Assembly (NCBI RefSeq): GCF_937425535.1
Contig: NZ_OW485601.1
Span: 611,001-675,000 of the forward strand
Direction of reading: 5' to 3'
Length of the DNA: 64,000 bases
Source of the DNA: Rhodovastum atsumiense
Lineage (GTDB): Bacteria; Pseudomonadota; Alphaproteobacteria; Acetobacterales; Acetobacteraceae
Position 1 is the first letter of the stretch. Each line of letters opens with the position of its first letter. Positions 1 to 64,000 of the stretch are shown piece after piece. The notes beneath the pieces were generated by a model. That model worked only from the letters and a program-made list of their open reading frames with translations, made no database searches and had not been told where the DNA came from. The position numbers and the translations under genes are program-made.

Positions 1-25
1 AGCGACATGCGCGGGACATAGAGTC

Positions 26-178
26 GCGGGGCGCTGCCCCGCCCCCGCCAGGAGGCTTCGCCTCCTGGACCTCCACCAAGGGCTCCGCCCTTGGAACCCA
101 TGATTCTGTGCCGCGCAGCGAGAATGGGATCCAAGGGCCTTGTGGCCCTTGGCAGGTCCAGGGCGGAGCCCTGGCCTT
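26..178. repeat. Palindromic intergenic repeat, copy A (full length)
   Basis: A chain of five GC-rich hairpins is visible. Stems lie at 26-32/36-42, 48-56/60-68, 76-83/87-94, 131-139/144-152 and 158-164/168-174. Loops are gct, ttc, tcc, ttgt and gga. A non-palindromic core of about 35 bases at 95-130 separates the two halves. The same modules, in the same or reverse orientation, recur near 13.9, 38.9, 42.7, 51.0 and 52.6 kb. It is not coding, although open frames run through it. A role as terminator, mRNA 3'-end stabiliser or mobile REP/MITE-like element is inference. Confidence 0.85.
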
Positions 179-207
179 TCCTGAATATCCACGGAAAGAG
201 ATTACAC

Positions 208-807
208 ATGCTCATCGCCCACGGCGAAAAAGCCCCGCAGATCGATCCGACGGCATGGGTCGCTCCGGACGCCACGGTCTGCGGCGATGTCAGCATCGGC
301 CCGGGTGCCCGCATCATGCATGGCGCCCGTCTCATCGGCGAGGCGGGCGGTGCCATCCGCATCGGCCGTGACGTCATCGTCATGGAGAATGCCGTCGTCC
401 GCGCGGGCCCGCGCCATCCCTGCAGCATCGGCGATCATTGCCTGATCGGCCCCAACGCGCATGTCACCGGTGCGACGCTGGAGGATCAGGTGTTCGTCGC
501 CACCGGTGCCGCGATCTTCCATGGCGCGTGGCTCGGGCGTGGCGCCGAGGTGCGCATCCATGCCGTCGTGCATCTGCGCACCCGCCTCGCCCCGGGCGCC
601 ACCGTGCCGATCGGCTGGGTCGCCGTCGGCGATCCCGCCCGGATCCTCTCGCCCGACCGGCACGAGGAGATCTGGGCTGTGCAGAAGCCGCTGAATTTCC
701 CCGATTTCGTCTATGGCGTCGATCGCGCGGCCCCGGATCTGATGGTGCAGGTCACGCGGCGCCTGTCGGAGCGGCTCGGCGCCCATCGGGACGACGAGCC
801 GATCTGA
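208..807 (+). CDS. Gamma-carbonic-anhydrase-like hexapeptide-repeat protein, zinc ligands not conserved
   Basis: A 199-residue left-handed beta-helix protein. Imperfect hexapeptide repeats (IGPGAR, IGRDVI, IGDHCL, VGDPAR) run from about residue 20 to 155, and a short helical tail follows. Length and layout fit the YrdA/PaaY/CaiE gamma-carbonic anhydrase family. In that family the zinc-binding histidines sit in 'IGHGAVLHG'-type strings. Here the equivalent segment reads IGPNAHVTG, so two of the usual ligands appear to be lost. It may therefore be a structural or acyltransferase-like relative and not an active anhydrase. The ATG at 208 follows GGAAAGAG and was preferred to an in-frame TTG at 91 that lies inside the repeat. 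No operon partner is visible. Confidence 0.8.
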   Translation: MLIAHGEKAPQIDPTAWVAPDATVCGDVSIGPGARIMHGARLIGEAGGAIRIGRDVIVMENAVVRAGPRHPCSIGDHCLIGPNAHVTGATLEDQVFVATGAAIFHGAWLGRGAEVRIHAVVHLRTRLAPGATVPIGWVAVGDPARILSPDRHEEIWAVQKPLNFPDFVYGVDRAAPDLMVQVTRRLSERLGAHRDDEPI

Positions 808-814
808 CCGGGGA

Positions 815-2512
815 TCAGGCGGGCGGCCGGCAGAAGGCGAAATCGCAGCCTTCGTCGGCCTGCAGCACCTGGTCCAGATACAAGCGCAGATAGCCCCGCT
901 CCGCCCCTGGCGGCGGCGGGGGGGGCGACCAGGCCGCGCGCCGGCGGGCCAGGTCCGCCTCGTCCACCAGCAGATCGAGCCGTCGCGCGTCCGCGTCCAG
1001 CCGGATACGGTCCCCGCCCTGCACCAGCGCCAGCGGCCCGCCGGTGGCCGCCTCCGGGGTCACATGCAGCACGACCGTGCCGAAGGCGGTGCCGCTCATG
1101 CGCGCGTCGGAGATCCGCACCATGTCCTTCACCCCGGCCTGGGCCAGTTTCCTGGGGATCGGCACGTAGCCCGCCTCCGGCATGCCCGGCGCCCCTTTCG
1201 GCCCGGCATTGCGCATGACGATCACGTCGTCCGGCGTGATCTGCAACGCCGGATCATCGCCGCGCGCGATCATGTCCTCGACCGACTCGAACACCACCGC
1301 CCGGCCTTCGTGGCGCAGCAGGGCCGGCGTCGCCGCCGAGCGCTTGAGCAGCGCGCCTTGCGGCGCCAGGTTGCCCCGCAGCACCGCGAGCCCGCCGCCG
1401 GTCATGATCGGCGCGTCGCGGCCGCGGATGACGTTTTGCCCGGGCACGTCCTCGGCCGCCGCGATGACGTCCGCGATGGTTCCTCCCGCCACCGTGCGGC
1501 AACTTGTATCCAGGAAGGGTGCCAGTTCGCGCAACAGGCGCGGCACGCCGCCGGCCCAGTGAAAATGCTCCATGTAGTGCGCGCCGGAGGGCTTGAGATC
1601 GACCAGCACCGGCGCCGCGCGGCCGAGCGCGTCGAAGGCGTCGAGATCGACCAGAATGCCCAGCCGCCCGGCGATGGCGGTGAAATGGATCACCGCGTTG
1701 GTTGAACCGCCGATCGCCTGCAGCACGGTGAAGGCGTTGCGCAGCGCCGCCGGGGTCAGGATGTCGCGCGGCCGCAGCCCCTCGGCCGCCAGCCGCACCG
1801 CGGCGGTGCCGGAGGCCTCGGCGAGGCGCAGCCGCTCGGCATGGGTCGCGGGGCAGGTGCCGCCGCCGGGCAGGCACATGCCCAGCGCCTCCACCATGCA
1901 GGCTACCGTGCTCGCCGTGCCCATGACCATGCAGGTGCCCTTGGTCGGGGCGAGCCGGCCGCTGACGGCCTCGATCTCGGTGGCGTCGATCTCGCCGGCG
2001 CGATGGCGGGCCCAGAGCCGCCGGCAATCGGTGCAGGCGCCCAGCACCTCGCCGCGGTGATGGCCGACCAGCATCGGGCCGGTCGGCACCACGATCGCCG
2101 GGACATCGGCGCTGGCCGCCCCCATGAGCTGCGCCGGCAGCGTCTTGTCGCAGCCGCCGACCAGCACCACCGCATCCATCGGCTGGGCGCGGATCATCTC
2201 CTCGGTGTCCAGCGCCATCAGGTTGCGCAGGAACATGCTGGTGGGATGGGCGAAGCTCTCGTGGATCGAGATGGTGGGAAAGGCCATCGGCAGCCCGCCC
2301 GCCAGCATGACGCCACGCCTGATCGCCGCGATCAGGTCGGGCACGTTGCCGTGGCAGGGATTGAAATCGCTGAAGGTGTCGGTGATGCCAATGATCGGGC
2401 GATCGAGCGCGTCGTCGGAGAAGCCCATCGCCTTGATGAAGGCCTTGCGCAGGAACAGCGAGAACCCGGCATCCCCGTAGCTGGTCAGCCGCTTGCGCAA
2501 TCCGTTTGCCAT
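815..2512 (-). CDS. IlvD/Edd-family dehydratase (probable sugar-acid dehydratase)
   Basis: A 565-residue member of the dihydroxy-acid/6-phosphogluconate dehydratase family, which removes water from a 2,3-dihydroxy acid using an Fe-S cluster. The three cluster cysteines are visible: NPCHGN (C53), GGCDKT (C121) and KGTCMVMGTA (C194). The C-terminal region holds DARMSGTAFG, the family motif around the catalytic serine. The sequence is closer in feel to the aldonate dehydratase branch (arabinonate/gluconate type) than to IlvD of valine synthesis, so a sugar-acid substrate is inferred. The ATG at 2512 has AAGGAG upstream and was chosen over an upstream ORF extension. It is convergent with the gamma-CA-like gene, 7 bases away, and stands alone on its strand. 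A separate true edd lies near 34 kb. Confidence 0.85.
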   Translation of the reverse strand: MANGLRKRLTSYGDAGFSLFLRKAFIKAMGFSDDALDRPIIGITDTFSDFNPCHGNVPDLIAAIRRGVMLAGGLPMAFPTISIHESFAHPTSMFLRNLMALDTEEMIRAQPMDAVVLVGGCDKTLPAQLMGAASADVPAIVVPTGPMLVGHHRGEVLGACTDCRRLWARHRAGEIDATEIEAVSGRLAPTKGTCMVMGTASTVACMVEALGMCLPGGGTCPATHAERLRLAEASGTAAVRLAAEGLRPRDILTPAALRNAFTVLQAIGGSTNAVIHFTAIAGRLGILVDLDAFDALGRAAPVLVDLKPSGAHYMEHFHWAGGVPRLLRELAPFLDTSCRTVAGGTIADVIAAAEDVPGQNVIRGRDAPIMTGGGLAVLRGNLAPQGALLKRSAATPALLRHEGRAVVFESVEDMIARGDDPALQITPDDVIVMRNAGPKGAPGMPEAGYVPIPRKLAQAGVKDMVRISDARMSGTAFGTVVLHVTPEAATGGPLALVQGGDRIRLDADARRLDLLVDEADLARRRAAWSPPPPPPGAERGYLRLYLDQVLQADEGCDFAFCRPPA

Positions 2513-2766
2513 CGTCCCCGCTCCTTGCGTGAGGAGCGTATCGGGCCACGGCCACCTCGCCCCGCGCAAGCCGTGCCGACGACGCGGGCCTTGATTCGGG
2601 GGGCCGATTCACGCAACAGAACGGACACCTGCGTCACGATCGGCACACGACCGCGCCCCGCACGGGGCGTGACTCCCGGCTTCACCTGTTGGCTGTTGTT
2701 GCAACGAGCAATCCTCGCGGCGGGCCGGGTCCGGCCGGGCCGGGATTGCGCAGACCGTGACCGACC

Positions 2767-3534
2767 ATGTGCTTTTTTTGTTTTCGCGGCTTCACCCGCC
2801 GGAACCTGCTCGGCCTCGCCACCCTCGCGGCCCTGCCGGGCTGCGACGATGGGCTGCCGGTCAACCTGGTCTCGGAAGCGACCGTCCGCAAGCTCGGGCT
2901 GGAAACCTGGAGCCGCATGCGCGCGCAGATCCCGGCCAGCACCGATGCCTCACGTCAGCAACTGCTCGGGCGGGTCGCCGACCGCCTGCTGACCGCGGCG
3001 GGAGAAAACGCCGATGCCTGGGACATCGTCCTGTTCGCGCGCCCGGACATCAACGCCTTCGCCTTGCCGGGCAAGCGGATCGGCGTGTTCGAAGGCCTCT
3101 TTCGCGTCGCCGTGTCGCCCGACCAGCTCGCCGCCGTCATCGGCCACGAGATCGGACACGTGCAGGCGAACCACGCCCAGGAACGGATGAACGTGGCGGT
3201 GGCGAAGGATCTCGGCCTGAAGGCCATCGCCGCGGCGCTGAACCTGACCGAGCTGCGGTACGCCAACCAGATCGCCGCGATCATGGGGGCCGGCGTCGAA
3301 CTCGGGCTGCTGCTCCCCTACTCGCGCCGGCAGGAACTCGAGGCGGACCGGCTCGGGCTGGTCTCCATGGCCCGCGCCGAATTCGATCCGGGCGCGGCCA
3401 TCACCTTGTGGCGCCGCATGGACCAGATGGTCCCCCGGACCGGCCCGACCTTCCTGGCCACCCATCCCGCTCCGGCGCAGCGCATCGCCGCGCTGGAGGA
3501 CATGTTGAAGCGGATCGACCGCCCTCCCCCCTGA
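2767..3534 (+). CDS. M48-family metalloprotease lipoprotein
   Basis: A 255-residue zinc protease. The N-terminus has a twin-arginine-like RR followed by a hydrophobic stretch and a lipobox, LAALPGC (C26), so a lipid-anchored envelope protein is predicted. The zinc site is HEIGH at residues 127-131, with the downstream glutamate in LEADRLG (about 192). This arrangement matches the BepA/LoiP-type periplasmic M48 proteases that act in outer-membrane quality control; family and fold are clear, the substrate is not. No strong ribosome binding site precedes the ATG. The following lipoprotein gene on the same strand starts 79 bases downstream and may be co-transcribed. Confidence 0.88.
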   Translation: MCFFCFRGFTRRNLLGLATLAALPGCDDGLPVNLVSEATVRKLGLETWSRMRAQIPASTDASRQQLLGRVADRLLTAAGENADAWDIVLFARPDINAFALPGKRIGVFEGLFRVAVSPDQLAAVIGHEIGHVQANHAQERMNVAVAKDLGLKAIAAALNLTELRYANQIAAIMGAGVELGLLLPYSRRQELEADRLGLVSMARAEFDPGAAITLWRRMDQMVPRTGPTFLATHPAPAQRIAALEDMLKRIDRPPP

Positions 3535-3577
3535 GCCGCGTGACTGTTTCCAGGCTTGACGGCGCCACGGGCAAGTT

Positions 3578-3600
3578 CGAAACAAAATCGTATCGTTTCG
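3578..3600. promoter_or_regulatory. Inverted repeat ahead of the lipoprotein hydrolase gene
   Basis: CGAAAC at 3578-3583 and GTTTCG at 3595-3600 form a perfect 6-bp inverted repeat with an 11-base AT-rich spacer. It ends 13 bases before the start codon at 3614. A TTGACG lies at 3556-3561 but no good -10 follows at the right distance. An operator is possible; no regulator is identified. Confidence 0.3.
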
Positions 3601-3613
3601 CAAAGACCGGCCC

Positions 3614-4750
3614 ATGCGCCCGCTGGATGTCCTGCCGATGCGCGGCGGTGGCCGCGCCACGACCCTGTTGCGCCGCGCCTGCGGCGTGGCCCTCCTCGCC
3701 ACGCTGCTTTCATCTTGCGCGGGACACGCGCCGGCGCTGCGGGAAACCTCCCCGGCCATTCTTCTCCCGGTCGGGCAAGCCACCCTCACCGATGGCCGTG
3801 GCCGGTTCCGGGAAGTCTTCTGCGCCGTGCGGTATGATCACGGCGCCGCCTTGCCGCATGACCGCCCGTGCGAGGACAGTTCCGCGCTGTGGAAGCTGCC
3901 GGGCGAGCCCCCGCCTTCGGGCCGGCCGGTGGCCCTCGGCCGCGCCCCGGTGCCCACGCGGGTGGTGATGGTGCCCGGGCTGCTGGCCGAATGCGCGGCG
4001 GAGCTGTCGAAAGCCTTCGAGGACGCCACGGCGAACCTGCAGGCCCAGGGCTACGCGACCGGATACATCCAGACCCGGGGGCGCCAGGGCAGCGTCACCA
4101 ACGCCGACATCATCCACGCCGCCGTGATGGCGATGCCGCAGGACGAGCGGATCATCCTGGTGACGCATTCCAAGGGCACCGTCGACACGCTCGAGGCCCT
4201 GGTGAAGCATCCCGACCTGCCGGCGCGCGTGGCCGCGGTGATCAGCGTCGCCGGGGCGGTCAACGGCTCGCCGCTGGCCGACAGCTTTCCCGAATTCCTC
4301 GCGCATCTGGCCGAGGAAACCCACCTGTCGTCCTGTCCGCCGGGGGTGGATCTGGAGGCGGTGGACAGCCTGCGCCGGTCGGTGCGGCTGGGGTGGCTCG
4401 CCACGCACCCGCTGCCCCGGACGGTGCGCACCTATTCGCTGGCCGCCTTCGCCGCGGCCCCGGACATGTCATGGGGTCTGCGGCCCTTCTACCGGGACCT
4501 CGCCGGAACCGAACCGGTCAATGACGGCCTGGTCATCGCCTCGGATGCGATCATTCCGGGATCGACCCTGCTCGGCTATCCCAACGCCGATCATATGGCG
4601 GTCGCCATGCCGTTCGGGGCCAACGCACCGCTGCTCGCGGCCACGCTGATGGACCACAACGACTATCCCCGGGCCGTGCTGCTCGAAGCCGCCGTCCGCT
4701 ATGTGCAGGAAGACCTGGCCGCACGCCCGATGATCGCGGAGAACCGCTGA
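3614..4750 (+). CDS. Alpha/beta-hydrolase-fold lipoprotein
   Basis: A 378-residue exported protein. Its signal sequence ends in a lipobox-like LLSSCAG (C35). The body has an alpha/beta-hydrolase core: a strand RVVMVPGLL near residue 116 (oxyanion region), then a nucleophile elbow ILVTHSKGTV with serine at about 186. The elbow reads T-H-S-K-G, not the canonical G-x-S-x-G. Candidate acid and histidine residues lie toward the C-terminus (DGLVIASD, NADHMA). An esterase or lipase acting in the envelope is likely; the substrate is unknown. Translation could alternatively start at the ATG at 3638, and neither start has a clear Shine-Dalgarno. It follows the M48 lipoprotein on the same strand. Confidence 0.75.
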   Translation: MRPLDVLPMRGGGRATTLLRRACGVALLATLLSSCAGHAPALRETSPAILLPVGQATLTDGRGRFREVFCAVRYDHGAALPHDRPCEDSSALWKLPGEPPPSGRPVALGRAPVPTRVVMVPGLLAECAAELSKAFEDATANLQAQGYATGYIQTRGRQGSVTNADIIHAAVMAMPQDERIILVTHSKGTVDTLEALVKHPDLPARVAAVISVAGAVNGSPLADSFPEFLAHLAEETHLSSCPPGVDLEAVDSLRRSVRLGWLATHPLPRTVRTYSLAAFAAAPDMSWGLRPFYRDLAGTEPVNDGLVIASDAIIPGSTLLGYPNADHMAVAMPFGANAPLLAATLMDHNDYPRAVLLEAAVRYVQEDLAARPMIAENR

Positions 4751-4838
4751 AGCGGGCCATCCGTCGCACGGTGCCCGCATCGTTCCGCGTCAACGTCACT
4801 GCCCTGGCTGGTGCCGATCCGCCCGCCAGGTTGCCGTC

Positions 4839-5300
4839 CTAGGCGACCGTCCAGAACCGCGCCACCATGGTGTCGGGCTGCCGCTCGCCGGTCGCCACCA
4901 GGACATGCCGGTTCAACCAGGCGTGCGCGCTGTCCTCCGGCGCCTCGAAGCTCGCGGTGCAGCGAAAGTAGATCAGGGTCGGATCGACTTCCTCGCCCGC
5001 CTCCAGCCGACGCATCTCCTCGGGCGGGCCATGCCGCACCCCGCGACTGACCACGCTGATGAGCGTGCCGTCGACCGCCTGCAGCGAATATCGCGCCACC
5101 TGGGAAGTGAACCCATCGGCCCGCACCACCTGCCAATCGGCGCCACCGGGCAACACGGTGGCGAAGAGGCGCGGCCCGGCCACCGTTCCACCGAGAATCG
5201 GCATGACATGGCGGCGTCCATCCGCCGTCTCACCGCCCTCGCAGGTGGGCCCCACCTCCATTCGTGCCTCGAATGCGAACTCGAGCTTGGGTGCTTCCAT
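4839..5300 (-). CDS. DUF3237 family protein
   Basis: A 153-residue protein that matches my recollection of DUF3237 (UPF0311): an opening LEFAFEARMEVGP, a central GG..GR..V-PILGGTV-GPRL motif, then GGADWQ, and a beta-barrel-like pattern ending in RFWTV. The family has no established reaction. The ATG at 5300 begins the conserved domain; the 40 extra residues of an upstream in-frame ATG (5420) look non-coding and overlap a putative promoter on the other strand. It is convergent with the hydrolase lipoprotein gene. No cofactor motif or signal peptide is visible. Confidence 0.75.
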   Translation of the reverse strand: MEAPKLEFAFEARMEVGPTCEGGETADGRRHVMPILGGTVAGPRLFATVLPGGADWQVVRADGFTSQVARYSLQAVDGTLISVVSRGVRHGPPEEMRRLEAGEEVDPTLIYFRCTASFEAPEDSAHAWLNRHVLVATGERQPDTMVARFWTVA

Positions 5301-5954
5301 GCTGCCAGCCCCCTTCCGGGCTTCCGGGCTCTTGGCTCCGGAGAAGAAATGGTGCGCCGAATTTTCCGACTTCGCAATCAGTATGTCTACTGCGCCAAAA
5401 CTGCCGGCATTGACCCGCATCGGTAAATCTGGTATAAATTCATAATAATTCCATCATAAAGATAGATTATCGCTGCATCAGCACAGCGTTGCGGTCTGTT
5501 GTTCAGGTCGCAACGGATGTGTCCGTTATCTTGTGTGCATTGACCCTGCCCAAGGAAATCGCTGCAGTGCGACAGTATTTTCCGCTCTCGGGCAACACGC
5601 GGCAGGCGAACCAGCGCCTGCGGCATTCACATCAACAGGTTATGACGTATTCAAAACAATCCAGCCCCCGCAAATTCCAACCTGCCCGCCCGCAGCAACA
5701 ACGCCCTCCTTTTTCACGGAAAGATGAAGCGCATTCCCTGGGCGCGCCCGCGCCCCGGTTGCGGGATTGCCGCCACTCTCCGCCCTGCGCCATTTTGCAC
5801 CTGCGAACACGGTCCCCTGCGGATCGGCCGCGACGATGGCACGCATCGTTGCCGCCCCGCACGATCCCGCCACCGTCCCCACGCGCGCGGGCGTGGGTTG
5901 CGGGTTCCGCTGCCGGCTGCTAGCGGCGAGGCGAATGCAGGCGGAGCCGGGAGC
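5301..5954. other. 654-bp intergenic region
   Basis: The region separates the divergent DUF3237 and hydrolase genes. Its first part (about 5420-5480) is clearly AT-richer than the neighbours and holds a good sigma-70-like promoter reading rightward. I found no convincing protein gene: the open frames have poor composition and no supporting ribosome site. The remainder may be a long 5' leader of the gene at 5955. Confidence 0.5.
5410..5438 (+). promoter_or_regulatory. Sigma-70-like promoter
   Basis: TTGACC at 5410-5415 and TATAAA at 5433-5438 are separated by 17 bases, close to the housekeeping consensus and lying in an AT-rich patch. Transcription would start near 5445, about 510 bases before the next start codon at 5955. 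It could drive the catabolic/ABC operon with a long leader, or a short non-coding RNA. Confidence 0.45.
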
Positions 5955-6827
5955 ATGTTCCTCAGGACAGGTGACCTCGACATCCATGTGCAGGTCTCCG
6001 GACCACCCGGTGCACCGGCGCTGCTGATGCTGCACTCGCTCGGTACCACGCTGCAGCTCTGGGACGGCGCGGCCGAGGCGCTGTCCGGCGGCTTCCGCGT
6101 GATCCGCCCGGACCTGCGCGGCCATGGCCTGAGCGGCGTCACCCCCGGCCCCACCAGCATCGACATCCTCGCCCGCGACGCGCTGGCGGTGCTGGACGCG
6201 CTCGGCGTCGGCATGGCGCATGTCTGCGGCATCTCCATCGGCGGCATGGTGGCGCAGAGCCTCGCCGCGCAGGCGCCGGGGCGGGTCGCCAGCCTGATCC
6301 TGGTCGATACCGCCCTCGCCCTGCCGCCCCCTGAAACCTGGCGCGAGCGCGCCGCCCTGGTGCGGGCACACGGCATCGCCGGGCTGGTGGAAACGATCGT
6401 GGCGCGCTGGGTGACGCCGGGCTTCCTCGACGCCCCGGCTACCCATGGCCTGCGCCGCATGCTGCTGCGCACCCCGGCGGAAGGCTATGCCGCCGCCGCC
6501 GAGGCGCTCGCCACCGCCGACCTCACCGCCGGCACTACCGGCCTCGCCGTCCCCGCGCTGATCCTGGTCGGCGAGCATGATCAATCCACCCCGCTCGCCA
6601 GCGCCCGCGCGCTGCAGCAGGCCATCCCCGGCGCCAGCCTGGAGGTGCTGCCCGGCACCGCCCACCTGCCTCCGGCCGAGGCGCCGGATCTGGTGAGTTC
6701 GGCGCTGCTCCGTTTCCTCGCGCCGGCCGTCGCCGACCCGCTCGCCGCCGGGACGACGGGGAGCGGCCCGAGCCGTAACACCGAAACGGACCACCGGACC
6801 AGGGACGCCAGCCACGGCGTGACGTGA
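5955..6827 (+). CDS. Alpha/beta hydrolase, 3-oxoadipate enol-lactonase-like (PcaD family)
   Basis: A 290-residue soluble alpha/beta hydrolase. LLMLHSLGT near residue 25 forms the oxyanion loop, RPDLRGHGLS is family-typical, the nucleophile elbow is CGISIGG (S94), GEHDQSTP carries a candidate acid and LPGTAHLPP holds the catalytic histidine. Order and spacing match enol-lactonases of the beta-ketoadipate pathway. No pcaG, pcaH or pcaC is nearby, so the natural substrate is uncertain. The ATG at 5955 follows GGAGCCGGGAG. It is the first gene of a run through a lyase, an ABC importer and a dehydrogenase, with 40 bases to the lyase. The last 30 residues form a polar tail beyond the usual domain. 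Confidence 0.8.
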   Translation: MFLRTGDLDIHVQVSGPPGAPALLMLHSLGTTLQLWDGAAEALSGGFRVIRPDLRGHGLSGVTPGPTSIDILARDALAVLDALGVGMAHVCGISIGGMVAQSLAAQAPGRVASLILVDTALALPPPETWRERAALVRAHGIAGLVETIVARWVTPGFLDAPATHGLRRMLLRTPAEGYAAAAEALATADLTAGTTGLAVPALILVGEHDQSTPLASARALQQAIPGASLEVLPGTAHLPPAEAPDLVSSALLRFLAPAVADPLAAGTTGSGPSRNTETDHRTRDASHGVT

Positions 6828-6867
6828 TGTTCCATTGCGGGCGCAGCACGCAGAAGGGAGGGATCGC

Positions 6868-8220
6868 ATGCCGACCAACCCCGCCGACAGCCAGGTGATG
6901 GGCACGCTCTATGGCTCCGATGCCATGCGGGCCGTGTTCGAGGAGACGGCTTTTCTGCAGCGCATGCTCGATACCGAGGCAGCGCTCGCGCGGGTGCAGG
7001 CCGGGCTCGGCCTGATCCCGGAGGATGCGGCGGAAACCATCACCGCCGTCGCCACCATCGAAAATCTCGACACCGCCGAGCTCGCCGCGAGCACCCGCCA
7101 GGTCGGCTATCCGGTGGTCGGGCTGGTGAAGGGGCTCGCGCGCGCGGCCGGGCAGGCCGGCGCCTGGACGCATTGGGGCGCCACCACGCAGGACATCATC
7201 GACACCGCCGTGGTGCTGCAGGTGCGCGAGGGCCTGGCCCTGATCCGCGCCGAGCTGATCGGCACCATCCGCGTGCTGGCGCGGCTCACCCAGACGCATC
7301 GCCGCACGGTGATGGCCGGGCGGGCGCATCTGCAGCACGCCCTGCCGATCACCTTCGGGCTGAAATGCGCGGTCTGGCTACAGCCGCTCGCCGCGCATGT
7401 GCAGCGCCTCGACCAGCTCCGCCCGCGCGTCGAGCTGGTGCAGTTCGGCGGTGCCGCCGGCACGCTGGCCTCGCTCGGCCCGCGCGGGCTCGCGGTGATG
7501 GAACGGCTCGCGGCCGAGCTCGGCCTGCACACCGCGCCCGCGCCCTGGCATGTCGCGCGCGACGGCCTGGCCGAGGCCGTCTCCTTCCTGGGCCTGCTGT
7601 GCGGCAGCCTCGGCAAGATCGCCACCGACGTGACCCTGCTGGCGCAGACCGAAATCGGCGAGGTCAACGAGCCCTATGTCGCCGGCCGCGGCGGTTCCTC
7701 CACCATGCCGCAGACGCGCAACCCGATCGCGAGCGAGTACGTGCTCGCCGCCGTGCGCGGCGTGCAGGCGCTGGTGCCGCTGATGCAAGGCGCCATGCTG
7801 CAGGATCACGAGCGCGCCACCGGCCCCTGGCAGGCCGAGGCGCTCGCCCTGCCGCAGGCCTTCGTGCTGACGCATGGCGCGCTGCAACAGGCGCACGCGC
7901 TCATCGAGGGGCTGGTGGTGGACCCCGCGCGCATGCGCCGCAATCTCGAAGGCTCCGGCGGGCTGATCATGGCCGAGGCGGTGATGATGGGCCTCGCCCC
8001 GGAACTCGGCCGCGAGGCGGCGCATCATGCGGTGCAGCATGCCTGCGACCGGGCGCTGGCCGATGGCCTCACGCTGGTGGAAGCGCTGGCGCAGGAGAAA
8101 GTCATCGCCGCGCGGCTCGACCGGGCCGCGATCGAGCGGCTGACGGATCCGGCCCGCTACCTCGGCAGCAGCGAGGCCTTCATCGACCGGGTTCTCGCCG
8201 CCGCTCACGCAACGCTTTGA
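6868..8220 (+). CDS. Fumarase/aspartase-superfamily lyase, 3-carboxymuconate cycloisomerase-like
   Basis: A 450-residue, mostly helical lyase of the adenylosuccinate lyase/CMLE branch. An early HWGATTQDI motif and the flexible signature loop GGSSTMPQTRNP are visible. In this superfamily the loop normally reads G-S-S-x-M-P-x-K-x-N; here the lysine is threonine (T283, codon ACG at 7714-7716). The loop serine is kept. Because that lysine contacts a substrate carboxylate in studied members, a different substrate or altered chemistry is possible. The ATG at 6868 has AGAAGGGAGG upstream. It sits between the lactonase-like hydrolase and the ABC importer. Annotation as PcaB would be a family-level guess only. 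Confidence 0.82.
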   Translation: MPTNPADSQVMGTLYGSDAMRAVFEETAFLQRMLDTEAALARVQAGLGLIPEDAAETITAVATIENLDTAELAASTRQVGYPVVGLVKGLARAAGQAGAWTHWGATTQDIIDTAVVLQVREGLALIRAELIGTIRVLARLTQTHRRTVMAGRAHLQHALPITFGLKCAVWLQPLAAHVQRLDQLRPRVELVQFGGAAGTLASLGPRGLAVMERLAAELGLHTAPAPWHVARDGLAEAVSFLGLLCGSLGKIATDVTLLAQTEIGEVNEPYVAGRGGSSTMPQTRNPIASEYVLAAVRGVQALVPLMQGAMLQDHERATGPWQAEALALPQAFVLTHGALQQAHALIEGLVVDPARMRRNLEGSGGLIMAEAVMMGLAPELGREAAHHAVQHACDRALADGLTLVEALAQEKVIAARLDRAAIERLTDPARYLGSSEAFIDRVLAAAHATL

Positions 8221-8388
8221 TGCAAAGCTCCCCCTTGCGCGGATAGCGTGAGGATTGCTTCGCTTCCAGTCTGGCCGCATGCTGGCGGGCAGACCGGCGG
8301 CGCGACAGTCTCCGCCTGTTCGAAAAGAAAAGAAATGAAACGGACCGGGCAGCAGTCCCGGCCGCCAAGGGAAGGGGAAATCCAGGAA

Positions 8389-9732
8389 ATGCCCAGGGGA
8401 AAGCTCTCACGGCGCAAGGCGCTCACGCTCGGCGCCGCCACGGCGGCGTTGCCGCTGGTCCATATCCGCACCGCCGGCGCCGCTGGCAAGCTGACCATCG
8501 GCTTCTGGGACCACTGGGTCCCGGTCGGCAACGAGGCGATGCGCAAAATGGTCGCCAAATGGGCCGACCAGACCAAGACCGAGGTCAGCATCGACTTCAT
8601 CACCTCGGTCGGCAACAAGAACCTGCTGACCATCGCCGCCGAGGCGCAGGCGAAGACCGGCCACGACATCCAGACCTTCCCGACCTGGGAAGTGCTGAAC
8701 AATGCCCGCAACCTTGAACCGATGGACGACGTGGCGAAGCGGCTGACCGCGAAATACGGCAGCTTCGACCCGATCGTCGATTATCTCGCCAGGTCGGATG
8801 GCCGCTACCACGCCATCCCCACCTATGTCGGCAGCCAGAACAAGCCCTGCTGCGGACGGATCGACCTGTTCCGCCAGCATGTCGGCATGGACCTGCCGGC
8901 CCGCTTCCCCGCCGCCGCCGGGATGGGTCCCGACTACGACCAATGGACCTGGGAAGCGTTCCTCGCCGCCGCCGAAAAATGCCACAAGGCCGGCACCCCC
9001 TTCGGCATGCCGCTCGGGCAGTTTCCCGACGCGATCGACTGGACGGGGGCGGTGTTCCGCAGCTTCGGCGCCACGCTGGTCAACGAGAAGGGCGAAGTCA
9101 CCGTCAAATCCGACCAGGTCACCCAGGTGCTGGAGTGGTTCAGGAAGCTCTGCGCCGTGCTGCCGGGCGATGTCTATTCCTGGGACGATGCCTCCAACAA
9201 CCGCGCGCTGATCTCCGGCAAGGCGTCGCTGATCATGAACCCGCCGAGTGCCTGGGCGGTGGCGCGCAAGGACAATCCCCAGGTCGCCGAGAATCTCTGG
9301 ACCTTCCCGCCCCCCGCCGGGCCGGCCGGACGCTTCGTGCCGTACCTGCCGTATTTCTGGGGCATCTGGCAGTTCGCCCGCAACAAGTCGGCGGCGAAGG
9401 ATCTGCTCGAATGGCTGATGCAGCGCGAGCAGGCGGAGGTGCTGATCTCCGCCGTGTCCGGCTATGACCTGCCGCCCTTCGCCAGCATGACCGATTTCCC
9501 GGTCTGGCAGAACGAAGGCCCGCCCAAGGGCACCATCGCCAACTATCCGCTGAAGCCGGTGCACAAGGACCGGGCCTCGGTCGCCGCCTTCCCTGCCCCG
9601 CCCGACATCGCCGTGCAGATCTACAACCAGGCGACCATGACCAAGATGGTCGCCCGCGTCGCGCAGAGCAACGAGCCGATCCCCCGCGTCATCGCCTGGG
9701 CCGCCGGCGAACTGGAAGGCTTCGCCCGCTGA
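8389..9732 (+). CDS. ABC transporter extracellular solute-binding protein (family 1)
   Basis: A 447-residue periplasmic binding protein of the MalE/UgpB class. The leader LSRRKALTLGAATAAL has a twin-arginine motif, suggesting Tat export. The mature part begins KLTIGFWDHW. Family-typical features are the long helical lobes and a GKASLIMNPPSAW stretch. The ATG at 8389 follows AGGGGAAATCCAGGA. The ligand cannot be read from the sequence; carbohydrate-class transporters also carry polyols and sugar-phosphates. A strong hairpin with a T-rich tail separates it from the permease genes. Confidence 0.88.
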   Translation: MPRGKLSRRKALTLGAATAALPLVHIRTAGAAGKLTIGFWDHWVPVGNEAMRKMVAKWADQTKTEVSIDFITSVGNKNLLTIAAEAQAKTGHDIQTFPTWEVLNNARNLEPMDDVAKRLTAKYGSFDPIVDYLARSDGRYHAIPTYVGSQNKPCCGRIDLFRQHVGMDLPARFPAAAGMGPDYDQWTWEAFLAAAEKCHKAGTPFGMPLGQFPDAIDWTGAVFRSFGATLVNEKGEVTVKSDQVTQVLEWFRKLCAVLPGDVYSWDDASNNRALISGKASLIMNPPSAWAVARKDNPQVAENLWTFPPPAGPAGRFVPYLPYFWGIWQFARNKSAAKDLLEWLMQREQAEVLISAVSGYDLPPFASMTDFPVWQNEGPPKGTIANYPLKPVHKDRASVAAFPAPPDIAVQIYNQATMTKMVARVAQSNEPIPRVIAWAAGELEGFAR

Positions 9733-9756
9733 TCCCGGGCTCATCGGATGTCGTGT

Positions 9757-9782
9757 CGCGGCCGGGCACCTGCCCGGCCGCG
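9757..9782 (+). terminator. Strong hairpin between binding-protein and permease genes
   Basis: A perfect 12-bp stem (9757-9768 with 9771-9782), with only CC between the arms, is followed by CTTTCCCTTTT. It resembles an intrinsic terminator, probably leaky, since the permease genes downstream lack an obvious promoter. Such a site would let the binding protein be made in excess over the membrane subunits. Confidence 0.6.
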
Positions 9783-9805
9783 CTTTCCCTTTTGCGGAGT
9801 GAGAG

Positions 9806-10738
9806 ATGTCGCAGGCATCGATCGCATCCATCCGGCCCGGCGCCGCCATCCGGCAAAGCGGCCTGCACGGCCTGATGCGGCGGCGGTCCACCATCGCCTT
9901 GCTGATGTGCCTGCCGCTGCTGGCCGTCATCCTCGGGCTGGTGCTCTATCCGGCCGTGTTCTCGATGTGGCTGGCGATGCTGAACAAGCGGATGACGAAG
10001 TTCGTCGGCCTCGACAACTTCGCCTTCCTGCTGCGGCGCGACACCTTCATCATGGTGATCGGGCAGAGCGTGTTCTTCGCCGTCACCGCGGTGGTGCTGA
10101 AGGCGGTGATCGGCTTCGTCCTCGCCCACCTGATGCACAACATCCCCAGCCACCGCCAGCGCATCTGGCGCGGCCTGCTGCTGGTGCCCTGGGTGATCCC
10201 GCTGGCGATGTCGACGCTGGGCTGGTGGTGGCTGTTCGATCCGTCCTATTCGGCCATCAACTGGGTGCTGAACGCGCTCGGCCTGCCCGGCGCGCCCTGG
10301 CTCGGCAGCACCTGGTGGGCGCGCATATCGGTGATCCTGGTGAACACCTGGTACGGCGCGCCGTTCTTCATGATCATGTACCTGGCGGCGCTGAAATCGG
10401 TACCCGAGCAACTCTACGAGGCCGCCGCCATCGACGGCGCCGGGCCGGTGCAGAAGCTGATCTACGTGACGTTGCCGATGATGCGCAACATCATCAGCAT
10501 CACCGTGCTGTTCAGCCTGATCATCACCTTCGCCAATTTCGACATCGTGCGCATCCTGACCAATGGCGGGCCGCAGGACCAGACGCACCTGTTCGCCACC
10601 TACGCCTTCCAGGTCGGCATCCAGTCCGGCGACATCCCGCTCGGCGCGGCGGTCAGCCTGTTCATGTTCCCGCTGCTGGCGATCTTCGCCTTCTTCACGC
10701 TGCGCGGCGTGACCCGGCGCACCCGCGAGGAGATGTGA
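9806..10738 (+). CDS. ABC transporter permease (MalF/UgpA type)
   Basis: A 310-residue inner-membrane protein with about six hydrophobic segments. The first is near residues 31-55. The cytoplasmic EAA loop that docks on the ATPase is visible as YEAAAIDGAGPVQKL near residue 210. It pairs with the next gene to form the channel of the importer encoded by the flanking genes. The start codon has GGAGTGAGAG upstream. The stop is followed after one base by the next start, so translation is coupled. Confidence 0.9.
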   Translation: MSQASIASIRPGAAIRQSGLHGLMRRRSTIALLMCLPLLAVILGLVLYPAVFSMWLAMLNKRMTKFVGLDNFAFLLRRDTFIMVIGQSVFFAVTAVVLKAVIGFVLAHLMHNIPSHRQRIWRGLLLVPWVIPLAMSTLGWWWLFDPSYSAINWVLNALGLPGAPWLGSTWWARISVILVNTWYGAPFFMIMYLAALKSVPEQLYEAAAIDGAGPVQKLIYVTLPMMRNIISITVLFSLIITFANFDIVRILTNGGPQDQTHLFATYAFQVGIQSGDIPLGAAVSLFMFPLLAIFAFFTLRGVTRRTREEM

Positions 10739-10739
10739 C

Positions 10740-11633
10740 ATGGACGCGACCGTCACCGCCCCCCGGCCGATGGCGCGCCGGCCCGTGCACAGCCTGCACC
10801 GCCAGCGCCAATGGGCGCTGTGGGGCAGCTACGCGGCGCTGGCCTGCTTCGTGGTCTTCTTCCTGATCCCGCCCTTCCACATGCTGATGACCAGCCTCAA
10901 GACCTCGGGCGAGATCTCCAGCATGGAGGGCAATCCCTGGCTGGTGCGCCATCCGACGCTATCCAACTACATCGAGCTGCTGACCGCGCCGAACTTCCAG
11001 GCCTTCTTCTGGAATTCCACCAAGGTCGCGGTCTGCGTGGTGGCCATCACCATGGTGATCTCGGTGCTGGCGGCCTTCAGCCTCGCGCGCATGCGCTTCT
11101 GGGGCAGCCAGGTGCTGGCCACCGGGGTGTTCCTGACCTACCTGGTGCCGGAAAGCCTGCTGTTCATCCCGATGTTCCAGATCACCGGAGCGCTCGGGCT
11201 GATCAACAACGCCTGGGCGATGGTGATCCTGTATCCGACGCTGTCGGTGCCGTTCTGCACCTGGATCATGATCGGCTATTTCGCCTCGATCCCGAAGGAA
11301 CTGGACGAGGCGGCGCTGATCGACGGCGCGGGCTGGCTGCAGATGCTCTGGAAGATCTTCATCCCCGTCGCCATGCCCGGCATCATCGCCGCGACGATCT
11401 TCGCCTTCACCGTGGCCTGGGGCGCCTTCCTCTATCCGATGGCCTTTCTCTACAGCTCCGACCAGATGGTGCTGACCGTGGGCATCGTCTCGGACCTGAT
11501 CCGCGCCGACGTGTTCCAGTGGGGCAAGATCATGGCCGGCTCCTTGATGGCCGCGGCACCGCCGGTCATCATCTACGCGTTCCTGATGGACTACTACATC
11601 GCCGGCCTGACCGCCGGCGCCACAAAAGGCTGA
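10740..11633 (+). CDS. ABC transporter permease (MalG/UgpE type)
   Basis: A 297-residue inner-membrane protein with six predicted spans; its EAA loop reads DEAALIDGAGWLQM near residue 190. The N-terminus is a basic cytoplasmic tail. It forms the heterodimeric pore with the preceding permease. The start lies one base after that gene's stop codon, and the ATPase gene follows after 14 bases with an AGGGGAAAGGA ribosome site. Confidence 0.9.
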   Translation: MDATVTAPRPMARRPVHSLHRQRQWALWGSYAALACFVVFFLIPPFHMLMTSLKTSGEISSMEGNPWLVRHPTLSNYIELLTAPNFQAFFWNSTKVAVCVVAITMVISVLAAFSLARMRFWGSQVLATGVFLTYLVPESLLFIPMFQITGALGLINNAWAMVILYPTLSVPFCTWIMIGYFASIPKELDEAALIDGAGWLQMLWKIFIPVAMPGIIAATIFAFTVAWGAFLYPMAFLYSSDQMVLTVGIVSDLIRADVFQWGKIMAGSLMAAAPPVIIYAFLMDYYIAGLTAGATKG

Positions 11634-11647
11634 AGGGGAAAGGAAAC

Positions 11648-12745
<1,098 letters not shown>

Positions 12746-12765
12746 GCCGTCCTAAAGGAAACCCG

Positions 12766-13857
12766 ATGGCTGCGCCCACCCACATCATCCCCGCCGGCAC
12801 GCTGCGCGACCTCGTGAGCGCCATCTTCCGCGGCGTCGGCTGCGACAAGGCCGAGGCGGCCCGCATCGCCTTCTACCTCGTCTCGGCCAACCTCACCGGC
12901 CATGACAGCCATGGCGTCATCCGCGTGCCCCGCTATGTCGACGATGTCCGCGCCGGCCGCACCCTGGTCGGCCAGTCCATCGACATCGTCAGCGAAAGCC
13001 CGACCCATGCCGTGGTCGACGGCCAGTACGGCTTCGGCCAGACGATCGCCCCGCAGGCGGTCGATCTCGGCATCCGCAAGGCCCGGGAGGCGGGCCTCTC
13101 CGTCATCGCGCTGCGCCGCTCGGCCCATGCCGGGCGCATCGGCGACTGGGGCGAGCGCGCCGCCGAAGCGGGCCTGATCTCGCTGCATTTCGTCAATGTC
13201 GAGAACGGCGAACTGGTCGCCCCCTATGGCGGCACGGCACGGCGTTTTGCCACCAATCCCGTCTGCATCGGCATCCCGCCCATGCCGGGTCGGCCGATGC
13301 TGCTGCTCGACTTCGCCACTTCGGTGGTGGCCGAAGGCAAGGTGCTGGTCGCCTCCAACGGCGGCAAGCCGGTCCCCGAAGGGGCGCTGATCGGGGCCGA
13401 CGGCCGGCTCTCGACCGATCCCGCCACGCTGTACGGCAGCCTGGAACCCAACGGCCCGCGCAAGCCCGAGAACGGCACCGGCGCCATCCGGGCCTTCGGC
13501 GAACACAAGGGATCGGGCCTGGCCTTCATGTGCGAGATCCTCGCCGGCGTGCTTTGCGGCGGTGGGCCGTCCGGGCCCAGGCACGGCCCGGAACGGCGCA
13601 TCGGCAACGGCATGCTCTCGATCTATCTCGACCCACAGCATTTCGGCGCCCGCGATTTCGTGGCGGAGACGATCGCCTACGCCGAATACGTGAAATCCTC
13701 ATCGCCGGCGGACGGCTTTGCCGAGGTGCTGCTGCCGGGCGAACCGGAAGCCCGCACCCGCGCCGAGCGCGAGGCGCGGGGCGTGCCGTTGCAGATCGAC
13801 ACCTGGACCAACCTGTGCTGGATCGCAACTGCTTTGGGGGTGCCGGTGATTGACTGA
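12766..13857 (+). CDS. Ldh_2/malate-lactate dehydrogenase family oxidoreductase
   Basis: A 363-residue NAD(P)-dependent 2-hydroxyacid dehydrogenase of the YlbC/YbiC/ureidoglycolate type, a fold unrelated to classical LDH. Visible hallmarks are the DSHGVIRVPRY motif near residue 47, with the catalytic-region histidine, ALRRSAHAGRIG, the NPVCIGIPP segment, LLDFATSVVAEGKV and GEHKGSGLAFMCEIL. It interconverts a 2-hydroxy and a 2-oxo acid. It starts 20 bases after the ABC ATPase with AAAGGAAA upstream, so it very likely belongs to the importer operon and acts on the imported compound or a breakdown product. A palindromic repeat lies directly after its stop. Confidence 0.87.
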   Translation: MAAPTHIIPAGTLRDLVSAIFRGVGCDKAEAARIAFYLVSANLTGHDSHGVIRVPRYVDDVRAGRTLVGQSIDIVSESPTHAVVDGQYGFGQTIAPQAVDLGIRKAREAGLSVIALRRSAHAGRIGDWGERAAEAGLISLHFVNVENGELVAPYGGTARRFATNPVCIGIPPMPGRPMLLLDFATSVVAEGKVLVASNGGKPVPEGALIGADGRLSTDPATLYGSLEPNGPRKPENGTGAIRAFGEHKGSGLAFMCEILAGVLCGGGPSGPRHGPERRIGNGMLSIYLDPQHFGARDFVAETIAYAEYVKSSSPADGFAEVLLPGEPEARTRAEREARGVPLQIDTWTNLCWIATALGVPVID

Positions 13858-13864
13858 AGAAAGG

Positions 13865-14010
13865 CCAGGGCTCCGCCCTGGACCTGCCAAGGGCCACAAG
13901 GCCCTTGGATCCCATTCTCGCTGCGCGGCACAGAGTATCGGGTTCCAAGGGCGAAGCCCTTGGCCAGGTCCAGGGGCGGAGCCCCTGGTGGGGGCGGGGC
14001 AACGCCCCGC
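13865..14010. repeat. Palindromic intergenic repeat, copy B (full length, inverted)
   Basis: Reverse-complement orientation relative to copy A. Stems lie at 13865-13871/13875-13881, 13887-13895/13900-13908, 13945-13952/13956-13963, 13970-13977/13981-13988 and 13994-14000/14004-14010. Loops are tcc, acaa, gaa, gga and aac. It fills the gap between two convergent genes, a position suited to bidirectional termination. Confidence 0.85.
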
Positions 14011-14014
14011 GAAC

Positions 14015-14968
14015 TTATCCGATGGCCAAAGCGCCTTCACGCAATCTTGCGTGCAGCGCCTCCACGTCGGCCCGCGCCGGATGCGCGGTGCCGGTGTGCA
14101 TCACCGCGGCGGCGCCGCCGGCCATGCCCCAGGCGAACGCGTCTTCGTCGGTGGCACCGCGCGCCAGGGCCATCACCATCGCCCCCATGAAGCTGTCACC
14201 CGCGCCGACGGCGCTGTGGGCCTCCACCTCGACCGGCGGCATGTGCAGCACCCCCGCCGCCGTGGCCAGCATGGCGCCGTCCCGGCCCATCGTCACCGCG
14301 ATGCGCTCGGCCGCGCCGGAGCGCACCATCTTCAGCGCCGCCTGTTCGAGGTCCTCGCGCCAGCGCAGGTGCTTGCCGATCAGCCGCTCGAACTCGCCCA
14401 GGCTGGGCTTGACCAGGGCCACGCCCTTGCCGAGCGCCGCGCGCAGCGGTGGGCCCGAGGTGTCGAGCACCAAAGGCCGCCGCTGCCGTGCCGCGATCTC
14501 GGCCGCGCGGGCGTAGAAATCCTCCGGCATCCCCGGCGGCAGGCTGCCGCTGGCGACGATCCAGGCACCCTCTCCCTCCGCCGCTTCCAGCGCCTCCAGC
14601 GCGCTGCGCCACTCCGCTTCGGTCACATGCGGGCCTTCGGGGACGAAGCGGTATTCCTGGCCGGACCCGCGGTCGTGCACGGTGTAGCTGACCCGCGTGC
14701 GCCCGGCGATGCGCAGCGCCTGGCAGGGCACCTGCTCCTCGGCGAGCAGTTCCTCCAGGAAGCGCCCGGGAAAGCCGCCCGAGAGGATGATCGACAGCAC
14801 ATCCCCGCCCAGTTCGTGGATCACGCGCGCGACGTTCACGCCGCCGCCGCCGGGATCCTGCATTTCGGCATAAGTGCGCACCTTGTGGATCGGACGCACC
14901 GCGTCCGTATCCGAGGCGATGTCGACGGTCGGATTGACCGTAAGGGTAATGATTCGGGGCTCGGTCAC
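14015..14968 (-). CDS. PfkB-family sugar-phosphate kinase (1-phosphofructokinase/6-phosphofructokinase II type)
   Basis: A 317-residue ribokinase-fold kinase. The opening TLTVNPTVDIA and PGGGGVNVARV are typical of the phosphofructokinase B/FruK/tagatose-6-P kinase branch. The C-terminal ATP site is SAVGAGDSFMGAM, with the catalytic aspartate in GAGDS. It probably phosphorylates a hexose phosphate with ATP. The likely start is GTG at 14968, with AGGGAATG upstream, as the conserved domain begins at residue 3. A much longer open frame upstream is not family-like. No operon neighbours; the stop abuts repeat copy B. Confidence 0.85.
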   Translation of the reverse strand: MTEPRIITLTVNPTVDIASDTDAVRPIHKVRTYAEMQDPGGGGVNVARVIHELGGDVLSIILSGGFPGRFLEELLAEEQVPCQALRIAGRTRVSYTVHDRGSGQEYRFVPEGPHVTEAEWRSALEALEAAEGEGAWIVASGSLPPGMPEDFYARAAEIAARQRRPLVLDTSGPPLRAALGKGVALVKPSLGEFERLIGKHLRWREDLEQAALKMVRSGAAERIAVTMGRDGAMLATAAGVLHMPPVEVEAHSAVGAGDSFMGAMVMALARGATDEDAFAWGMAGGAAAVMHTGTAHPARADVEALHARLREGALAIG

Positions 14969-15439
14969 GATGACAATTTCATTCCCTGCCAGCGAACCGC
15001 CTGATCCTGCGCCGGGAACTTGCGGCACGTGAACGGACGGCCCGAATGTTACGGCCGGTCCAGGTCCCGCGTGGGGCCAATCCCGGACCACTCCGGGCGC
15101 ACCTTGGCATAAAGCGCAGGGCAGATGCCAACATTGCGGAGGGAACCCGTCCGGCCCGGGCGGGAGGAACGGCCCTCGCGGGCAATGGCATAGCCGTCTA
15201 TGATACGCCGCTGCGTCGGCATGACCAGTCCCGTCCTGGGTGGCGCTTGCGCTTCCACACGTATCCGCAGGCCTGATACGGAGCGCCCCGTATGCCACCG
15301 TGGCTTGACCAACCCACCGGAAAGGCGAAAGATTTCCGCGAGGCTTGTCGCCTGGGGGTGCACGGCCACGGGCTGGCGCGGTTGCGGCAGGGTGTGCTCC
15401 GTGGCATGGCCCGGGGTGCCCGAGCAACGGAGGCCACCC
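14969..15439. other. 471-bp intergenic region
   Basis: Lies between the divergent kinase and creatininase-family genes. It should contain both promoters, but I could not pick clear -35/-10 pairs. No gene, repeat or strong hairpin was recognised. Confidence 0.4.
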
Positions 15440-16180
15440 ATGCAACTCGCCCTCTCCACCTGGCAGGAGGTGGAGGAATATCTCCAGACCCGGTCCGGCA
15501 TCATCGTCCCGATCGGCTCGGTCGAGCAGCACGGCCCGAACGGCCTGATCGGCACCGATCACCTGACGGCGGAATTCGTGGCCAGGGGTGTGGGTGATGC
15601 CATCGGCTGCATGGTCGCCCCGACCCTGGCCTATGGCATGTCGCAGCATCATCTCGGCTTCGCCGGTTCGGCGACGCTGCGCCCCGCCACCCTGATGCTG
15701 GTGGTGCGGGACGTGGTGCAGTCGCTGGCCGTGCACGGGTTCCGCCGGTTCTTCTTCATCAATGGCCATGGCGGCAACATCGCCAGCGTCACCGCCGCCT
15801 TCGACGAACTTTATGCCATGCGCTCGCTCGGCGAGGCGGACACGCCGGTGCGCTGCCGCATGAAGCTGTGGTCCGACGGTCCGCGTACCCGGGCGCTGTC
15901 ACGCGAGCTGTACGGGGACGCCGACGGGCACCACGCCACCTGCACCGAGGTCTCCGTGGCGCAGTTTTACCAGCCGCAGGCGATCAAGCAGGCGCAACTG
16001 GCACCGCACGTCGCGCCGCCATCGGGCGGCTTCTTCGAAGGCGCCGATTATCGCTCGCGCTTCCCCGACGGGCGCATCGGCTCCGCGCCGGCCCTGTCAT
16101 CGCCCGAACATGGCGAACGTCTGTTCGCCGCCGCCGTGCAGGACATGACGGAGGCGTACCAGGCCTTCCTCGCCTACTGA
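15440..16180 (+). CDS. Creatininase family amidohydrolase
   Basis: A 246-residue protein of the creatininase/ArfB/MftE fold. Metal-site motifs are seen in order: PIGSVEQHGPNG (glutamate and histidine ligands, about residues 25-36), LIGTDHLTAE (aspartate) and FINGHGGN (about 112). These enzymes hydrolyse cyclic or linear amides with two divalent metals. The substrate is not evident: no creatine or hydantoin genes are near. The ATG at 15440 follows ACGGAGG. A relative of the F420/riboflavin formamide hydrolases cannot be excluded. Confidence 0.85.
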   Translation: MQLALSTWQEVEEYLQTRSGIIVPIGSVEQHGPNGLIGTDHLTAEFVARGVGDAIGCMVAPTLAYGMSQHHLGFAGSATLRPATLMLVVRDVVQSLAVHGFRRFFFINGHGGNIASVTAAFDELYAMRSLGEADTPVRCRMKLWSDGPRTRALSRELYGDADGHHATCTEVSVAQFYQPQAIKQAQLAPHVAPPSGGFFEGADYRSRFPDGRIGSAPALSSPEHGERLFAAAVQDMTEAYQAFLAY

Positions 16181-16327
16181 ACCACGGCCGGGGCCATCCG
16201 CCCCCTGCCTCCGGGCCGGGCCACGCGGCATGGCCCGCCGGCCAGACCCCGGCTTGGCAACGGATCGCAGTCCCAGTAACGATTCGTATTCGAAGCCTTG
16301 TGCCCCAGGCCTCACGAACCTGATCAG

Positions 16328-17224
16328 ATGGAGGTCTGTTTGCACTCTCTTCGGACCGTGGCAGCATCCATGGCCATGGTGACCCTTGCCGTGTCGTCCG
16401 CCCAGGCGGTCGAGGGCAACTCGATCATCTATCCCAATGGATTCGAGAATTTCGGCGCCGGCATCGTTCCCCCGCCCGGCACCTATTACCTGAACAACAC
16501 CGAGTATTACACCGCGCGTCGCATGAATGACGGCGCCGGCAACAATGCCATCCCCGGCTTCGGGCTGAATGCGCTGGTGAACGCCAGCCGCGTGATCCAG
16601 TCCTGGGACCTGCCCGTGCTGGGCGGCAACCTGTTCAGCCAGATCATCGTGCCCCTGGTCTATCTCAACGTGAACGTGCCCGGCCGCGCACAGAACCGTG
16701 CGGGCATCGGCAACGTCACGCTCACGCCGGCCGGCGTGGCCTGGCATTTCGGCGACCTGCACGTTGCCACCGCGGTTGACGTCAACCTGCCGCCGCCGGC
16801 CTGGAACAAGAACTGGCTGGCCAATCTCGGCCACAACTACTTTCAGTTCGAGCCGGTCCTCGCCGTCACCTATGCCCGCCCCGGCGGCATCGAGGCGAGC
16901 GTGAAGGCGATGTACGACTTCAACACCGAGAACACTTCCACGAATTACCTCTCCGGCCAGACCGCGCATGTCGACTTCGCGCTCGGCTACAATGTCTGGG
17001 ACACGCTGAAGGTCGGCGCGGTCGGCTACTACCTGACGCAGACCACCGCCGATTCCGGCAGCGGCGCCGCCGGCGCGAACCGCACGGAAGCCCTGGCCAT
17101 CGGCCCGGGCATGACCTTCATGTACAAAGGTCTGTTCTTCTGGGCGAACTGGCAACATGAGGTCATGGCACATAACCACACCCAGGGCGATGCGCTTTGG
17201 CTGAAGGTCGGCCTTCGCTTCTGA
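16328..17224 (+). CDS. SphA-like/meta-pathway phenol-degradation family outer-membrane protein
   Basis: A 298-residue exported protein. The signal peptide ends at about SSAQA. The mature part alternates short hydrophobic beta strands with aromatic girdle residues and ends in LWLKVGLRF, a C-terminal phenylalanine typical of outer-membrane beta barrels. The pattern ([21 protein letters not shown]..., [16 protein letters not shown]) matches what I recall of the Phenol_MetA_deg/SphA family, implicated in uptake of aromatics or sphingosine-type lipids. The ATG at 16328 was preferred to an upstream TTG because it places a clean signal peptide. trpB2 follows on the same strand. Confidence 0.75.
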
Positions 17225-17310
17225 ACATGGACACGGTCCGGCCCTGCGCTTCTCCGCCCGGCCGGGGCTGTCTATTTTCGTTTTGCACGGACACAAAAAA
17301 GGAAAACGCC

Positions 17311-18678
17311 ATGGCCGACACGGTGAAATACCTTCTCGACGAGACCAGGATTCCGAAGTCCTGGTACAATATCGTCGCCGACCTGCCCTCCCAGCCCGCC
17401 CCCGCCCTGCATCCCGCCACCCGCCAGCCGCTTGGCCCGGCCGATCTCGAACCGCTGTTCCCGATGGAGCTGATCCTCCAGGAGGTCGCCACCGAGCGGG
17501 AAATCGAAATTCCCGAGCCGGTACGCGAGATCTACCGCGCCTGGCGCCCCTCGCCGCTGGTCCGCGCCCGCCGGCTGGAGGCAGCCCTCGGCACGCCCGC
17601 GAAGCTCTACTACAAATACGAGGGCGTCAGCGCCGCCGGCAGCCACAAGCTCAATACCGCGATCGCCCAGGCCTTCTACAACAAGCAGGCGGGCGTGAAG
17701 CGGCTGACCACCGAGACCGGCGCCGGGCAGTGGGGATCCTCCTTGGCCTATGCGGGCGGCATGTTCGGCCTCGAGGTCAAGGTCTTCATGGTGCGCGCGA
17801 GCTACAACCAGAAGCCGTACCGGCGCGCCATGATGGAGACCTGGGGCGCCACCTGCATCCCGAGCCCGAGCCCGCTGACCGAGGCAGGCCGCGCCATCCT
17901 TGCCCACGATCCGGATTGCCGCGGCAGCCTGGGCATGGCGATCAGCGAGGCCGTCGAGCTCGCCGTCCAGGACAAGGACACCAAATACGCCCTGGGCTCG
18001 GTGCTGAACCACGTGCTGCTGCACCAGACGGTGATCGGCCAGGAAGCGCTGCTGCAACTGGAGATGGCCGGCGACTATCCGGACATCCTGATCGGTTGCA
18101 CCGGCGGCGGCTCGAACTTCGCCGGCCTGGTGTTCCCCTTCCTCGGCGAGCAGTTGCGCGGCGGGCGGAAGGTGCGCGCCATCGGCTGCGAGCCGGCGGC
18201 CTGCCCCACCCTCACCCGCGGCAGGTTCGCCTATGATTTCGGCGACACCGGCCATCTGACGCCGCTGGTGAAGATGCACACGCTCGGCTCGACCTTCGTG
18301 CCGCCGGGCTTCCATGCCGGCGGGCTGCGCTATCACGGCATGGCGCCGCTGGTCAGCCTGGTGCAGGAACTCGGCCTGATGGAGTCCCGTGCCTTCACCC
18401 AGACCGGCTGCTTCGACGCCGGCGTGCAGTTCGCCCGCACCGAAGGCATCGTGCCGGCCCCGGAAGCCACCCACGCCATCCGCTGCGCCATCGACGAGGC
18501 GTTGCGCTGTCGCGAGGAAGGCGTCAGCCGCACCATCCTGTTCAACCTGTCCGGTCACGGCCATTTCGACATGCAGGCGTACATGGACTACTTCGCCGGC
18601 AAGCTCGAGGACCGCGACTACGACGATGCGGCGCTGCAATCGGCGCTCGCCGAGCTGCCGGAGGTCACGGCGGCCTGA
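17311..18678 (+). CDS. TrpB2-type tryptophan synthase beta subunit-like protein
   Basis: A 455-residue PLP enzyme of fold type II. The PLP lysine lies in [10 protein letters not shown] (K113), the phosphate-binding glycines in GCTGGGSNF, and ETGAGQWG is the substrate-site motif. An N-terminal block of about 75 residues before the core, and the overall length, fit the TrpB2 class instead of the TrpA-bound TrpB1. TrpB2 enzymes condense indole or another nucleophile with serine. No trpA or other trp gene is close. The ATG at 17311 has AAAAAAGGAAAA upstream. A strong hairpin follows the stop. Confidence 0.9.
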
Positions 18679-18685
18679 GACCGCG

Positions 18686-18719
18686 CGGCACGGGAGGCGC
18701 CTCCCGCCCTCCCGTGCCG
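18686..18719 (+). terminator. Hairpin after trpB2
   Basis: A perfect 12-bp stem (18686-18697 with 18708-18719) and a 10-base loop begin 7 bases after the stop codon. No T-tract follows, which is common for terminators in such high-GC genomes. Confidence 0.6.
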
Positions 18720-19367
18720 ACATTCCGGGTACCACTCCGCCCCTCCCGGCGAACGCCACCGGCACCACCGGCACGGCGTTCCCAGCCGCTCCGGCCCTGG
18801 CTTACCCAGCCCGGCATTCCCTTCCGACAGGGGAACCACCCGCGCGTCCGGCTCGGCCGGCGCGCCAGGGCGAAGCCCTGGAGTGGTGTTCGTGTACCTG
18901 TCTTCTCCTATCCTATCCTCTCCTATCCTGTCCTGCCGCGACGTCACGCCGGACATCGCCGTGACGTCACGGGCGTGCCCCTGCGGCCTCGCGTCCGCCA
19001 TCCGCCCGGCCTGCGCGTGAGAAATGCTCGGTATCGAAAAACGCATAGCTTCATCCCGCCAACATGGGCCATAAGCCGCGCCCGCTTTCGCCCGGAAGGG
19101 CGGAGCGTTTTGACGCATCGTACGTGCCGCGAGCCCCGCAGGGGCACAGCAACGACGTGACGCGTCCTTTTCGGTCTGGCCGGTCCCGCGGGGCCGGGGT
19201 CGTGAGGGAGACGCCTGTGTTGGCTGTTCGGTTGGCTGCGATGCGAAGTCCGCGCAGCATCGCCTGAATTCCGTCCCGGGCTCCCGCGCCCGCTGACGGC
19301 CTGCCGCCTGGCCCGCCCTGGCCCGGGCGGGTCGTGCGCGTCCGCCTGCTGTCGCGAGGACTGTCAC
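18720..19367. other. Intergenic region with degenerate repeat, CT-rich tract and palindrome
   Basis: No credible protein gene. Three items are visible. A stub of the palindromic repeat (CCAGGGC-gaa-GCCCTGG) lies near 18868-18884. A pyrimidine tract at about 18901-18937 is built from near-repeats of TCCTA/TCCTC. An inverted repeat pairs GACGTCACG (18940-18948) with CGTGACGTC (18960-18968). The last could be an operator; nothing identifies its protein. Confidence 0.5.
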
Positions 19368-19499
19368 ATGAATGTCCCCCCTGCCGGTCGCATCCTGTCC
19401 CGGGGGCGCCATCACGGCGGCGCCTTGGCGCTGGTGCGCCCTGGCACCGATGCTCCGGTCCGCCGCCATTTTTCCCGTGCCTGCATGGAGAGACACTGA
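19368..19499 (+). CDS. Possible 43-residue leader peptide of homospermidine synthase
   Basis: A short open frame starts with ATG at 19368, 7 bases after GCGAGGA, and ends in TGA at 19497-19499. That stop overlaps the ATG of the homospermidine synthase gene (TGATG). The predicted peptide starts MNVPPAGRIL and ends SRACMERH; it has eight arginines and four histidines. It resembles no family I know. The good ribosome site and the exact stop/start overlap make translation and coupling plausible, but a chance frame in GC-rich DNA is not excluded. Confidence 0.4.
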   Translation: MNVPPAGRILSRGRHHGGALALVRPGTDAPVRRHFSRACMERH

Positions 19500-20899
19500 T
19501 GAAGCACATCGCGTTTTCGGGCCGCCTGGTGATCCTGGGCTTCGGCAGCATCGGCCAGGGCGTCCTGCCGTTGATCCTGCGGCACATCGACATGCCGCGC
19601 GAACGGATCCACATCATCACCGCCGAGCCTCGGGGCCGCGAGATCGCCGCGGAACACGGCGTGCGGATGACGCTCGCCCCGCTGACGCGCGACAACTACC
19701 GGGACCTGCTGCTGCCCGAGCTGGGCGCGGGCGATTTCCTGCTGAACCTGTCGGTGGACGTCTCCTCGGTCGCCCTGATCGAGCTGTGCCGCGGCATCGG
19801 CGCGCTGTATCTCGACACCTGCATCGAGCCCTGGGCGGGCGGCTACACCGATCCCTCGCTCACGCCCTCGCAGCGCTCCAACTACGCCCTGCGCGAGAGC
19901 GCGATTGCGTTCCGTGGCCAGCCCGGCCCGACCGCGGTGCTGACCCATGGCGCCAATCCCGGCCTGGTCTCCCACCTGCTGAAGGAAGCGATGCTGATCC
20001 TGGCGCGCGACACCGGGGTGCAGACCGATGTGCCGGCGGGTCGCGAGGCCTGGGCGCTGCTGGCTGAACGCCTGGGCATCAAGGCCATCCACATCGCCGA
20101 GCGCGACACCCAGACCGCGAACCGGCCCAAGCAACCGGGCGAATTCGTCAACACCTGGTCAATCGATGGGTTCGTCGGCGAGGGCTGCCAGCCGGCCGAG
20201 CTGGGATGGGGCACGCACGAGAAGGCATTGCCGGCGGATGCGCGGCGCCATGACTTTGGCTGCGATGCCGCGGTCTACCTGCTGCGCCCCGGTGCCTCGA
20301 CGCGGGTGCGGACCTGGACCCCGTTGGCGGGACCGCTGCACGGCTTCCTGATCACCCACAACGAATCGATCTCGATCGCCGACTACTTCACGGTGAGTGA
20401 GAACGGCGCCCCCCGGTACCGGCCGACGGTGCACTACGCCTACCATCCCTGCGATGACGCGGTGCTCTCGATCCACGAGCTGGCGGGCCGGAACTGGACC
20501 ATGCAACCGAGCCAGCGCCTGATGATGGACGAGATCACGCATGGCATCGACGAACTCGGCGTGCTGCTGATGGGCCATGCCAGGGGGGCCTATTGGTATG
20601 GCTCGCGGCTTTCGATCGAGCAGGCGCGCAGCCTGGTGCCGCACAACAACGCCACCAGCCTGCAGGTGACCGCCGCGGTGCTGGCGGGGATGGTGTGGGC
20701 GATCCGCCATCCCGATGCCGGCGCGGTGGAAGCGGACGATCTGGACCATGCGGAGATCATGGAGGTGTGCCGCCCTTATCTCGGGGAGGTGACGGGCGCC
20801 TACACCGACTGGACGCCGCTGGCCGGTCGGGGCCGGCTGTTCCCCGAAGACGTGGATGCCGAGGACCCCTGGCAGTTCCGCAACGTCCGGGTCGGGTGA
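19499..20899 (+). CDS. hss: Homospermidine synthase
   Basis: A 466-residue, NAD-dependent enzyme that joins the aminobutyl group of one putrescine to another putrescine, or to spermidine, to give homospermidine. The N-terminal Rossmann motif is VILGFGSIGQG. Further strings typical of bacterial HSS are LYLDTCIEPWAGGY, THGANPGLVSHLLKEA, GFLITHNESISIADYF and MMDEITHGIDELG. Length fits the family. The ATG at 19499 has GGAGAGAC upstream and overlaps the stop of a short leader frame. speE and speD for spermidine lie near 52 kb, so two polyamine routes seem to coexist. The gene is followed by a perfect hairpin shared with the convergent pyruvate kinase gene. Confidence 0.92.
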   Translation: MKHIAFSGRLVILGFGSIGQGVLPLILRHIDMPRERIHIITAEPRGREIAAEHGVRMTLAPLTRDNYRDLLLPELGAGDFLLNLSVDVSSVALIELCRGIGALYLDTCIEPWAGGYTDPSLTPSQRSNYALRESAIAFRGQPGPTAVLTHGANPGLVSHLLKEAMLILARDTGVQTDVPAGREAWALLAERLGIKAIHIAERDTQTANRPKQPGEFVNTWSIDGFVGEGCQPAELGWGTHEKALPADARRHDFGCDAAVYLLRPGASTRVRTWTPLAGPLHGFLITHNESISIADYFTVSENGAPRYRPTVHYAYHPCDDAVLSIHELAGRNWTMQPSQRLMMDEITHGIDELGVLLMGHARGAYWYGSRLSIEQARSLVPHNNATSLQVTAAVLAGMVWAIRHPDAGAVEADDLDHAEIMEVCRPYLGEVTGAYTDWTPLAGRGRLFPEDVDAEDPWQFRNVRVG

Positions 20900-20905
20900 G
20901 GCGAC

Positions 20906-20932
20906 GCGGGCCGGCCCTGGCGGCCGGCCCGC
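20906..20932. terminator. Bidirectional hairpin between convergent genes
   Basis: A perfect 11-bp stem (20906-20916 with 20922-20932) with a 5-base loop fills most of the 43-base gap between hss and the pyruvate kinase gene. It probably ends both transcripts. Confidence 0.65.
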
Positions 20933-20942
20933 ATGCCCGCGG

Positions 20943-22490
20943 CTACCAGCTCGCCAGACGCCGCAACTGCGGGGTCTTCTTGTTCTGGTGCTCACCCATG
21001 CGGGCAAACAGGCGATCGAGCTCGGCAATGGCTTCGAGCACATACGGGCCCTTGTTCAACATCACGCCTTCCGCGCGCGCGGCCATGGCCGCGTCGGTCA
21101 TCTCCCCGCGCAGCGGCGTGCCGGTGCGCACCAGGCTTTCCAGCACCTGCGTGGCCCAGATGACAGGCACGTGAGCGGCCTCGCCGATCCACAGGATCTC
21201 CTCCTGCATCTCCGCGGTGCGCCCGAAGCCGATCTCGGCGGCCAGGTCGCCGCGTGCGATCATCACCGCGGTGGGCTGGCGCGACGCCGCCTGCACCAGC
21301 ATCGCCGGCAACTGGTGCAGTGCCCGCTGCGTCTCGATCTTCAGCACCAGCGACAGGCGCTGCCAGTCCGCCGGCCGGCGCTGCGCCAGCGCGTCCTGCA
21401 GCAAGGCCACGTCCTGTGGCGACTGCACGAAGGAATAGGCGACCCCGTCCGCATGCTGCGCGACGAAGTCGAGATCGGTCAGATCCCTGGGCGTCAGCGG
21501 CGGCACCGTCAGCTCGGTGTCGGGAAAGCTCAGCCCCTTCTCCGGACGCAGCTTCACGCCGCCCGCCTTGGTCCGCTCCACCTGCAAGGTCAGCCCCCAG
21601 GGCATCACCTGCTCGATCACGGCGCCGACCTTGGCATCGTCGAAGAACACCCGCTGTCCCGGCCGCGCCAGGTGCAGGGCTTCCGGCAACAGGCATTCGG
21701 CGGCGAAGGAGGGCGCATCCGCCGGCAGCGCATCAAGCCCGCCAGGAGGCACCAGCGCCAGCCTCACCTGTGGGCGCAGATGCTTCCCGTCGTCCGGCCA
21801 GCGCACCGCCCCGGTGCGGATCTTCGGGCCGGCAAGGTCCATCAGCACCTTCAACGCCCGCCCCGCCTTGCGGCCCGCCGCGCGGGCATGGCCGATCATG
21901 CGCCCCCACGCCTCCGCGTCGTCATGCGCGCAGTTGATGCGGACCGCCTCGACATTGGCGGCGACCAGGCCGCGCATGAAGGCCGGATCGTCGGCGGCCG
22001 AGGACGGACAGGTCACCAGCACCGCCACCCCATGCGGCTCCACCGGCGGGCCGAGCACCTCGCGCGCGCGTTCGGCCAGCAGGGCCTCGCCGGTGAAGAA
22101 GGCTGCCGCCGGCGGCCAGGACCGGGGGGGCTTGCCCGCCAGCACCGCCAGGCTCGCCGTCACCGCGTCCAGGCCCGGCAGGACACGGCTCTCGAGGCGG
22201 CCGAGCGAGGACAGGCCGACCGTCATCAGCCGGCGCTGCAACGGCCGCAGGTCGCGCCGCCGCAATGCCAGATAATGGGCGAGATTGGCCGCGCTCAGGG
22301 CAAAGCCGCGATCGTCCGGCACGGCCGGCCAGCCGGCGGCGATGGCAGCCGCCTCGGCGCGGACGGCATGGCCGAGCGCGACGACCTCCTCATGCAGGGC
22401 GTCCAGTTCCATGCCGGGCCGGCCGGGCGCCTCGGGGGCTGGGGAAGCGAGAACCGGGGCCGCGATATCGGATGACGCCTGATCCTGCAT
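20943..22490 (-). CDS. Pyruvate kinase-like protein with N-terminal extension, lacking the C-terminal regulatory domain
   Basis: A 515-residue protein whose middle and C-terminal parts hold pyruvate kinase active-site strings: VRINCAHDD, MDLAGPKIRTG, LVLKIETQRAL (the Lys-Ile-Glu site), VMIARGDLAAEIG and WATQVLESLVRTGTPLRGEMTDAA. About 150 residues precede the barrel, where ordinary enzymes have only a short N-terminus. The chain stops soon after VMLNKGPYV, so the usual allosteric C-domain is missing. The unusual build suggests different regulation and possibly another phosphoenol substrate. No strong ribosome site was identified. Single gene, convergent with hss, divergent from the histidine kinase gene. 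Confidence 0.82.
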   Translation of the reverse strand: MQDQASSDIAAPVLASPAPEAPGRPGMELDALHEEVVALGHAVRAEAAAIAAGWPAVPDDRGFALSAANLAHYLALRRRDLRPLQRRLMTVGLSSLGRLESRVLPGLDAVTASLAVLAGKPPRSWPPAAAFFTGEALLAERAREVLGPPVEPHGVAVLVTCPSSAADDPAFMRGLVAANVEAVRINCAHDDAEAWGRMIGHARAAGRKAGRALKVLMDLAGPKIRTGAVRWPDDGKHLRPQVRLALVPPGGLDALPADAPSFAAECLLPEALHLARPGQRVFFDDAKVGAVIEQVMPWGLTLQVERTKAGGVKLRPEKGLSFPDTELTVPPLTPRDLTDLDFVAQHADGVAYSFVQSPQDVALLQDALAQRRPADWQRLSLVLKIETQRALHQLPAMLVQAASRQPTAVMIARGDLAAEIGFGRTAEMQEEILWIGEAAHVPVIWATQVLESLVRTGTPLRGEMTDAAMAARAEGVMLNKGPYVLEAIAELDRLFARMGEHQNKKTPQLRRLASW

Positions 22491-22854
22491 GGCTCGCTTC
22501 CCCAGGTTGCGGGCAGGAATGTTACCCGTCTTACCCCAATGCCGACATCACGGCCGTATGACAGCCTGCCGGAAGCGACGGAGCCCGGGGACATGCTTCA
22601 GGCCAGCTTGATCAGGGACTTGTTGCATTGGAAGCTTGAGCATTCAGAAATTACGGCAGCAAACAAAGTAAAAACCCATCTATAAGCCCGACATATCTAT
22701 TCGCATCATACGAAATTAACTTTCGTCATTGGTGATATTGGTAAATATCTTGCCATTTTTTCTTGTTTTTTTCTTTTTCATATGTTAAAAATCACAAAAA
22801 TGTGAGGTTATTGCCGGACGAGTACAATCGTTCGCCAGGTGGGAAACATACGCC
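22491..22854. other. AT-rich regulatory region
   Basis: A 364-bp gap between divergent genes. From about 22630 to 22810 the base composition drops sharply to AT-rich, with T-runs and A-runs unlike the rest of the window. It holds two neighbouring perfect inverted repeats (annotated separately) and a candidate -10 TATGTT near 22781. No gene is seen. Confidence 0.6.
22710..22749. promoter_or_regulatory. Two adjacent perfect inverted repeats upstream of the hybrid kinase
   Basis: ACGAAA-ttaac-TTTCGT occupies 22710-22726 and GATATT-ggta-AATATC occupies 22734-22749. They are separated by 7 bases and lie about 105-145 bases before the kinase start. Their closeness and perfect symmetry suggest binding sites for one or two dimeric regulators. 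The second is within low-complexity AT sequence, so chance is a real alternative. Confidence 0.4.
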
Positions 22855-25800
22855 GTGAAAAGCCTGTTCGGACGCCTGCTGCTCATCACCGGCCTCGCCC
22901 TGCTCCCCGCCCTTGCCTTCCAGCTCTGGACCGAGATCGGCGCCCGGGACATCCGCCGGCAGGCGATCCATGACGAGGCCCTGCGCCTCGTGCACATCGC
23001 CTCTTCCGAGCAGGTGCAGGTGCTGGAGGGCGCCCGGCAGCTCATGACCGCGCTGGTCAACCTGAGCGCCCTGCGCGGCCACTGGGAAAACGAGTGCGCC
23101 CCCTATTTCCCGAACCTGCTGCAGCAATTCCCCCGCTACGCCGCCGTCGCCGGGACCGATCGCGATGGACGGGTCATCTGCTCCTCCCGCCCCGGCGACA
23201 TCGGCAACACTGTCGTGGACCGCACCTATTTCACCCGCGCCATGGCGGAAGACGGGCTGGTGGTGGGCGACTACGCGATCGGGCGCGGCTCCGGGCGGCC
23301 GAGCGTCCACTTCGCGCAGCGCTATCGCAATCCCGATGGCCGGATCGCGGGCGTCATCACCATCGCGCTGGATCTCGGATGGCTGCAGCAAAGACTGGAC
23401 AGCCTGCCTCTGCCACGGGGCGCCTCGGCCTTCATCACCGATGCCAACGGCACCATCCTCGCCCGGCGCCCCGAGCCCGGCCGCCATGTCGGGCAACCCG
23501 TGCCCGAGCGGGTACGCAGGCTGCTGGACGCACCGCAGACCGGGGTCGGGGAAGCCGCCGGGCTCGATGGCATCACCCGCATCTACGCCTACGCCCCGAT
23601 CCACGTCGAACCGGATGGATTTGGTCTCGGGGTCGGGCTGGACCGTGACGCGACCTTCGCCGCCCTCAGCCAGGAGCAGTATCGCGGGCTGTTGCTCCTG
23701 GGGCTCAGTGTCGCCCTCGCCATGGCCATCACCGCCGCCGTGGCCGGCCCGACGATCACCCGCCCGATGGGGCGGCTGCTCGCCGCTGCCGCACGCTGGC
23801 GGGACGGCGACTTCTCCGCACGTACCGGCCTGGGACGGCAGAAATCGGAATTCGGGCGCCTCGGCGCGGCCTTCGATGCGGTTGCCGAGGCCGCCGAGGC
23901 ACGCGAGCGCGCCCTGCGCTCCGCCCTGGAGAGCACGGGCGACAGCGTGTTCGTGCTTTCCCCTGACTGGCACTTCACCTTCCTCAATCGCCAGGCACAG
24001 GCGCAGATCGCCGGGCAACGCACCCTGATCGGGCAGGTGATCTGGGACAGCTTCCCCGAGGCGGCCGGCGGCCCGTTCCGCCAGGCCCTGCGGCGCTGCA
24101 TGGCCGAGCGCATGCCGACCCAGGCCGAGCAGTTCCATGACCCCCTCGGCCGCCATCTGGCGGTGCGCGCCTTCCCCTCCGATGACGGCAGCATCACCGT
24201 GTTCTGCCGCGACGTCACCGAACAGCGCCGCACCGCCGCCCGCCTGGCCGAACGCGAGGAAATGCTGCGCGCCCTCGGCGAGGCCACGCCGGACCTGCTC
24301 TATGCGAAGGACCGGGCGGGACGGTTGCTGTACGCCAATCCGGCGGCCCTGGCCGTGCTCGGCCGCCCGTTCGAGGCGGTGCGCGGGCAGACGGCGGCCG
24401 AGTATGCCACCGACGCGACCGTGGGACGGACCGTGCTGGCCAACGACCTGCGCATCATGGCCCGCGGCGAGACCGAGACGCTCGACGAATCCGCGCACGA
24501 TGCGCAGCACGGCGAGACGCGGCACTGGAAATCCACGAAGACGCCGCTGCGCGACCCGGAAACAGGCGAGGTCGTCGGGCTGGTCGGCATCAGCCACGAC
24601 GTGACCGAGCAGCGCCGGGCCGAGCAGGCATTGCGGGAGAACGAGGCGCGGCTGCGCGACCTGGTGGAGACGCTGGATCTCGGCACCTTCATGGCGCGCG
24701 AGCCCGACGGGATCATCCGGGTCTGGTCGAAGGGCGCCGAGCGGCTCTACGGCTGGACGGCGGCCGAGGCCATCGGGCGGACATCGGACGAGCTGCTGCG
24801 AACGGTCTTTCCCATCCCGCGCGCCGAGGTCACGGCCGCGCTGGAACACGAAGGCGAATGGTCCGGGGATCTGCGCCAGCGCACCCGCGACGGACGGCAA
24901 CTCGTCATCGCGGCGCGCAAGGTGTTGCGGCGGGGGGCGGACGGGCGGCCGCTGATGGTGCTGGAGGCGCTGACCGACACCACCGCGCAGCGACGGGCCG
25001 AGGCGGACCTCGCCGAGCTGAACCGGCACCTGGAGGAACGGGTGCGCGCCGAAGTGCTGGCGCGGGAAGAAGCCCAGCAACGCGCGGCCCATGGCGAACG
25101 GCTGCAGGCGCTTGGGCAACTGGCCGGCGGCATCGCGCATGACTTCAACAACATCCTGCAGGCGGTGCAGACCGGTGCCGGGCTGATCGCGCATCGCGCC
25201 GCGGATCCGGAGAGCGTGCGGCGCTTCTCCCGCACCCTGCTCAACGCGACCGAGCGCGGCGCCGCCATCACCCGCCGGCTGCTCGCCTTCGCCCGGCGCG
25301 GCGAGCTGCGGGCCGAGCGGATCGATCCCCTCGCCCTGCTCGAGGGCCTGCGCGACGTGCTGGCCCATACGCTCGGCAGCCCCATCACCGTGCGGCTGGA
25401 GGTGGGGCCGGAGCTGCGGGAGCTGATGGCCGACCGGGGGCAGCTCGAGACCGTGCTGGTCAATCTCGGCACCAATGCGCGCGACGCCATGCCCGAAGGC
25501 GGCACGCTCACGCTGGGGGCGATGATGGAAGAGGTCGCCAGGCCCGCCCATCCCGAGGGCCTGAACCCCGGCACCTATGTCCGCTTCTCCGTCACCGACA
25601 CCGGAACCGGCATGGATCCGGCCACCCTGGCGCGTGCGCTGGAGCCCTTCTTCACGACCAAGCCGCTGGACCGCGGCACCGGGCTGGGCCTGTCCATGGC
25701 CCGCGGCTTCGCCGAGCAATCGGGGGGCACCCTGGCGATCGAGAGCACGCCCGGCCGGGGCACGACGGTCACGCTCTGGCTGCCCACGGCGGACGGGCGG

Positions 25801-26235
25801 ATCATGACAGCGGAGCCGCGGCCGGATTTCGGGTCCGCCTCGCCCAGGGCGCGGCGCGTGCTGGTCGTGGACGACGAGGACGTGGTGCGCGAAACCCTCG
25901 CGGTCGGGCTGGAGGATGCCGGCTTCGTGGTGCTGACGGCGCAGGGCGGGGTCGAGGCGCTGGCCTTGCTGGAAGCGGGCGAGGAAGTGGACACATTGAT
26001 TTCCGACCTCAGCATGCCCGGCCTCAGCGGCATCGCGCTGATCCGCGAGGCACAGGCACGCCATCCCGGCCTGCCGGCCGTGCTGTTGACCGGCTACATG
26101 GGCGAGAGCGCCCAGTTGGCGATGGGCGGCGCGATGAACGGTCCCTTTTCCATGCTGCGCAAGCCGGTCACCGTCAGCCAGATCGCCGAGAAGGTCGCGG
26201 CCCTGCTCGCCATCGGGGAATATCGCGCGGAATGA
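22855..26235 (+). CDS. Hybrid sensor histidine kinase with periplasmic sensor, HAMP, PAS domains and receiver
   Basis: A 1126-residue inner-membrane kinase. Spans lie near residues 7-25 and 277-302, and they bracket a periplasmic sensor of about 250 residues resembling a dCache fold (RPGDIGNTVVDRTYF, ITDANGTILARR). A HAMP-like linker follows, then two or three PAS domains (about 350-700). The transmitter has its phospho-acceptor in GGIAHDFNNILQ (H762), and ATP-binding N, G1 and G2 boxes (NLGTNARDAMP, DTGTGMD, GTGLGLSM). The C-terminal receiver has the acidic pair VVDDED and aspartate in LISDLSMPG (D1051). The signal and output partner are unknown. The start is GTG at 22855 after AGGTGGGA. Confidence 0.92.
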   Translation: MKSLFGRLLLITGLALLPALAFQLWTEIGARDIRRQAIHDEALRLVHIASSEQVQVLEGARQLMTALVNLSALRGHWENECAPYFPNLLQQFPRYAAVAGTDRDGRVICSSRPGDIGNTVVDRTYFTRAMAEDGLVVGDYAIGRGSGRPSVHFAQRYRNPDGRIAGVITIALDLGWLQQRLDSLPLPRGASAFITDANGTILARRPEPGRHVGQPVPERVRRLLDAPQTGVGEAAGLDGITRIYAYAPIHVEPDGFGLGVGLDRDATFAALSQEQYRGLLLLGLSVALAMAITAAVAGPTITRPMGRLLAAAARWRDGDFSARTGLGRQKSEFGRLGAAFDAVAEAAEARERALRSALESTGDSVFVLSPDWHFTFLNRQAQAQIAGQRTLIGQVIWDSFPEAAGGPFRQALRRCMAERMPTQAEQFHDPLGRHLAVRAFPSDDGSITVFCRDVTEQRRTAARLAEREEMLRALGEATPDLLYAKDRAGRLLYANPAALAVLGRPFEAVRGQTAAEYATDATVGRTVLANDLRIMARGETETLDESAHDAQHGETRHWKSTKTPLRDPETGEVVGLVGISHDVTEQRRAEQALRENEARLRDLVETLDLGTFMAREPDGIIRVWSKGAERLYGWTAAEAIGRTSDELLRTVFPIPRAEVTAALEHEGEWSGDLRQRTRDGRQLVIAARKVLRRGADGRPLMVLEALTDTTAQRRAEADLAELNRHLEERVRAEVLAREEAQQRAAHGERLQALGQLAGGIAHDFNNILQAVQTGAGLIAHRAADPESVRRFSRTLLNATERGAAITRRLLAFARRGELRAERIDPLALLEGLRDVLAHTLGSPITVRLEVGPELRELMADRGQLETVLVNLGTNARDAMPEGGTLTLGAMMEEVARPAHPEGLNPGTYVRFSVTDTGTGMDPATLARALEPFFTTKPLDRGTGLGLSMARGFAEQSGGTLAIESTPGRGTTVTLWLPTADGRIMTAEPRPDFGSASPRARRVLVVDDEDVVRETLAVGLEDAGFVVLTAQGGVEALALLEAGEEVDTLISDLSMPGLSGIALIREAQARHPGLPAVLLTGYMGESAQLAMGGAMNGPFSMLRKPVTVSQIAEKVAALLAIGEYRAE

Positions 26236-26257
26236 ACATGGCCCCGCCCGCGGGCGG

Positions 26258-26824
26258 CTACGGATACGGCCCGGTTGGAATGCCGTTCGCGCGCAGTTCG
26301 ACGGCATCGTACCACCGGATGAAGGCCGCCTGGGTGTTCACGATCGTCGCCGTGACATCGAGCGGATAGCCCAGCCCCGTCAGCCACCGGCGAAGATGGG
26401 CGTCACCGTCATGCGTTTCCGTGCGCCTGCCGTCGCGGATCATCGACAGCGCATGCAGCCCGATCCGCGCGCCGGTGGCCAGCATGCGCGTCTCGCCCGC
26501 CAGCCAGACCATCGCGCAGGCCGACGCGCAGGAGGCCCCCTCCGGCACCAGGGTCGACCATCCCCGCGCGCGCGTCTCGGTCCCGATCGCGAGGGCCGGG
26601 CCAACGCTGCCGCCGGGACCGGTGGTGATCACGACCGCCTGGCGCAGCGTCGTCGCCATGGCGTGGAACGTGGCCTCGTCGCCCGCGGCGATCACCCCGG
26701 ACAGCAGGATGCCGTGTCCGCCCCCATGGGGCAGGTCCACCTGACGGAACTCGGCGGAAAATCCGGTGCCGCTTCCGGCCACCCACATGATCGAAGCCAC
26801 CAGAACGGCGCGCCAGACCCGCAT
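26258..26824 (-). CDS. Exported ClpP-like (COG3904-type) protein
   Basis: A 188-residue protein with a signal peptide (MRVWRAVLVASIMWVAGSG...). The mature part has the crotonase/ClpP-like pattern SGVIAAGDEATFHAM, VITTGPGGSVGPALAIG, then GASCASACAMVWLAG and ARIGLHAL. The serine in SCASAC aligns with the catalytic serine position of periplasmic ClpP-like proteins. Function is unproven; members are predicted envelope hydrolases. The ATG at 26824 has GGAGAG upstream. It is convergent with the hybrid kinase, 22 bases apart. Confidence 0.75.
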   Translation of the reverse strand: MRVWRAVLVASIMWVAGSGTGFSAEFRQVDLPHGGGHGILLSGVIAAGDEATFHAMATTLRQAVVITTGPGGSVGPALAIGTETRARGWSTLVPEGASCASACAMVWLAGETRMLATGARIGLHALSMIRDGRRTETHDGDAHLRRWLTGLGYPLDVTATIVNTQAAFIRWYDAVELRANGIPTGPYP

Positions 26825-26919
26825 TCTCTCCTGTCCCGATGTCGGTGGCGACCCGATGAGAACACAGTCGCAACTATTCGGGCATGGCACCGCAATGGAA
26901 AGTTCTGCTGGTTCTCCGG

Positions 26920-27105
26920 CTATTCCAGATGATCCTGGGCGGCGGCCTGCAGAACATAGGTCGCTTCCCACAGCAGGACAGCGAGCCGGCCCACGCCATC
27001 CCCGGGCGTGAGCGTACCGTCCCTGACCAGGAACCTGGTGGCGTTTGCCCGGGCCTTCAGTATCTCGACGCGCCGAAGCAGTTCAGTTGGAGAGTCATAT
27101 GCCAT
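26920..27105 (-). CDS. Small hypothetical protein
   Basis: A 61-residue open frame starting MAYDSPTELLRRVEIL, hydrophilic and predicted largely helical, with LAVLLWEATYVLQAAAQDH at the C-terminus. I do not recognise a family. It precedes the exported ClpP-like gene on the same strand by 95 bases. The amino-acid composition is protein-like, but the ribosome site is weak, so it is only a candidate. Confidence 0.4.
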   Translation of the reverse strand: MAYDSPTELLRRVEILKARANATRFLVRDGTLTPGDGVGRLAVLLWEATYVLQAAAQDHLE

Positions 27106-27296
27106 GTCGCCACCGTTGTTGTGCGTGATCCAAAACCTGAGCAAGTAATTCCAGTCTTCGCTCGAACCGGGGCGAAATGCAACCTATGGTTGATAATTTC
27201 TGGAAATTCCTGGCTCTGGTTGAGAAAGCGCGAAGCCTGCTGACGCAGCCCGCTGGGGGCGATACGCTCGTATATCGTAACTATCGAGCCGGTTTC

Positions 27297-27704
27297 ATGG
27301 ACATCCGCGACTACACTCCCGCCGATTTCGCCGCCGCCACCGCGCTGTGGACGCTGTGCGGCCTGCACCCCAGCGCGTCCGACACGCCGGAGCGTCTCGC
27401 CGTGGTGGCACGCCACAACCCCGGCCTGTTCCTGGTGGCCGAGGCGGAGGGCATGCTGATTGCCACCGTGATGGGGTGCTGGGACGGACGACGTGGCTGG
27501 ATCAACCGGCTGGCGGTGCATCCGGACCGGCGCGGCGAGGCACTCGGGCGACGGATGGTGGCCTTGGTCGAGGACCGGCTGCGGGCCCGTGGCTGCGACA
27601 AGGTCAACCTGCTGGTCGAGCCCGACAACGCCGCGGTCGGGGCCTATTACGCCGCCGCCGGATACACCTGCGATCCGCTGATCTTCATGGAGAAATGGCT
27701 ATAG
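27297..27704 (+). CDS. GNAT-family N-acetyltransferase
   Basis: A 135-residue GNAT protein that reads like the YpeA group. It opens MDIRDYTPADF. The acetyl-CoA loop follows the core strand INRLAVHPDRRGEALGRRMV (about 65-83), then KVNLLVEPDNAAVGAYYAAAGY. It transfers an acetyl group to an unknown amine, perhaps a protein N-terminus or a small molecule. The start at 27297 begins the domain; an upstream in-frame extension has no family similarity. It lies just before the serine tRNA gene. Confidence 0.82.
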   Translation: MDIRDYTPADFAAATALWTLCGLHPSASDTPERLAVVARHNPGLFLVAEAEGMLIATVMGCWDGRRGWINRLAVHPDRRGEALGRRMVALVEDRLRARGCDKVNLLVEPDNAAVGAYYAAAGYTCDPLIFMEKWL

Positions 27705-27767
27705 AGGCAGCGCCGGCCGGGACGGGGTTGGCAAACGCGGCGGATTAACTTTATACCCCGCACCTCT

Positions 27768-27857
27768 GGACGGATGGCCGAGTGGTTTAAGGCAGCGGTC
27801 TTGAAAACCGCCGTGGGAGTTACCCTTCCACCGTGGGTTCGAATCCCACTCCGTCCG
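27768..27857 (+). tRNA. tRNA-Ser(UGA)
   Basis: A 90-nt class II tRNA. The acceptor stem GGACGGA (27768-27774) pairs with TCCGTCC (27850-27856), and G27857 is the discriminator base. The anticodon loop in GTCTTGAAAACCGC gives anticodon TGA, reading UCA and related serine codons. A long variable arm (GTGGGAGTTACCCTTCCAC) and the T-arm GGGTTCGAATCCC are intact. The CCA end is not encoded. Confidence 0.97.
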
Positions 27858-27979
27858 TAGAGCCGCGATTTCTGCCGCCAGCAGGTCCAGTATTTCCCTT
27901 TACTTCAGGAACGGTGCGCAGGGTCTTTCGGTTCCCGTCGCGCCCCCGCCCTTCCCCGGCGCGCCCACAACTGCGTGAT

Positions 27980-28004
27980 TAATTAATTCATGGCGAATTA
28001 ATTA
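27980..28004. promoter_or_regulatory. Operator-like inverted repeat in front of the ROK regulator
   Basis: TAATTAATTC (27980-27989) and GAATTAATTA (27995-28004) form a perfect 10-bp inverted repeat around ATGGC. Its centre is 86 bases before the regulator's start codon. The AT-rich arms ending in C and G facing a 5-bp centre resemble NagC/Mlc-type ROK operators, so autoregulation is likely. Confidence 0.7.
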
Positions 28005-28077
28005 TTGCCCACGCCCCGGGCCGGGCCTACAAATCCCCCGCGAGACCACGCCGGACACCGAGAGGAAGGAACGGGCG

Positions 28078-29289
28078 GTGGACCACTCAGCCAATGGCCA
28101 GGGCAGCAATTCCGCCGTCGTCAGGGACTACAACGAGCGTGTGATCCTGGCGGCGCTGCGGCGCATGGGAGAGGCTTCCAAGGCCGACCTCGCCCGTCAG
28201 GCCGGCCTGACGCAGAACACCGCCGGCCAGATCGTCCGCAAGCTCGCGCAACAGCAGCTTGTCTGCACGGTTGGCAAGCGCACCGGCGCGCGGGGCCAGC
28301 CCGCGACCATGCTCCGCCTTGCCCCCGAGGGCGCCTATGCGATCGGCATCAAGCTCGGCCGCCGCTCGCTGGATGCGCTGCTGATCGATTTCAGCGGTCG
28401 GATCCTGCAATCGCGCCGTCACGAGCACGCACTTCCGCCGCCTGAAACCGCGTTGCGGCTCGTGCACGAGGAGATCACTGGGCTACGCGCCGCGATCCCA
28501 CCGCGGGCGCGCGGACGGCTCGTGGGCGCCGGCCTGGCCATGCCCTACAACATCGGCAGTTGGCGGCGGGAACTGGATCTCTCCGAGGATCTCTGCCTGG
28601 CCTGGAACGGCTTCGACCTGGCCGGACAATTGCAGCGGATGCTCGACGTACCGGTCATGGTGGAGAACGACGGCACCGCCGTCGGCATTGCCGAGCTGTT
28701 CACCGGGGTTGGCCGGGAGCTCGACGATTTCCTGTGCGTCTTCATCGGCACCGCCATCGGCGGCGGGCTGGTGCTCGGCGGCGAGTACCGCCGGGGGGCC
28801 GCGGGCAATGCCGCCGATATCGGCCTGGTGCCGGTCCCGCCCTCGCGGCTGCACAGCGCCCCGAAGCCGACCGGGGCGTCCGACATCCTCCTCACCCGCG
28901 CCTCGGTCAGTTCGCTGATCCGCCACCTCGTCCACAGCGGCCTGCGCATCGGCTCGCGCGCGGAGCTGGAGCAGGCGCTCGCCATCCGACCGCCCCCGGT
29001 GGAAGACTGGCTGGCCGATTGCGCCGATGCGCTGGTGCAGCCGCTGCTGGCAACGGCCTGCATGCTCGACCTGCAGGCGATCGTGATCGGCGGCGATCTC
29101 CCGGATGACCTCGTCGCCGAGCTGATCGGACGGCTGCGACATCTGCTGGTTCAGGCGGTGCCGGAGGCACGCGAGCCGCCCGTGCTCGTGCCCGGCACGG
29201 TGGGACGCAATGCCGCCGCCCTGGGCGCGGCCATCCTGCCGCTGCACCTCAGTTACAGTCCGGCCAGACAGATCCTGTTCGGCAACTGA
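28078..29289 (+). CDS. ROK-family transcriptional repressor
   Basis: A 403-residue regulator. An N-terminal winged helix-turn-helix (about residues 18-75, ASKADLARQAGLTQNTAGQIVRKL) precedes a ROK sugar-binding domain. The ROK core has VENDGTAVGIAE (about 200), and FIGTAIGGGLVLGGEYRRGAAGNAADIG, where the usual ROK H-x-G-H and CxCGxxGC zinc motifs are not evident. It is predicted to sense a sugar and repress the downstream importer and Entner-Doudoroff genes as well as itself, through the inverted repeat upstream. The GTG at 28078 has GAGGAAGGAA upstream. Confidence 0.87.
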   Translation: MDHSANGQGSNSAVVRDYNERVILAALRRMGEASKADLARQAGLTQNTAGQIVRKLAQQQLVCTVGKRTGARGQPATMLRLAPEGAYAIGIKLGRRSLDALLIDFSGRILQSRRHEHALPPPETALRLVHEEITGLRAAIPPRARGRLVGAGLAMPYNIGSWRRELDLSEDLCLAWNGFDLAGQLQRMLDVPVMVENDGTAVGIAELFTGVGRELDDFLCVFIGTAIGGGLVLGGEYRRGAAGNAADIGLVPVPPSRLHSAPKPTGASDILLTRASVSSLIRHLVHSGLRIGSRAELEQALAIRPPPVEDWLADCADALVQPLLATACMLDLQAIVIGGDLPDDLVAELIGRLRHLLVQAVPEAREPPVLVPGTVGRNAAALGAAILPLHLSYSPARQILFGN

Positions 29290-29309
29290 GCCGTTCACGC
29301 TCGGCTCAG
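29286..29309 (+). terminator. Hairpin overlapping the ROK gene stop
   Basis: CTGAGCCG (29286-29293) and CGGCTCAG (29302-29309) form a perfect 8-bp stem with an 8-base loop that includes the TGA stop. No T-tract follows directly. It may be a weak terminator or attenuator between the repressor and the transport genes. Confidence 0.45.
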
Positions 29310-29432
29310 GCCGGTGGTTTTGCCACCCCGGGGCGGATGCGGATGAGATAGCGTCAAGGCTACGAAAGCCGCGCCCCGGGCGCGCCGACGACCACGGCGC
29401 ACCGACAGGCAGGCGACAGGGGGAAACAGGAC

Positions 29433-30965
29433 ATGACCACCGGTGCGAGCCAGATGCCGGCGCTGGAAATGCGCGGCATCTCCAAGACCTTTCCGGGCGT
29501 GAAGGCCCTGAACGACGTCCAGATCAAGGCATGGAGCGGCGAGGTGCTCGCCCTGATGGGCGAGAACGGGGCCGGCAAATCGACCCTGATGAAGATCCTG
29601 TCCGGCGCCTACCATGCCGACCCGGGCGGCGAGATCCTGATCGACGGCAGCCCCGTGCAGATCACCGACCCGATCGCCGCCAAACGCCACGGCATCGCCA
29701 TCATCTACCAGGAACTGGCGCTCGCCCCCAATCTCAGCGTCGCCGAAAACATCTATCTCGGTGACGAGCTGCACAAGCCGGGCGGGCGCATCGACCGCCG
29801 CGCGATGAACGCGGGCTGCCGCGCGGTGCTGGAGCGGCTCGGCGCCCCGTTCGGGCCGCAGACCACGGTGAGCACGCTCTCCATCGCCGAACGGCAGCTC
29901 GTCGAGATCGCCCGGGCCCTGCATTCACGATCGAGGATCCTGGTGCTCGACGAGCCGACCACGCCGCTGTCCTCGCGCGAGACCGACCGGCTGTTCACGC
30001 TGCTGCGCCAGCTCCGCGCCGAAGGCATCGCGCTGATCTACATCAGCCACCGCATGGCCGAGATCTACGAACTGGCCGACCGTGTCTCGGTGCTGCGCGA
30101 CGGCGGCTATGTCGGCACGCTGGAGCGCGAGGAGATCAACGCCGAAGCACTGGTCAGGATGATGGTGGGGCGCGAGCTTTCGACCTTCTACACCAAGGAG
30201 CATGATCCTCACGGCAGCCACGGCCCGGTCGTCCTGGAGGTGCGCAATCTCACCGATGGCCGGCGCGTCAAACCCTGCAGCCTGCGCCTGCATCGCGGCG
30301 AGGTCCTGGGCATCGCCGGCCTGGTCGGCTCCGGCCGCACCGAGCTCGCCCGGCTGATCTACGGCGCCGATCGCCGCACCGGCGGCGAGATCCTGCTGAA
30401 CGGCCGGCCGGTCACGATCCGCTCGCCCGAAGACGCGCTTGCCGCCGGCATCGCCTACCTGACCGAGGACCGCAAGCAGCTCGGCCTGTTCCTCGACATG
30501 TCCTGTGCCGAAAACATCAATATCGGCGTGATCCGCAAGGACAGCCGGCCCGGCGGCATCCTCGATCTCGCCCGCGCCCGCGAGCGGGCCGAACAGGCCT
30601 TCGCCGCCCTGCGCATCCGCGCGGCGAGCCCGCAGATCAGCGTCGGCAGCCTCTCCGGCGGCAACCAGCAGAAAGTGCTGCTCTCGCGCTGGCTGGAGAC
30701 CGGCCCGGCCGTGCTGATCCTCGACGAGCCGACCCGCGGCGTGGACATCGGTGCCAAGTCGGAAATCTACCGCATCATCGACGATCTCGCGAAGCGCGAC
30801 ATCGGCGTGATCGTGATCTCGAGCGAACTGCCGGAGATCATCGGCATCTGCGACCGCGTGCTGGTGATGCGCGAGGGACGGATCGAGGGGGAGGTCGGCG
30901 GCCCCTCCGTCCATCCCATCACCCAGGAAAACATCATGACCTACGCCGCAGGCGTGGCCGCCTGA
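29433..30965 (+). CDS. Sugar ABC transporter ATP-binding protein (RbsA/FrcA type)
   Basis: A 510-residue double ATPase of the CUT2 group. The first half has Walker [11 protein letters not shown], signature [15 protein letters not shown] and Walker [10 protein letters not shown]. The second half has the degenerate P-loop [38 protein letters not shown] and [14 protein letters not shown], which is the class pattern. It powers import by the following permease and binding protein. It begins 143 bases after the ROK gene with CAGGGGGAAACAGGA upstream. Confidence 0.93.
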
Positions 30966-30980
30966 CCGGGGAGGAACCCA

Positions 30981-32012
30981 ATGAGCCAGACGAATGCGAA
31001 GGCCGATGCCGCACGGCCGGTTGGCGGCGCCGGGCTGTCATCACGACAGGTGCAGATCCGCAGCATGCTGCAGGCCGCCGGCATGCTACCGGTGCTGGTG
31101 ATCCTGTGGATCGCCTTCCACTATCTCAGCGACTCCCGCTTCCTCACTGCCCAGAATCTTTCCATCGTGGCGCAGCAGGCCTCGATCAACACCGTGCTCG
31201 CCGCCGGCATGACCTTCGTCATCCTGACCGGCGGCATCGACCTGTCGGTCGGCTCCATCCTGGCGATCTCGGCGATGATGGCGCTGCTGACCTCGTTGAT
31301 CCCCGACTGGGGCATGCTGGGCATCCTCGCCGGATTGCTGACCGGGCTCGCCTTCGGCCTGGCCAACGGCGCGCTGATCGCCTTCGGCAACCTGCCGCCC
31401 TTCATCGTGACGCTCGGCTCGCTCACCGCCGTGCGCGGGCTGGCGCGGCTGATCGGCAGCGACACCACGGTGTTCAACCCGGACCTGCCCTTCGCCTTCA
31501 TCGGCAATGGCAGCCTGCCGCTCGGCGGCAGCTTCGGCATTCCCTGGCTGGTGGTGATCGCCCTGCTGGTGATCCTGGCCTCGTGGTTCCTGCTGCGGCG
31601 GACCGTGCTGGGGGTGCGGATCTATGCGGTGGGCGGCAATCCGGCGGCAGCGCGGCTGTCGGGCATCAAGGTCTGGTCTGTGCTGCTGTTCGCCTACGCC
31701 GCCTCCGGCCTGCTCGCCGGGCTGGGCGGGGTGATGGCGGCGGCACGGCTGTTCGCCGCCAACGGGCTGCAACTCGGCCAATCCTACGAACTGGACGCCA
31801 TCGCCGCGGTGATCCTGGGCGGCACCAGCTTCGTCGGCGGCATCGGCTCGATCTGGGGGACGCTGATCGGGGCCCTCATCATCGCCTCCCTGACCAACGG
31901 CCTGGTGCTGCTCGGGGTTTCGGATATCTGGCAGTTCGTCATCAAGGGCCTGGTGATCATCGGTGCGGTGGGACTGGATCGCGCCCGCCTGCAAGGCGGA
32001 GCCCGCACCTGA
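30981..32012 (+). CDS. Sugar ABC transporter permease (RbsC/FrcC type)
   Basis: A 343-residue inner-membrane protein with about ten hydrophobic segments after a cytoplasmic tail of 35 residues. CUT2 permease motifs are present: NTVLAAGMTFVILTGGIDLSVGSIL near residue 75, GTSFVGGIGSIWGTLIGA near 280 and the repeated small-residue spans. It forms a homodimeric channel with the preceding ATPase. It starts 15 bases after that gene with GGGGAGGAA upstream. Confidence 0.93.
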   Translation: MSQTNAKADAARPVGGAGLSSRQVQIRSMLQAAGMLPVLVILWIAFHYLSDSRFLTAQNLSIVAQQASINTVLAAGMTFVILTGGIDLSVGSILAISAMMALLTSLIPDWGMLGILAGLLTGLAFGLANGALIAFGNLPPFIVTLGSLTAVRGLARLIGSDTTVFNPDLPFAFIGNGSLPLGGSFGIPWLVVIALLVILASWFLLRRTVLGVRIYAVGGNPAAARLSGIKVWSVLLFAYAASGLLAGLGGVMAAARLFAANGLQLGQSYELDAIAAVILGGTSFVGGIGSIWGTLIGALIIASLTNGLVLLGVSDIWQFVIKGLVIIGAVGLDRARLQGGART

Positions 32013-32045
32013 TCCGGCGTACCACGGCACTGTCACGACAAGCCC

Positions 32046-32070
32046 CCGGCGGCGACTGGCCCGCCGCCGG
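32046..32070 (+). other. Hairpin in the permease/binding-protein gap
   Basis: CCGGCGGC (32046-32053) pairs with GCCGCCGG (32063-32070) around a 9-base loop, 36 bases before the binding-protein start. It has no T-tail. It may protect the binding-protein mRNA end after processing, in keeping with the usual excess of that subunit; this is inference. Confidence 0.4.
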
Positions 32071-32106
32071 AATGGCGCAACCAATGGCCAGAGGAGATGA
32101 CGTCCG

Positions 32107-33027
32107 ATGTTCAGGAAGGCATTGCTCTGCGGCCTTGCGGCCATCTGCCTCGCCGGCCCGGCCTCAGCGAAGGAACTGAAGTCCATCGGCATCACCGTCG
32201 GCTCGCTCGGCAATCCGTTCTTCGTCTCGCTGGCCAAGGGCGCGACCGAGGAAGCGAAGAAGATCAATCCCGCCGCCTCGGTGAATGCGGTTTCCGCCGA
32301 TTACGACCTCAACAAGCAGTTCACTCAGATCGACAACTTCATTGCCTCCGGGGTCGACCTGATCCTGATCAACGCCTCCGACCCGCGGGCGATCGCGCCG
32401 GCGATCAAGCGCGCCCAGGCCGCAGGCATCGTCGTGATCGCGGTGGACGTGGCGGCCGCCGGGGCGGACGCGACGGTGCAGACCAACAACACCCAGGCCG
32501 GGGAAATCGCCTGCCAGTACCTGGCCGACAAGATTGGCGGCAAGGGCAATGTCATCATCCAGAACGGGCCACAGGTCTCCTCCGTGATCGAACGGGTGAA
32601 GGGCTGCAAGTCGGTACTGGCGAAATATCCCACCATCAAAGTTCTGTCCGATGACCAGGACGGCAAGGGCTCGCGCGAGGGCGGCCTGAACGTCATGCAG
32701 GGCTATCTCACCCGCTTCCCCGATATCCAGGGCGTGTTCACCATCAACGATCCGCAGGCGATCGGGTCCAATCTCGCGACGAAGCAGCTCAATCGCCAGG
32801 GCATCGTCATCACCTCGGTCGATGGCGCACCCGACATCGTCCCGGCGCTGAAGAGCAACTCGTCGATCCAGGCTTCGGCCAGCCAGGACCCGAACGCGAT
32901 GGGCCGGCTCGCGGTGGAGGTCGGCAACCAGATCCTCAACGGCAAGAAACCGGAAAACCCGATGGTGCTGATGCCCTCCAGGATCGTCGACCGATCCAAT
33001 ATCGGCGAGTACAAGGGCTGGCAGTAA
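32107..33027 (+). CDS. Sugar ABC transporter substrate-binding protein (RbsB/FrcB type)
   Basis: A 306-residue periplasmic protein. The signal peptide (MFRKALLCGLAAICLAGPASA) precedes a type I periplasmic fold: IGITVGSLGNPFFVSLAKGA, LILINASDPRAI, VIAVDVAAAGADATVQTNN and GVFTINDPQAIG. In fructose, ribose and allose binders these segments line the sugar pocket. The presence of fructokinase, edd and zwf next door makes fructose a reasonable ligand guess, but it is not proven. The ATG at 32107 follows AGAGGAGATGAC. Confidence 0.9.
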   Translation: MFRKALLCGLAAICLAGPASAKELKSIGITVGSLGNPFFVSLAKGATEEAKKINPAASVNAVSADYDLNKQFTQIDNFIASGVDLILINASDPRAIAPAIKRAQAAGIVVIAVDVAAAGADATVQTNNTQAGEIACQYLADKIGGKGNVIIQNGPQVSSVIERVKGCKSVLAKYPTIKVLSDDQDGKGSREGGLNVMQGYLTRFPDIQGVFTINDPQAIGSNLATKQLNRQGIVITSVDGAPDIVPALKSNSSIQASASQDPNAMGRLAVEVGNQILNGKKPENPMVLMPSRIVDRSNIGEYKGWQ

Positions 33028-33089
33028 GGCAGCGGTCGCCCCGGCCGCAACGCCCCGGCTTCGTCAACATCCATCCGGAATGAGCATCC

Positions 33090-34064
33090 ATGGCCGAAAT
33101 CATCTGCATGGGCGAGTTGCTGGTCGATTTCGTTCCAACGACCACGGGCGTGGATCTCGCGGCGGCGGACCTGTTCAAGAAGGCGGCCGGCGGCGCCCCC
33201 GCGAATGTCGCCGTCGGCCTGGCCCGGCTGGGTGTGCCGAGCGCCTTCATGGGCAAGGTCGGCGAGGATGGCTTCGGCCACTTCCTTGCCGATACCCTGG
33301 CGCAGGCCGGGGTGGACATCACGCCGCTGCGCTTCACCGCTGCCGCGCGCACGGCGCTCGCCTTCGTCTCGCTGCGTGCCGACGGAGATCGCGAGTTCCT
33401 GTTCTACCGCAACCCGAGCGCGGACATGATGTTCGCGCCCGACGACGTGGACGAAGCCGCGATCGCCGGTGCGCGGCTGCTGCATTTCGGCTCGATCAGC
33501 CTGATCGGCGAACCTTCGCGCAGTGCCACGCTGCAGGCAGTGGCGCTGGCCCGCCAGTACGGGAAACGGATCAGCTACGATCCCAATCTGCGGCTGGCGC
33601 TGTGGCCGGATGAAACGGCCGCACGCACCAGCCTGCGTCTCGGGCTGCAACAGGCCGACATCGTCAAGATCAGCGCGGAAGAGATCCAGTTCCTGACCGG
33701 TCTCGACGATCCGGTCGCCGGGGCGCGCGCCCTCTGGCACGACCGGCTGGTGCTGATGGCGGTCACCTGCGGCGCGCAAGGCTGCATCTGGCTCACGCCC
33801 GATGCGGCCGGCGAGGTGGCGGGCTTCCCCGTCGCCGCGGTGGACGCCACTGGCGCGGGCGACGCCTTCATGGCCGGCCTGCTCGCCGGGGTGCGCGATC
33901 ACGACGCGGCGGCCCTGACCCCCGCCGCTCTCGACCGGATCTGCCGCTTCGCCAACGCGACGGGGGCGATCACCACCACCGCGCGGGGCGCGATCCCGTC
34001 CCTGCCGGACCGGCCAGCCGTGCATGCCTTCCTCACCGCGCACGGGCACCCCATCTCCGCCTGA
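33090..34064 (+). CDS. PfkB-family sugar kinase, fructokinase-like
   Basis: A 324-residue ribokinase-fold kinase. The N-terminal part reads GELLVDFVPTT, GGAPANVAVGLARLG and GKVGEDGFG; the middle has FYRNPSADMMF, a string characteristic of bacterial fructokinases (ScrK group). The C-terminal anion hole and catalytic aspartate lie in VDATGAGDAFMAGLL. It most likely turns fructose into fructose 6-phosphate; 2-keto-3-deoxygluconate kinase is the main alternative within the family. It follows the importer genes by 62 bases and precedes edd by 45, so it belongs to the same operon. Confidence 0.85.
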   Translation: MAEIICMGELLVDFVPTTTGVDLAAADLFKKAAGGAPANVAVGLARLGVPSAFMGKVGEDGFGHFLADTLAQAGVDITPLRFTAAARTALAFVSLRADGDREFLFYRNPSADMMFAPDDVDEAAIAGARLLHFGSISLIGEPSRSATLQAVALARQYGKRISYDPNLRLALWPDETAARTSLRLGLQQADIVKISAEEIQFLTGLDDPVAGARALWHDRLVLMAVTCGAQGCIWLTPDAAGEVAGFPVAAVDATGAGDAFMAGLLAGVRDHDAAALTPAALDRICRFANATGAITTTARGAIPSLPDRPAVHAFLTAHGHPISA

Positions 34065-34109
34065 GCGCCATGGCCGACGATCCGCCGCAGCAGAGGAGAG
34101 AATTTCCGC

Positions 34110-35933
34110 ATGACCATCCAGGCCCGCATCGGCGAAATCACCGAGCGCATCACGCGCCGCAGCCATGACGAGCGGTCGCGTTATCTCGATCGCATCGATG
34201 CCGCCGGCGAGGCAGCGGCGAAAATGCCGCGCAAGGGCCTGGGCTGTGCCAATCAGGCCCATGCCTTCGCCGGCTGTGCCCCCGCCGACAAGGCGCTGCT
34301 GCATGGCGGCCGCGCACCGAATATCGGCATCGTCACCGCCTACAATGACATGCTGTCGGCGCACCAACCTTATGAACGCTTCCCCGAACTGATCCGCGAG
34401 GCCGCCCGTGCCGCCGGAGGCACCGCCCAGGTGGCCGGTGGCGTGCCTGCCATGTGCGACGGGGTCACGCAGGGCGAGACCGGCATGGAACTGTCGCTGT
34501 TCTCGCGCGACGTCATTGCGCTTGGCACCGCGGTCGCGCTGTCGCACCAAACCTTCGATGCGGCGGTCTACCTGGGCATCTGCGACAAGATCGTGCCCGG
34601 GCTGGTGATGGGGGCGCTGTCCTTCGGCCATCTGCCGGCCGTGTTCATCCCCGCCGGCCCTATGACCTCCGGCCTGCCGAACGAGGACAAGGCGAAGATC
34701 CGTCAGCTCCACGCCGAGGGCAAGGTCGGCCGCGAGGCGCTGCTGGAAGCGGAAGCAAAGGCCTATCACGGCCCGGGGACCTGCACCTTCTACGGCACCG
34801 CCAACACCAACCAGATGCTGATGGAGATCATGGGGCTGCATCTGCCCGGCGTCTCCTTCATCAATCCCAACACGCCGTTGCGCGACGCGGTGACGCGGGA
34901 AGCGACCCGGCGCGCGCTGGAAATCACGGCGCTCGGCAACGACTACACCCCGATCGGGCGCGTGCTCGACGAACGGGCGTTCGTGAACGGAATCGTCGGC
35001 CTGCACGCAACCGGCGGCTCCACCAACCACACGATCCACCTGGTCGCGATGGCCGCGGTAGCCGGCATCCGGCTGACCTGGGACGATTTCGCCGCCCTCG
35101 CCGAGATCACCCCCCTGCTCGCCCGCATCTATCCGAACGGCCGCGCCGACGTGAACCATTTCCATGCCGCCGGCGGGATGGGCCTGCTGATCCGCGAACT
35201 GCTGGAAGCGGGCCTGCTGCATGAAGATGTGCGCACCATCCACGGTCACGGCCTGCGCGGCTATCTCACCGAACCCGGTCTTGCCGAGGACGGCCGCGTG
35301 ATCTGGCGCGACGGCCCCGCGCGCAGCGGCGATCCCGCCATCCTGCGCGGCGTCGCCGAACCGTTCCAGGCCACCGGCGGGCTGCGGGTGCTGGACGGCA
35401 ATATCGGCCGTGCCGTCATCAAGACCTCGGCCGTCGCCGCCGAACGCCATGTCATCGAGGCCCCGGCCCGTGTGTTCCACAGCCAGGAAGCGCTACAGGC
35501 CGCATTCAAGGCCGGACAGCTCACCGGTGATTTCATCGCGGTGGTGCGCTTCCAGGGACCGAAGGCGAACGGCATGCCGGAGCTGCACAAGCTGATGCCG
35601 CCGCTCGGCGTGCTGCAGGATCGCGGACAGCGCGTGGCGCTGGTCACCGACGGGCGACTGTCCGGTGCCTCAGGCAAGGTGCCCTCCGCAATTCATGTAA
35701 CACCCGAAGCCGCCGATGGTGGCTGGATCGCCAGGATCCGTGATGGCGACATCATTCGCGTCGACGCGGTGCAAGGCCATCTGCAAGCCCTGGTCGATGC
35801 CGCCGAGTGGCAGGCGCGCGAGCCGGTGCAGGCGGATCTGGCCGCGTCCCATGTTGGCATCGGCCGCGAACTGTTCAGCGCCTTCCGCGCCAGTGTCGGC
35901 CGGGCCGATGCCGGCGCGGCGATCTTCGGATGA
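34110..35933 (+). CDS. edd: Phosphogluconate dehydratase
   Basis: A 607-residue Fe-S dehydratase that turns 6-phosphogluconate into 2-keto-3-deoxy-6-phosphogluconate, the first dedicated Entner-Doudoroff step. The start of the catalytic region is [17 protein letters not shown]; cluster cysteines are seen in [20 protein letters not shown] and [35 protein letters not shown] carries the catalytic serine. These long insertions separate Edd from IlvD. It sits between the sugar kinase and zwf. The KDPG aldolase gene (eda), its usual partner, is not in the window. Confidence 0.95.
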
Positions 35934-35998
35934 GCTGACCCTGGCCCCCGATGCGGCCGGAATCCGGGCCGCATCCTCCCCGATGGAGACCTGCCCCG

Positions 35999-37504
35999 AT
36001 GACCTCACACAGCGGCGCCGCGGTGCTTGCGCCGACGGCCCCTTTCGGCCTGCCCCGGCGACGAACCCCGGTGCCGGACTTCGATTTCGTGCTGTTCGGT
36101 GCCACCGGCGATCTTGCCGCCCGCAAATTGCTGCCCGCCCTGTTGCAGCGGGAAGCCGAGCAGGTGCTGCCATCGCGCGGCCGCATCATCTGCACGGGCC
36201 AGCAGCCGCTCAGCACCGAGGAATTCGCCGATCGCGTGCTCTCCGGCCTGAAGAACCCCGGCGACAGCGCGCTCGAACGCTTCCGTGCCCGCCTGTGCTA
36301 CGTGCCCGTGGATGCCCGCGATCCGCAGGGCTTCACGCATCTGGCCGAATTGCTGACCGATCCGCAGACGGTACGGGTGTTCTACCTGGCGACCGCGCCG
36401 GCACTGTTCGCGCCGATCTGCACCAACCTCGCGGCGGCGGGGCTGGTATCGCCCCACTCCCGCGTCGTACTGGAAAAGCCGATCGGCCACGACCTCGACT
36501 CGTCGCGCGTGATCAACGATGCCGTGGGCAGCGTCTTCACCGAGGCGCAGATCTACCGGATCGACCATTACCTCGGGAAGGAGACGGTGCAGAACCTGAT
36601 GGTGCTGCGCTTCGCCAATCCGCTGTTCGAGCGTCCCTGGTCCGCCGCCGACATCGACCATGTGCAGATCACCTGCTCCGAGAGCCTGGGCGTGGAAGGC
36701 CGGGGCGCCTATTACGATCGCGCCGGCGCCTTGCGCGACATGGTGCAGAACCACCTGGTGCAGTTGCTGTGCCTGGTCGCCATGGAGCCGCCCAGCGCCT
36801 TCGACAAGGACTCCGTGCGTGACGAGAAGCTGAAGGTGCTGAAAGCGGTGCGCCCGATCACCGGCGAGCGCGTGCGCACGACGACGGTCCGGGCCCAGTA
36901 CGTCGCCGGTGCCATCGATGGCGCACCCGTCCCAGACTATCTCTCCGACATCGGTGCATCCACCAGCGACACCGAAACCTTCGTCGCGATCAAGGCGGAG
37001 ATCGACAACTGGCGCTGGTCGGGCGTGCCCTTCTACCTGCGCACCGGCAAGCGCCTGCCCAGCCAGTCTTCCGAGATCATCATCACCTTCCGCCAGGTCC
37101 GCCACTGCATCTTCCCCGCCGATGCCGGCCCGATCGGCCCGAACCAGCTGGTCATCCGCCTGCAGCCGGACGAAGGCATCTCGCAGCTCACCACCATGAA
37201 GGCGCCGGGCAGCGGCCGGCTGGCGCTGATCCCAGCCAGCCTGCAACTGAGCTTCCGCGACACCAGCGGCGCGCGCATTCCCGAAGCCTATGAACGCCTG
37301 ATCACCGACGTGATCCGCGGCGACGCCACGCTGTTCATGCGCCGCGACGAGGTCGAGGCATCCTGGCACTGGATCGAGCCCATCCTGGACGGTTGGCGGA
37401 CCCACATGCCGCGCCCGCAGCGCTACGCCGCCGGCAGTTGGGGGCCGGTCGCCGCGATCGGCCTGATCGAGCGGGACGGGCGTTCCTGGTACGAGACCGT
37501 CTGA
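35999..37504 (+). CDS. zwf: Glucose-6-phosphate 1-dehydrogenase
   Basis: A 501-residue enzyme that oxidises glucose 6-phosphate to 6-phosphogluconolactone. The NADP site is VLFGATGDLAARKL (about residues 32-45), EKPIGHDLDSSR contributes the conserved lysine, and the active-site string is YRIDHYLGKETVQN with its histidine. The C-terminal beta domain has VPFYLRTGKRL. The ATG at 35999 with GGAG upstream was chosen over an in-frame ATG at 35951. Together with edd it feeds the Entner-Doudoroff route from the imported sugar; pgl and pgi must be elsewhere. Confidence 0.95.
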   Translation: MTSHSGAAVLAPTAPFGLPRRRTPVPDFDFVLFGATGDLAARKLLPALLQREAEQVLPSRGRIICTGQQPLSTEEFADRVLSGLKNPGDSALERFRARLCYVPVDARDPQGFTHLAELLTDPQTVRVFYLATAPALFAPICTNLAAAGLVSPHSRVVLEKPIGHDLDSSRVINDAVGSVFTEAQIYRIDHYLGKETVQNLMVLRFANPLFERPWSAADIDHVQITCSESLGVEGRGAYYDRAGALRDMVQNHLVQLLCLVAMEPPSAFDKDSVRDEKLKVLKAVRPITGERVRTTTVRAQYVAGAIDGAPVPDYLSDIGASTSDTETFVAIKAEIDNWRWSGVPFYLRTGKRLPSQSSEIIITFRQVRHCIFPADAGPIGPNQLVIRLQPDEGISQLTTMKAPGSGRLALIPASLQLSFRDTSGARIPEAYERLITDVIRGDATLFMRRDEVEASWHWIEPILDGWRTHMPRPQRYAAGSWGPVAAIGLIERDGRSWYETV

Positions 37505-37586
37505 TCCCCCGGGACACGCCGGCCGCCACCATTGACAGGGTCATGCCGGCGCGCCTTGCTGCTGGTTTCCCCTTCCCCCGACCAGC

Positions 37587-38864
37587 ATGGAGAGCGTCCG
37601 CGTGCCCGTTCTGCTCATCGCCTTCATCATCGGCACGATCGCCTGGACCGGCGTTTCGGTGTGGCTGTCCGCCCGGCAGATCGCCCATGTGCGGCAGCAC
37701 CGCGACAGGGTTCCCGCCGACTTCGCCGACAGCGTGCCCCTGGAGGACCACCGCAAGGCCGCCGACTACACGGTCGCGCGCGAACGCCTGGCCGGCATCG
37801 GCACGCTGGTCGATCTGGGCGTGACGCTGGGCTGGGTGCTGGGCGGGATCAGCCTGCTTTACGGTGCCCTCGCAGCCTGGATGCCGGCCTCGCTGGGGCG
37901 TGGCGTGGCCTTCGTGGTGGCGATGGCGGCGATCGGCGCGCTGCTGCACCTGCCGCTGACGCTTTATGAAACCTTCGCGATTGAACATCGATTTGGCTTC
38001 AACCGAACGACGCTGCGGACCTTCATCGCCGACCGGTTCAAGGGCTGGGTGATCGCGCTGGTGATCCAGGTGCCGCTGCTGTTCGCCTGCCTTTGGGTCA
38101 TGCGCAGCTTTTCCGGCCTGTGGTGGCTGTGGACCTGGCTCGGCCTGCTGGGGGTGATGGTCGCCGCCCCCACCGTCTATGTCCGGCTGATCGCACCGCT
38201 GTTCAACCGCTTCGCGCCGCTGGAGAACCCATCGCTGCGCGCGCGCATCGAGAACCTGCTGGCACGCTGCGGCTTCCGCGCCTCCGGCCTGTTCACCATG
38301 GACGCGTCACGCCGTTCCAGCCACGGCAACGCCTATTTCATCGGCTTCGGCCGCACCAAGCGCATCGTGCTGTTCGACACCCTGCTCGACCGCAGCACCG
38401 ATGCCGAGGTGGAGGCGATCGTGGCGCACGAGCTTGGTCATTTCCACCACCACCATGTGCTGTTCGGTCTGTTGCGCAGCGCCGTCATCACCTTTGCCGG
38501 GCTGGCGGCGTTCGGCTGGCTGTGCAAGCAGGACTGGCTGTTGCCTTCTTTCGGCATTCCCTGGCGTGACGACGCCCTGGCCCTGGTGGTCTGCTTCTTC
38601 CTCGCCTCGCTGGTCGGGCCGCCGCTGACGCTGGCCGGCAACTGGCTGTCGCGCCGCAACGAGTTCCAGGCGGACGATTACGCCCGAAAGCATGCAGGGG
38701 CAGCACCGATGATCTCTGCCCTGCTCAAGCTGTCGCGTGACAACGCATCGACGCTGACGCCGGACCCGCTCTACACGCTGGTGCACTACTCGCATCCGCC
38801 GGTGCCACTGCGGGTGCAGCACCTGCGCGAAGGCCAGGACGCTGCCCTGGAGCCCGTTGGTTAA
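37587..38864 (+). CDS. M48-family membrane metalloprotease (Ste24/CAAX-protease-like)
   Basis: A 425-residue polytopic inner-membrane protease. Several spans lie before the zinc site (residues 8-28, 75-95, 105-125, 150-200) and two after it. The zinc motif is VAHELGHFHHHHV near residue 278, and the third ligand lies in NEFQADDYA near 358. Length and order match bacterial Ste24-like M48A proteases, thought to act in membrane-protein quality control; bacteria do not prenylate CAAX proteins, so the yeast name is only structural. Single gene; repeat copy C lies between it and the convergent gatB. Confidence 0.9.
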   Translation: MESVRVPVLLIAFIIGTIAWTGVSVWLSARQIAHVRQHRDRVPADFADSVPLEDHRKAADYTVARERLAGIGTLVDLGVTLGWVLGGISLLYGALAAWMPASLGRGVAFVVAMAAIGALLHLPLTLYETFAIEHRFGFNRTTLRTFIADRFKGWVIALVIQVPLLFACLWVMRSFSGLWWLWTWLGLLGVMVAAPTVYVRLIAPLFNRFAPLENPSLRARIENLLARCGFRASGLFTMDASRRSSHGNAYFIGFGRTKRIVLFDTLLDRSTDAEVEAIVAHELGHFHHHHVLFGLLRSAVITFAGLAAFGWLCKQDWLLPSFGIPWRDDALALVVCFFLASLVGPPLTLAGNWLSRRNEFQADDYARKHAGAAPMISALLKLSRDNASTLTPDPLYTLVHYSHPPVPLRVQHLREGQDAALEPVG

Positions 38865-38874
38865 AAAAGGGGAT

Positions 38875-38945
38875 CCAAGGGCCTTTGGCCCTTGGTGGAG
38901 GTGCAGGAGGCAAAGCCTCCTGCCGGGGCCGGGGCAGCGCCCCGG
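38875..38945. repeat. Palindromic intergenic repeat, copy C (half element)
   Basis: Three hairpins: 38875-38883/38887-38895 (loop ttt), 38903-38911/38915-38923 (loop aaa) and 38929-38935/38939-38945 (loop agc). It corresponds to the right half of copy B but with different stem bases, paired changes keeping the stems. It lies between convergent genes. Confidence 0.8.
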
Positions 38946-38948
38946 AAA

Positions 38949-40400
38949 TCAGGCGAGCGCGCGCTTGAGCACTTCGTTCACCAGCGCCGGGTTCCCCTTC
39001 CCCTTCATCTCCTTCATCACCTGCCCGACGAAGAAGCCGAACAGCTTCTCCTTGCCGCCCCTGAACTCGGCGACTTTGTCGGCATTGGCCCCCAGCACCT
39101 TCGCCACCGCCGCGTCGATCGCCCCGGTATCGGTCACCTGCCGCAGGCCCCGCTGATCGACGATCGCGTCCGGAGCCTCACCGGTTTCCACCATCGCCTC
39201 GAACACGTCCTTGGCGATGCGGCCATTGATCGTGCTGTCGGCGATCAGGTCGAGCAGCTTGCCCAGTGCCGCGGCGCTCACCGGCGGATCCTCGATGCTG
39301 CGGCCGGTGCGGTTCAGCATGGCGAAGAAATCGCCCATCACCCAGTTGGCCGCTGCCTTGGCGTCGCGCCCGCGCGCGACCTCCTCGAAGAAAGCAGCGG
39401 TCGCCTGCTCGGCCACCAGCACGCCGGCGTCATAGTCCGACAGGCCGTACTCCTGGATGAAGCGCGCGCGCTTCTCGTCCGGCAGTTCCGGCAGGCCGCG
39501 CCGCAATTCCTCCACCCAGGCCTCGTCCAGCACCAGCGGCAGCAGGTCGGGATCGGGGAAATAGCGGTAGTCATGCGCGTCTTCCTTGGAGCGCATGGAC
39601 CGCGTCATGCCGCGGGCGGGATCGAACAGCCGCGTCTCCTGCAGGACGGTGCCGCCTTCCTCCCAGACCACGATCTGCCGCTTCGCCTCGGCCTCGATCG
39701 CCTGCATGACGAAGCGCACGGAGTTGACGTTCTTCACCTCGCAGCGCGTCCGGTACGGCTCGCCGGGCCGGCGCACGCTGACGTTCACGTCGGCGCGCAT
39801 GGAGCCTTCCTCCATGTTGCCGTCGCAGGTGCCGAGATAGCGCAGGATGGTGCGCAGCTTGCGCAGATAGGCTCCGGCTTCCTCGGGCGAGCGCATGTCG
39901 GGTTCGCTGACGATCTCCATCAGCGGCACCCCGGCGCGGTTGAGGTCAATATAGGTCTTATAGGGATGCTGGTCGTGCAGGCTCTTGCCGGCATCCTGTT
40001 CCAGATGCAGCCGCGTCACCCCGATCGCGCGGGTCGATCCATCGGCCAGTTCAATGGTGATGGTGCCGGCGCCGACGATCGGGTGTTCGTACTGGCTGAT
40101 CTGGTAGCCCGGCGGCAGGTCGGGATAGAAATAATTCTTCCGGTCGAAACGGCTGATCAGGTTGATGCGCGCGTTCAGCCCGAGCCCGGTGCGCACCGCC
40201 TGCGCCACGGCCTCGCGGTTGATCACCGGCAGCATGCCGGGGAAGGCGGCATCGATGAAGCTCACCTGCGTGTTCGGCTCGGCGCCGAAATCGGTCGCCG
40301 CCCCGCTGAACAGCTTGGCGCGGGTGATCGCCTGGGCGTGCACCTCCAGGCCGATCACCACTTCCCACGGGCCGGTGTTGCCCTCGATCACGTAGCTCAT
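38949..40400 (-). CDS. gatB: Asp-tRNA(Asn)/Glu-tRNA(Gln) amidotransferase subunit B
   Basis: A 483-residue subunit of GatCAB, which amidates misacylated Glu-tRNA(Gln) and Asp-tRNA(Asn). GatB binds the tRNA and performs the phosphorylation/amidation. Visible strings are [12 protein letters not shown] at the N-terminus, [20 protein letters not shown], and [19 protein letters not shown]-terminal YqeY-type domain ends the chain. The ATG at 40400 was chosen at the conserved start. It lies 4 bases after gatA in the order gatC-gatA-gatB. Confidence 0.96.
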
Positions 40401-40404
40401 CGCC

Positions 40405-41880
40405 TTACGCTCCCGCCCGCAGCGAGGGCAGCGCGGTGACGCCGGCCGCCTGCTCGATCGCCGCGCCGACCGCGAACACGGTTTCCTCGTCGAAGGGCCG
40501 CCCCAGCACCTGCAGGCCGAGCGGCAGCCCATCGGCATCCAGCCCCGCCGGCACCGACAGCCCGGGAATGCCGGACATGTTGGCGGGCACGGTGAACACG
40601 TCGTTGAGGTACATCTTCACCGGATCGTCCATCCGTTCGCCCTGGGCGAAGGCCGCCGAGGGTGCGGTCGGCGTCACCAGCGCATCCACCTGCCGGAACA
40701 CATCGGTGAAATCCTTCAGGATCAGCGCACGGACTTTCTGTGCCTTCAGGTAATAGGCATCGTAATAACCGGCGCTCAGCACATAGGTGCCGATCAGCAC
40801 GCGCCGCCGCACCTCGGCGCCGAAGCCGGCGGCGCGGGTGTTCTCGTAGGTCTCGATCAGGTCCCCGCCATCGACGCGCGCGCCGAAGCGCACCCCGTCA
40901 TAGCGGGCAAGGTTCGAGGACGCTTCCGCCGGCGCCACGATGTAGTAGGTGGCCAGCCCATATTTCGTGTGCGGCAAGGACACGTCCACGGTCTCGGCGC
41001 CGGCATCGCGCAGCCATTGCAGCCCCTGCTGCCACAGCGCCTCGATCTCCGCCGGCATGCCCTCGCTGCGGTACTCGCGCGGCACGCCGATGCGCAGACC
41101 CTTCACACCGCGCCGGCAGGCCGCCGCGAAATCCGGCACCGGCCGGTCGGCGCTGGTGGAATCCTTCGGGTCATGCCCGGCCATGGAACCGAGCAGGATG
41201 GCGCAATCCTCCACCGTCCGCGCCAGCGGCCCCGCCTGATCGAGCGAGGAAGCGAAGGCCACGATCCCCCAGCGGCTGCACCGCCCATAGGTGGGCTTGA
41301 TGCCGGCCAGGCCGCAGAAACTCGCCGGCTGACGGATCGATCCGCCGGTATCGGTCGCCGTCGCCCCCAGCGCGATCCGCGCCGCCACCGCGGCGGCCGA
41401 GCCACCTGACGATCCGCCCGGCACCAGGGCGGCCGCGTCGGCCGGCCGCGTCCAGGGATTGGTCACCGGACCGAAGGCCGAGGTCATGTTCGACGAGCCC
41501 ATGGCGAACTCGTCAAGATTGGCCTTGCCGAGGAACACCGCGCCGTCGCGCAGCAGGTTGGCGGTGACGGTGCTCTCATAGGGCGGCACGAAGGGGCGCA
41601 GGATGTTGCTGGCCGCCGTCGTGCGCACGCCCGCGGTGCAGAACAGGTCCTTGATCGCCAGCGGGATGCCGGCAAGCGGCCCCCCCTCGCCCCGCGCCAG
41701 CGCCGCATCGGCCGCCTCGGCCTGGCGCAGCGCCAACTCCGGCGTCACCGTGATATAGGCGTTCAGCTTCGGATTGAGCGCCTCGATGGCGCCCAGGTAA
41801 GCCCCGGTCAGCTCACGAGCCGAGATCTCGCGCGCCCGCAGCGCAGCCCGCGCACCGGCAAGCGTCAGGTCGAACACCAT
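40405..41880 (-). CDS. gatA: Asp-tRNA(Asn)/Glu-tRNA(Gln) amidotransferase subunit A
   Basis: A 491-residue amidase that releases ammonia from glutamine for GatB. The amidase Ser-cisSer-Lys triad is visible: the lysine in PLAIKDLFC (near residue 77), [13 protein letters not shown] with the cis-serine, and [12 protein letters not shown] with the nucleophile serine. Length fits the family. Its ATG shares one base with the gatC stop (TGATG), so translation is coupled; an adjacent GTG at 41883 is a less likely start. Confidence 0.96.
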
Positions 41881-42167
41881 CACTCCACCACCTTCGGCAC
41901 GGCAAAGAAGTCACCCGCCCGGTCCGGCGCGTTGGCCAGCACCTGTTCGCGGATGCCACCATCCGTCACCACGTCCTCGCGCATCTTCAGGGTCATCTGC
42001 GCCGCCCCTGCCAGCGGCTCCACGCCGTCGACGTTGATCTCATTGAGCTGCTCGATCCAGCCGAGAATGCCGTTCAATTCGGCCTGCAGCGGCCCCAGTT
42101 GCGCTTCGTCCACCCGGATGCGGGCGAGCTTGGCAATGCGACGAACAGTCGCGGGATCGAGCGACAT
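41880..42167 (-). CDS. gatC: Asp-tRNA(Asn)/Glu-tRNA(Gln) amidotransferase subunit C
   Basis: A 95-residue small subunit that wraps around GatA and GatB and stabilises the complex. It opens with the typical [15 protein letters not shown], then [28 protein letters not shown], and ends FFAVPKVVE. It is the first gene of gatCAB, divergent from ruvX with 45 bases between the starts, so both promoters share that short gap. Confidence 0.95.
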
Positions 42168-42212
42168 GACTACCCCTGGTCCTGACGAAGGCGCGGGACC
42201 ATAACGGCGCGC

Positions 42213-42683
42213 ATGTCACTGTTCAACATGACGGACCTGCGGGCGGGCCTGCCCCCCGGACAGAGGCTGATCGGCGTCGACCCGGGCACACGCACGATCG
42301 GGATCGCGCTGTCGGATACGCTGCTGATGCTGGCGAGCCCCTATGGCAGCCTCAAGCGCGGCAAACTCGGGGCCAATGCCGCGGAAATCCTGGCGATTGC
42401 CCGCCGCGAGGGCGCCGGCGGGCTGGTGGTCGGCCTGCCCCTGTCCATGGACGGCAGCAAAGGACCCGCCGCCCAGGCGGCGCGGGACTGGGCACATGCG
42501 CTGTCTGACGCGACCGGGCTGCCGGCGGCGCTGTGGGACGAACGGCTGTCCTCGGCGGCGGTGAACCGGTTCCTGATTGACGAGGCCGACATGACACGCA
42601 AGCGCCGGGCGGAGGTGGTCGACCGCATGGCCGCCGCCTACATGCTGCAGGCGGCTTTGGACGCGTCAAAAGCGCAAGAATAG
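42213..42683 (+). CDS. ruvX: YqgF/RuvX family nuclease (pre-16S rRNA processing)
   Basis: A 156-residue RNase H-fold protein. GVDPGTRTIGIALSD (about 22-36) carries the first acidic residue, GLVVGLPLSMDGSKGP is the family loop, and LPAALWDERLSSAAVNRFL has the second acid, followed by a late aspartate in VVDRMAAAYMLQ. The family is called a putative Holliday junction resolvase but is now mainly linked to 16S rRNA 5' maturation. Divergent from gatCAB; repeat copy D follows it. Confidence 0.92.
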   Translation: MSLFNMTDLRAGLPPGQRLIGVDPGTRTIGIALSDTLLMLASPYGSLKRGKLGANAAEILAIARREGAGGLVVGLPLSMDGSKGPAAQAARDWAHALSDATGLPAALWDERLSSAAVNRFLIDEADMTRKRRAEVVDRMAAAYMLQAALDASKAQE

Positions 42684-42692
42684 CAAAACAGG

Positions 42693-42756
42693 CAAGGGCT
42701 CCGCCCTTGACCCGGCAGGGGCCACAAGGCCCCTGCACCCCAGTCTCGCTGCGCGG
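42693..42756. repeat. Palindromic intergenic repeat, copy D (half element)
   Basis: Hairpins at 42693-42699/42703-42709 (loop tcc) and 42715-42723/42728-42736 (loop acaa), followed by the conserved core TCTCGCTGCGCGGC. It equals the left half of copy B with compensating stem changes. It lies between convergent ruvX and recA. Confidence 0.82.
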
Positions 42757-43800
42757 CTATTCGGCGGCTTCGGCTTCCTCTTCAGCTTCCTCGGGCGCGG
42801 TCATCATGGCATTGGTCACCACCCCGGATGCGTCTCGGATACGCTTCTCGATCGTCTCCGCGGCCTCCTTGCGATCGCGCAGGAACTGCTTGGCATTCTC
42901 GCGACCCTGGCCAATGCGCTGGCTGTCGTAGCTGAACCAGGCACCCGCCTTCTCCACCACGCCGGCCTTGACGCCGAGGTCGATCAGCTCACCCACCTTG
43001 CTGATGCCTTCGCCATACATGATGTCGAACTCGACCTGCCGGAACGGCGGCGCCAGCTTGTTCTTCACCACCTTCACGCGGGTCTGGTTGCCCACGATCT
43101 GGTCACGGTCCTTGATCTGGCCGATGCGGCGGATCTCCATCCGCACCGAGGCGTAGAATTTCAGGGCGTTACCGCCGGTCGTGGTCTCCGGGTTGCCGAA
43201 CATGACGCCGATCTTCAACCGGATCTGGTTGAGGAAAATCAGCATGCAATTGCTGCGGCTGACGCTGCCGGTGATCTTGCGCAGGGCCTGGCTCATCAGC
43301 CGGGCGTGCAGGCCGACATGGCTGTCGCCCATCTCGCCTTCCAGCTCGGCGCGCGGCACCAGCGCGGCAACGCTGTCGACCACCAGCACGTCCACCGCCC
43401 CGGAGCGCACCAGGGTGTCGGCGATCTCGAGCGCCTGCTCCCCGGCATCCGGCTGGCTGATCAGCAGGTTGTCCACATCCACCCCGAGCTTGCGGGCATA
43501 GACGGGGTCGAGCGCGTGCTCGGCGTCGATGAAGGCACAGGTGCCGCCGCGCTTCTGCGCCTCGGCGATCGCGTGCAAGGCCAGCGTCGTCTTGCCCGAG
43601 CTTTCCGGGCCGTAGATCTCGATGATGCGACCCCGCGGCAGGCCGCCGATGCCAAGCGCGAGATCCAGACCGAGCGAGCCCGAGGGGATCACCTCGATCT
43701 GCTCATCGCCCGGACGGGCGCCCATGCGCATGATCGAGCCCTTGCCAAAGGCGCGTTCGATCTGGGCCATCGCGGCGTCGAGCGCCTTGTTCTTTTCCAT
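42757..43800 (-). CDS. recA: Recombinase RecA
   Basis: A 347-residue ATPase that forms filaments on single-stranded DNA for homologous recombination and SOS induction. Walker A is GPESSGKTT (about 68-76), Walker [11 protein letters not shown], and the DNA-binding loop 2 region is [23 protein letters not shown]. The acidic tail [11 protein letters not shown] is typical. The ATG at 43800 follows GGGAGAGA. An SOS box lies 111-125 bases upstream. Confidence 0.98.
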
Positions 43801-43910
43801 CAAACTCTCTCCCGGGCTTGCGGCGGTCGGCAGACCACGACCCTCGCTGGCCAGTCTCTCATAAGCGTGAACGGGGCCGCAACGGCTGACAGGGCTCTGA
43901 TTAAGGATTT

Positions 43911-43925
43911 GTTCTTTATATGTTC
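43911..43925 (-). promoter_or_regulatory. LexA/SOS box of recA (alphaproteobacterial type)
   Basis: GTTC at 43911-43914 and GTTC at 43922-43925, with exactly seven bases between, form the direct repeat GTTC-N7-GTTC that LexA binds in alphaproteobacteria. It reads GAAC-N7-GAAC in the recA direction and lies in an AT-richer patch suited to a promoter. Confidence 0.85.
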
Positions 43926-44030
43926 AGAGCGTCCGGGCTTCAAGAACAAAACGGGATCCAGGCCATCACTTCCGCTATGGCACCTCCCCTCCGGGCTCCC
44001 TTCTCCCGGTCGCGGCATGGCCGCCACCCG

Positions 44031-45230
44031 TCATGGATGGCCGGCACGGGCCGGTTTCCGGGCCATCTGGCGGTCCCCGCGGCTGTCTCCGGCCGGCTCC
44101 TCCGGAGGGCGCACGAGTCGCCGCAGCGTTTCCAGCAATTCGGGTACTGTATACGGCTTGGATAGATAGGCTGTCGCCTGCGGCAACGCCAGACCACCCA
44201 TCGCGGCATCGGCATAGCCGGACGCGATCAGGGCCGGCAGGTCCGGCCGGGCGAGCCGTTCCCGGATCGCCAGCACCAGCGAGCCGCCATCCTGGCCGGG
44301 AAGCTCCAGATCCGTCACCACGGCAGCCAGGCCGGGATGGGCGTCGGCCAGGGGCAACGCCGTCTCCGCCGAATCGGCCGCCAGCACGGTCCAGCCCGCA
44401 GTTTTCAGCGCGCCCTCCATCAACCGGCGCAGCAGCGCTTCATCCTCGACCAGCAGGATCGTGCCGCCACCGCCCGCGGGGGCCGCGCAGAGCGGCAGGC
44501 ACAGGCGCATGCAGGTGCCAAAGCCGAGCCGGCTTTCGACGGCGATGCTGCCCCCCGCTTCCCGCACCACCTCCTGCACCGTGGCCAGGCCAAGCCCGGT
44601 GCCGCGATCCCGCGACGTGGTGAAGAACGGCTCGAAGATCCGGGGCAGGATCTCAGGGGCAATGCCGATGCCGGTGTCCTGGACCTCGATGACCGCGACC
44701 GCCGCCCCGGTGGTATTTTCCTGGCGACAGCGCACCCGAAAGCTCCCGCCATCCGGCATCGCCGTGCGTGCATTGGCCGCCAGGTTAACAAGGACCTGGT
44801 CGAACCGGGTCGGGTCGATCCGCACCGGCAGATCACTGTCGCCCGCATCAACTTCCAGGCGAATCCCAGGCCCCATCACATGCCGCAGCAATGAGGCAAG
44901 ATCGGCCACGGCTTCACGCAACTCGATCCGTCGCGGCTCGGACGGCAGCATGCGCCCACACGCGAGCAGGTGGCGCACCAGGCCACTGCCGCGCCGGGCC
45001 ACCGCCCCGATCTCCGCGATGTCCGCCCGTGCCGCGGCATCCAGTTCAGGCCGCTCGGCCAGCGCCGCGATGCCCGCCTGGATGGTCGCCAGCAGGTTGC
45101 CCACATCATGCGCAATGCCAGCAGCACAACGACCGATCAGCACCAACCGTTCCTGGTGCGCCATCGCGGCCGGCGTGCCCTCCGCTGGCGCCGCCGCCGG
45201 GACAGACGCCAGGACAGACGGGGCGGTCAC
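44031..45230 (-). CDS. Soluble hybrid histidine kinase-receiver, coupled to flhB
   Basis: A 399-residue cytoplasmic kinase with no sensor domain or membrane span. The phospho-acceptor helix is RCAAGIAHDVGNLLATIQAG (H41). The ATPase core has N box LVNLAANARTAMPDG (about 148-162), DTGIGI and GTGLGLATV. The C-terminal receiver starts GTILLVEDE with aspartate in AVVTDLELPG (D307). The likely start is GTG at 45230, overlapping the flhB stop (GTGA), so it is translated with the flagellar export genes. The layout resembles the catalytic half of CckA; a role in flagellar timing is an inference from position. Confidence 0.85.
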   Translation of the reverse strand: MTAPSVLASVPAAAPAEGTPAAMAHQERLVLIGRCAAGIAHDVGNLLATIQAGIAALAERPELDAAARADIAEIGAVARRGSGLVRHLLACGRMLPSEPRRIELREAVADLASLLRHVMGPGIRLEVDAGDSDLPVRIDPTRFDQVLVNLAANARTAMPDGGSFRVRCRQENTTGAAVAVIEVQDTGIGIAPEILPRIFEPFFTTSRDRGTGLGLATVQEVVREAGGSIAVESRLGFGTCMRLCLPLCAAPAGGGGTILLVEDEALLRRLMEGALKTAGWTVLAADSAETALPLADAHPGLAAVVTDLELPGQDGGSLVLAIRERLARPDLPALIASGYADAAMGGLALPQATAYLSKPYTVPELLETLRRLVRPPEEPAGDSRGDRQMARKPARAGHP

Positions 45231-46294
45231 CGCCTCCGCCCCCGCGCCATCCCACGCAGCCGCCAGACATAGGCGATGATTTCCGCGACCGCCTTGAAAT
45301 GTTCCGCTGGAATCTCGGTATCCAGCTCGACCTTGTAGAGGGCCCGGGCAAGCGGCGGATTGGCAACCAGCGGCACCTTGTTCTCCTCGGCGATCGTACG
45401 GATCCGGGCAGCCACGGCGTCCACTCCCTTGGCCACCACGCGGGGGGCGCCGCTGGCGGCACGGTCGTAGCTTAAAGCGATAGCGTAATGAGTTGGATTC
45501 GTCACGACCACGGTCGCCTTCGGGACCGCCGCCATCATCCGGCGCCGCGCCCGTTGCAGGCGTATCTGCTTCAACCGCGCCTTCAGATGCGGATCGCCTT
45601 CGGACTCCCGCATCTCCTGCTTCAGATCTTCGCGGCTCATGCGCAGGTCGCGCGCGTGCTTCAGCCGCACCCGCAGCACGTCCAGTCCCGCCACCGCCGC
45701 CTGCACCGCGATCGTGGCCAGCACCGCCTGCAGCAGCAGCCGTACGATCCGGTCGAGCAATTCCGGCGCCGTCCAGAACGACGCCATCCGCAGCGCGGGC
45801 AGCGCGTCGGACAGCACCATCCACAGCACCCCCGCCGCCACCAGCGCCTTCACCACCGCCTTGCCGGCTTCCACCAGCGTGCCCGGGCCGACTATGCGGC
45901 GCAGCCCCGCCACGGGATCGAGCCGTTTCAGATCGACCTTCAGGGCCTGGAGATGAAACAGAAAGCCGGTCTGCAGCAGGACCGCGGCACTCCCCGCCAG
46001 CAACGCCGCCAGCGCGAAGGGCGCTCCCCCGGCCAGCGCGGCCAGCCCCGCACTGCATAGGGCGGCGCCAAGCTCGATCTCGTGCGCCCGTTCCAGCAGG
46101 ACCGCCAACCGTCCGCCCATCGCCCGGGCGGCCCCCGGCGCGATCATGCCCATCACCAGCGCGCAGGCCGCCAGCACGGCAAGGGTGGGCAACTCGCGTG
46201 ACAGCGGCACCTGGCCTTGCTCGCGGGCCTGCTGCAGCCGTCGCGGTGTTGCTGCCTCGGTCCGGTCCTCGGCCTCGCCAGCGTTGCCGGCCAC
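45227..46294 (-). CDS. flhB: Flagellar type III export switch protein FlhB
   Basis: A 355-residue export-gate protein. The N-terminal EAEDRTEAATPRRLQQAREQG is diagnostic; four membrane spans follow; the C-terminal cytoplasmic domain carries the self-cleavage site VTNPTHYAIAL (N266-H269) that switches secretion from rod/hook to filament substrates. The start is GTG at 46294, 3 bases after the fliR stop. The stop overlaps the kinase gene. Confidence 0.96.
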   Translation of the reverse strand: MAGNAGEAEDRTEAATPRRLQQAREQGQVPLSRELPTLAVLAACALVMGMIAPGAARAMGGRLAVLLERAHEIELGAALCSAGLAALAGGAPFALAALLAGSAAVLLQTGFLFHLQALKVDLKRLDPVAGLRRIVGPGTLVEAGKAVVKALVAAGVLWMVLSDALPALRMASFWTAPELLDRIVRLLLQAVLATIAVQAAVAGLDVLRVRLKHARDLRMSREDLKQEMRESEGDPHLKARLKQIRLQRARRRMMAAVPKATVVVTNPTHYAIALSYDRAASGAPRVVAKGVDAVAARIRTIAEENKVPLVANPPLARALYKVELDTEIPAEHFKAVAEIIAYVWRLRGMARGRRR

Positions 46295-46297
46295 CGC

Positions 46298-47065
46298 TCA
46301 CAACCCCGGCAGCAGCGCGAGCATCGGCCGGATCTGGTCGTCCCAGGCTGCCAGCATGGGACCGGTCAGCAACGCCAGCAGCAACAGGCCGGCCAGGATC
46401 TGTCCCGGCAGGGCGGCCATGAAGACCTGCAGGTTCGGCACCAGCCGCGCCAGCAGGCCGAGCGCCGCCTGCCACACCAACCCCGCCGCCACGAACGGGG
46501 CCGCCAGCCGCAGCGACAAGGCAAAGGCCTCGCCCACCGCGCGGACCACGTCCTGCGCCGAATCCGCCACCGGCAGCAGTGCCCCCGGCGCCACCAGACG
46601 ATAACTGCCCGCCAGCGCCGAGAGCGGCAGCGCATACAGCCCGGATGCGAGCACCAGCACCGGCGCCGCCAGGGAAAACAGCCGTGCCAGGGCGGTGGAT
46701 TGCGGACCGAGCGACGGATCCGGCTGCAGCACGTTCGCCAGCCCGATCATGCTGGCGGCGAACTGCCCGGCCACCGGCAGGGCCTGCACCACCAGCCGCG
46801 CCAGCCAACCGAGCCACAGCCCGGTCATGATCTCGGCCACCACCATCGCCGCCACACGCCACGGCATCTCCGGCGCCGCCGGCACCAGGGGGGCCAGCAC
46901 GGGAACCAGCAACAGGGTCAGCGCGAAGGCGAAACCACTGCGCACCATGACCGGCAATTCGGCTTCGCCCAGACCCGGCAGCACGATGCAGGCCGCGCCG
47001 ATGCGACTGGACAGCAGCACCACCACGAAGGCCCAGCCGGGCAACTCGGCGAGCAGTGTCTCCAT
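46298..47065 (-). CDS. fliR: Flagellar export gate protein FliR
   Basis: A 255-residue inner-membrane protein with about six spans, part of the FliPQR core of the export gate. It opens METLLAELPGWAFVVVLLSSRIGAACIVLPG, family-typical; GLANVLQPDPSLGPQSTAL matches the conserved central loop. The ATG at 47065 lies 2 bases after the fliQ stop; a TTG at 47071 overlapping that stop is an alternative. Confidence 0.94.
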   Translation of the reverse strand: METLLAELPGWAFVVVLLSSRIGAACIVLPGLGEAELPVMVRSGFAFALTLLLVPVLAPLVPAAPEMPWRVAAMVVAEIMTGLWLGWLARLVVQALPVAGQFAASMIGLANVLQPDPSLGPQSTALARLFSLAAPVLVLASGLYALPLSALAGSYRLVAPGALLPVADSAQDVVRAVGEAFALSLRLAAPFVAAGLVWQAALGLLARLVPNLQVFMAALPGQILAGLLLLALLTGPMLAAWDDQIRPMLALLPGL

Positions 47066-47067
47066 GA

Positions 47068-47337
47068 TCAACCGCCGGAGGCCACGAGGCGGTCGAACAG
47101 CAAGCGGGTGAAATCGGCGAGCTGCCCGAGCATCCAGCCCCCGGTCAATAACAGCGTCGCCACGATCGCCAGGGCTTTGGGCACGAAGGACAGCGTCGCT
47201 TCGTTGATCTGGGTCACCGCCTGCAGCAGTGACACCGCCAGCCCGACCACCAGCGTCGCCGCCAGCGGTGGCCCGCCGAGCTTGAGGATCAGCAGCAACG
47301 CATCGCGCAGCAACAACCCCAGGTCACCGTCCTGCAT
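47068..47337 (-). CDS. fliQ: Flagellar export gate protein FliQ
   Basis: An 89-residue, two-span membrane protein of the export gate. GLAVSLLQAVTQINEATLSFVPK is the FliQ hallmark. AGGAGG precedes the ATG at 47337. First gene of fliQ-fliR-flhB-kinase. The 262 bases upstream, to fliE, hold a hairpin and probably the operon's promoter, though I could not identify it. Confidence 0.94.
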   Translation of the reverse strand: MQDGDLGLLLRDALLLILKLGGPPLAATLVVGLAVSLLQAVTQINEATLSFVPKALAIVATLLLTGGWMLGQLADFTRLLFDRLVASGG

Positions 47338-47427
47338 CCCGCCCTCCTGGTGGGAAGTTCCATTCCAGGCCCAGGCCACATGGCCTAGCCCGTCGGCACG
47401 GCGCAACGAGGGCCAGAGCAGTTCCAG

Positions 47428-47447
47428 GCTGACCGCGAACGGTCAGC
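47428..47447 (-). other. Hairpin upstream of fliQ
   Basis: GCTGACCG (47428-47435) and CGGTCAGC (47440-47447) form a perfect 8-bp stem closed by a CGAA tetraloop. It lies between fliE and fliQ and may end the flgB-flgC-fliE transcript or sit in the fliQ leader. Confidence 0.4.
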
Positions 47448-47599
47448 GTGCTCCGGTTCCCTGCTTGGTGGATCACTCTGCCGGCGGGGTGTCACCAGTC
47501 CCGGCCAACATGGCTTTGCTCACGCGCCCTGCCGGCCCCGTCCGGCCCCACGCACGACGCGTGGTCGGGCAAAGCCGCATGGAGAGTGCAGGGAGTGTT

Positions 47600-47908
47600 T
47601 CAGATTCCCATGCGCATGATGTCCTGGTACGCCTGCACCACGCGGTCGCGAATGGCAACGGTGCTCTGCAGCGCCAGCTCCGCCTTCGAAACCGCGGTCA
47701 CCACATCGGTGATGTTGCCGTTGCCGGCGATCGCCGCGGTGGATTGCCTGTCCGCCTCGTGCCCCGCGGCGACAGCGCTTTCGAGCATGCGCGACAGCAC
47801 GCCGCCGAAATCAGCGCCACCGGATACGGCGGCGGCCTGGCCGGACTCGACGGCGCGATAGGCCTGTGCCGCGGCACCGGGCGAGACGCCGATGGGAGAA
47901 ACCGCCAT
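47600..47908 (-). CDS. fliE: Flagellar hook-basal body protein FliE
   Basis: A 102-residue protein linking the MS ring to the rod. The C-terminal half is typical: ITDVVTAVSKAELALQSTVAIRDRVVQAYQDIMRMGI. It follows flgC by 7 bases in the order flgB-flgC-fliE, a conserved rod gene set. Confidence 0.95.
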   Translation of the reverse strand: MAVSPIGVSPGAAAQAYRAVESGQAAAVSGGADFGGVLSRMLESAVAAGHEADRQSTAAIAGNGNITDVVTAVSKAELALQSTVAIRDRVVQAYQDIMRMGI

Positions 47909-47915
47909 GGCGCGC

Positions 47916-48323
47916 CTACTTCAACAGCTCGATCGCGCGCGTCAACATGCCGCGCGCAACCTGCATGACGGAAAGATTGGCATTGTACGCACGTTGGGCT
48001 GCCCGCATGTCCATCATCTCTACGAACGGGTTGACGTTGGGAGTGCTCACGTAGCCTTGGGCATCGGCGGCCGGGTGCGACGGATCATAGTGCCGCGGCA
48101 ACTCACCCTGATCGGTGCCGATCTTCTTCACCTTCACCGTCGAAACACCGATCACACGATCAAGCTCGTTGGTGAAGACCACCGTCTTGCGCCGGTAGGG
48201 CCCGGTTTTCGGGTCAGTGCCGGTGGTGTCCTGGTTCGCCAGATTCTCGGCGATCACCCGCAGGCGCAAGGTCTGCGCCTCCATGCCGCGGGACGAAATG
48301 TCGAGCGCCTTGGTCATGTCCAT
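47916..48323 (-). CDS. flgC: Flagellar basal-body rod protein FlgC
   Basis: A 135-residue proximal rod protein. The N-terminal rod motif is ALDISSRGMEAQTLRLRVIAENLANQDTTG, and the C-terminal end reads VEMMDMRAAQRAYNANLSVMQVARGMLTRAIELL. It lies 16 bases after flgB. A second in-frame ATG two codons downstream is an alternative start. Confidence 0.96.
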   Translation of the reverse strand: MDMTKALDISSRGMEAQTLRLRVIAENLANQDTTGTDPKTGPYRRKTVVFTNELDRVIGVSTVKVKKIGTDQGELPRHYDPSHPAADAQGYVSTPNVNPFVEMMDMRAAQRAYNANLSVMQVARGMLTRAIELLK

Positions 48324-48339
48324 CGCCGGGCCTCCCTGT

Positions 48340-48717
48340 TCATCGTCCCAGTGCGGTGTGGAAGAGTCCGAAATATTTCTTCCACAGATCGCCCACCAGC
48401 ATGTGGGCCGTTTCGGTGTCGGCGACCTTGGTCAGTTCCACGTCCAGCCGTACCGCGTTGCCGTCCGGCGAGCGTTCGCCCACCACCGGCCGCGCCGCCG
48501 GGTCCTCCGTCGAGGTGCCCGGAAGATGGCGGAGATTGGTGCGCAGCGGCGTCACCCCGGCCTGCGCCAACGCCAGCGTGAAAGGCTGCAGGTCCTTCGG
48601 CACCCAACCAGGCGTGTCGGCATTGGCGACGTTCTGCGCCAGCACGGTCGAACGCCGGTCGAGCCAGGCCAGCCGCCGCTCCGCCAGATCGAACAATCCA
48701 ATATGCGTAGGATCCAC
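48340..48717 (-). CDS. flgB: Flagellar basal-body rod protein FlgB
   Basis: A 125-residue proximal rod protein. FDLAERRLAWLDRRSTVLAQNVANADTPGWVPKDL is the rod-family N-terminus, and the C-terminal part holds DVELTKVADTETAHMLV. The start was set at GTG 48717, after AGAGGCAGGGG. The upstream open frame adds 38 residues of unlikely composition. First gene of flgB-flgC-fliE; divergent from the fliP pair across 205 bases. Confidence 0.9.
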   Translation of the reverse strand: MDPTHIGLFDLAERRLAWLDRRSTVLAQNVANADTPGWVPKDLQPFTLALAQAGVTPLRTNLRHLPGTSTEDPAARPVVGERSPDGNAVRLDVELTKVADTETAHMLVGDLWKKYFGLFHTALGR

Positions 48718-48922
48718 CTGCCCCTGCCTCTGCCCCAGCGATCCGAGTGAAAACGCACACCCCACCTGAAGGCGTGCGCCGGAACTCCTGCGCTCCGAAC
48801 ATCCGCGCTGCGAACGCCGCGCCGGATGCAACCTTGCCGCGAGAAACCTAAGAAGCTGTGAACAACAGCACGCTGCTGCCCTGGAAAGCTTTTCTCAACC
48901 TATCCCTGCTTCAATCGGCCGC

Positions 48923-49207
48923 ATGGTGATCCCGGCGCAAAAAGTGCCCAGTTCCGCATCCGCGCAGCATGCCCAGGCGCTCACAGAGTCCCTGGCAGCC
49001 ACGTTGCACCTCGCGCGCGCGCTCGTTGCAGCCCGCCGCAACCTCGACCTGGCGGGGCTCGATCAGGAAGCCGGCCGGCTCTGTGCCGCCATCCTGGATC
49101 TCCCGCCCGCCGAGGGCCTGGCCTTGCGGCCGCGGCTGATCAGCCTCCTCGCTGATCTCGATGCGCTGTCCGCTGATCTCGCCGAAGCGGCCGGGGACGT
49201 CCCATGA
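48923..49207 (+). CDS. Small helical protein coupled to fliP, function unknown
   Basis: A 94-residue, alanine/leucine-rich and almost entirely helical protein with no signal peptide or membrane span (HAQALTESLAATLHLARALVAARR near the N-terminus). I do not recognise its family. Its TGA overlaps the fliP ATG (ATGA), so it is translated with an export-gate gene. Size, helicity and position are like flagellar chaperones such as FlgN or FliT, but no motif proves it. Confidence 0.65.
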   Translation: MVIPAQKVPSSASAQHAQALTESLAATLHLARALVAARRNLDLAGLDQEAGRLCAAILDLPPAEGLALRPRLISLLADLDALSADLAEAAGDVP

Positions 49208-49962
49208 AGCACCTCATCCCACGCATCATGCCGGTTCTGCTGCTGCTCGTGGCGATGCTGCTGGCACCAGACGCGGCGCACGCGCAATCCGTCAGCATTG
49301 ATCTCGGCAATGCCGGTAGCGCGGGCGCCACCGCGCGGTTGGTGCAGATCACCGCGCTGATCACGGTGCTGGCCCTCGCCCCGAGCCTGCTGGTGATGGT
49401 CACCGCCTTCACCCGCATCATCGTCGTCCTCTCGCTGCTGCGCAGCGCGCTTGGCACGCAGGGTGCGCCACCGAACACCGTGCTGATCGGGCTGGCGCTG
49501 TTCCTCACCTTCTTCGTCATGCAGCCGGTGCTCGACCAGGCCTGGACCACGGGCCTGCTGCCGATGACGCAGGGCCGCGTCAGCGAGATGGAAGGTTTGC
49601 GCCTGGCCGCGGAACCGTTCCGCCGCTTCATGACCGCGAGCGCGCGGCCGGACGATCTGCGCCTGTTCCTCGATCTCGGCGCCATCCCCGATCCCACCGG
49701 CCCACAGGACACGCCCTGGCGTGCTTTGATTCCAGCCTTCATGGTCGGGGAACTGCGCCGGGCCTTCGAAATGGGCTTCCTGCTCTACCTGCCCTTCCTG
49801 GTCATCGACATGGTGGTTTCCTCGATCCTGATGAGCCTGGGCATGATGATGCTGCCACCATCGGCGGTGTCGCTGCCGTTCAAGCTGATCTTCTTCGTGC
49901 TGGTCGATGGCTGGCGCCTGGTCGCGGGCAGCCTGGTGCAGAGCTTCCCGGGCCTGCACTGA
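49204..49962 (+). CDS. fliP: Flagellar export gate protein FliP
   Basis: A 252-residue protein with a cleavable signal (ending about DAAHAQ) and four further spans. Diagnostic strings are LVMVTAFTRIIVVLSLLRSALGTQGAPPN, LVIDMVVSSILMSLGMMMLPP and VSLPFKLIFFVLVDGWRLV. It forms the pentameric core of the export gate with FliQ and FliR, whose genes lie 2 kb away on the other strand. Confidence 0.96.
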   Translation: MKHLIPRIMPVLLLLVAMLLAPDAAHAQSVSIDLGNAGSAGATARLVQITALITVLALAPSLLVMVTAFTRIIVVLSLLRSALGTQGAPPNTVLIGLALFLTFFVMQPVLDQAWTTGLLPMTQGRVSEMEGLRLAAEPFRRFMTASARPDDLRLFLDLGAIPDPTGPQDTPWRALIPAFMVGELRRAFEMGFLLYLPFLVIDMVVSSILMSLGMMMLPPSAVSLPFKLIFFVLVDGWRLVAGSLVQSFPGLH

Positions 49963-49968
49963 AACGTC

Positions 49969-50937
49969 CTATGCCGGCACCCCATGCGCCTGCGCGGCCT
50001 CGGCGCGCAATGCCGCCTCCTGCCCGCTGTAGCGGGTCGAAAAATGCAGGGGCACCAGCCGCTTCGCTCCGGCACGGCGTGCCAGCGTCCCGGCCTGGAC
50101 GGCCGTCAGATGGTTCCGCCGCGCCGCCTGTGCCGCATCCGCATCGAGGAATCCTGCCTCGATGAACAACACATCCGCATCGCGCGCCAGTGCCACGATC
50201 CGCGCCGCATTCGCGTCGGTGAAACGCACATCGGTGACATAGGCGATTCGCTGGCCCGGCACGACCACGGCCAGGTCCCGCACCGTGCCCAGAGCCTGCC
50301 CTCCAACCATCGTCTCGTCTGGCGCACCGCGCAGGATGGCCTGCTTCAGCTCGCGCAGCCACGGCCCCACCGGCAGGCCACGCGCATCCAGCCGGTTCCG
50401 CCAGATATTCACATGCGCAGTCTCTTCCAACACGAAGCCGAGGCAAGGCGTGCCGTGATCGAGCACGGCGCAGCGGACCCGCAGCACCGGGGTCTCCAGC
50501 AGGACATCCCCGGCAGTCGCGGGCAGATCTTCCCGCATGAACGCCGTGGCGGAGGCAAAGCGTGCGTGCAGCAGCCGACCGTCCCCGGCGACCTCGGTCA
50601 CCGCAAGCACCAATTGGCCGGCATAGGAACGAATCAGGTTCCAGGTATAGGCGCCCAGCTTGTGCGCGACCTGGTCGATGAATCCGGGTGGCCCGTACAG
50701 GCCCAAGGTCGTCTCCCGCCCAAGCAGCAACCGCAACAGCCAATCGAAATCGCCGAAGTGATCCATATGGGCATGGCTGACGAAGGCATGCGCGACGCGC
50801 AGCAGCTTGCGCGTCGGCAGCGCCCGCAAATCGCCCATGTCGAACAGCAAGGCCTGCCGGTCGAACATCAGATCGGCGTACATGACCGGATCGCCGAAGA
50901 CACCGTTGACGAGGCTGCAAGTGATGGCGGGACGCAT
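49969..50937 (-). CDS. RNase Z-like metallo-beta-lactamase-fold hydrolase
   Basis: A 322-residue protein with the zinc motif FVSHAHMDHFGDFDWLL (about 53-69), LFDMGD before it, a later ligand in VLDHGTPCLGF, FIEAGFLD and the C-terminal HFSTRYSG. These fit the ribonuclease Z/ElaC family, which matures the 3' ends of tRNA lacking an encoded CCA; the serine tRNA here indeed lacks CCA. Some members are general phosphodiesterases. Convergent with fliP, 6 bases apart; repeat copy E lies upstream. Confidence 0.85.
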   Translation of the reverse strand: MRPAITCSLVNGVFGDPVMYADLMFDRQALLFDMGDLRALPTRKLLRVAHAFVSHAHMDHFGDFDWLLRLLLGRETTLGLYGPPGFIDQVAHKLGAYTWNLIRSYAGQLVLAVTEVAGDGRLLHARFASATAFMREDLPATAGDVLLETPVLRVRCAVLDHGTPCLGFVLEETAHVNIWRNRLDARGLPVGPWLRELKQAILRGAPDETMVGGQALGTVRDLAVVVPGQRIAYVTDVRFTDANAARIVALARDADVLFIEAGFLDADAAQAARRNHLTAVQAGTLARRAGAKRLVPLHFSTRYSGQEAALRAEAAQAHGVPA

Positions 50938-50991
50938 CGCCGCAGCCTAAAGCGGCTTCGGGCCGGCCGTAAACGACCCGTGCATAAAGAG

Positions 50992-51172
50992 CCAGGGCTC
51001 CGCCCTGGACCTGCCGTCGTGCGCACGCACGCGGTCGCGTGACGGCCACAAGGCCCTTGGATCCCAGGTGCGCTGCGCGGCACAGAAATCATGGGTTCCA
51101 AGGGCGAAGCCCTTGGCGGAGGTCCAGGAGGCGGAGCCTCCTGGTCGGGCGCGGGGCAACGCCCCGCCAACG
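50992..51172. repeat. Palindromic intergenic repeat, copy E (full length, partly rearranged)
   Basis: Same orientation as copy B. The first hairpin is intact (50992-50998/51002-51008). The left arm of the second is replaced by about 28 bases rich in CGTGCGCACGCACGCG-like sequence, which destroys its stem. The conserved core with CGCTGCGCGGCACAGAA and the right-half hairpins (loops gaa, gga) follow, ending in GCGGGGCAACGCCCCGC. Confidence 0.82.
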
Positions 51173-51177
51173 CCACC

Positions 51178-51621
51178 TCAGCCGGCGGTATGCAGCGCGG
51201 CGATCTCGTCGGCGGACACGACCTCGAAGGACTCCGCCAGCACCTCGGGAATGCGGCGTGGCCGCAGGCGGTCCCGGTCCACCAGCACCCAGCCGGTCTC
51301 CGCCTCCGCCAGCACCCGGCCGTCAGCCGGCCGGCGGAACAGGTAGCGCCGGGTCGACAGGTGATGGTGGAAATCCGCGATCCAGGTGTGCAGCGCCACC
51401 TCGTCACCGGCGAAGGCCGGGCGGTGATAGGTGATGCCGTGCGAACGGACGACCCAGATGAAACCGGCCTCGAGATAACGCTCCAACGGCCAGCCCTGCG
51501 CAGCCGAATGCTCGGTCGCGACGTCCAGCATCCAGTGCAGATAGACAAGATTGTTGACGTGGCCGAAGACGTCGATCGCCTCTGCCGGGACCACGATCCG
51601 GCGCGTGAAGATGCGCGGCAT
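51178..51621 (-). CDS. Acyl-CoA thioesterase-like protein (4HBT/hotdog fold)
   Basis: A 147-residue hotdog protein. It reads RRIVVPAEAIDVFGHVNNLVYLHWM, where the aspartate and the GHVNN motif form the 4-hydroxybenzoyl-CoA thioesterase site, then VRSHGITYHRPAFAGDEVALHTWI. It probably hydrolyses an acyl-CoA. The ATG at 51621 starts the domain. It lies 22 bases after speE on the same strand, so the two may be co-transcribed, though no functional link is obvious. Confidence 0.85.
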   Translation of the reverse strand: MPRIFTRRIVVPAEAIDVFGHVNNLVYLHWMLDVATEHSAAQGWPLERYLEAGFIWVVRSHGITYHRPAFAGDEVALHTWIADFHHHLSTRRYLFRRPADGRVLAEAETGWVLVDRDRLRPRRIPEVLAESFEVVSADEIAALHTAG

Positions 51622-51643
51622 CGCCGGGTTCGCCCCGGCGGCG

Positions 51644-52516
51644 TCAGCCGCGCGCCGGCAGATGCTTCGCGATGTAGGGGGGAAGCTGGAAGGCCGACCA
51701 GTGCACCTCCGGCGTCCAGTAGCTGGTGCCGCCCAGGATGCCGGCCGCCTCGGCGCGGGCGCGGATGGTTTCCACCGGCACCGCATCCAGCCCCGGGGCC
51801 TTGGCCGCGAAGCCAAGTGTCATGAACCCACCGACATAGGTAGGTACCGCTGCCACATAGGCACCGACATGCGGGAAGAACCGGGCCCGCCGCAAGCTGG
51901 TGTCGCGCAGTTCGTCGGCCTGCATGAACGGCACGCCGCACTGGTTCACGATCAATCCGCCAGCAGACAGGATGCGCGCCGCGTTGGCATAGAACTCATC
52001 GGTGAACAGGACCTCGCCCACCCCGATCGGATCGGTCGAATCGACGATGATCACATCGAAGGCCGCGTCCGGCGCGCGCTTCACGTAATCGATGCCGTCG
52101 CCCACGATGACCTCGGCGCGCGGATCGTTCCAGGCATCGCCGCCGATTCCCGGCAGGAACTCCTTCGCGAGGCGGATGACCTCGCCGTCGATCTCGACCA
52201 TGACCGCGCGTGCCACGCCGCGGTGCTGCAGCACCCGTTTCAGCACCCCGCCGTCGCCGGCGCCGATGATAAGGACGTTCTTCGCCGCCCCATGCGCCAG
52301 CAGCGGCACGTGGGTCAGCATCTCCTGGTAGACAAACTCGTCACCTTCGGTGATCTGCACCACGCCGTCGAGCAGCATCACCCGGCCATGCGAGGCGCTC
52401 TCGAAGATCGCGATGTCCTGGAAATCGCTCTGCACCCGGGCAAGCTCGCGCTTGACCAGGAAGCGCTGACCCCATTCGGCGTACAGCGTCTCGTTGATCC
52501 AGGAATCGGTGGCCAT
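51644..52516 (-). CDS. speE: Spermidine synthase (putrescine aminopropyltransferase)
   Basis: A 290-residue aminopropyltransferase. It carries an N-terminal beta strand region (VMLLDGVVQITEGDEFVYQEMLTHVPL), the decarboxy-AdoMet site VLIIGAGDGGVLKRVLQH, the acidic strand VMVEIDGEV and the putrescine site VDSTDPIGVGEVLF. It makes spermidine from putrescine and decarboxylated AdoMet. The ATG at 52516 has ACGGAGC upstream. speD lies just upstream, separated by repeat copy F. Confidence 0.95.
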   Translation of the reverse strand: MATDSWINETLYAEWGQRFLVKRELARVQSDFQDIAIFESASHGRVMLLDGVVQITEGDEFVYQEMLTHVPLLAHGAAKNVLIIGAGDGGVLKRVLQHRGVARAVMVEIDGEVIRLAKEFLPGIGGDAWNDPRAEVIVGDGIDYVKRAPDAAFDVIIVDSTDPIGVGEVLFTDEFYANAARILSAGGLIVNQCGVPFMQADELRDTSLRRARFFPHVGAYVAAVPTYVGGFMTLGFAAKAPGLDAVPVETIRARAEAAGILGGTSYWTPEVHWSAFQLPPYIAKHLPARG

Positions 52517-52539
52517 GGCGCGCTCCGTCAAGACGAGCC

Positions 52540-52650
52540 AGAGGCATGAGCCCTGGCCCCACCAAAGGCCAGGGACCTTTGGAAACCGTTATTTAAGTCA
52601 AGCGATGCAGGGGCCTTGTGGCCCCTGCCAAAGTGGACCGATGGGCGAAG
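52540..52650. repeat. Palindromic intergenic repeat, copy F (degenerate)
   Basis: Opposite orientation to copies B, D and E. The hairpin 52607-52615/52620-52628 (loop ttgt) is the exact inverse of the second hairpin of copy D. Scrambled arms (CCAAAGG and CCTTTGG) lie at about 52562-52582. It separates speD from speE. Confidence 0.7.
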
Positions 52651-52663
52651 CCCTGGTCTTGCT

Positions 52664-53128
52664 TCAGGAGACGCGCCCGCGCCGCTGCTCGTCGAGCACG
52701 ACCCGCTCCGGCCCGAAGGCACGCTGCAGCACGGGCAGCGACAGATGCGGATTGCAGGCGCCACACATGAAGATATCGATCGCCGCGAAGTCGCGTTCCG
52801 GCCAGGTGTGGATGGAGATGTGGCTCTCCGCCAGCACGACCACCCCGGACACGCCGCCATTGGGCGAGAAATGGTGGAAATGGCTGTGCAGGATGGTCGC
52901 ACCGGCCGTCACCGCCGCCTCGCGCAGCGCGGCGTCGATGTGGTCGGGATCGTCCAGCCGGCTGGCTCCCCACAGGTCGATGAGGAGGTGCGTGCCGGCA
53001 AACTTCATGCCGTCACGCTCTACGAAGTAGTCCTTCCGTTCGTCCTCGGCGCCCGCCGAGCGGATGTCTGTCGTCTGGTTCTCGCTCGGGAATTCCGAGA
53101 CCATCCCCAGTTGCGTGAGTGCGTTCAT
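52664..53128 (-). CDS. speD: S-adenosylmethionine decarboxylase proenzyme
   Basis: A 154-residue pyruvoyl enzyme that supplies decarboxylated AdoMet to SpeE. The self-cleavage site is VLAESHISIHTWPE (E101-S102, the serine becoming pyruvoyl), and IDIFMCGACNP carries the catalytic cysteine. About 38 residues precede the domain start (MKFAGTHLLIDLWG), longer than in short bacterial SpeD proteins. GGAGGG precedes the ATG at 53128. Confidence 0.95.
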   Translation of the reverse strand: MNALTQLGMVSEFPSENQTTDIRSAGAEDERKDYFVERDGMKFAGTHLLIDLWGASRLDDPDHIDAALREAAVTAGATILHSHFHHFSPNGGVSGVVVLAESHISIHTWPERDFAAIDIFMCGACNPHLSLPVLQRAFGPERVVLDEQRRGRVS

Positions 53129-53299
53129 CGCGCATCCCTCCATAACCAGTAGACAGCCTGTAGGGCGTGGGCCGCTTGCGCACGCCCCCGGGGGCCAAGG
53201 CGGCGGAACATGGGGAAAAAGGGGTGGCGCCGCAAGAGGGAATCCCCGCTCGAGCGTGGATTTCTTGCATATCCGGCGCGCGCCTCAAGCGAAGCCCTC

Positions 53300-56281
53300 T
53301 CAGCGACCTGCCACGCCCAGCAGCCCGCGCGCGAGCCCCGCCTCCGCCCGGGCCCGCGCCAGGTCATCCGGGGCCTGCACCGGGCCCGCCACCAGCAATC
53401 GCACCATATCGGCGGTCGGACCCGACGGCAGGCGCGATGTATCGCGCTGGCGTATCTGCGCCAGCAGCGTCTCGTCGCCGGCCTGCGCGGCCGCCGAGGC
53501 CAGCCGCAGCAACAGCCGCGTCTGCGCTTCGTCCAGGCCGCCCCGCTCCGGCAGGCTGCGTGCCACCAGGGTGCGCAGCGTTGCCGTCGCGCCTTTCCAA
53601 TCCTTTGCCTGCTCCAGCATCTGCAGTCGCAGCTCCTGTGCGGCCGGCGTGTCGAGCCCTTCCAGCACCGCCATGGCGCGGGCGACATCGCCCGTCGCCG
53701 CGGTGGCGCGTGCCCAGGTCAACGTGCGGCTTTCCTGCACGGCGGCGGGCAATGTCTCCGCTCCGGTCGCGGACAGGGCGGCCAACGCGCCGGCTGGATC
53801 GCCGATCTGCAGTCGATTCGCCGCGAGTTGCCCGCCCAGCTCCGCCCGCACCGGCCCAGGGGCGGCATTGGCGACCAACTTCTCCAGCACCGGCGCGGCC
53901 CGCCGCGGCAGGTCGAGCGCCGCCAGCCGGTCCGCCAGGCGGGTCGCAAGCTCCACCCCCTCCGGCGCAGCGGACATGAGATCGGCATTGTCCTCGATCA
54001 TCGCGACCAGTTCGAGTGGCGGCATCGATGGCGCCCCCGCATCGGTCAGGGCGGCGGCGAAAATCCGGGCCATGGCCGGCCGGACCTGCTCCGCCCGATC
54101 GGGCAGCGCCTCGGCGGACTCGCGCAACAGCGTCAGCGCGGCGCGCGGCGCGCCGGCCTGCGCCCGCAACTCGGCGGTTCGTATCCGCAGCGCCGCTTCC
54201 ATCCCGTCGCCACGCCAGGCATACAACAGCTTTTCCAGCGCATCGGCCGCGACCGATGGCGTGATCTCGCCCGCGGCAAGCCGCCGCTCCACGGCACGCG
54301 ACGCGGCACGCGCGCGCAGGCGGCGATCCGGCGACTGCGCCAACCGATCCAGCAGAGCAAGCGCCGCCGGGGGATCACGTGCTTCCAGCAGGAAGGCCCG
54401 CGCCAGATCCAGCGTCCGGTCCTCCGCCCGCGCCTCGACCAGCCGCCGGGCCGCTTCGGTTTCGCCCCCCAGCACCATGGTTTCCGCCACCAGCGGCAAC
54501 AATCGCGCCTGCAGCGGCGTCGGATACGCCAACAGCAGGGGCAGCGTCCTGGCCAGGCCGGATGCCGCTTCGGGCGCTCCCTCCCGCAGCATCGCCATGC
54601 GGACCGCACGCCAGAACGCCACCTCATCGGTGCCGGACAGACGCGCATCCTCGAGTCCCTCGGCTTCGGCGAGGCGGCCGGCAAGCAAGCTGGCAATGGC
54701 GAACAGGCCGATCTGGTCGGGGTTATCCACCGCACGCGGGTCCTCGGAGCCCGCGAGGGTCAGCACCGCCTGTGCCTCGGCGCCCAGGCCCAGCGCGATC
54801 ATCGCCTGCGCCATCGTCAGCCGGGACGCCGACCGCCGTGCCGGCGGCGCGGCGGACGCAGCCGCGAGCGCATCACGCAGCCGGGACTGCAACGCCGGAA
54901 CCGACTGCGGCGGCAGGTCGAACCGGCGGGTCAGGGGGGCGGCGTCGGCCAGTGCCGTCAGATCCGCCCCGACGGCGGTCAGCGCCAGCGCGCCCTGCGG
55001 GGAGGCCGCCGTCAACGCGAAGCCGCGCGGCATTTCCCGCAGCGAGAGGCCATCCGAAATAGCCGCGACGGCGACACCCTGCCAGGTGGGCAGAAGCATG
55101 AATTCGGGGGTGCGACGCAGCGTCGGGAAAGCCTGCCCCACCTTTCGCTGCGTCCCCACCAGCAGCAGGCCGCCGGTCAGTGTATCGGGAATGGCAACCG
55201 CCCGGCCCGGCGCGTCCAGTGGCAGCACGAGACGGCCGGCGGCGGCGTCCGGCTCCGGCCGGATCGGGCGGCCCCTGTCCGTTCCGCCGGCGATGCCGAC
55301 CATCCACCCGCCAGCCCCGGGCGCGAGCACCACCACATGGTCCGCCGACAGGCGCAGGCGCAGCACGGTCGCCGTCGGCAGCAACCTGATCTCGGCCGTG
55401 CCGAACACCGGATCGGCCTGCAAGGACGCGAGATCGATCGGACGACGTTCGTCGAACACCAGGACCGCTTCGTCACCACGGCGGAACGCGGCCGCGCCGG
55501 TCCCGCTCGTGAACGGCAGCAGCACCTTGCCCACCGGCGCCGCATCCGTGGCAGGCCCGGTCGGTCCGGACGGAGGCGTGCCGCCTGATGCAACTCCGGG
55601 TCGCGCGTCTTCGGCCGGCATCGACCGGGCTGGCGGGGCCTCGGCGACGGCCGGGGCCGGCTGGCCGGGCGCCGGCTCCGCTGTTGCGGGGGACGCCCCC
55701 GCCTGCGGCACGGGAACCGTGGCAACGGACGGCGCGGCGGCAGACACCGGATCAGCAGCCGTGGAAGACGCCTTGGAAGCGGAGGGCTTGGGGGCAGAAG
55801 GCGCACCAGAGGCCGTTTGCGGGCCGGGCTGGCGGCCTGCCGGCCCGGGCTTGCGCCCCGGCGTGGCGGCAGCGGCGGTGGTGGTGGCAGCAGGATCGAA
55901 CACGTCGATGATCAGCCGCTTGCCCATGCGCCAGTGCCGCAGCGAGACACCCGGCGGCAGGCTCAGCTCGACGCCACCGGATGTCGCCGCGATCGCGCGC
56001 ACGTTGCGGGGCGGGCGCTGGCCCGGCATCACCGCCTCGCCGGGAAAGAAGACCCGCACCTGCTCGCCCGTGTGTTCCACCCGCCAGGAGGTCCGCTCGG
56101 GTGGATCGAACACCACCCGGCCAAAGCCCGGATGGTCCCCGGTGCGCAGGGTGATCGCGGCCGGAGGCCGGGCGGACGCCCCTGCCGGGGCGGCGCCCTC
56201 TCCGGCCGCGGCGCCGGCAGGCAGCAGCGCCGCGAGCACCAACGGCAACAACCGGGCCGACCGGAAGGAGCGCCCGCGCAT
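53300..56281 (-). CDS. Large exported TPR-like protein of the flagellar/chemotaxis operon, function unknown
   Basis: A 993-residue protein. A signal peptide (about 1-27) predicts a periplasmic place. Residues about 40-130 form a beta-rich module (GFGRVVFDPP, TGEQVRVFFPGEA, GKRLIIDVFDP) reminiscent of AMIN domains. An alanine/proline-rich linker follows to about 240. A second beta-rich part (about 245-400) precedes roughly 550 residues of alpha-helical repeats with TPR-like spacing. I do not recognise a named family. Its ATG shares one base with the cheZ stop (TGATG), tying it to fliL-fliM-motE-cheY-cheZ. A periplasmic scaffold for the motor or stators is a reasonable guess only. Confidence 0.75.
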   Translation of the reverse strand: MRGRSFRSARLLPLVLAALLPAGAAAGEGAAPAGASARPPAAITLRTGDHPGFGRVVFDPPERTSWRVEHTGEQVRVFFPGEAVMPGQRPPRNVRAIAATSGGVELSLPPGVSLRHWRMGKRLIIDVFDPAATTTAAAATPGRKPGPAGRQPGPQTASGAPSAPKPSASKASSTAADPVSAAAPSVATVPVPQAGASPATAEPAPGQPAPAVAEAPPARSMPAEDARPGVASGGTPPSGPTGPATDAAPVGKVLLPFTSGTGAAAFRRGDEAVLVFDERRPIDLASLQADPVFGTAEIRLLPTATVLRLRLSADHVVVLAPGAGGWMVGIAGGTDRGRPIRPEPDAAAGRLVLPLDAPGRAVAIPDTLTGGLLLVGTQRKVGQAFPTLRRTPEFMLLPTWQGVAVAAISDGLSLREMPRGFALTAASPQGALALTAVGADLTALADAAPLTRRFDLPPQSVPALQSRLRDALAAASAAPPARRSASRLTMAQAMIALGLGAEAQAVLTLAGSEDPRAVDNPDQIGLFAIASLLAGRLAEAEGLEDARLSGTDEVAFWRAVRMAMLREGAPEAASGLARTLPLLLAYPTPLQARLLPLVAETMVLGGETEAARRLVEARAEDRTLDLARAFLLEARDPPAALALLDRLAQSPDRRLRARAASRAVERRLAAGEITPSVAADALEKLLYAWRGDGMEAALRIRTAELRAQAGAPRAALTLLRESAEALPDRAEQVRPAMARIFAAALTDAGAPSMPPLELVAMIEDNADLMSAAPEGVELATRLADRLAALDLPRRAAPVLEKLVANAAPGPVRAELGGQLAANRLQIGDPAGALAALSATGAETLPAAVQESRTLTWARATAATGDVARAMAVLEGLDTPAAQELRLQMLEQAKDWKGATATLRTLVARSLPERGGLDEAQTRLLLRLASAAAQAGDETLLAQIRQRDTSRLPSGPTADMVRLLVAGPVQAPDDLARARAEAGLARGLLGVAGR

Positions 56282-56928
56282 CAGTCGAAACTCGCCAGCA
56301 AGGCGTCGATGTCGTTCTGGCCCATGGCATTGGCCGGCAATTGCGGCCCGTGCAGCAAATCCTCCTGTGGTGAGGCAGAGGCCCGCGACGGTTCCCGCGG
56401 TGCCGGCTGCCCCTGCCGATCGCTGAACGCCGCCACGATGTGGGCCACCTTGGCTTCGATTGTCTTCAGCGTCGCCACCACCTTGGTAATGCGCTGGCCA
56501 GTGATGTCCTGGAAGCTGCAGGCCTCGTAGATGCGCGTGGTCGCTTCCTGAAGCTGGTTGGACAGTTCGCCGTACTCGTCGCCGGCGAGTTTCCCGCCGA
56601 CGCTGTCCAGCGTCTCGCAGGTCTCCAGGATCTGCTCGGTCGCTGCGGCGGTATGCGCCACGATCGCGTCGAGTTCGTCGGTCGCCGAGGGAATATCGCT
56701 GGCATTGATGTCGTGCATGCGCAGCGCCGCGATCTCGGCCTTCGCCGCGGCGATGGTGCGGCCTAGCTCGGCCACCTCGCCGAGCAGGGCCGTCTCCGCC
56801 GCAGTCAGGTCGCCCTGCATCGTCTCCAGCACGGCGCGGACGATCTCGGCCACGGCCGTCACCTCCACCGCGGGATGGCGCGCCCGAATGGCCTCCAGCC
56901 GCGCCCGCAGGGAGGGATCGTCAGCCAT
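56281..56928 (-). CDS. cheZ: CheZ-family protein phosphatase
   Basis: A 215-residue helical protein that should dephosphorylate CheY-P. The long central hairpin is visible, and EACSFQDITGQRITKVV (about 138-154) contains the CheZ active-site glutamine and aspartate. The C-terminal GQNDIDALLASFD matches the short CheY-binding tail. Its start overlaps the cheY stop by 8 bases, and its stop touches the exported TPR-like gene. Confidence 0.9.
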   Translation of the reverse strand: MADDPSLRARLEAIRARHPAVEVTAVAEIVRAVLETMQGDLTAAETALLGEVAELGRTIAAAKAEIAALRMHDINASDIPSATDELDAIVAHTAAATEQILETCETLDSVGGKLAGDEYGELSNQLQEATTRIYEACSFQDITGQRITKVVATLKTIEAKVAHIVAAFSDRQGQPAPREPSRASASPQEDLLHGPQLPANAMGQNDIDALLASFD

Positions 56929-57307
56929 GACCCAGCACCTTCTCGATCTTCTCGCGCAGCGTCTCGGCGTTGAAGGGCTTGACGATGTAGTTGGAGACGC
57001 CGGCCTGCTTCGCGGCCACCACGTTCTCGGCCTTGCTCTCGGCGGTGACCATGATGAAGGGCATGGATTTCAGCCTGGCATCCGCCCGCACTTCCTGCAG
57101 CAACTGCAGGCCGGTCATCGGCTGCATGTTCCAGTCGCTGATGACCAGGCCGAAATTGCCCGCCCGCAGCTTGGCCAGGGCCTCGGCGCCGTCGGTCGCC
57201 TCCTCGACGTTGTTGATGTCGATCTGCTTGAGCAGGTTGCGGATGATGCGCAGCATCGTCTTGTAATCATCCACAATCAGGACATTCATGGACTTGTCCA
57301 GGCTCAT
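56921..57307 (-). CDS. cheY: Chemotaxis response regulator CheY
   Basis: A 128-residue single receiver. Acidic pair VDD (13-14), phospho-acceptor in LVISDWNMQPMTG (D58), threonine in IMVTAES and lysine in YIVKPFN are all present; MQPMTG is typical of motor-binding CheY. It starts inside the motE stop (ATGA) and overlaps cheZ, so the phosphatase and its substrate are co-translated. Confidence 0.93.
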   Translation of the reverse strand: MSLDKSMNVLIVDDYKTMLRIIRNLLKQIDINNVEEATDGAEALAKLRAGNFGLVISDWNMQPMTGLQLLQEVRADARLKSMPFIMVTAESKAENVVAAKQAGVSNYIVKPFNAETLREKIEKVLGHG

Positions 57308-58128
57308 TGTTTCTCCTCCGGGCGCAGGATTCGCGCCGACGTGGTGGCGGGGGGGGTTGCAGGGACGTTCGCGCGCAGGCGCAATTGCGCCAGTTCGGCG
57401 GTCACCAGGCGGGCGCGCTCGGGCTGCATGAATCCCAGCACGGGCGCCGCCTTGGACTCCTTCATCCGGTCCAGCACCGCCAGAAGCACCGGCAGGTCCA
57501 AATCGTTGAAGATCGTTGCCGCGTCACGCGGCTTCATGGTCTCGTAGAGCTTCACCAGGCCGCGCCAGTTGGCTTCGCCACGCTCGCGCCGGGTCGCCTC
57601 CAGCGCCTCCAGCCGGGTCTGCAACGCCGACAGTTCGTCCAGCCGCGCGGCCAGTCGCTTCTCGGCGGCCTGCAGCGCCGCCTCGCGGGCGCCCAGCGTG
57701 GAAGCCTGCGCCTCGATCTCGGTCCGGCGCGCGCGCAGGTCGAGCAACAACGCCCGTTCGCTGTCGGAAACCGGCGGCACCTGCGGCAAAGCCTGCGGCG
57801 GCGCCGGTGCTTCGGCGGGCCGCGCGGGCTGGTCCCGCGCCGCCTCGGACGCGGTCGCCGGCTCGGGCCTCGTGGCCTCGGGCCTTGTGACCTCGGGCGC
57901 GGGCCGGGTCCGGCCGGTGGAGGACACGGGCGCCGGGCCCCCGCCCGTTGCCGGTGATGGCGGCATGAGCGGGGTCGGCACCGTCGCCGCATGCGCCGTC
58001 TCCGGCGGCAGCACATGACCAACCAGCACCACCGACTTCACCGTCAGCAATGCCGCCATCGTTGCGATGGTGGCCGGCAGCAGCCGGGGAGGAGCCAGGA
58101 CGGCCCGCATGCCTGGTGCCTTCTTCAT
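57304..58128 (-). CDS. MotE-like protein with MgtE N-terminal-like domain
   Basis: A 274-residue protein with an N-terminal span (about 14-40), a long proline/alanine-rich periplasmic linker, a coiled coil (about 125-185) and an MgtE-N-like domain with MKPRDAATIFNDLDLPVLLAVLDRMKESKAAPVLGFM. This order matches alphaproteobacterial MotE, reported as a periplasmic chaperone or stator-associated protein. The start is ATG 58128, one base after the DUF6468 gene. It overlaps cheY by 4 bases. Confidence 0.85.
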   Translation of the reverse strand: MKKAPGMRAVLAPPRLLPATIATMAALLTVKSVVLVGHVLPPETAHAATVPTPLMPPSPATGGGPAPVSSTGRTRPAPEVTRPEATRPEPATASEAARDQPARPAEAPAPPQALPQVPPVSDSERALLLDLRARRTEIEAQASTLGAREAALQAAEKRLAARLDELSALQTRLEALEATRRERGEANWRGLVKLYETMKPRDAATIFNDLDLPVLLAVLDRMKESKAAPVLGFMQPERARLVTAELAQLRLRANVPATPPATTSARILRPEEKQ

Positions 58129-58129
58129 C

Positions 58130-58579
58130 TCAGCGCGCCATGCGCAAGGCCCGCAGCAGATCGCGCTCGGCCTGGCTGCGCAGCCGCGGCTCCGCCTCGT
58201 CCGGCCGCGACGGATCGCGGGACGGCTCCGGGGCCGGATCGGACGTGTCCTGGCCCAGGGGGCGCGCCACACGCAGCACCCGGTCCAGACGATCGGCGAG
58301 CTTCTCGCCGCGCTCGGTCAGGAAGGCCAGGTCGTCCTTCAATCCGGACGCCACTTCCGTCTGGCGCTGCACCTGCCGTCCCGTGCCCTCCGCCGCCGTG
58401 CGCAACCGCTCGATCCCCTGCTCGGCCGCGCGGGTGCTGCTGTTGAAGCCGGCCACCAGCTCTTCCAGCATGGCACGATCGCGCTTGAGCACCCCGAGTG
58501 CCCGCTCCAGCCGCACCGCATGGAACAGGGTCGCGGTGAGCAACACGAGAAGAACAGTTTCCAGCAGCCATTCCATCAT
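58130..58579 (-). CDS. DUF6468 flagellar-locus protein
   Basis: A 149-residue protein with one N-terminal membrane span (about 3-20), a helical cytoplasmic part (LGVLKRDRAMLEELVAGFNSSTRAAEQGIERLR) and a charged tail. It resembles DUF6468 proteins that lie between fliM and motE in related Rhodospirillales. No function is established. AGGA precedes the first of two tandem ATG codons (58579). Confidence 0.75.
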   Translation of the reverse strand: MMEWLLETVLLVLLTATLFHAVRLERALGVLKRDRAMLEELVAGFNSSTRAAEQGIERLRTAAEGTGRQVQRQTEVASGLKDDLAFLTERGEKLADRLDRVLRVARPLGQDTSDPAPEPSRDPSRPDEAEPRLRSQAERDLLRALRMAR

Positions 58580-58623
58580 TCAGGTCCTGTTGCGGGGGGC
58601 GGCTTGCGCGTGTGCCCATGGCG

Positions 58624-59676
58624 TCAGCGCTCCATCGGCTGGGGTCGCGGCAGGTCGCGGTCGATGCGCACGGCGATGCGGTTCTTGCGCCGCCCGACCT
58701 TGCCTTCGTACAGCGGTGTCGCGCCGCAACGAAGCTGCACCGATGCCCCCGGACCGCATCCCAGCAGGATGCGGCTGCCCGGCTGCAGGGCCAGCACATC
58801 GGACAGGCGCATCACCTGTTCGTCCAGCACCACCGCGAGGTCGATGTCGGTGTTCCACAGCTCCTCGGCGAGATGCGTCTCCCAGATCGAATCGCGGCCG
58901 AACTTCTCTCCCATGAACTGCTGCAGCAGCAGCTCACGCACCGGCTCGAGCGTGGCATAGGGCAACAGCAGCTCGAGCCGTCCGCCGCGATCCTCCATCT
59001 CGATGCGCAACGGCACCAGCACCGCCGCGTTCGACAGCCGGCTGACCGCGGCGAAGCGCGGATTCACCTCGAGGCGCTCGAAGCGGAATGTCACCGGGCA
59101 TAGCGGATCGAAGCTCGCGGTCAGGTCGGCCAGCACCACCTGGATCATCCGCTCGACCAGGGTGCGCTCGATCGTGGTATAGGGCCGCCCCTCGATGCGC
59201 ATCGCGGCGGTGCCGCGGCGTCCGCCGAGCAGCACGTCCACGATCGAATAGATCATGGCGGAGTCGACCACCATCAGGCCGTAATTGTCCCACTCCTCCG
59301 CCTTGAACACCGCCAGCATCGCCGGCAGGGGGATGGAGTTGAGGTAGTCGCCGAAGCGAAGCGACGCGATGTCGTCGATCGAGACCTCGACATTGTCGCT
59401 GGTGAAGTTGCGCAGGCTGGTCGACATGATGCGCACCAGCCGGTCGAACACGATCTCCAGCATCGGCAGCCGGTCGTAGCTGACCAGCCCCGAGCTGATG
59501 ATCTTCTGCATGCCCGAACGGCTTTCGCCGTCCGCGCGCCGGTTGTCGAAGCCGAGCAGGCTGTCGATCTCGGCCTGATTCAGGTCCCGATGCGCCTGCA
59601 CCGGCATCGCGCCGGCCGCGGCTTCCTCGGTTTCCGCGCCCCAGGCAGCCGCGAGGTCCTCGTCCGAGCCGCTCAT
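58624..59676 (-). CDS. fliM: Flagellar motor switch protein FliM
   Basis: A 350-residue C-ring protein. LNQAEIDSLLGFD near residue 33 is the switch-protein motif, followed by a CheC-like middle domain (LEIVFDRLVRIMSTSLRNFTSDNVEV, PLPAMLAVFKAEEWDNYGLMVVDSAMIYSIVDVLLGG) and a C-terminal SpoA domain (DVLALQPGSRILL). It binds CheY-P to reverse or stop rotation. The start overlaps the fliL stop (ATGA). Confidence 0.96.
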   Translation of the reverse strand: MSGSDEDLAAAWGAETEEAAAGAMPVQAHRDLNQAEIDSLLGFDNRRADGESRSGMQKIISSGLVSYDRLPMLEIVFDRLVRIMSTSLRNFTSDNVEVSIDDIASLRFGDYLNSIPLPAMLAVFKAEEWDNYGLMVVDSAMIYSIVDVLLGGRRGTAAMRIEGRPYTTIERTLVERMIQVVLADLTASFDPLCPVTFRFERLEVNPRFAAVSRLSNAAVLVPLRIEMEDRGGRLELLLPYATLEPVRELLLQQFMGEKFGRDSIWETHLAEELWNTDIDLAVVLDEQVMRLSDVLALQPGSRILLGCGPGASVQLRCGATPLYEGKVGRRKNRIAVRIDRDLPRPQPMER

Positions 59677-60227
59677 TGCACCAGCAACTCCGTGAACAGC
59701 ACGTCGGTGACACGGGCCGGGGCGACGGCGAGATTGGCGCGCGCGATCAGTTCCTCGCGCAGCCGCCACGTGCCCATCGACCCGCGCAGTTCCTCGGGGC
59801 GCATCTCCCGCAGATAGGTCTGGAACAGGTCGAGCAGCCGCGGCATGACCGCGGTGACGGTGGCGCCGTCCTCGGCCCGCGCAAGTTCCAGCCGGGCCCG
59901 CAGCTTCACGAAGCTTGCCCGCCGCCCGGGCATGACATTGAGGTTGGAGATCATCTCGGGCAGTTCGACGAAGACCGGCAGATCCTTCGTGCCCGCACCA
60001 CCCGCCGCGGCCGGGCGCCCCTGGCGCGCCGCATCGGCACTTCCGGCCGGTTCGCCACCGGCGCTGCGGGATTTCCCGCCCATGCCGAACAGCGGCGGCA
60101 GGACGCCACCGAACCACAGCGCCGCCCCCGTGCCCGACAGCAGCACGGGCACCCCGATCAGAAGCAGGCGCCGCCGTGTGTTGACCGGGGCTGGTGCCGC
60201 CGTTTCGTCCGATGCCGCCGCTGCCAT
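59673..60227 (-). CDS. fliL: Flagellar basal-body associated protein FliL
   Basis: A 184-residue single-span protein. The cytoplasmic tail and span (RRRLLLIGVPVLLSGTGAALWFG) lead to a periplasmic domain with PEMISNLN, FVKLRARLEL and TYLREMRPEELRGSMGTWRLREELIARAN, the FliL pattern. It stabilises stators. The first gene of the seven-gene run to the exported TPR-like gene. The ATG at 60227 is used; a GTG six bases upstream is possible. Confidence 0.92.
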   Translation of the reverse strand: MAAAASDETAAPAPVNTRRRLLLIGVPVLLSGTGAALWFGGVLPPLFGMGGKSRSAGGEPAGSADAARQGRPAAAGGAGTKDLPVFVELPEMISNLNVMPGRRASFVKLRARLELARAEDGATVTAVMPRLLDLFQTYLREMRPEELRGSMGTWRLREELIARANLAVAPARVTDVLFTELLVQ

Positions 60228-60442
60228 GGTCACCCTGCCGCTCTGCGCCCGTGAAGAGGGATGTGAATGGGAAAAGAAGTCGCGCAATCTGCTGCGCGTG
60301 ACCGCCATCCTGGCCCGCCCAGGTTAAGAGATCCTGAACTTCGCGGCTGAACCTGCCGGATATGCGCCCGGCACCCGGCACGGATTGCCGATCGGCATCG
60401 GCTGCCCTGCCGGCCATGCGGCGTTTTCCGCCATCCCGGCTC

Positions 60443-60458
60443 TGGCACGCGCCTTGCG
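60443..60458 (+). promoter_or_regulatory. Sigma-54 promoter of flgF-flgG-flgA-flgH
   Basis: TGGCACG-CGCC-TTGCG at 60443-60458 matches the sigma-54 consensus, with the GG (60444-60445) and GC (60456-60457) elements exactly 12 bases apart. Transcription would start near 60469, about 53 bases before flgF. An imperfect palindrome (TGCGG-cgtttt-CCGCC) at about 60418-60433 could be a nearby activator site. Confidence 0.8.
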
Positions 60459-60521
60459 CTAAGGGACTTCGCTTCCATCCCCCTCGCGGCACGCCACCGC
60501 CGCCCGCACCGGATCCCGCGC

Positions 60522-61259
60522 ATGGACAACGCCACCAACGTCGCCCTCTCCCGCCTGGTCGCGCAGTCGCGGGCAATGGATGTCACCGCCACCAACCTCG
60601 CCAATGCCGGCACGCCCGGCTTCCGCGCCGAGCGCATGGCCTTCAGCGACTGGCTGTCACGCCAGCGCGGCACCCCGCCCGGCGGCAACACGGTCACCTA
60701 TACCCAGGATCGCGCCACCTATCGGGAACGCCAGGCCGGCACGCTCACCCACACGGGCAATCCGCTCGACCTCGCGATCTCCGGAGACGGATTCTTCACC
60801 GTCTCCGGCCCCTCCGGGCCGCGGCTGACGCGCGCGGGGCATTTCATGCTCGCCGCCAACGGCACCCTCACCGATGCCGGCGGCAACGCCCTGCTCGACA
60901 CCGCCGGCAAGAAGCTGCAGCTCGCGCCGGCCGACACCCACATCAGCGTGGCCGCGGACGGCACGGTCACCAGCGAGAACGGCGTGGTCGGCCGCATCGG
61001 CATCGTCAGCGCCGCCGACCCCAACCGCCTGCAGGCCGAAGGCAGCCGCCTGCTGAACGGCAACGACACCAGCACCACTCCGGTGACTGCGCCGCACATC
61101 GTCCAGGGCAGCGTCGAGGACAGCAACGTGCAGCCGGTGCTCGAGGTCAGCCGCATGATGAGCGACGTCCGCACCTTCCAGATGGTCGCGCAGTTCGTCC
61201 AGAGCGAGGCCGAGCGCCAGCAGGGCGCCATCGACAAGATCACCCAGAAGCGTTCCTGA
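60522..61259 (+). CDS. flgF: Flagellar basal-body rod protein FlgF
   Basis: A 245-residue proximal rod protein. The N-terminal rod motif (ALSRLVAQSRAMDVTATNLANAGTPGFRAE) is followed by the internal beta domain (ISGDGFFTVSGPSGPRLTRAGHFML) and the C-terminal VLEVSRMMSDVRTFQMVAQFVQSE. It is the first gene of flgF-flgG-flgA-flgH behind the sigma-54 promoter. Confidence 0.94.
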   Translation: MDNATNVALSRLVAQSRAMDVTATNLANAGTPGFRAERMAFSDWLSRQRGTPPGGNTVTYTQDRATYRERQAGTLTHTGNPLDLAISGDGFFTVSGPSGPRLTRAGHFMLAANGTLTDAGGNALLDTAGKKLQLAPADTHISVAADGTVTSENGVVGRIGIVSAADPNRLQAEGSRLLNGNDTSTTPVTAPHIVQGSVEDSNVQPVLEVSRMMSDVRTFQMVAQFVQSEAERQQGAIDKITQKRS

Positions 61260-61273
61260 CGGAGAATCCAGCC

Positions 61274-62059
61274 ATGCGATCGCTCGACATTGCCGCCACC
61301 GGCATGCAGTCCCAGCAGACCAACGTCGAGGTCATCTCGAACAACATCGCCAACATGGGCACCACCGGCTACAAGCGCCGGCGGGCCGAGTTCCAGGACC
61401 TGATCTACCAGAACCTGCGCCGCGTCGGCTCGAACTCCTCGGATTCCGGCTCGGTGGTGCCGGCCGGCGCGCAGGTGGGCCTGGGCGTGCGCACCGCGGC
61501 GATCTACCGCATCAACGAGCAGGGCAACCTGCAGCAGACCTCCAACAGCCTCGATCTGGCCGTGCGCGGCAACGGCTATTTCCAGATCACCCTGCCGTCG
61601 GGCGACACCGCCTATACCCGCGACGGCACCTTCGGGCTGTCGCCGGAAGGCGAGATCGTCACCGCCGACGGCTATGTCGTCGCCCCGGGCATCACCATCC
61701 CGAACAATGCGAAGGACGTCACCATCAACGCCAATGGCGAGGTGCAGGTGAAGCTGGACGGGCAGGTCACGCCCAGCGTGGTCGGCACGCTCCAGCTTGC
61801 CACCTTCCCCAACGAAGCGGGGCTGGACGCCCAGGGCGACAACCTGCTGCTGGAAAGCGCCGCCAGCGGCAGCCCGGTCACCGGCACGCCCGGCGCGCCC
61901 GGCTTCGGCACGGTCATGCAGGGCTTCGTCGAGACCAGCAACGTCAACGTCGTCACCGAGATCACCAGCCTGATCAACGCCCAGCGCGCCTACGAGATGA
62001 ACAGCAAGGTCATCACCGCCTCCGACCAGATGCTCTCCACCCTCACCAACCTGCGCTGA
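61274..62059 (+). CDS. flgG: Flagellar basal-body rod protein FlgG
   Basis: A 261-residue distal rod protein. MRSLDIAATGMQSQQTNVEVISNNIANMGTTGYKRRRAEFQDL is diagnostic. The C-terminus has FVETSNVNVVTEITSLINAQRAYEMNSKVI. GGAGAATCC precedes the ATG at 61274, 14 bases after flgF. Confidence 0.97.
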   Translation: MRSLDIAATGMQSQQTNVEVISNNIANMGTTGYKRRRAEFQDLIYQNLRRVGSNSSDSGSVVPAGAQVGLGVRTAAIYRINEQGNLQQTSNSLDLAVRGNGYFQITLPSGDTAYTRDGTFGLSPEGEIVTADGYVVAPGITIPNNAKDVTINANGEVQVKLDGQVTPSVVGTLQLATFPNEAGLDAQGDNLLLESAASGSPVTGTPGAPGFGTVMQGFVETSNVNVVTEITSLINAQRAYEMNSKVITASDQMLSTLTNLR

Positions 62060-62067
62060 CGCCTGCC

Positions 62068-63075
62068 ATGACCCCGCGCCTCCTGTCCCTCCTGGGCGCC
62101 GCCCTGCTCGCCACGGCCCCGGTGCCGGTCGCGGCGGCGACGCTGCGCCCCGCCGCCACGCTGGAAGCGCCGGTGGTGCGCCTCGCCGACCTGTTCGACG
62201 ATGCCGGGCCGCTCGGCGAGCGGGTGCTCGGCCCGGCCCCGGAGCCGGGAACGCGCATCGTGGTGGAAGCACGCCAGCTCGCCGCCATTGCCCGCCAGTT
62301 CGGCGTCGACTGGCGCCCCGCCTCCTCCGCCGACCGGGCCGTGCTCGAGCGTCCCGGGAAAGGCCTGCCGCGCGAGGCGGTGCTGGCGGCCCTGCGTGAT
62401 GCGCTGACGGGGGCTGGCGCGCCCGGCGACGGCGACATCGAACTGCCCGGCTTCATCGCCCCGCTGGTGGCGGTGGAGGCGGCCCCCGCGGTCGCGGTGG
62501 AGCAGATCGACTACGACGACGCGTCTGGCCGCTTCACCGCGATGCTGGCCATCAGCGGACCGGGCATGCCGGCCCAGCGCCAGCGCCTGTCCGGCCGGAT
62601 CGTGGAAATGGTCGAGCTGCCGGTCGCGGTCCGGCGCCTGCCGGTCGGCACCGTGCTGCAGCCGGGCGACCTGCAGACCGCGCGGATCCGCGCCGCGGCC
62701 CTGCGCAACGACGACGTGGTCCGCGACGCCGCCGAGGCGATCGGGCTGACATTGCGGCGCCCCGCCGTCCCGGGACAGCCATTGGCACGGGCCAATGTCG
62801 CCAGGCCGACGGTGGTGCAGAAAGGAGCCCAGGTGACCTTGCAGTTCACGACGCCCGGCCTGAGCCTGAGCGGCCAGGGAATCGCGCTGGAACCGGGGGC
62901 GCTGGGCGAGCGCATCCAGGTCCGCAATCCGATTTCGCAGGCCGTGCTGGAAGCCGAGGTGATCGGCCCCGGCCGCCTGCGCGTCGCCCCGGGCAGCACG
63001 CCGCTGCGGGCAACGCCGTCCCGGCGCGACGCCATCCTGGCGCGGCGGGACACGGCGCAGGCGGTCCTGCCATGA
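62068..63075 (+). CDS. flgA: Flagellar P-ring assembly chaperone FlgA
   Basis: A 335-residue exported protein (signal ends about VAAA). The C-terminal SAF-like part is typical: RRLPVGTVLQPGDLQTARIRAAAL, RPAVPGQPLARANVARPTVVQKGAQVTLQF and GERIQVRNPISQAVLEAEVIGPG. It is longer than enteric FlgA because of its N-terminal region, as in other alphaproteobacteria. It chaperones FlgI in the periplasm, though flgI is not next to it here. The stop overlaps flgH (ATGA). Confidence 0.92.
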   Translation: MTPRLLSLLGAALLATAPVPVAAATLRPAATLEAPVVRLADLFDDAGPLGERVLGPAPEPGTRIVVEARQLAAIARQFGVDWRPASSADRAVLERPGKGLPREAVLAALRDALTGAGAPGDGDIELPGFIAPLVAVEAAPAVAVEQIDYDDASGRFTAMLAISGPGMPAQRQRLSGRIVEMVELPVAVRRLPVGTVLQPGDLQTARIRAAALRNDDVVRDAAEAIGLTLRRPAVPGQPLARANVARPTVVQKGAQVTLQFTTPGLSLSGQGIALEPGALGERIQVRNPISQAVLEAEVIGPGRLRVAPGSTPLRATPSRRDAILARRDTAQAVLP

Positions 63076-63815
63076 CCCCCCGGCCGGCCGCCTTGCTGGC
63101 GGTCCTGCTGCTGCCGCTGCTGGGCGGTTGCGGCGCGTTGCAACGCCTGTCCGAAGTGGGGCGGCCGCCGCAGATGACGCCGAGTTCCGATCCCACCCGC
63201 GATCCCGCCTGGCGCCCCATGAGCCTGCCCATGCCAAGCGCGCAGATCGCCGATCCCCAGGCGAACGCCCTCTGGCGGCCCGGCAGCCGGGCCTTCTTCA
63301 AGGACCAGCGCGCGGCACAGGTCGGCGACATCGTGACGGTGCTGATCAACATCACCGACAGCGCCAACCTGCAGAACAACACCGATGCCAACCGCAACGG
63401 CAGCGAAAGCATGGGCGTGCCGAACCTGTTCGGCTTCGAACAGCAGATCCCGAAGATCCTGGCCGGCGCCAATCCCTCCAGCCTCGTCTCGACCAACAGC
63501 GCCAACAGCAATGTCGGCAAGGCAACGATCAAGCGCAACGAGGCGGTGGTGGTGCGTCTGGCCGGCGTCATCACCCAGGTGCTGCCCAACGGCAATCTCG
63601 CCGTGGCGGCGCGCCAGGAAGTGCGGGTGAACCGGGAATTACGCGAACTCGCGGTGACCGGCGTGATCCGGCCGCAGGACATCGGCAGCGACAACACCGT
63701 GCAGCACGACCGCATGGCGGAGGCCCGCATCGCCTATGGCGGCCGTGGCCAGCTCACGGATCCGCAGTCGCCGCGCTGGGGGCAGCAGGTGCTGGATATC
63801 ATCCTGCCGTTCTGA
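63072..63815 (+). CDS. flgH: Flagellar L-ring protein FlgH
   Basis: A 247-residue outer-membrane lipoprotein. The lipobox is LLGGCGA (cysteine near 19). Family strings are LWRPGSRAFFKDQRAAQVGDIVTVLINITDSA, KRNEAVVVRLAGVITQVLPNGNLAVAARQEVRVNRELRELAVTGVIRPQDI and the C-terminal WGQQVLDIILPF. It forms the outer ring around the rod. Unusually, flgI does not follow; a hairpin and an oppositely oriented gene end do. Confidence 0.96.
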   Translation: MTPRPAALLAVLLLPLLGGCGALQRLSEVGRPPQMTPSSDPTRDPAWRPMSLPMPSAQIADPQANALWRPGSRAFFKDQRAAQVGDIVTVLINITDSANLQNNTDANRNGSESMGVPNLFGFEQQIPKILAGANPSSLVSTNSANSNVGKATIKRNEAVVVRLAGVITQVLPNGNLAVAARQEVRVNRELRELAVTGVIRPQDIGSDNTVQHDRMAEARIAYGGRGQLTDPQSPRWGQQVLDIILPF

Positions 63816-63863
63816 CCTGCCCGGTCACAGGGAGCGCAGGAACGCCACAAAGGCGTGCCGGCC

Positions 63864-63899
63864 CCGCGGCGGCGACGGAAGGCACCGTCGCCACCGCGG
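63864..63899. terminator. Long hairpin after flgH
   Basis: Arms 63864-63878 and 63885-63899 pair over 15 positions with a single mismatch around a 6-base loop. It starts 48 bases after the flgH stop and probably ends the flgFGAH transcript. Confidence 0.6.
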
Positions 63900-63918
63900 C
63901 ACCGGCTTTCGATCCGGC

Positions 63919-63942
63919 GTTCCGATCCAGCGTGATCGGAAC
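63919..63942 (-). terminator. Hairpin after the gene entering from the right edge
   Basis: GTTCCGATC (63919-63927) and GATCGGAAC (63934-63942) form a perfect 9-bp stem with a 6-base loop. It lies 7 bases downstream of a minus-strand stop codon at 63950-63952. Confidence 0.5.
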
Positions 63943-63949
63943 ACGGGCC

Positions 63950-64000
63950 TCAGGCAGCGAGGACCGACACCGTCGGAGTGGCCTGAACCTGGGCATCAAC
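63950..64000 (-). CDS. C-terminal end of a gene continuing past the right edge
   Basis: A minus-strand frame open to the window edge ends in TGA at 63950-63952. The last 16 residues read VDAQVQATPTVSVLAA. A perfect hairpin follows the stop, supporting a real gene end. Too short to assign; a flagellar gene is possible by position only. Confidence 0.35.
   Translation of the reverse strand, partial: VDAQVQATPTVSVLAA

Follow-up and report, generated by a model that had tools for sequence, protein, structure and literature searches.

The locus and its gene order

The window, a 64,000-nucleotide stretch of Rhodovastum atsumiense DNA, contains a fliL-fliM-DUF6468-motE-cheY-cheZ run, which is closed by a 993-codon open reading frame (ORF; 56281-53300, minus strand). 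The features of the locus are as follows.

59673..60308, minus strand, fliL (PF03748)
58624..59676, minus strand, fliM (PF02154)
58130..58579, minus strand, gene of a DUF6468 protein (PF20072, 75 bits)
57304..58128, minus strand, motE-like gene for an E-ring protein of the FlgY/FlbB type (sub-cutoff MgtE_N and FlbB matches; conserved position)
56921..57307, minus strand, cheY-type response regulator gene (PF00072)
56281..56928, minus strand, cheZ (PF04344, 63 bits)
53300..56281, minus strand, gene of the 993-residue protein, a candidate periplasmic motor scaffold of the MotK/PflA type (ORF, homologues, model)

The cheZ stop and the start of the 993-residue ORF have exactly one base in common (TGATG), and this overlap supports the start codon assigned to the ORF. 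FliL, FliM, DUF6468, CheY and CheZ of the run gave Pfam matches above cutoff. For MotE, Pfam gave only a sub-cutoff match to MgtE_N (21.2 of 25.9 bits), and NCBIfam gave one, also below cutoff, to FlbB, a collar protein of spirochaetes (E = 2e-5, 24.5 of 110 bits). An earlier note on this DNA had pointed out both the base shared with cheZ and the place of the gene in this run, and both were confirmed, with the MotE match below cutoff.

Architecture of the 993-residue protein

The same note had described a huge protein with beta modules and helical repeats. An AlphaFold2 model built with 46 sequences (pLDDT 85.2) bears this out, placing beta strands at residues 42-128 and 251-425 and helices at residues 439-992. 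The protein, which contains no cysteine, can be divided as follows.

56201..56281, minus strand, signal-peptide-like N-terminus, about residues 1-27 (hydropathy)
55898..56158, minus strand, AMIN-type domain of eight strands, residues 42-128 (family profiles and model)
55541..55885, minus strand, disordered linker, residues 133-247, 79% P/A/G/S/T (pLDDT mostly <50, composition)
55286..55531, minus strand, first half of a second beta module, residues 251-332, AMIN-related (profile-profile match, PilQ structural rows)
55007..55270, minus strand, second half of that module, residues 338-425 (no match found)
53306..54967, minus strand, TPR-like alpha superhelix, residues 439-992 (family profiles, model, structural matches)

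Residues 9-27 form the most hydrophobic 19-residue window of the protein, as judged by hydropathy only; the start codons of homologues in other loci were picked by hydropathy and thus lend no independent support to the export signal. Searched alone against Pfam, the window protein gave an AMIN-like match that fell short of the curated cutoff (14.3 of 27 bits), and nothing matched among TPR families at E ≤ 1. The domains are therefore assigned from family profiles and the model, and the AMIN-type label comes from family evidence rather than from a Pfam AMIN match. Among the 46 family members, AMIN matches at E ≤ 0.1 were obtained to PF24837 in 30 and to PF11741 in six, that of the window protein being sub-cutoff, and TPR_19 matched 18 at the same threshold. 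The best PDB match of the family AMIN profile was PilQ (1.3e-6), followed by Slr0280 (0.0074). Of the 46 rows, the first 29 served to train an AMIN HMM; the other 17, which are independent of it, were all matched, 15 of them twice. Two N-terminal AMIN copies plus an AMIN-related third were found in 15 of the 46 members.

In the second beta module, the first half (residues 251-332) matched the N-terminal AMIN domain in a profile-profile comparison (probability 92, E = 6e-7). A Foldseek search with the whole module returned no match at E ≤ 1e-3, its rank 1 being PilQ (3jc8_Qa, E = 0.25). VIA covered mainly the first half (model residues 1-87), and its best rows were again PilQ, with Z 5.9 (rmsd 2.7, 87 residues) and Z 4.2 (rmsd 3.1, 85 residues); these Z values are too low to be relied on by themselves, and the rows are used only together with the profile-profile match. 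The second half gave no match to the AMIN profile or to the first half.

When the full model was compared with 350,542 PDB chains by Foldseek, rank 1 was 9hmf chain K, a chain of the C. jejuni motor scaffold that we infer from its 773 residues to be PflA. The match is weak (TM 0.15-0.19; E = 5.2e-7 vs. 6.9e-7 for rank 2), with eukaryotic TPR proteins nearly as good, and it may reflect the TPR repeats only. VIA aligned the full model with generic TPR superhelices (Z up to 14.2); the 50 matches listed include none from bacterial flagellar motors, which does not amount to evidence of absence. Against PDB sequences, the best matches of the family profile were likewise generic TPR proteins (best 1.2e-5), and a search with the one protein by itself returned two rows at chance level. 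A phmmer comparison of the 993-residue protein with the solved Pfl proteins gave none at E ≤ 1; the family profile reached PflB (9leq_B) at E = 0.098 and returned no row named PflA.

Homologues in flagellar loci and on plasmids

Neighbourhoods were collected with the FliM of the window as query, and the best 80 of at least 580 confirmed candidates were kept, so that the loci are chosen by FliM. A homologue lies downstream of fliM on the same strand in 67 of these 80, and this conservation of order and strand shows that the 993-codon frame is not a chance ORF. Eleven of the 13 loci without a homologue are contig ends, with at most 171 bases past the last operon gene found. The TGATG motif occurs at the cheZ stop in 28 of the 62 loci carrying both cheZ and a homologue. 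In three Azospirillum loci (L078, L079, L082) motE is separated and the homologue still lies behind cheZ; in five others (L028, L048, L055, L056, L075) the homologue is present with no cheZ match. Searches of genome contigs and of viral contigs with the 993-residue protein as query gave no match.

The family alignment (A3) consists of the window protein and 45 of 57 long ORFs. The ORFs excluded were four plasmid copies, two that ran into contig ends (L010, L036), one broken across two frames (L024), two that are closely related to retained rows (L034, L064) and three whose starts are doubtful (L009, L017, L083); seventeen shorter homologue pieces were kept out of the alignments. Alignment A4 has 43 of the 46 rows (minus L015, L030 and L031) and A5 has 45 (minus L068). 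Over 45 loci, distances of the 993-residue ORF correlate with those of fliM at 0.57, of motE at 0.58 and of the DUF6468 gene at 0.77, values that also reflect the species tree and are unused as evidence.

With the 993-residue protein or its relatives as queries, 26 plasmid records with a homologue were obtained (5 + 2 + 19 distinct), all of which bear flagellar genes; homologues mainly outside flagellar loci, which would have spoken against the proposal of the earlier note, were thus not what was found. Twenty-four of the 26 are among the 60 matches listed of a plasmid FliM search (70 records), and in the other two the homologue lies inside flagellar clusters. A nominal co-occurrence probability was set aside, as it treats related plasmids as independent. 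On the plasmids the homologue adjoins flgB/flgC or sits between flgF and flgE. The family HMM gave 85 matches among 14,850 ORFs, the first outside flagellar family members appearing at E = 0.77, and two further proteins with TPR annotation on a flagellar plasmid scored 1.3 and −1.2 bits. One profile therefore sets the family apart from other ORFs of the same loci, these two TPR proteins included.

The family profile extends to flagellar plasmids of Sphingomonadales and Roseobacter and thus connects several alphaproteobacterial orders. The N-terminal AMIN domain finds no aligned counterpart in the plasmid copies from Komagataeibacter, Acetobacter and Aristophania, and those from Roseobacter match essentially in the helical part; peptidoglycan binding by AMIN therefore cannot be essential to all members. 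An HMM of the Roseobacter copies gave no match at E ≤ 1 to the window protein or to the Sphingomonadales, Roseomonas or other plasmid copies. The Roseomonas plasmid protein (L089) is matched by the family HMM in the AMIN-and-linker part and in the helical part; an AMIN domain is not claimed for it, as Pfam shows none at E ≤ 1. Gene motE is not always accompanied by a gene of this type: motE and DUF6468 matches occur on an Indioceanicola plasmid (L090) and in an Azospirillum plasmid cluster (L099), with no homologue in 25 kb and 29 kb, respectively. The Azospirillum rugosum homologue (L079), used as query, matched no Azospirillum plasmid at E ≤ 1e-5.

Relation to known periplasmic motor proteins

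The earlier note had proposed an undescribed periplasmic part of the motor. There is good support for association with the motor and for a scaffold role in the periplasm, whereas "undescribed" does not stand for the kind, since such parts, with their AMIN domain and their pairing with MotE, are described in PMC10954123, PMC7885107, PMC12222027, PMC11870540 and PMC13023049. MotK of the Cereibacter sphaeroides Fla2 system, encoded beside motE, is required for rotation and binds MotE and MotB2; as described in sections of PMC10954123, it has a signal sequence (signal-peptide-like here), an eight-strand AMIN-like N-terminal domain, a low-confidence proline-rich middle and a TPR-like helical part, and its gene lies in a fliL-motE operon in which starts and stops overlap or are close to each other. 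The MotK-type features found here are thus a large gene in an alphaproteobacterial fliL-motE operon, an AMIN-like N-terminal domain and a TPR-like helical part. However, MotK has 652 residues and is encoded behind motA2 rather than cheZ, and the 993-residue protein has an extra AMIN-related beta module ahead of the helices (PMC10954123, in part).

FssB (CC_2058) of Caulobacter crescentus, whose mutant has an inactive motor, combines a Sec signal with TPRs (excerpts of PMC7885107); its gene adjoins the motE homologue CC_2059 (PMC13023049), and its N-terminus has an AMIN-like fold (PMC10954123). For the Caulobacter proteins, no similarity to MotK by BLAST is reported in PMC10954123. PflA of Campylobacter jejuni, modelled as a radial spoke, consists of a beta-sandwich, an unstructured linker and a 16-TPR superhelix (PMC12222027). 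This layout, with the N-terminal beta-sandwich also given as AMIN, is present in the 993-residue model with a beta module more, none being described for PflA in the cited parts of PMC12222027 and PMC11870540; its partner there is the E-ring protein FlgY, read as the MotE counterpart. PflA differs in belonging to another phylum, in pairing with PflB and in the lack of a significant sequence match to the present family. MotC of Sinorhizobium meliloti is likewise a periplasmic TPR protein tied to MotE, but in the review an AMIN domain is ascribed to MotK alone (PMC13023049). Kinship to MotK, CC_2058 and PflA is argued from design and context, not alignment.

TPR proteins commonly bind clients, and the 993-residue protein could be an assembly factor or chaperone of motor proteins such as MotE or MotB and no lasting structural part. 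MotE was itself originally taken as a MotC chaperone, and in C. sphaeroides it is unstable without MotK (PMC10954123, PMC13023049, both in part). However, MotK-sfGFP is located at the flagellated pole, dependent on MotA2/MotB2 (PMC10954123), and PflA is modelled as a spoke, as noted above. A large AMIN-carrying protein would also suit a scaffold better, and we consider a chaperone unlikely.

AMIN domains are found in amidases and secretins, and the PilQ profile match, together with the CtpA-LbcA complex at rank 18 among the Foldseek rows, would fit a general cell-wall protein that uses AMIN for peptidoglycan and TPRs as an adaptor, like LbcA with its protease, and lies in the operon by accident. 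Such an accident is very improbable, given the gene position kept in most of the FliM loci and the flagellar genes on every plasmid record with a homologue. The one-base overlap with cheZ, and the homologues that stay behind cheZ despite a separated motE, could instead point to a chemotaxis-linked protein. Against this stand the signal-peptide-like N-terminus, as CheY and CheZ are cytoplasmic, the loci with a homologue and no cheZ match, and the plasmid copies beside flg genes, which together make a chemotaxis role the most far-fetched of these possibilities.

The product of the ORF is therefore most likely a soluble protein, exported to the periplasm, that acts as a scaffold ("spoke") of the flagellar motor. 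It would correspond in Rhodospirillales to MotK, FssB/CC_2058 and PflA, and thus looks like a branch of a recently described kind in this order and not a new kind. After export to the periplasm, the protein would probably grip peptidoglycan through its AMIN domain(s), or attach through them to a scaffold partner, and its alpha superhelix would probably touch the MotE E-ring and the stators. The stators may thereby be positioned or activated, with the torque-generating units held in place; without the protein, cells should keep flagella that do not turn.

Outside Campylobacterota and spirochaetes, the identity of periplasmic spoke and E-ring proteins is still being established, and TPR proteins are difficult to follow by sequence (PMC11870540, in part). 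We suggest tentatively, as a possibility we do not yet favour over its opposite, that one orthologous AMIN and TPR-superhelix spoke serves the motors of Rhodospirillales, Sphingomonadales and Rhodobacterales, sharing an ancestor with MotK, FssB and PflA, and that the AMIN part of this spoke grows (as in the 15 members with added copies), shrinks (Acetobacter-type plasmids) or vanishes (Roseobacter plasmids) by motor type. If so, the count of peptidoglycan grips per motor would be an evolving trait readable from sequence. The analysis yields named flagellar-cluster genes amenable to deletion in genera that are both motile and culturable, e.g., Azospirillum and Magnetospirillum.

The open reading frame behind cheZ

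An earlier note had placed a 993-residue exported protein in the fliL-cheZ run, sharing one base with cheZ, and the window sequence together with Pfam matches of the neighbours bears out this setting. The reading frame comprises 993 codons, and its ATG takes its first base from the end of the cheZ stop, TGA (TGATG). Along the direction of transcription, Pfam gives the order fliL, fliM, DUF6468, a motE-like gene, cheY and cheZ, then the ORF, with speD and speE downstream. The motE-like protein matches both MgtE_N (Pfam) and FlbB, a spirochaete collar protein, below the respective cutoffs. The features concerned are:

58130-58579, DUF6468 gene, directly before motE
56281-53300, minus strand, the ORF
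52664-53143, speD (spermidine synthesis), behind the motor operon
51644-52531, speE (spermidine synthesis), behind the motor operon

DUF6468 occupies the place of pflI in the fliL-pflI-motE order of C. sphaeroides; the word DUF6468 was not found in the open-licence literature searched.

An AlphaFold2 model built from 46 aligned sequences (the protein and 45 homologues) has a mean pLDDT of 85. The N-terminus is hydrophobic, being the most hydrophobic stretch of the protein, and cysteine is absent from the whole sequence. The model places eight strands at residues 42-128, disorder over roughly residues 133-247 (79% P/A/G/S/T), a second beta module at 251-425 (pLDDT 94 when predicted by itself) and helices at 439-992. 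Judged by profile matches, the N-terminal domain is AMIN-type: at E ≤ 0.1, Pfam AMIN-like is found in 30 of the 46 family members and AMIN in 6, whereas the window protein on its own reaches 14.3 bits against the 27 required for AMIN-like. When a profile of this domain was compared with 177,635 PDB sequences, PilQ ranked first at 1.3e-6 (best single stretch 0.0051), and Slr0280, which we take to be an AMIN-family protein, came next at 0.0074. In the second beta module, the first half is again AMIN-related by profile-profile comparison (probability 92, E 6e-7), and the two top structural matches of the module are both PilQ. The helical part is TPR-like at the family level, with TPR_19 matched in 18 of 46 members; no Pfam TPR match was found for the window protein alone.

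Comparison with known motor proteins

A similar anatomy is described for MotK of C. sphaeroides, which is exported and combines an 8-strand AMIN-like N-terminus with TPR-like helices, is encoded with fliL and motE, is required for rotation and has MotE and MotB2 as partners; the same source proposes distant homologues in Roseobacteraceae and Caulobacteraceae (CC_2058) (PMC10954123). The motor of the Caulobacter fssB (CC_2058) mutant is reported to be inactive (PMC7885107). Campylobacter PflA is described as a beta-sandwich, an unstructured linker and a 16-TPR superhelix (PMC12222027), and a review makes the case for MotE as the component of the E-ring and for MotC, MotK and CC_2058 as PflA counterparts (PMC13023049). 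The likeness of the window protein to MotK, CC_2058 and PflA is drawn from these descriptions rather than from sequence alignment. The top Foldseek match of its model is 9hmf_K of the C. jejuni motor scaffold, which fits without discriminating, given a TM-score of 0.15-0.19 and nearly equal scores for unrelated TPR proteins. Among the open-licence titles listed in literature searches, none deals with the gene in Rhodospirillales, and the survey of FlgY and PflA-like proteins across bacteria may include Rhodospirillales genes (PMC11870540).

By analogy, a MotK/PflA-like mode of action is most likely. The protein would be exported, its AMIN domains would anchor it on peptidoglycan or a scaffold partner, and the superhelix would span from the MotE ring to the stator units.

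Conservation in flagellar loci

The window FliM was used to sample the best 80 of 580 relatives confirmed in a scan, most of them titled Acetobacteraceae or Rhodospirillales and including Azospirillum, Magnetospirillum and Thalassospira. Of these 80 loci, 67 have a homologue downstream in the same orientation; since the loci were picked by FliM, this count speaks for conserved linkage, not for exclusivity. In 11 of the 13 remaining loci the sequence ends at most 171 bases past the last operon gene found, and the other two, L073 and L084 (both Azospirillum), have neither a cheZ match nor a homologue in about 8.4 kb past motE. Three further Azospirillum loci (L078, L079, L082) carry extra DNA between motE and cheZ with the homologue remaining behind cheZ, and in L028, L048, L055, L056 and L075, where no cheZ match was obtained, motE is still followed by the homologue. 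Among the 62 loci having both a cheZ match and a homologue, 28 likewise show TGATG where cheZ stops. Among the 43 loci that extend far enough (L006-L085), 32 have a speD match in the same orientation no more than 1.5 kb downstream, a link between the polyamine pair speD/speE and the flagellar operon.

The family HMM was run on 14,850 six-frame ORFs (at least 60 codons) from 98 loci and the window and matched 85, its sole match outside the flagellar family members being at E 0.77. The weakest members beyond the starting loci reach 43 to 58 bits. Two further TPR-annotated proteins of the Komagataeibacter flagellar plasmid score 1.3 and -1.2 bits (with a search set of two, E 0.006 and 0.04), and in the PDB the profile's top matches, none above 26.7 bits, are TPR proteins of a generic kind. 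Five Roseobacter proteins served to build a reverse HMM, which matched 42 family ORFs (3.5e-28 to 8e-4); at E ≤ 1 it matched neither the window protein nor the Sphingomonadales, Roseomonas and Acetobacteraceae plasmid copies. Compared profile to profile, the Roseobacter group and the family align across 527 columns within the helical part (probability 99.9, E 1e-31).

When the 29 rows closest to the window protein were used to train an AMIN HMM, it matched all 17 rows left for testing. Two tandem N-terminal AMIN copies are present in 15 of these 17 and in none of the 29 (15 of 46 overall); these homologues, farther from the window, are L049, L051, L056, L059, L061, L065, L066, L069, L070, L072, L075, L076, L077, L079 and L085.

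Homologues on plasmids

In tblastn searches of 72,556 plasmid records, where flagella were not a criterion, the window protein or its relatives retrieved 5 Acetobacteraceae and 2 Sphingomonadales records, and a Marinovum protein (a family-HMM match from a flagellar plasmid) retrieved 19 Roseobacter records. The earlier note had named homologues mainly outside flagellar loci as what would speak against a motor role; all 26 records, which include related strains and are thus not independent events, carry flagellar genes. Of these, 24 are among the 60 listed of 70 FliM plasmid records, and in the other two the gene sits between flagellar rod and hook genes. The neighbourhood was inspected for 13 of the 26 records, one of them unannotated and assigned by a FliM match lying some 2 kb upstream; the remaining 13 are counted on the presence of FliM in the record.

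The homologue immediately precedes flgB/flgC on Acetobacter and Aristophania plasmids, lies about 2 kb beyond flgI and the rod-binding gene on a Komagataeibacter plasmid, and on an Erythrobacter plasmid follows fliL-fliM-DUF6468 and a hypothetical gene after about 0.9 kb. Aristophania vespae DM15PD has it annotated as one gene, whereas the annotation of KACC 21507 splits it between two neighbouring genes that differ in frame (L005, 2560-5174). No homologue was detected in two plasmid clusters with fliM, DUF6468 and motE matches, 25 kb of an Indioceanicola plasmid (L090) and 29 kb of Azospirillum brasilense p4 (L099), so motE and the ORF's gene are not inseparable; these clusters may lack spokes, or their gene may be located elsewhere or have diverged.

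On a Roseomonas marmotae plasmid (L089, 21708-24137), an 809-residue "hypothetical" protein matched by the family HMM is encoded between motA and a flgF-like gene; Pfam finds no AMIN and a weak TPR. This order resembles motA-motK of C. sphaeroides, here within Acetobacteraceae. Roseobacter plasmid flagellar clusters encode an unnamed protein of about 600 residues, related to the window family in the helical part, between flgF-like and flgE-like genes:

L091, 5571-7424
L095, 4001-5803
L097, 3022-4869
L098, 2779-4596
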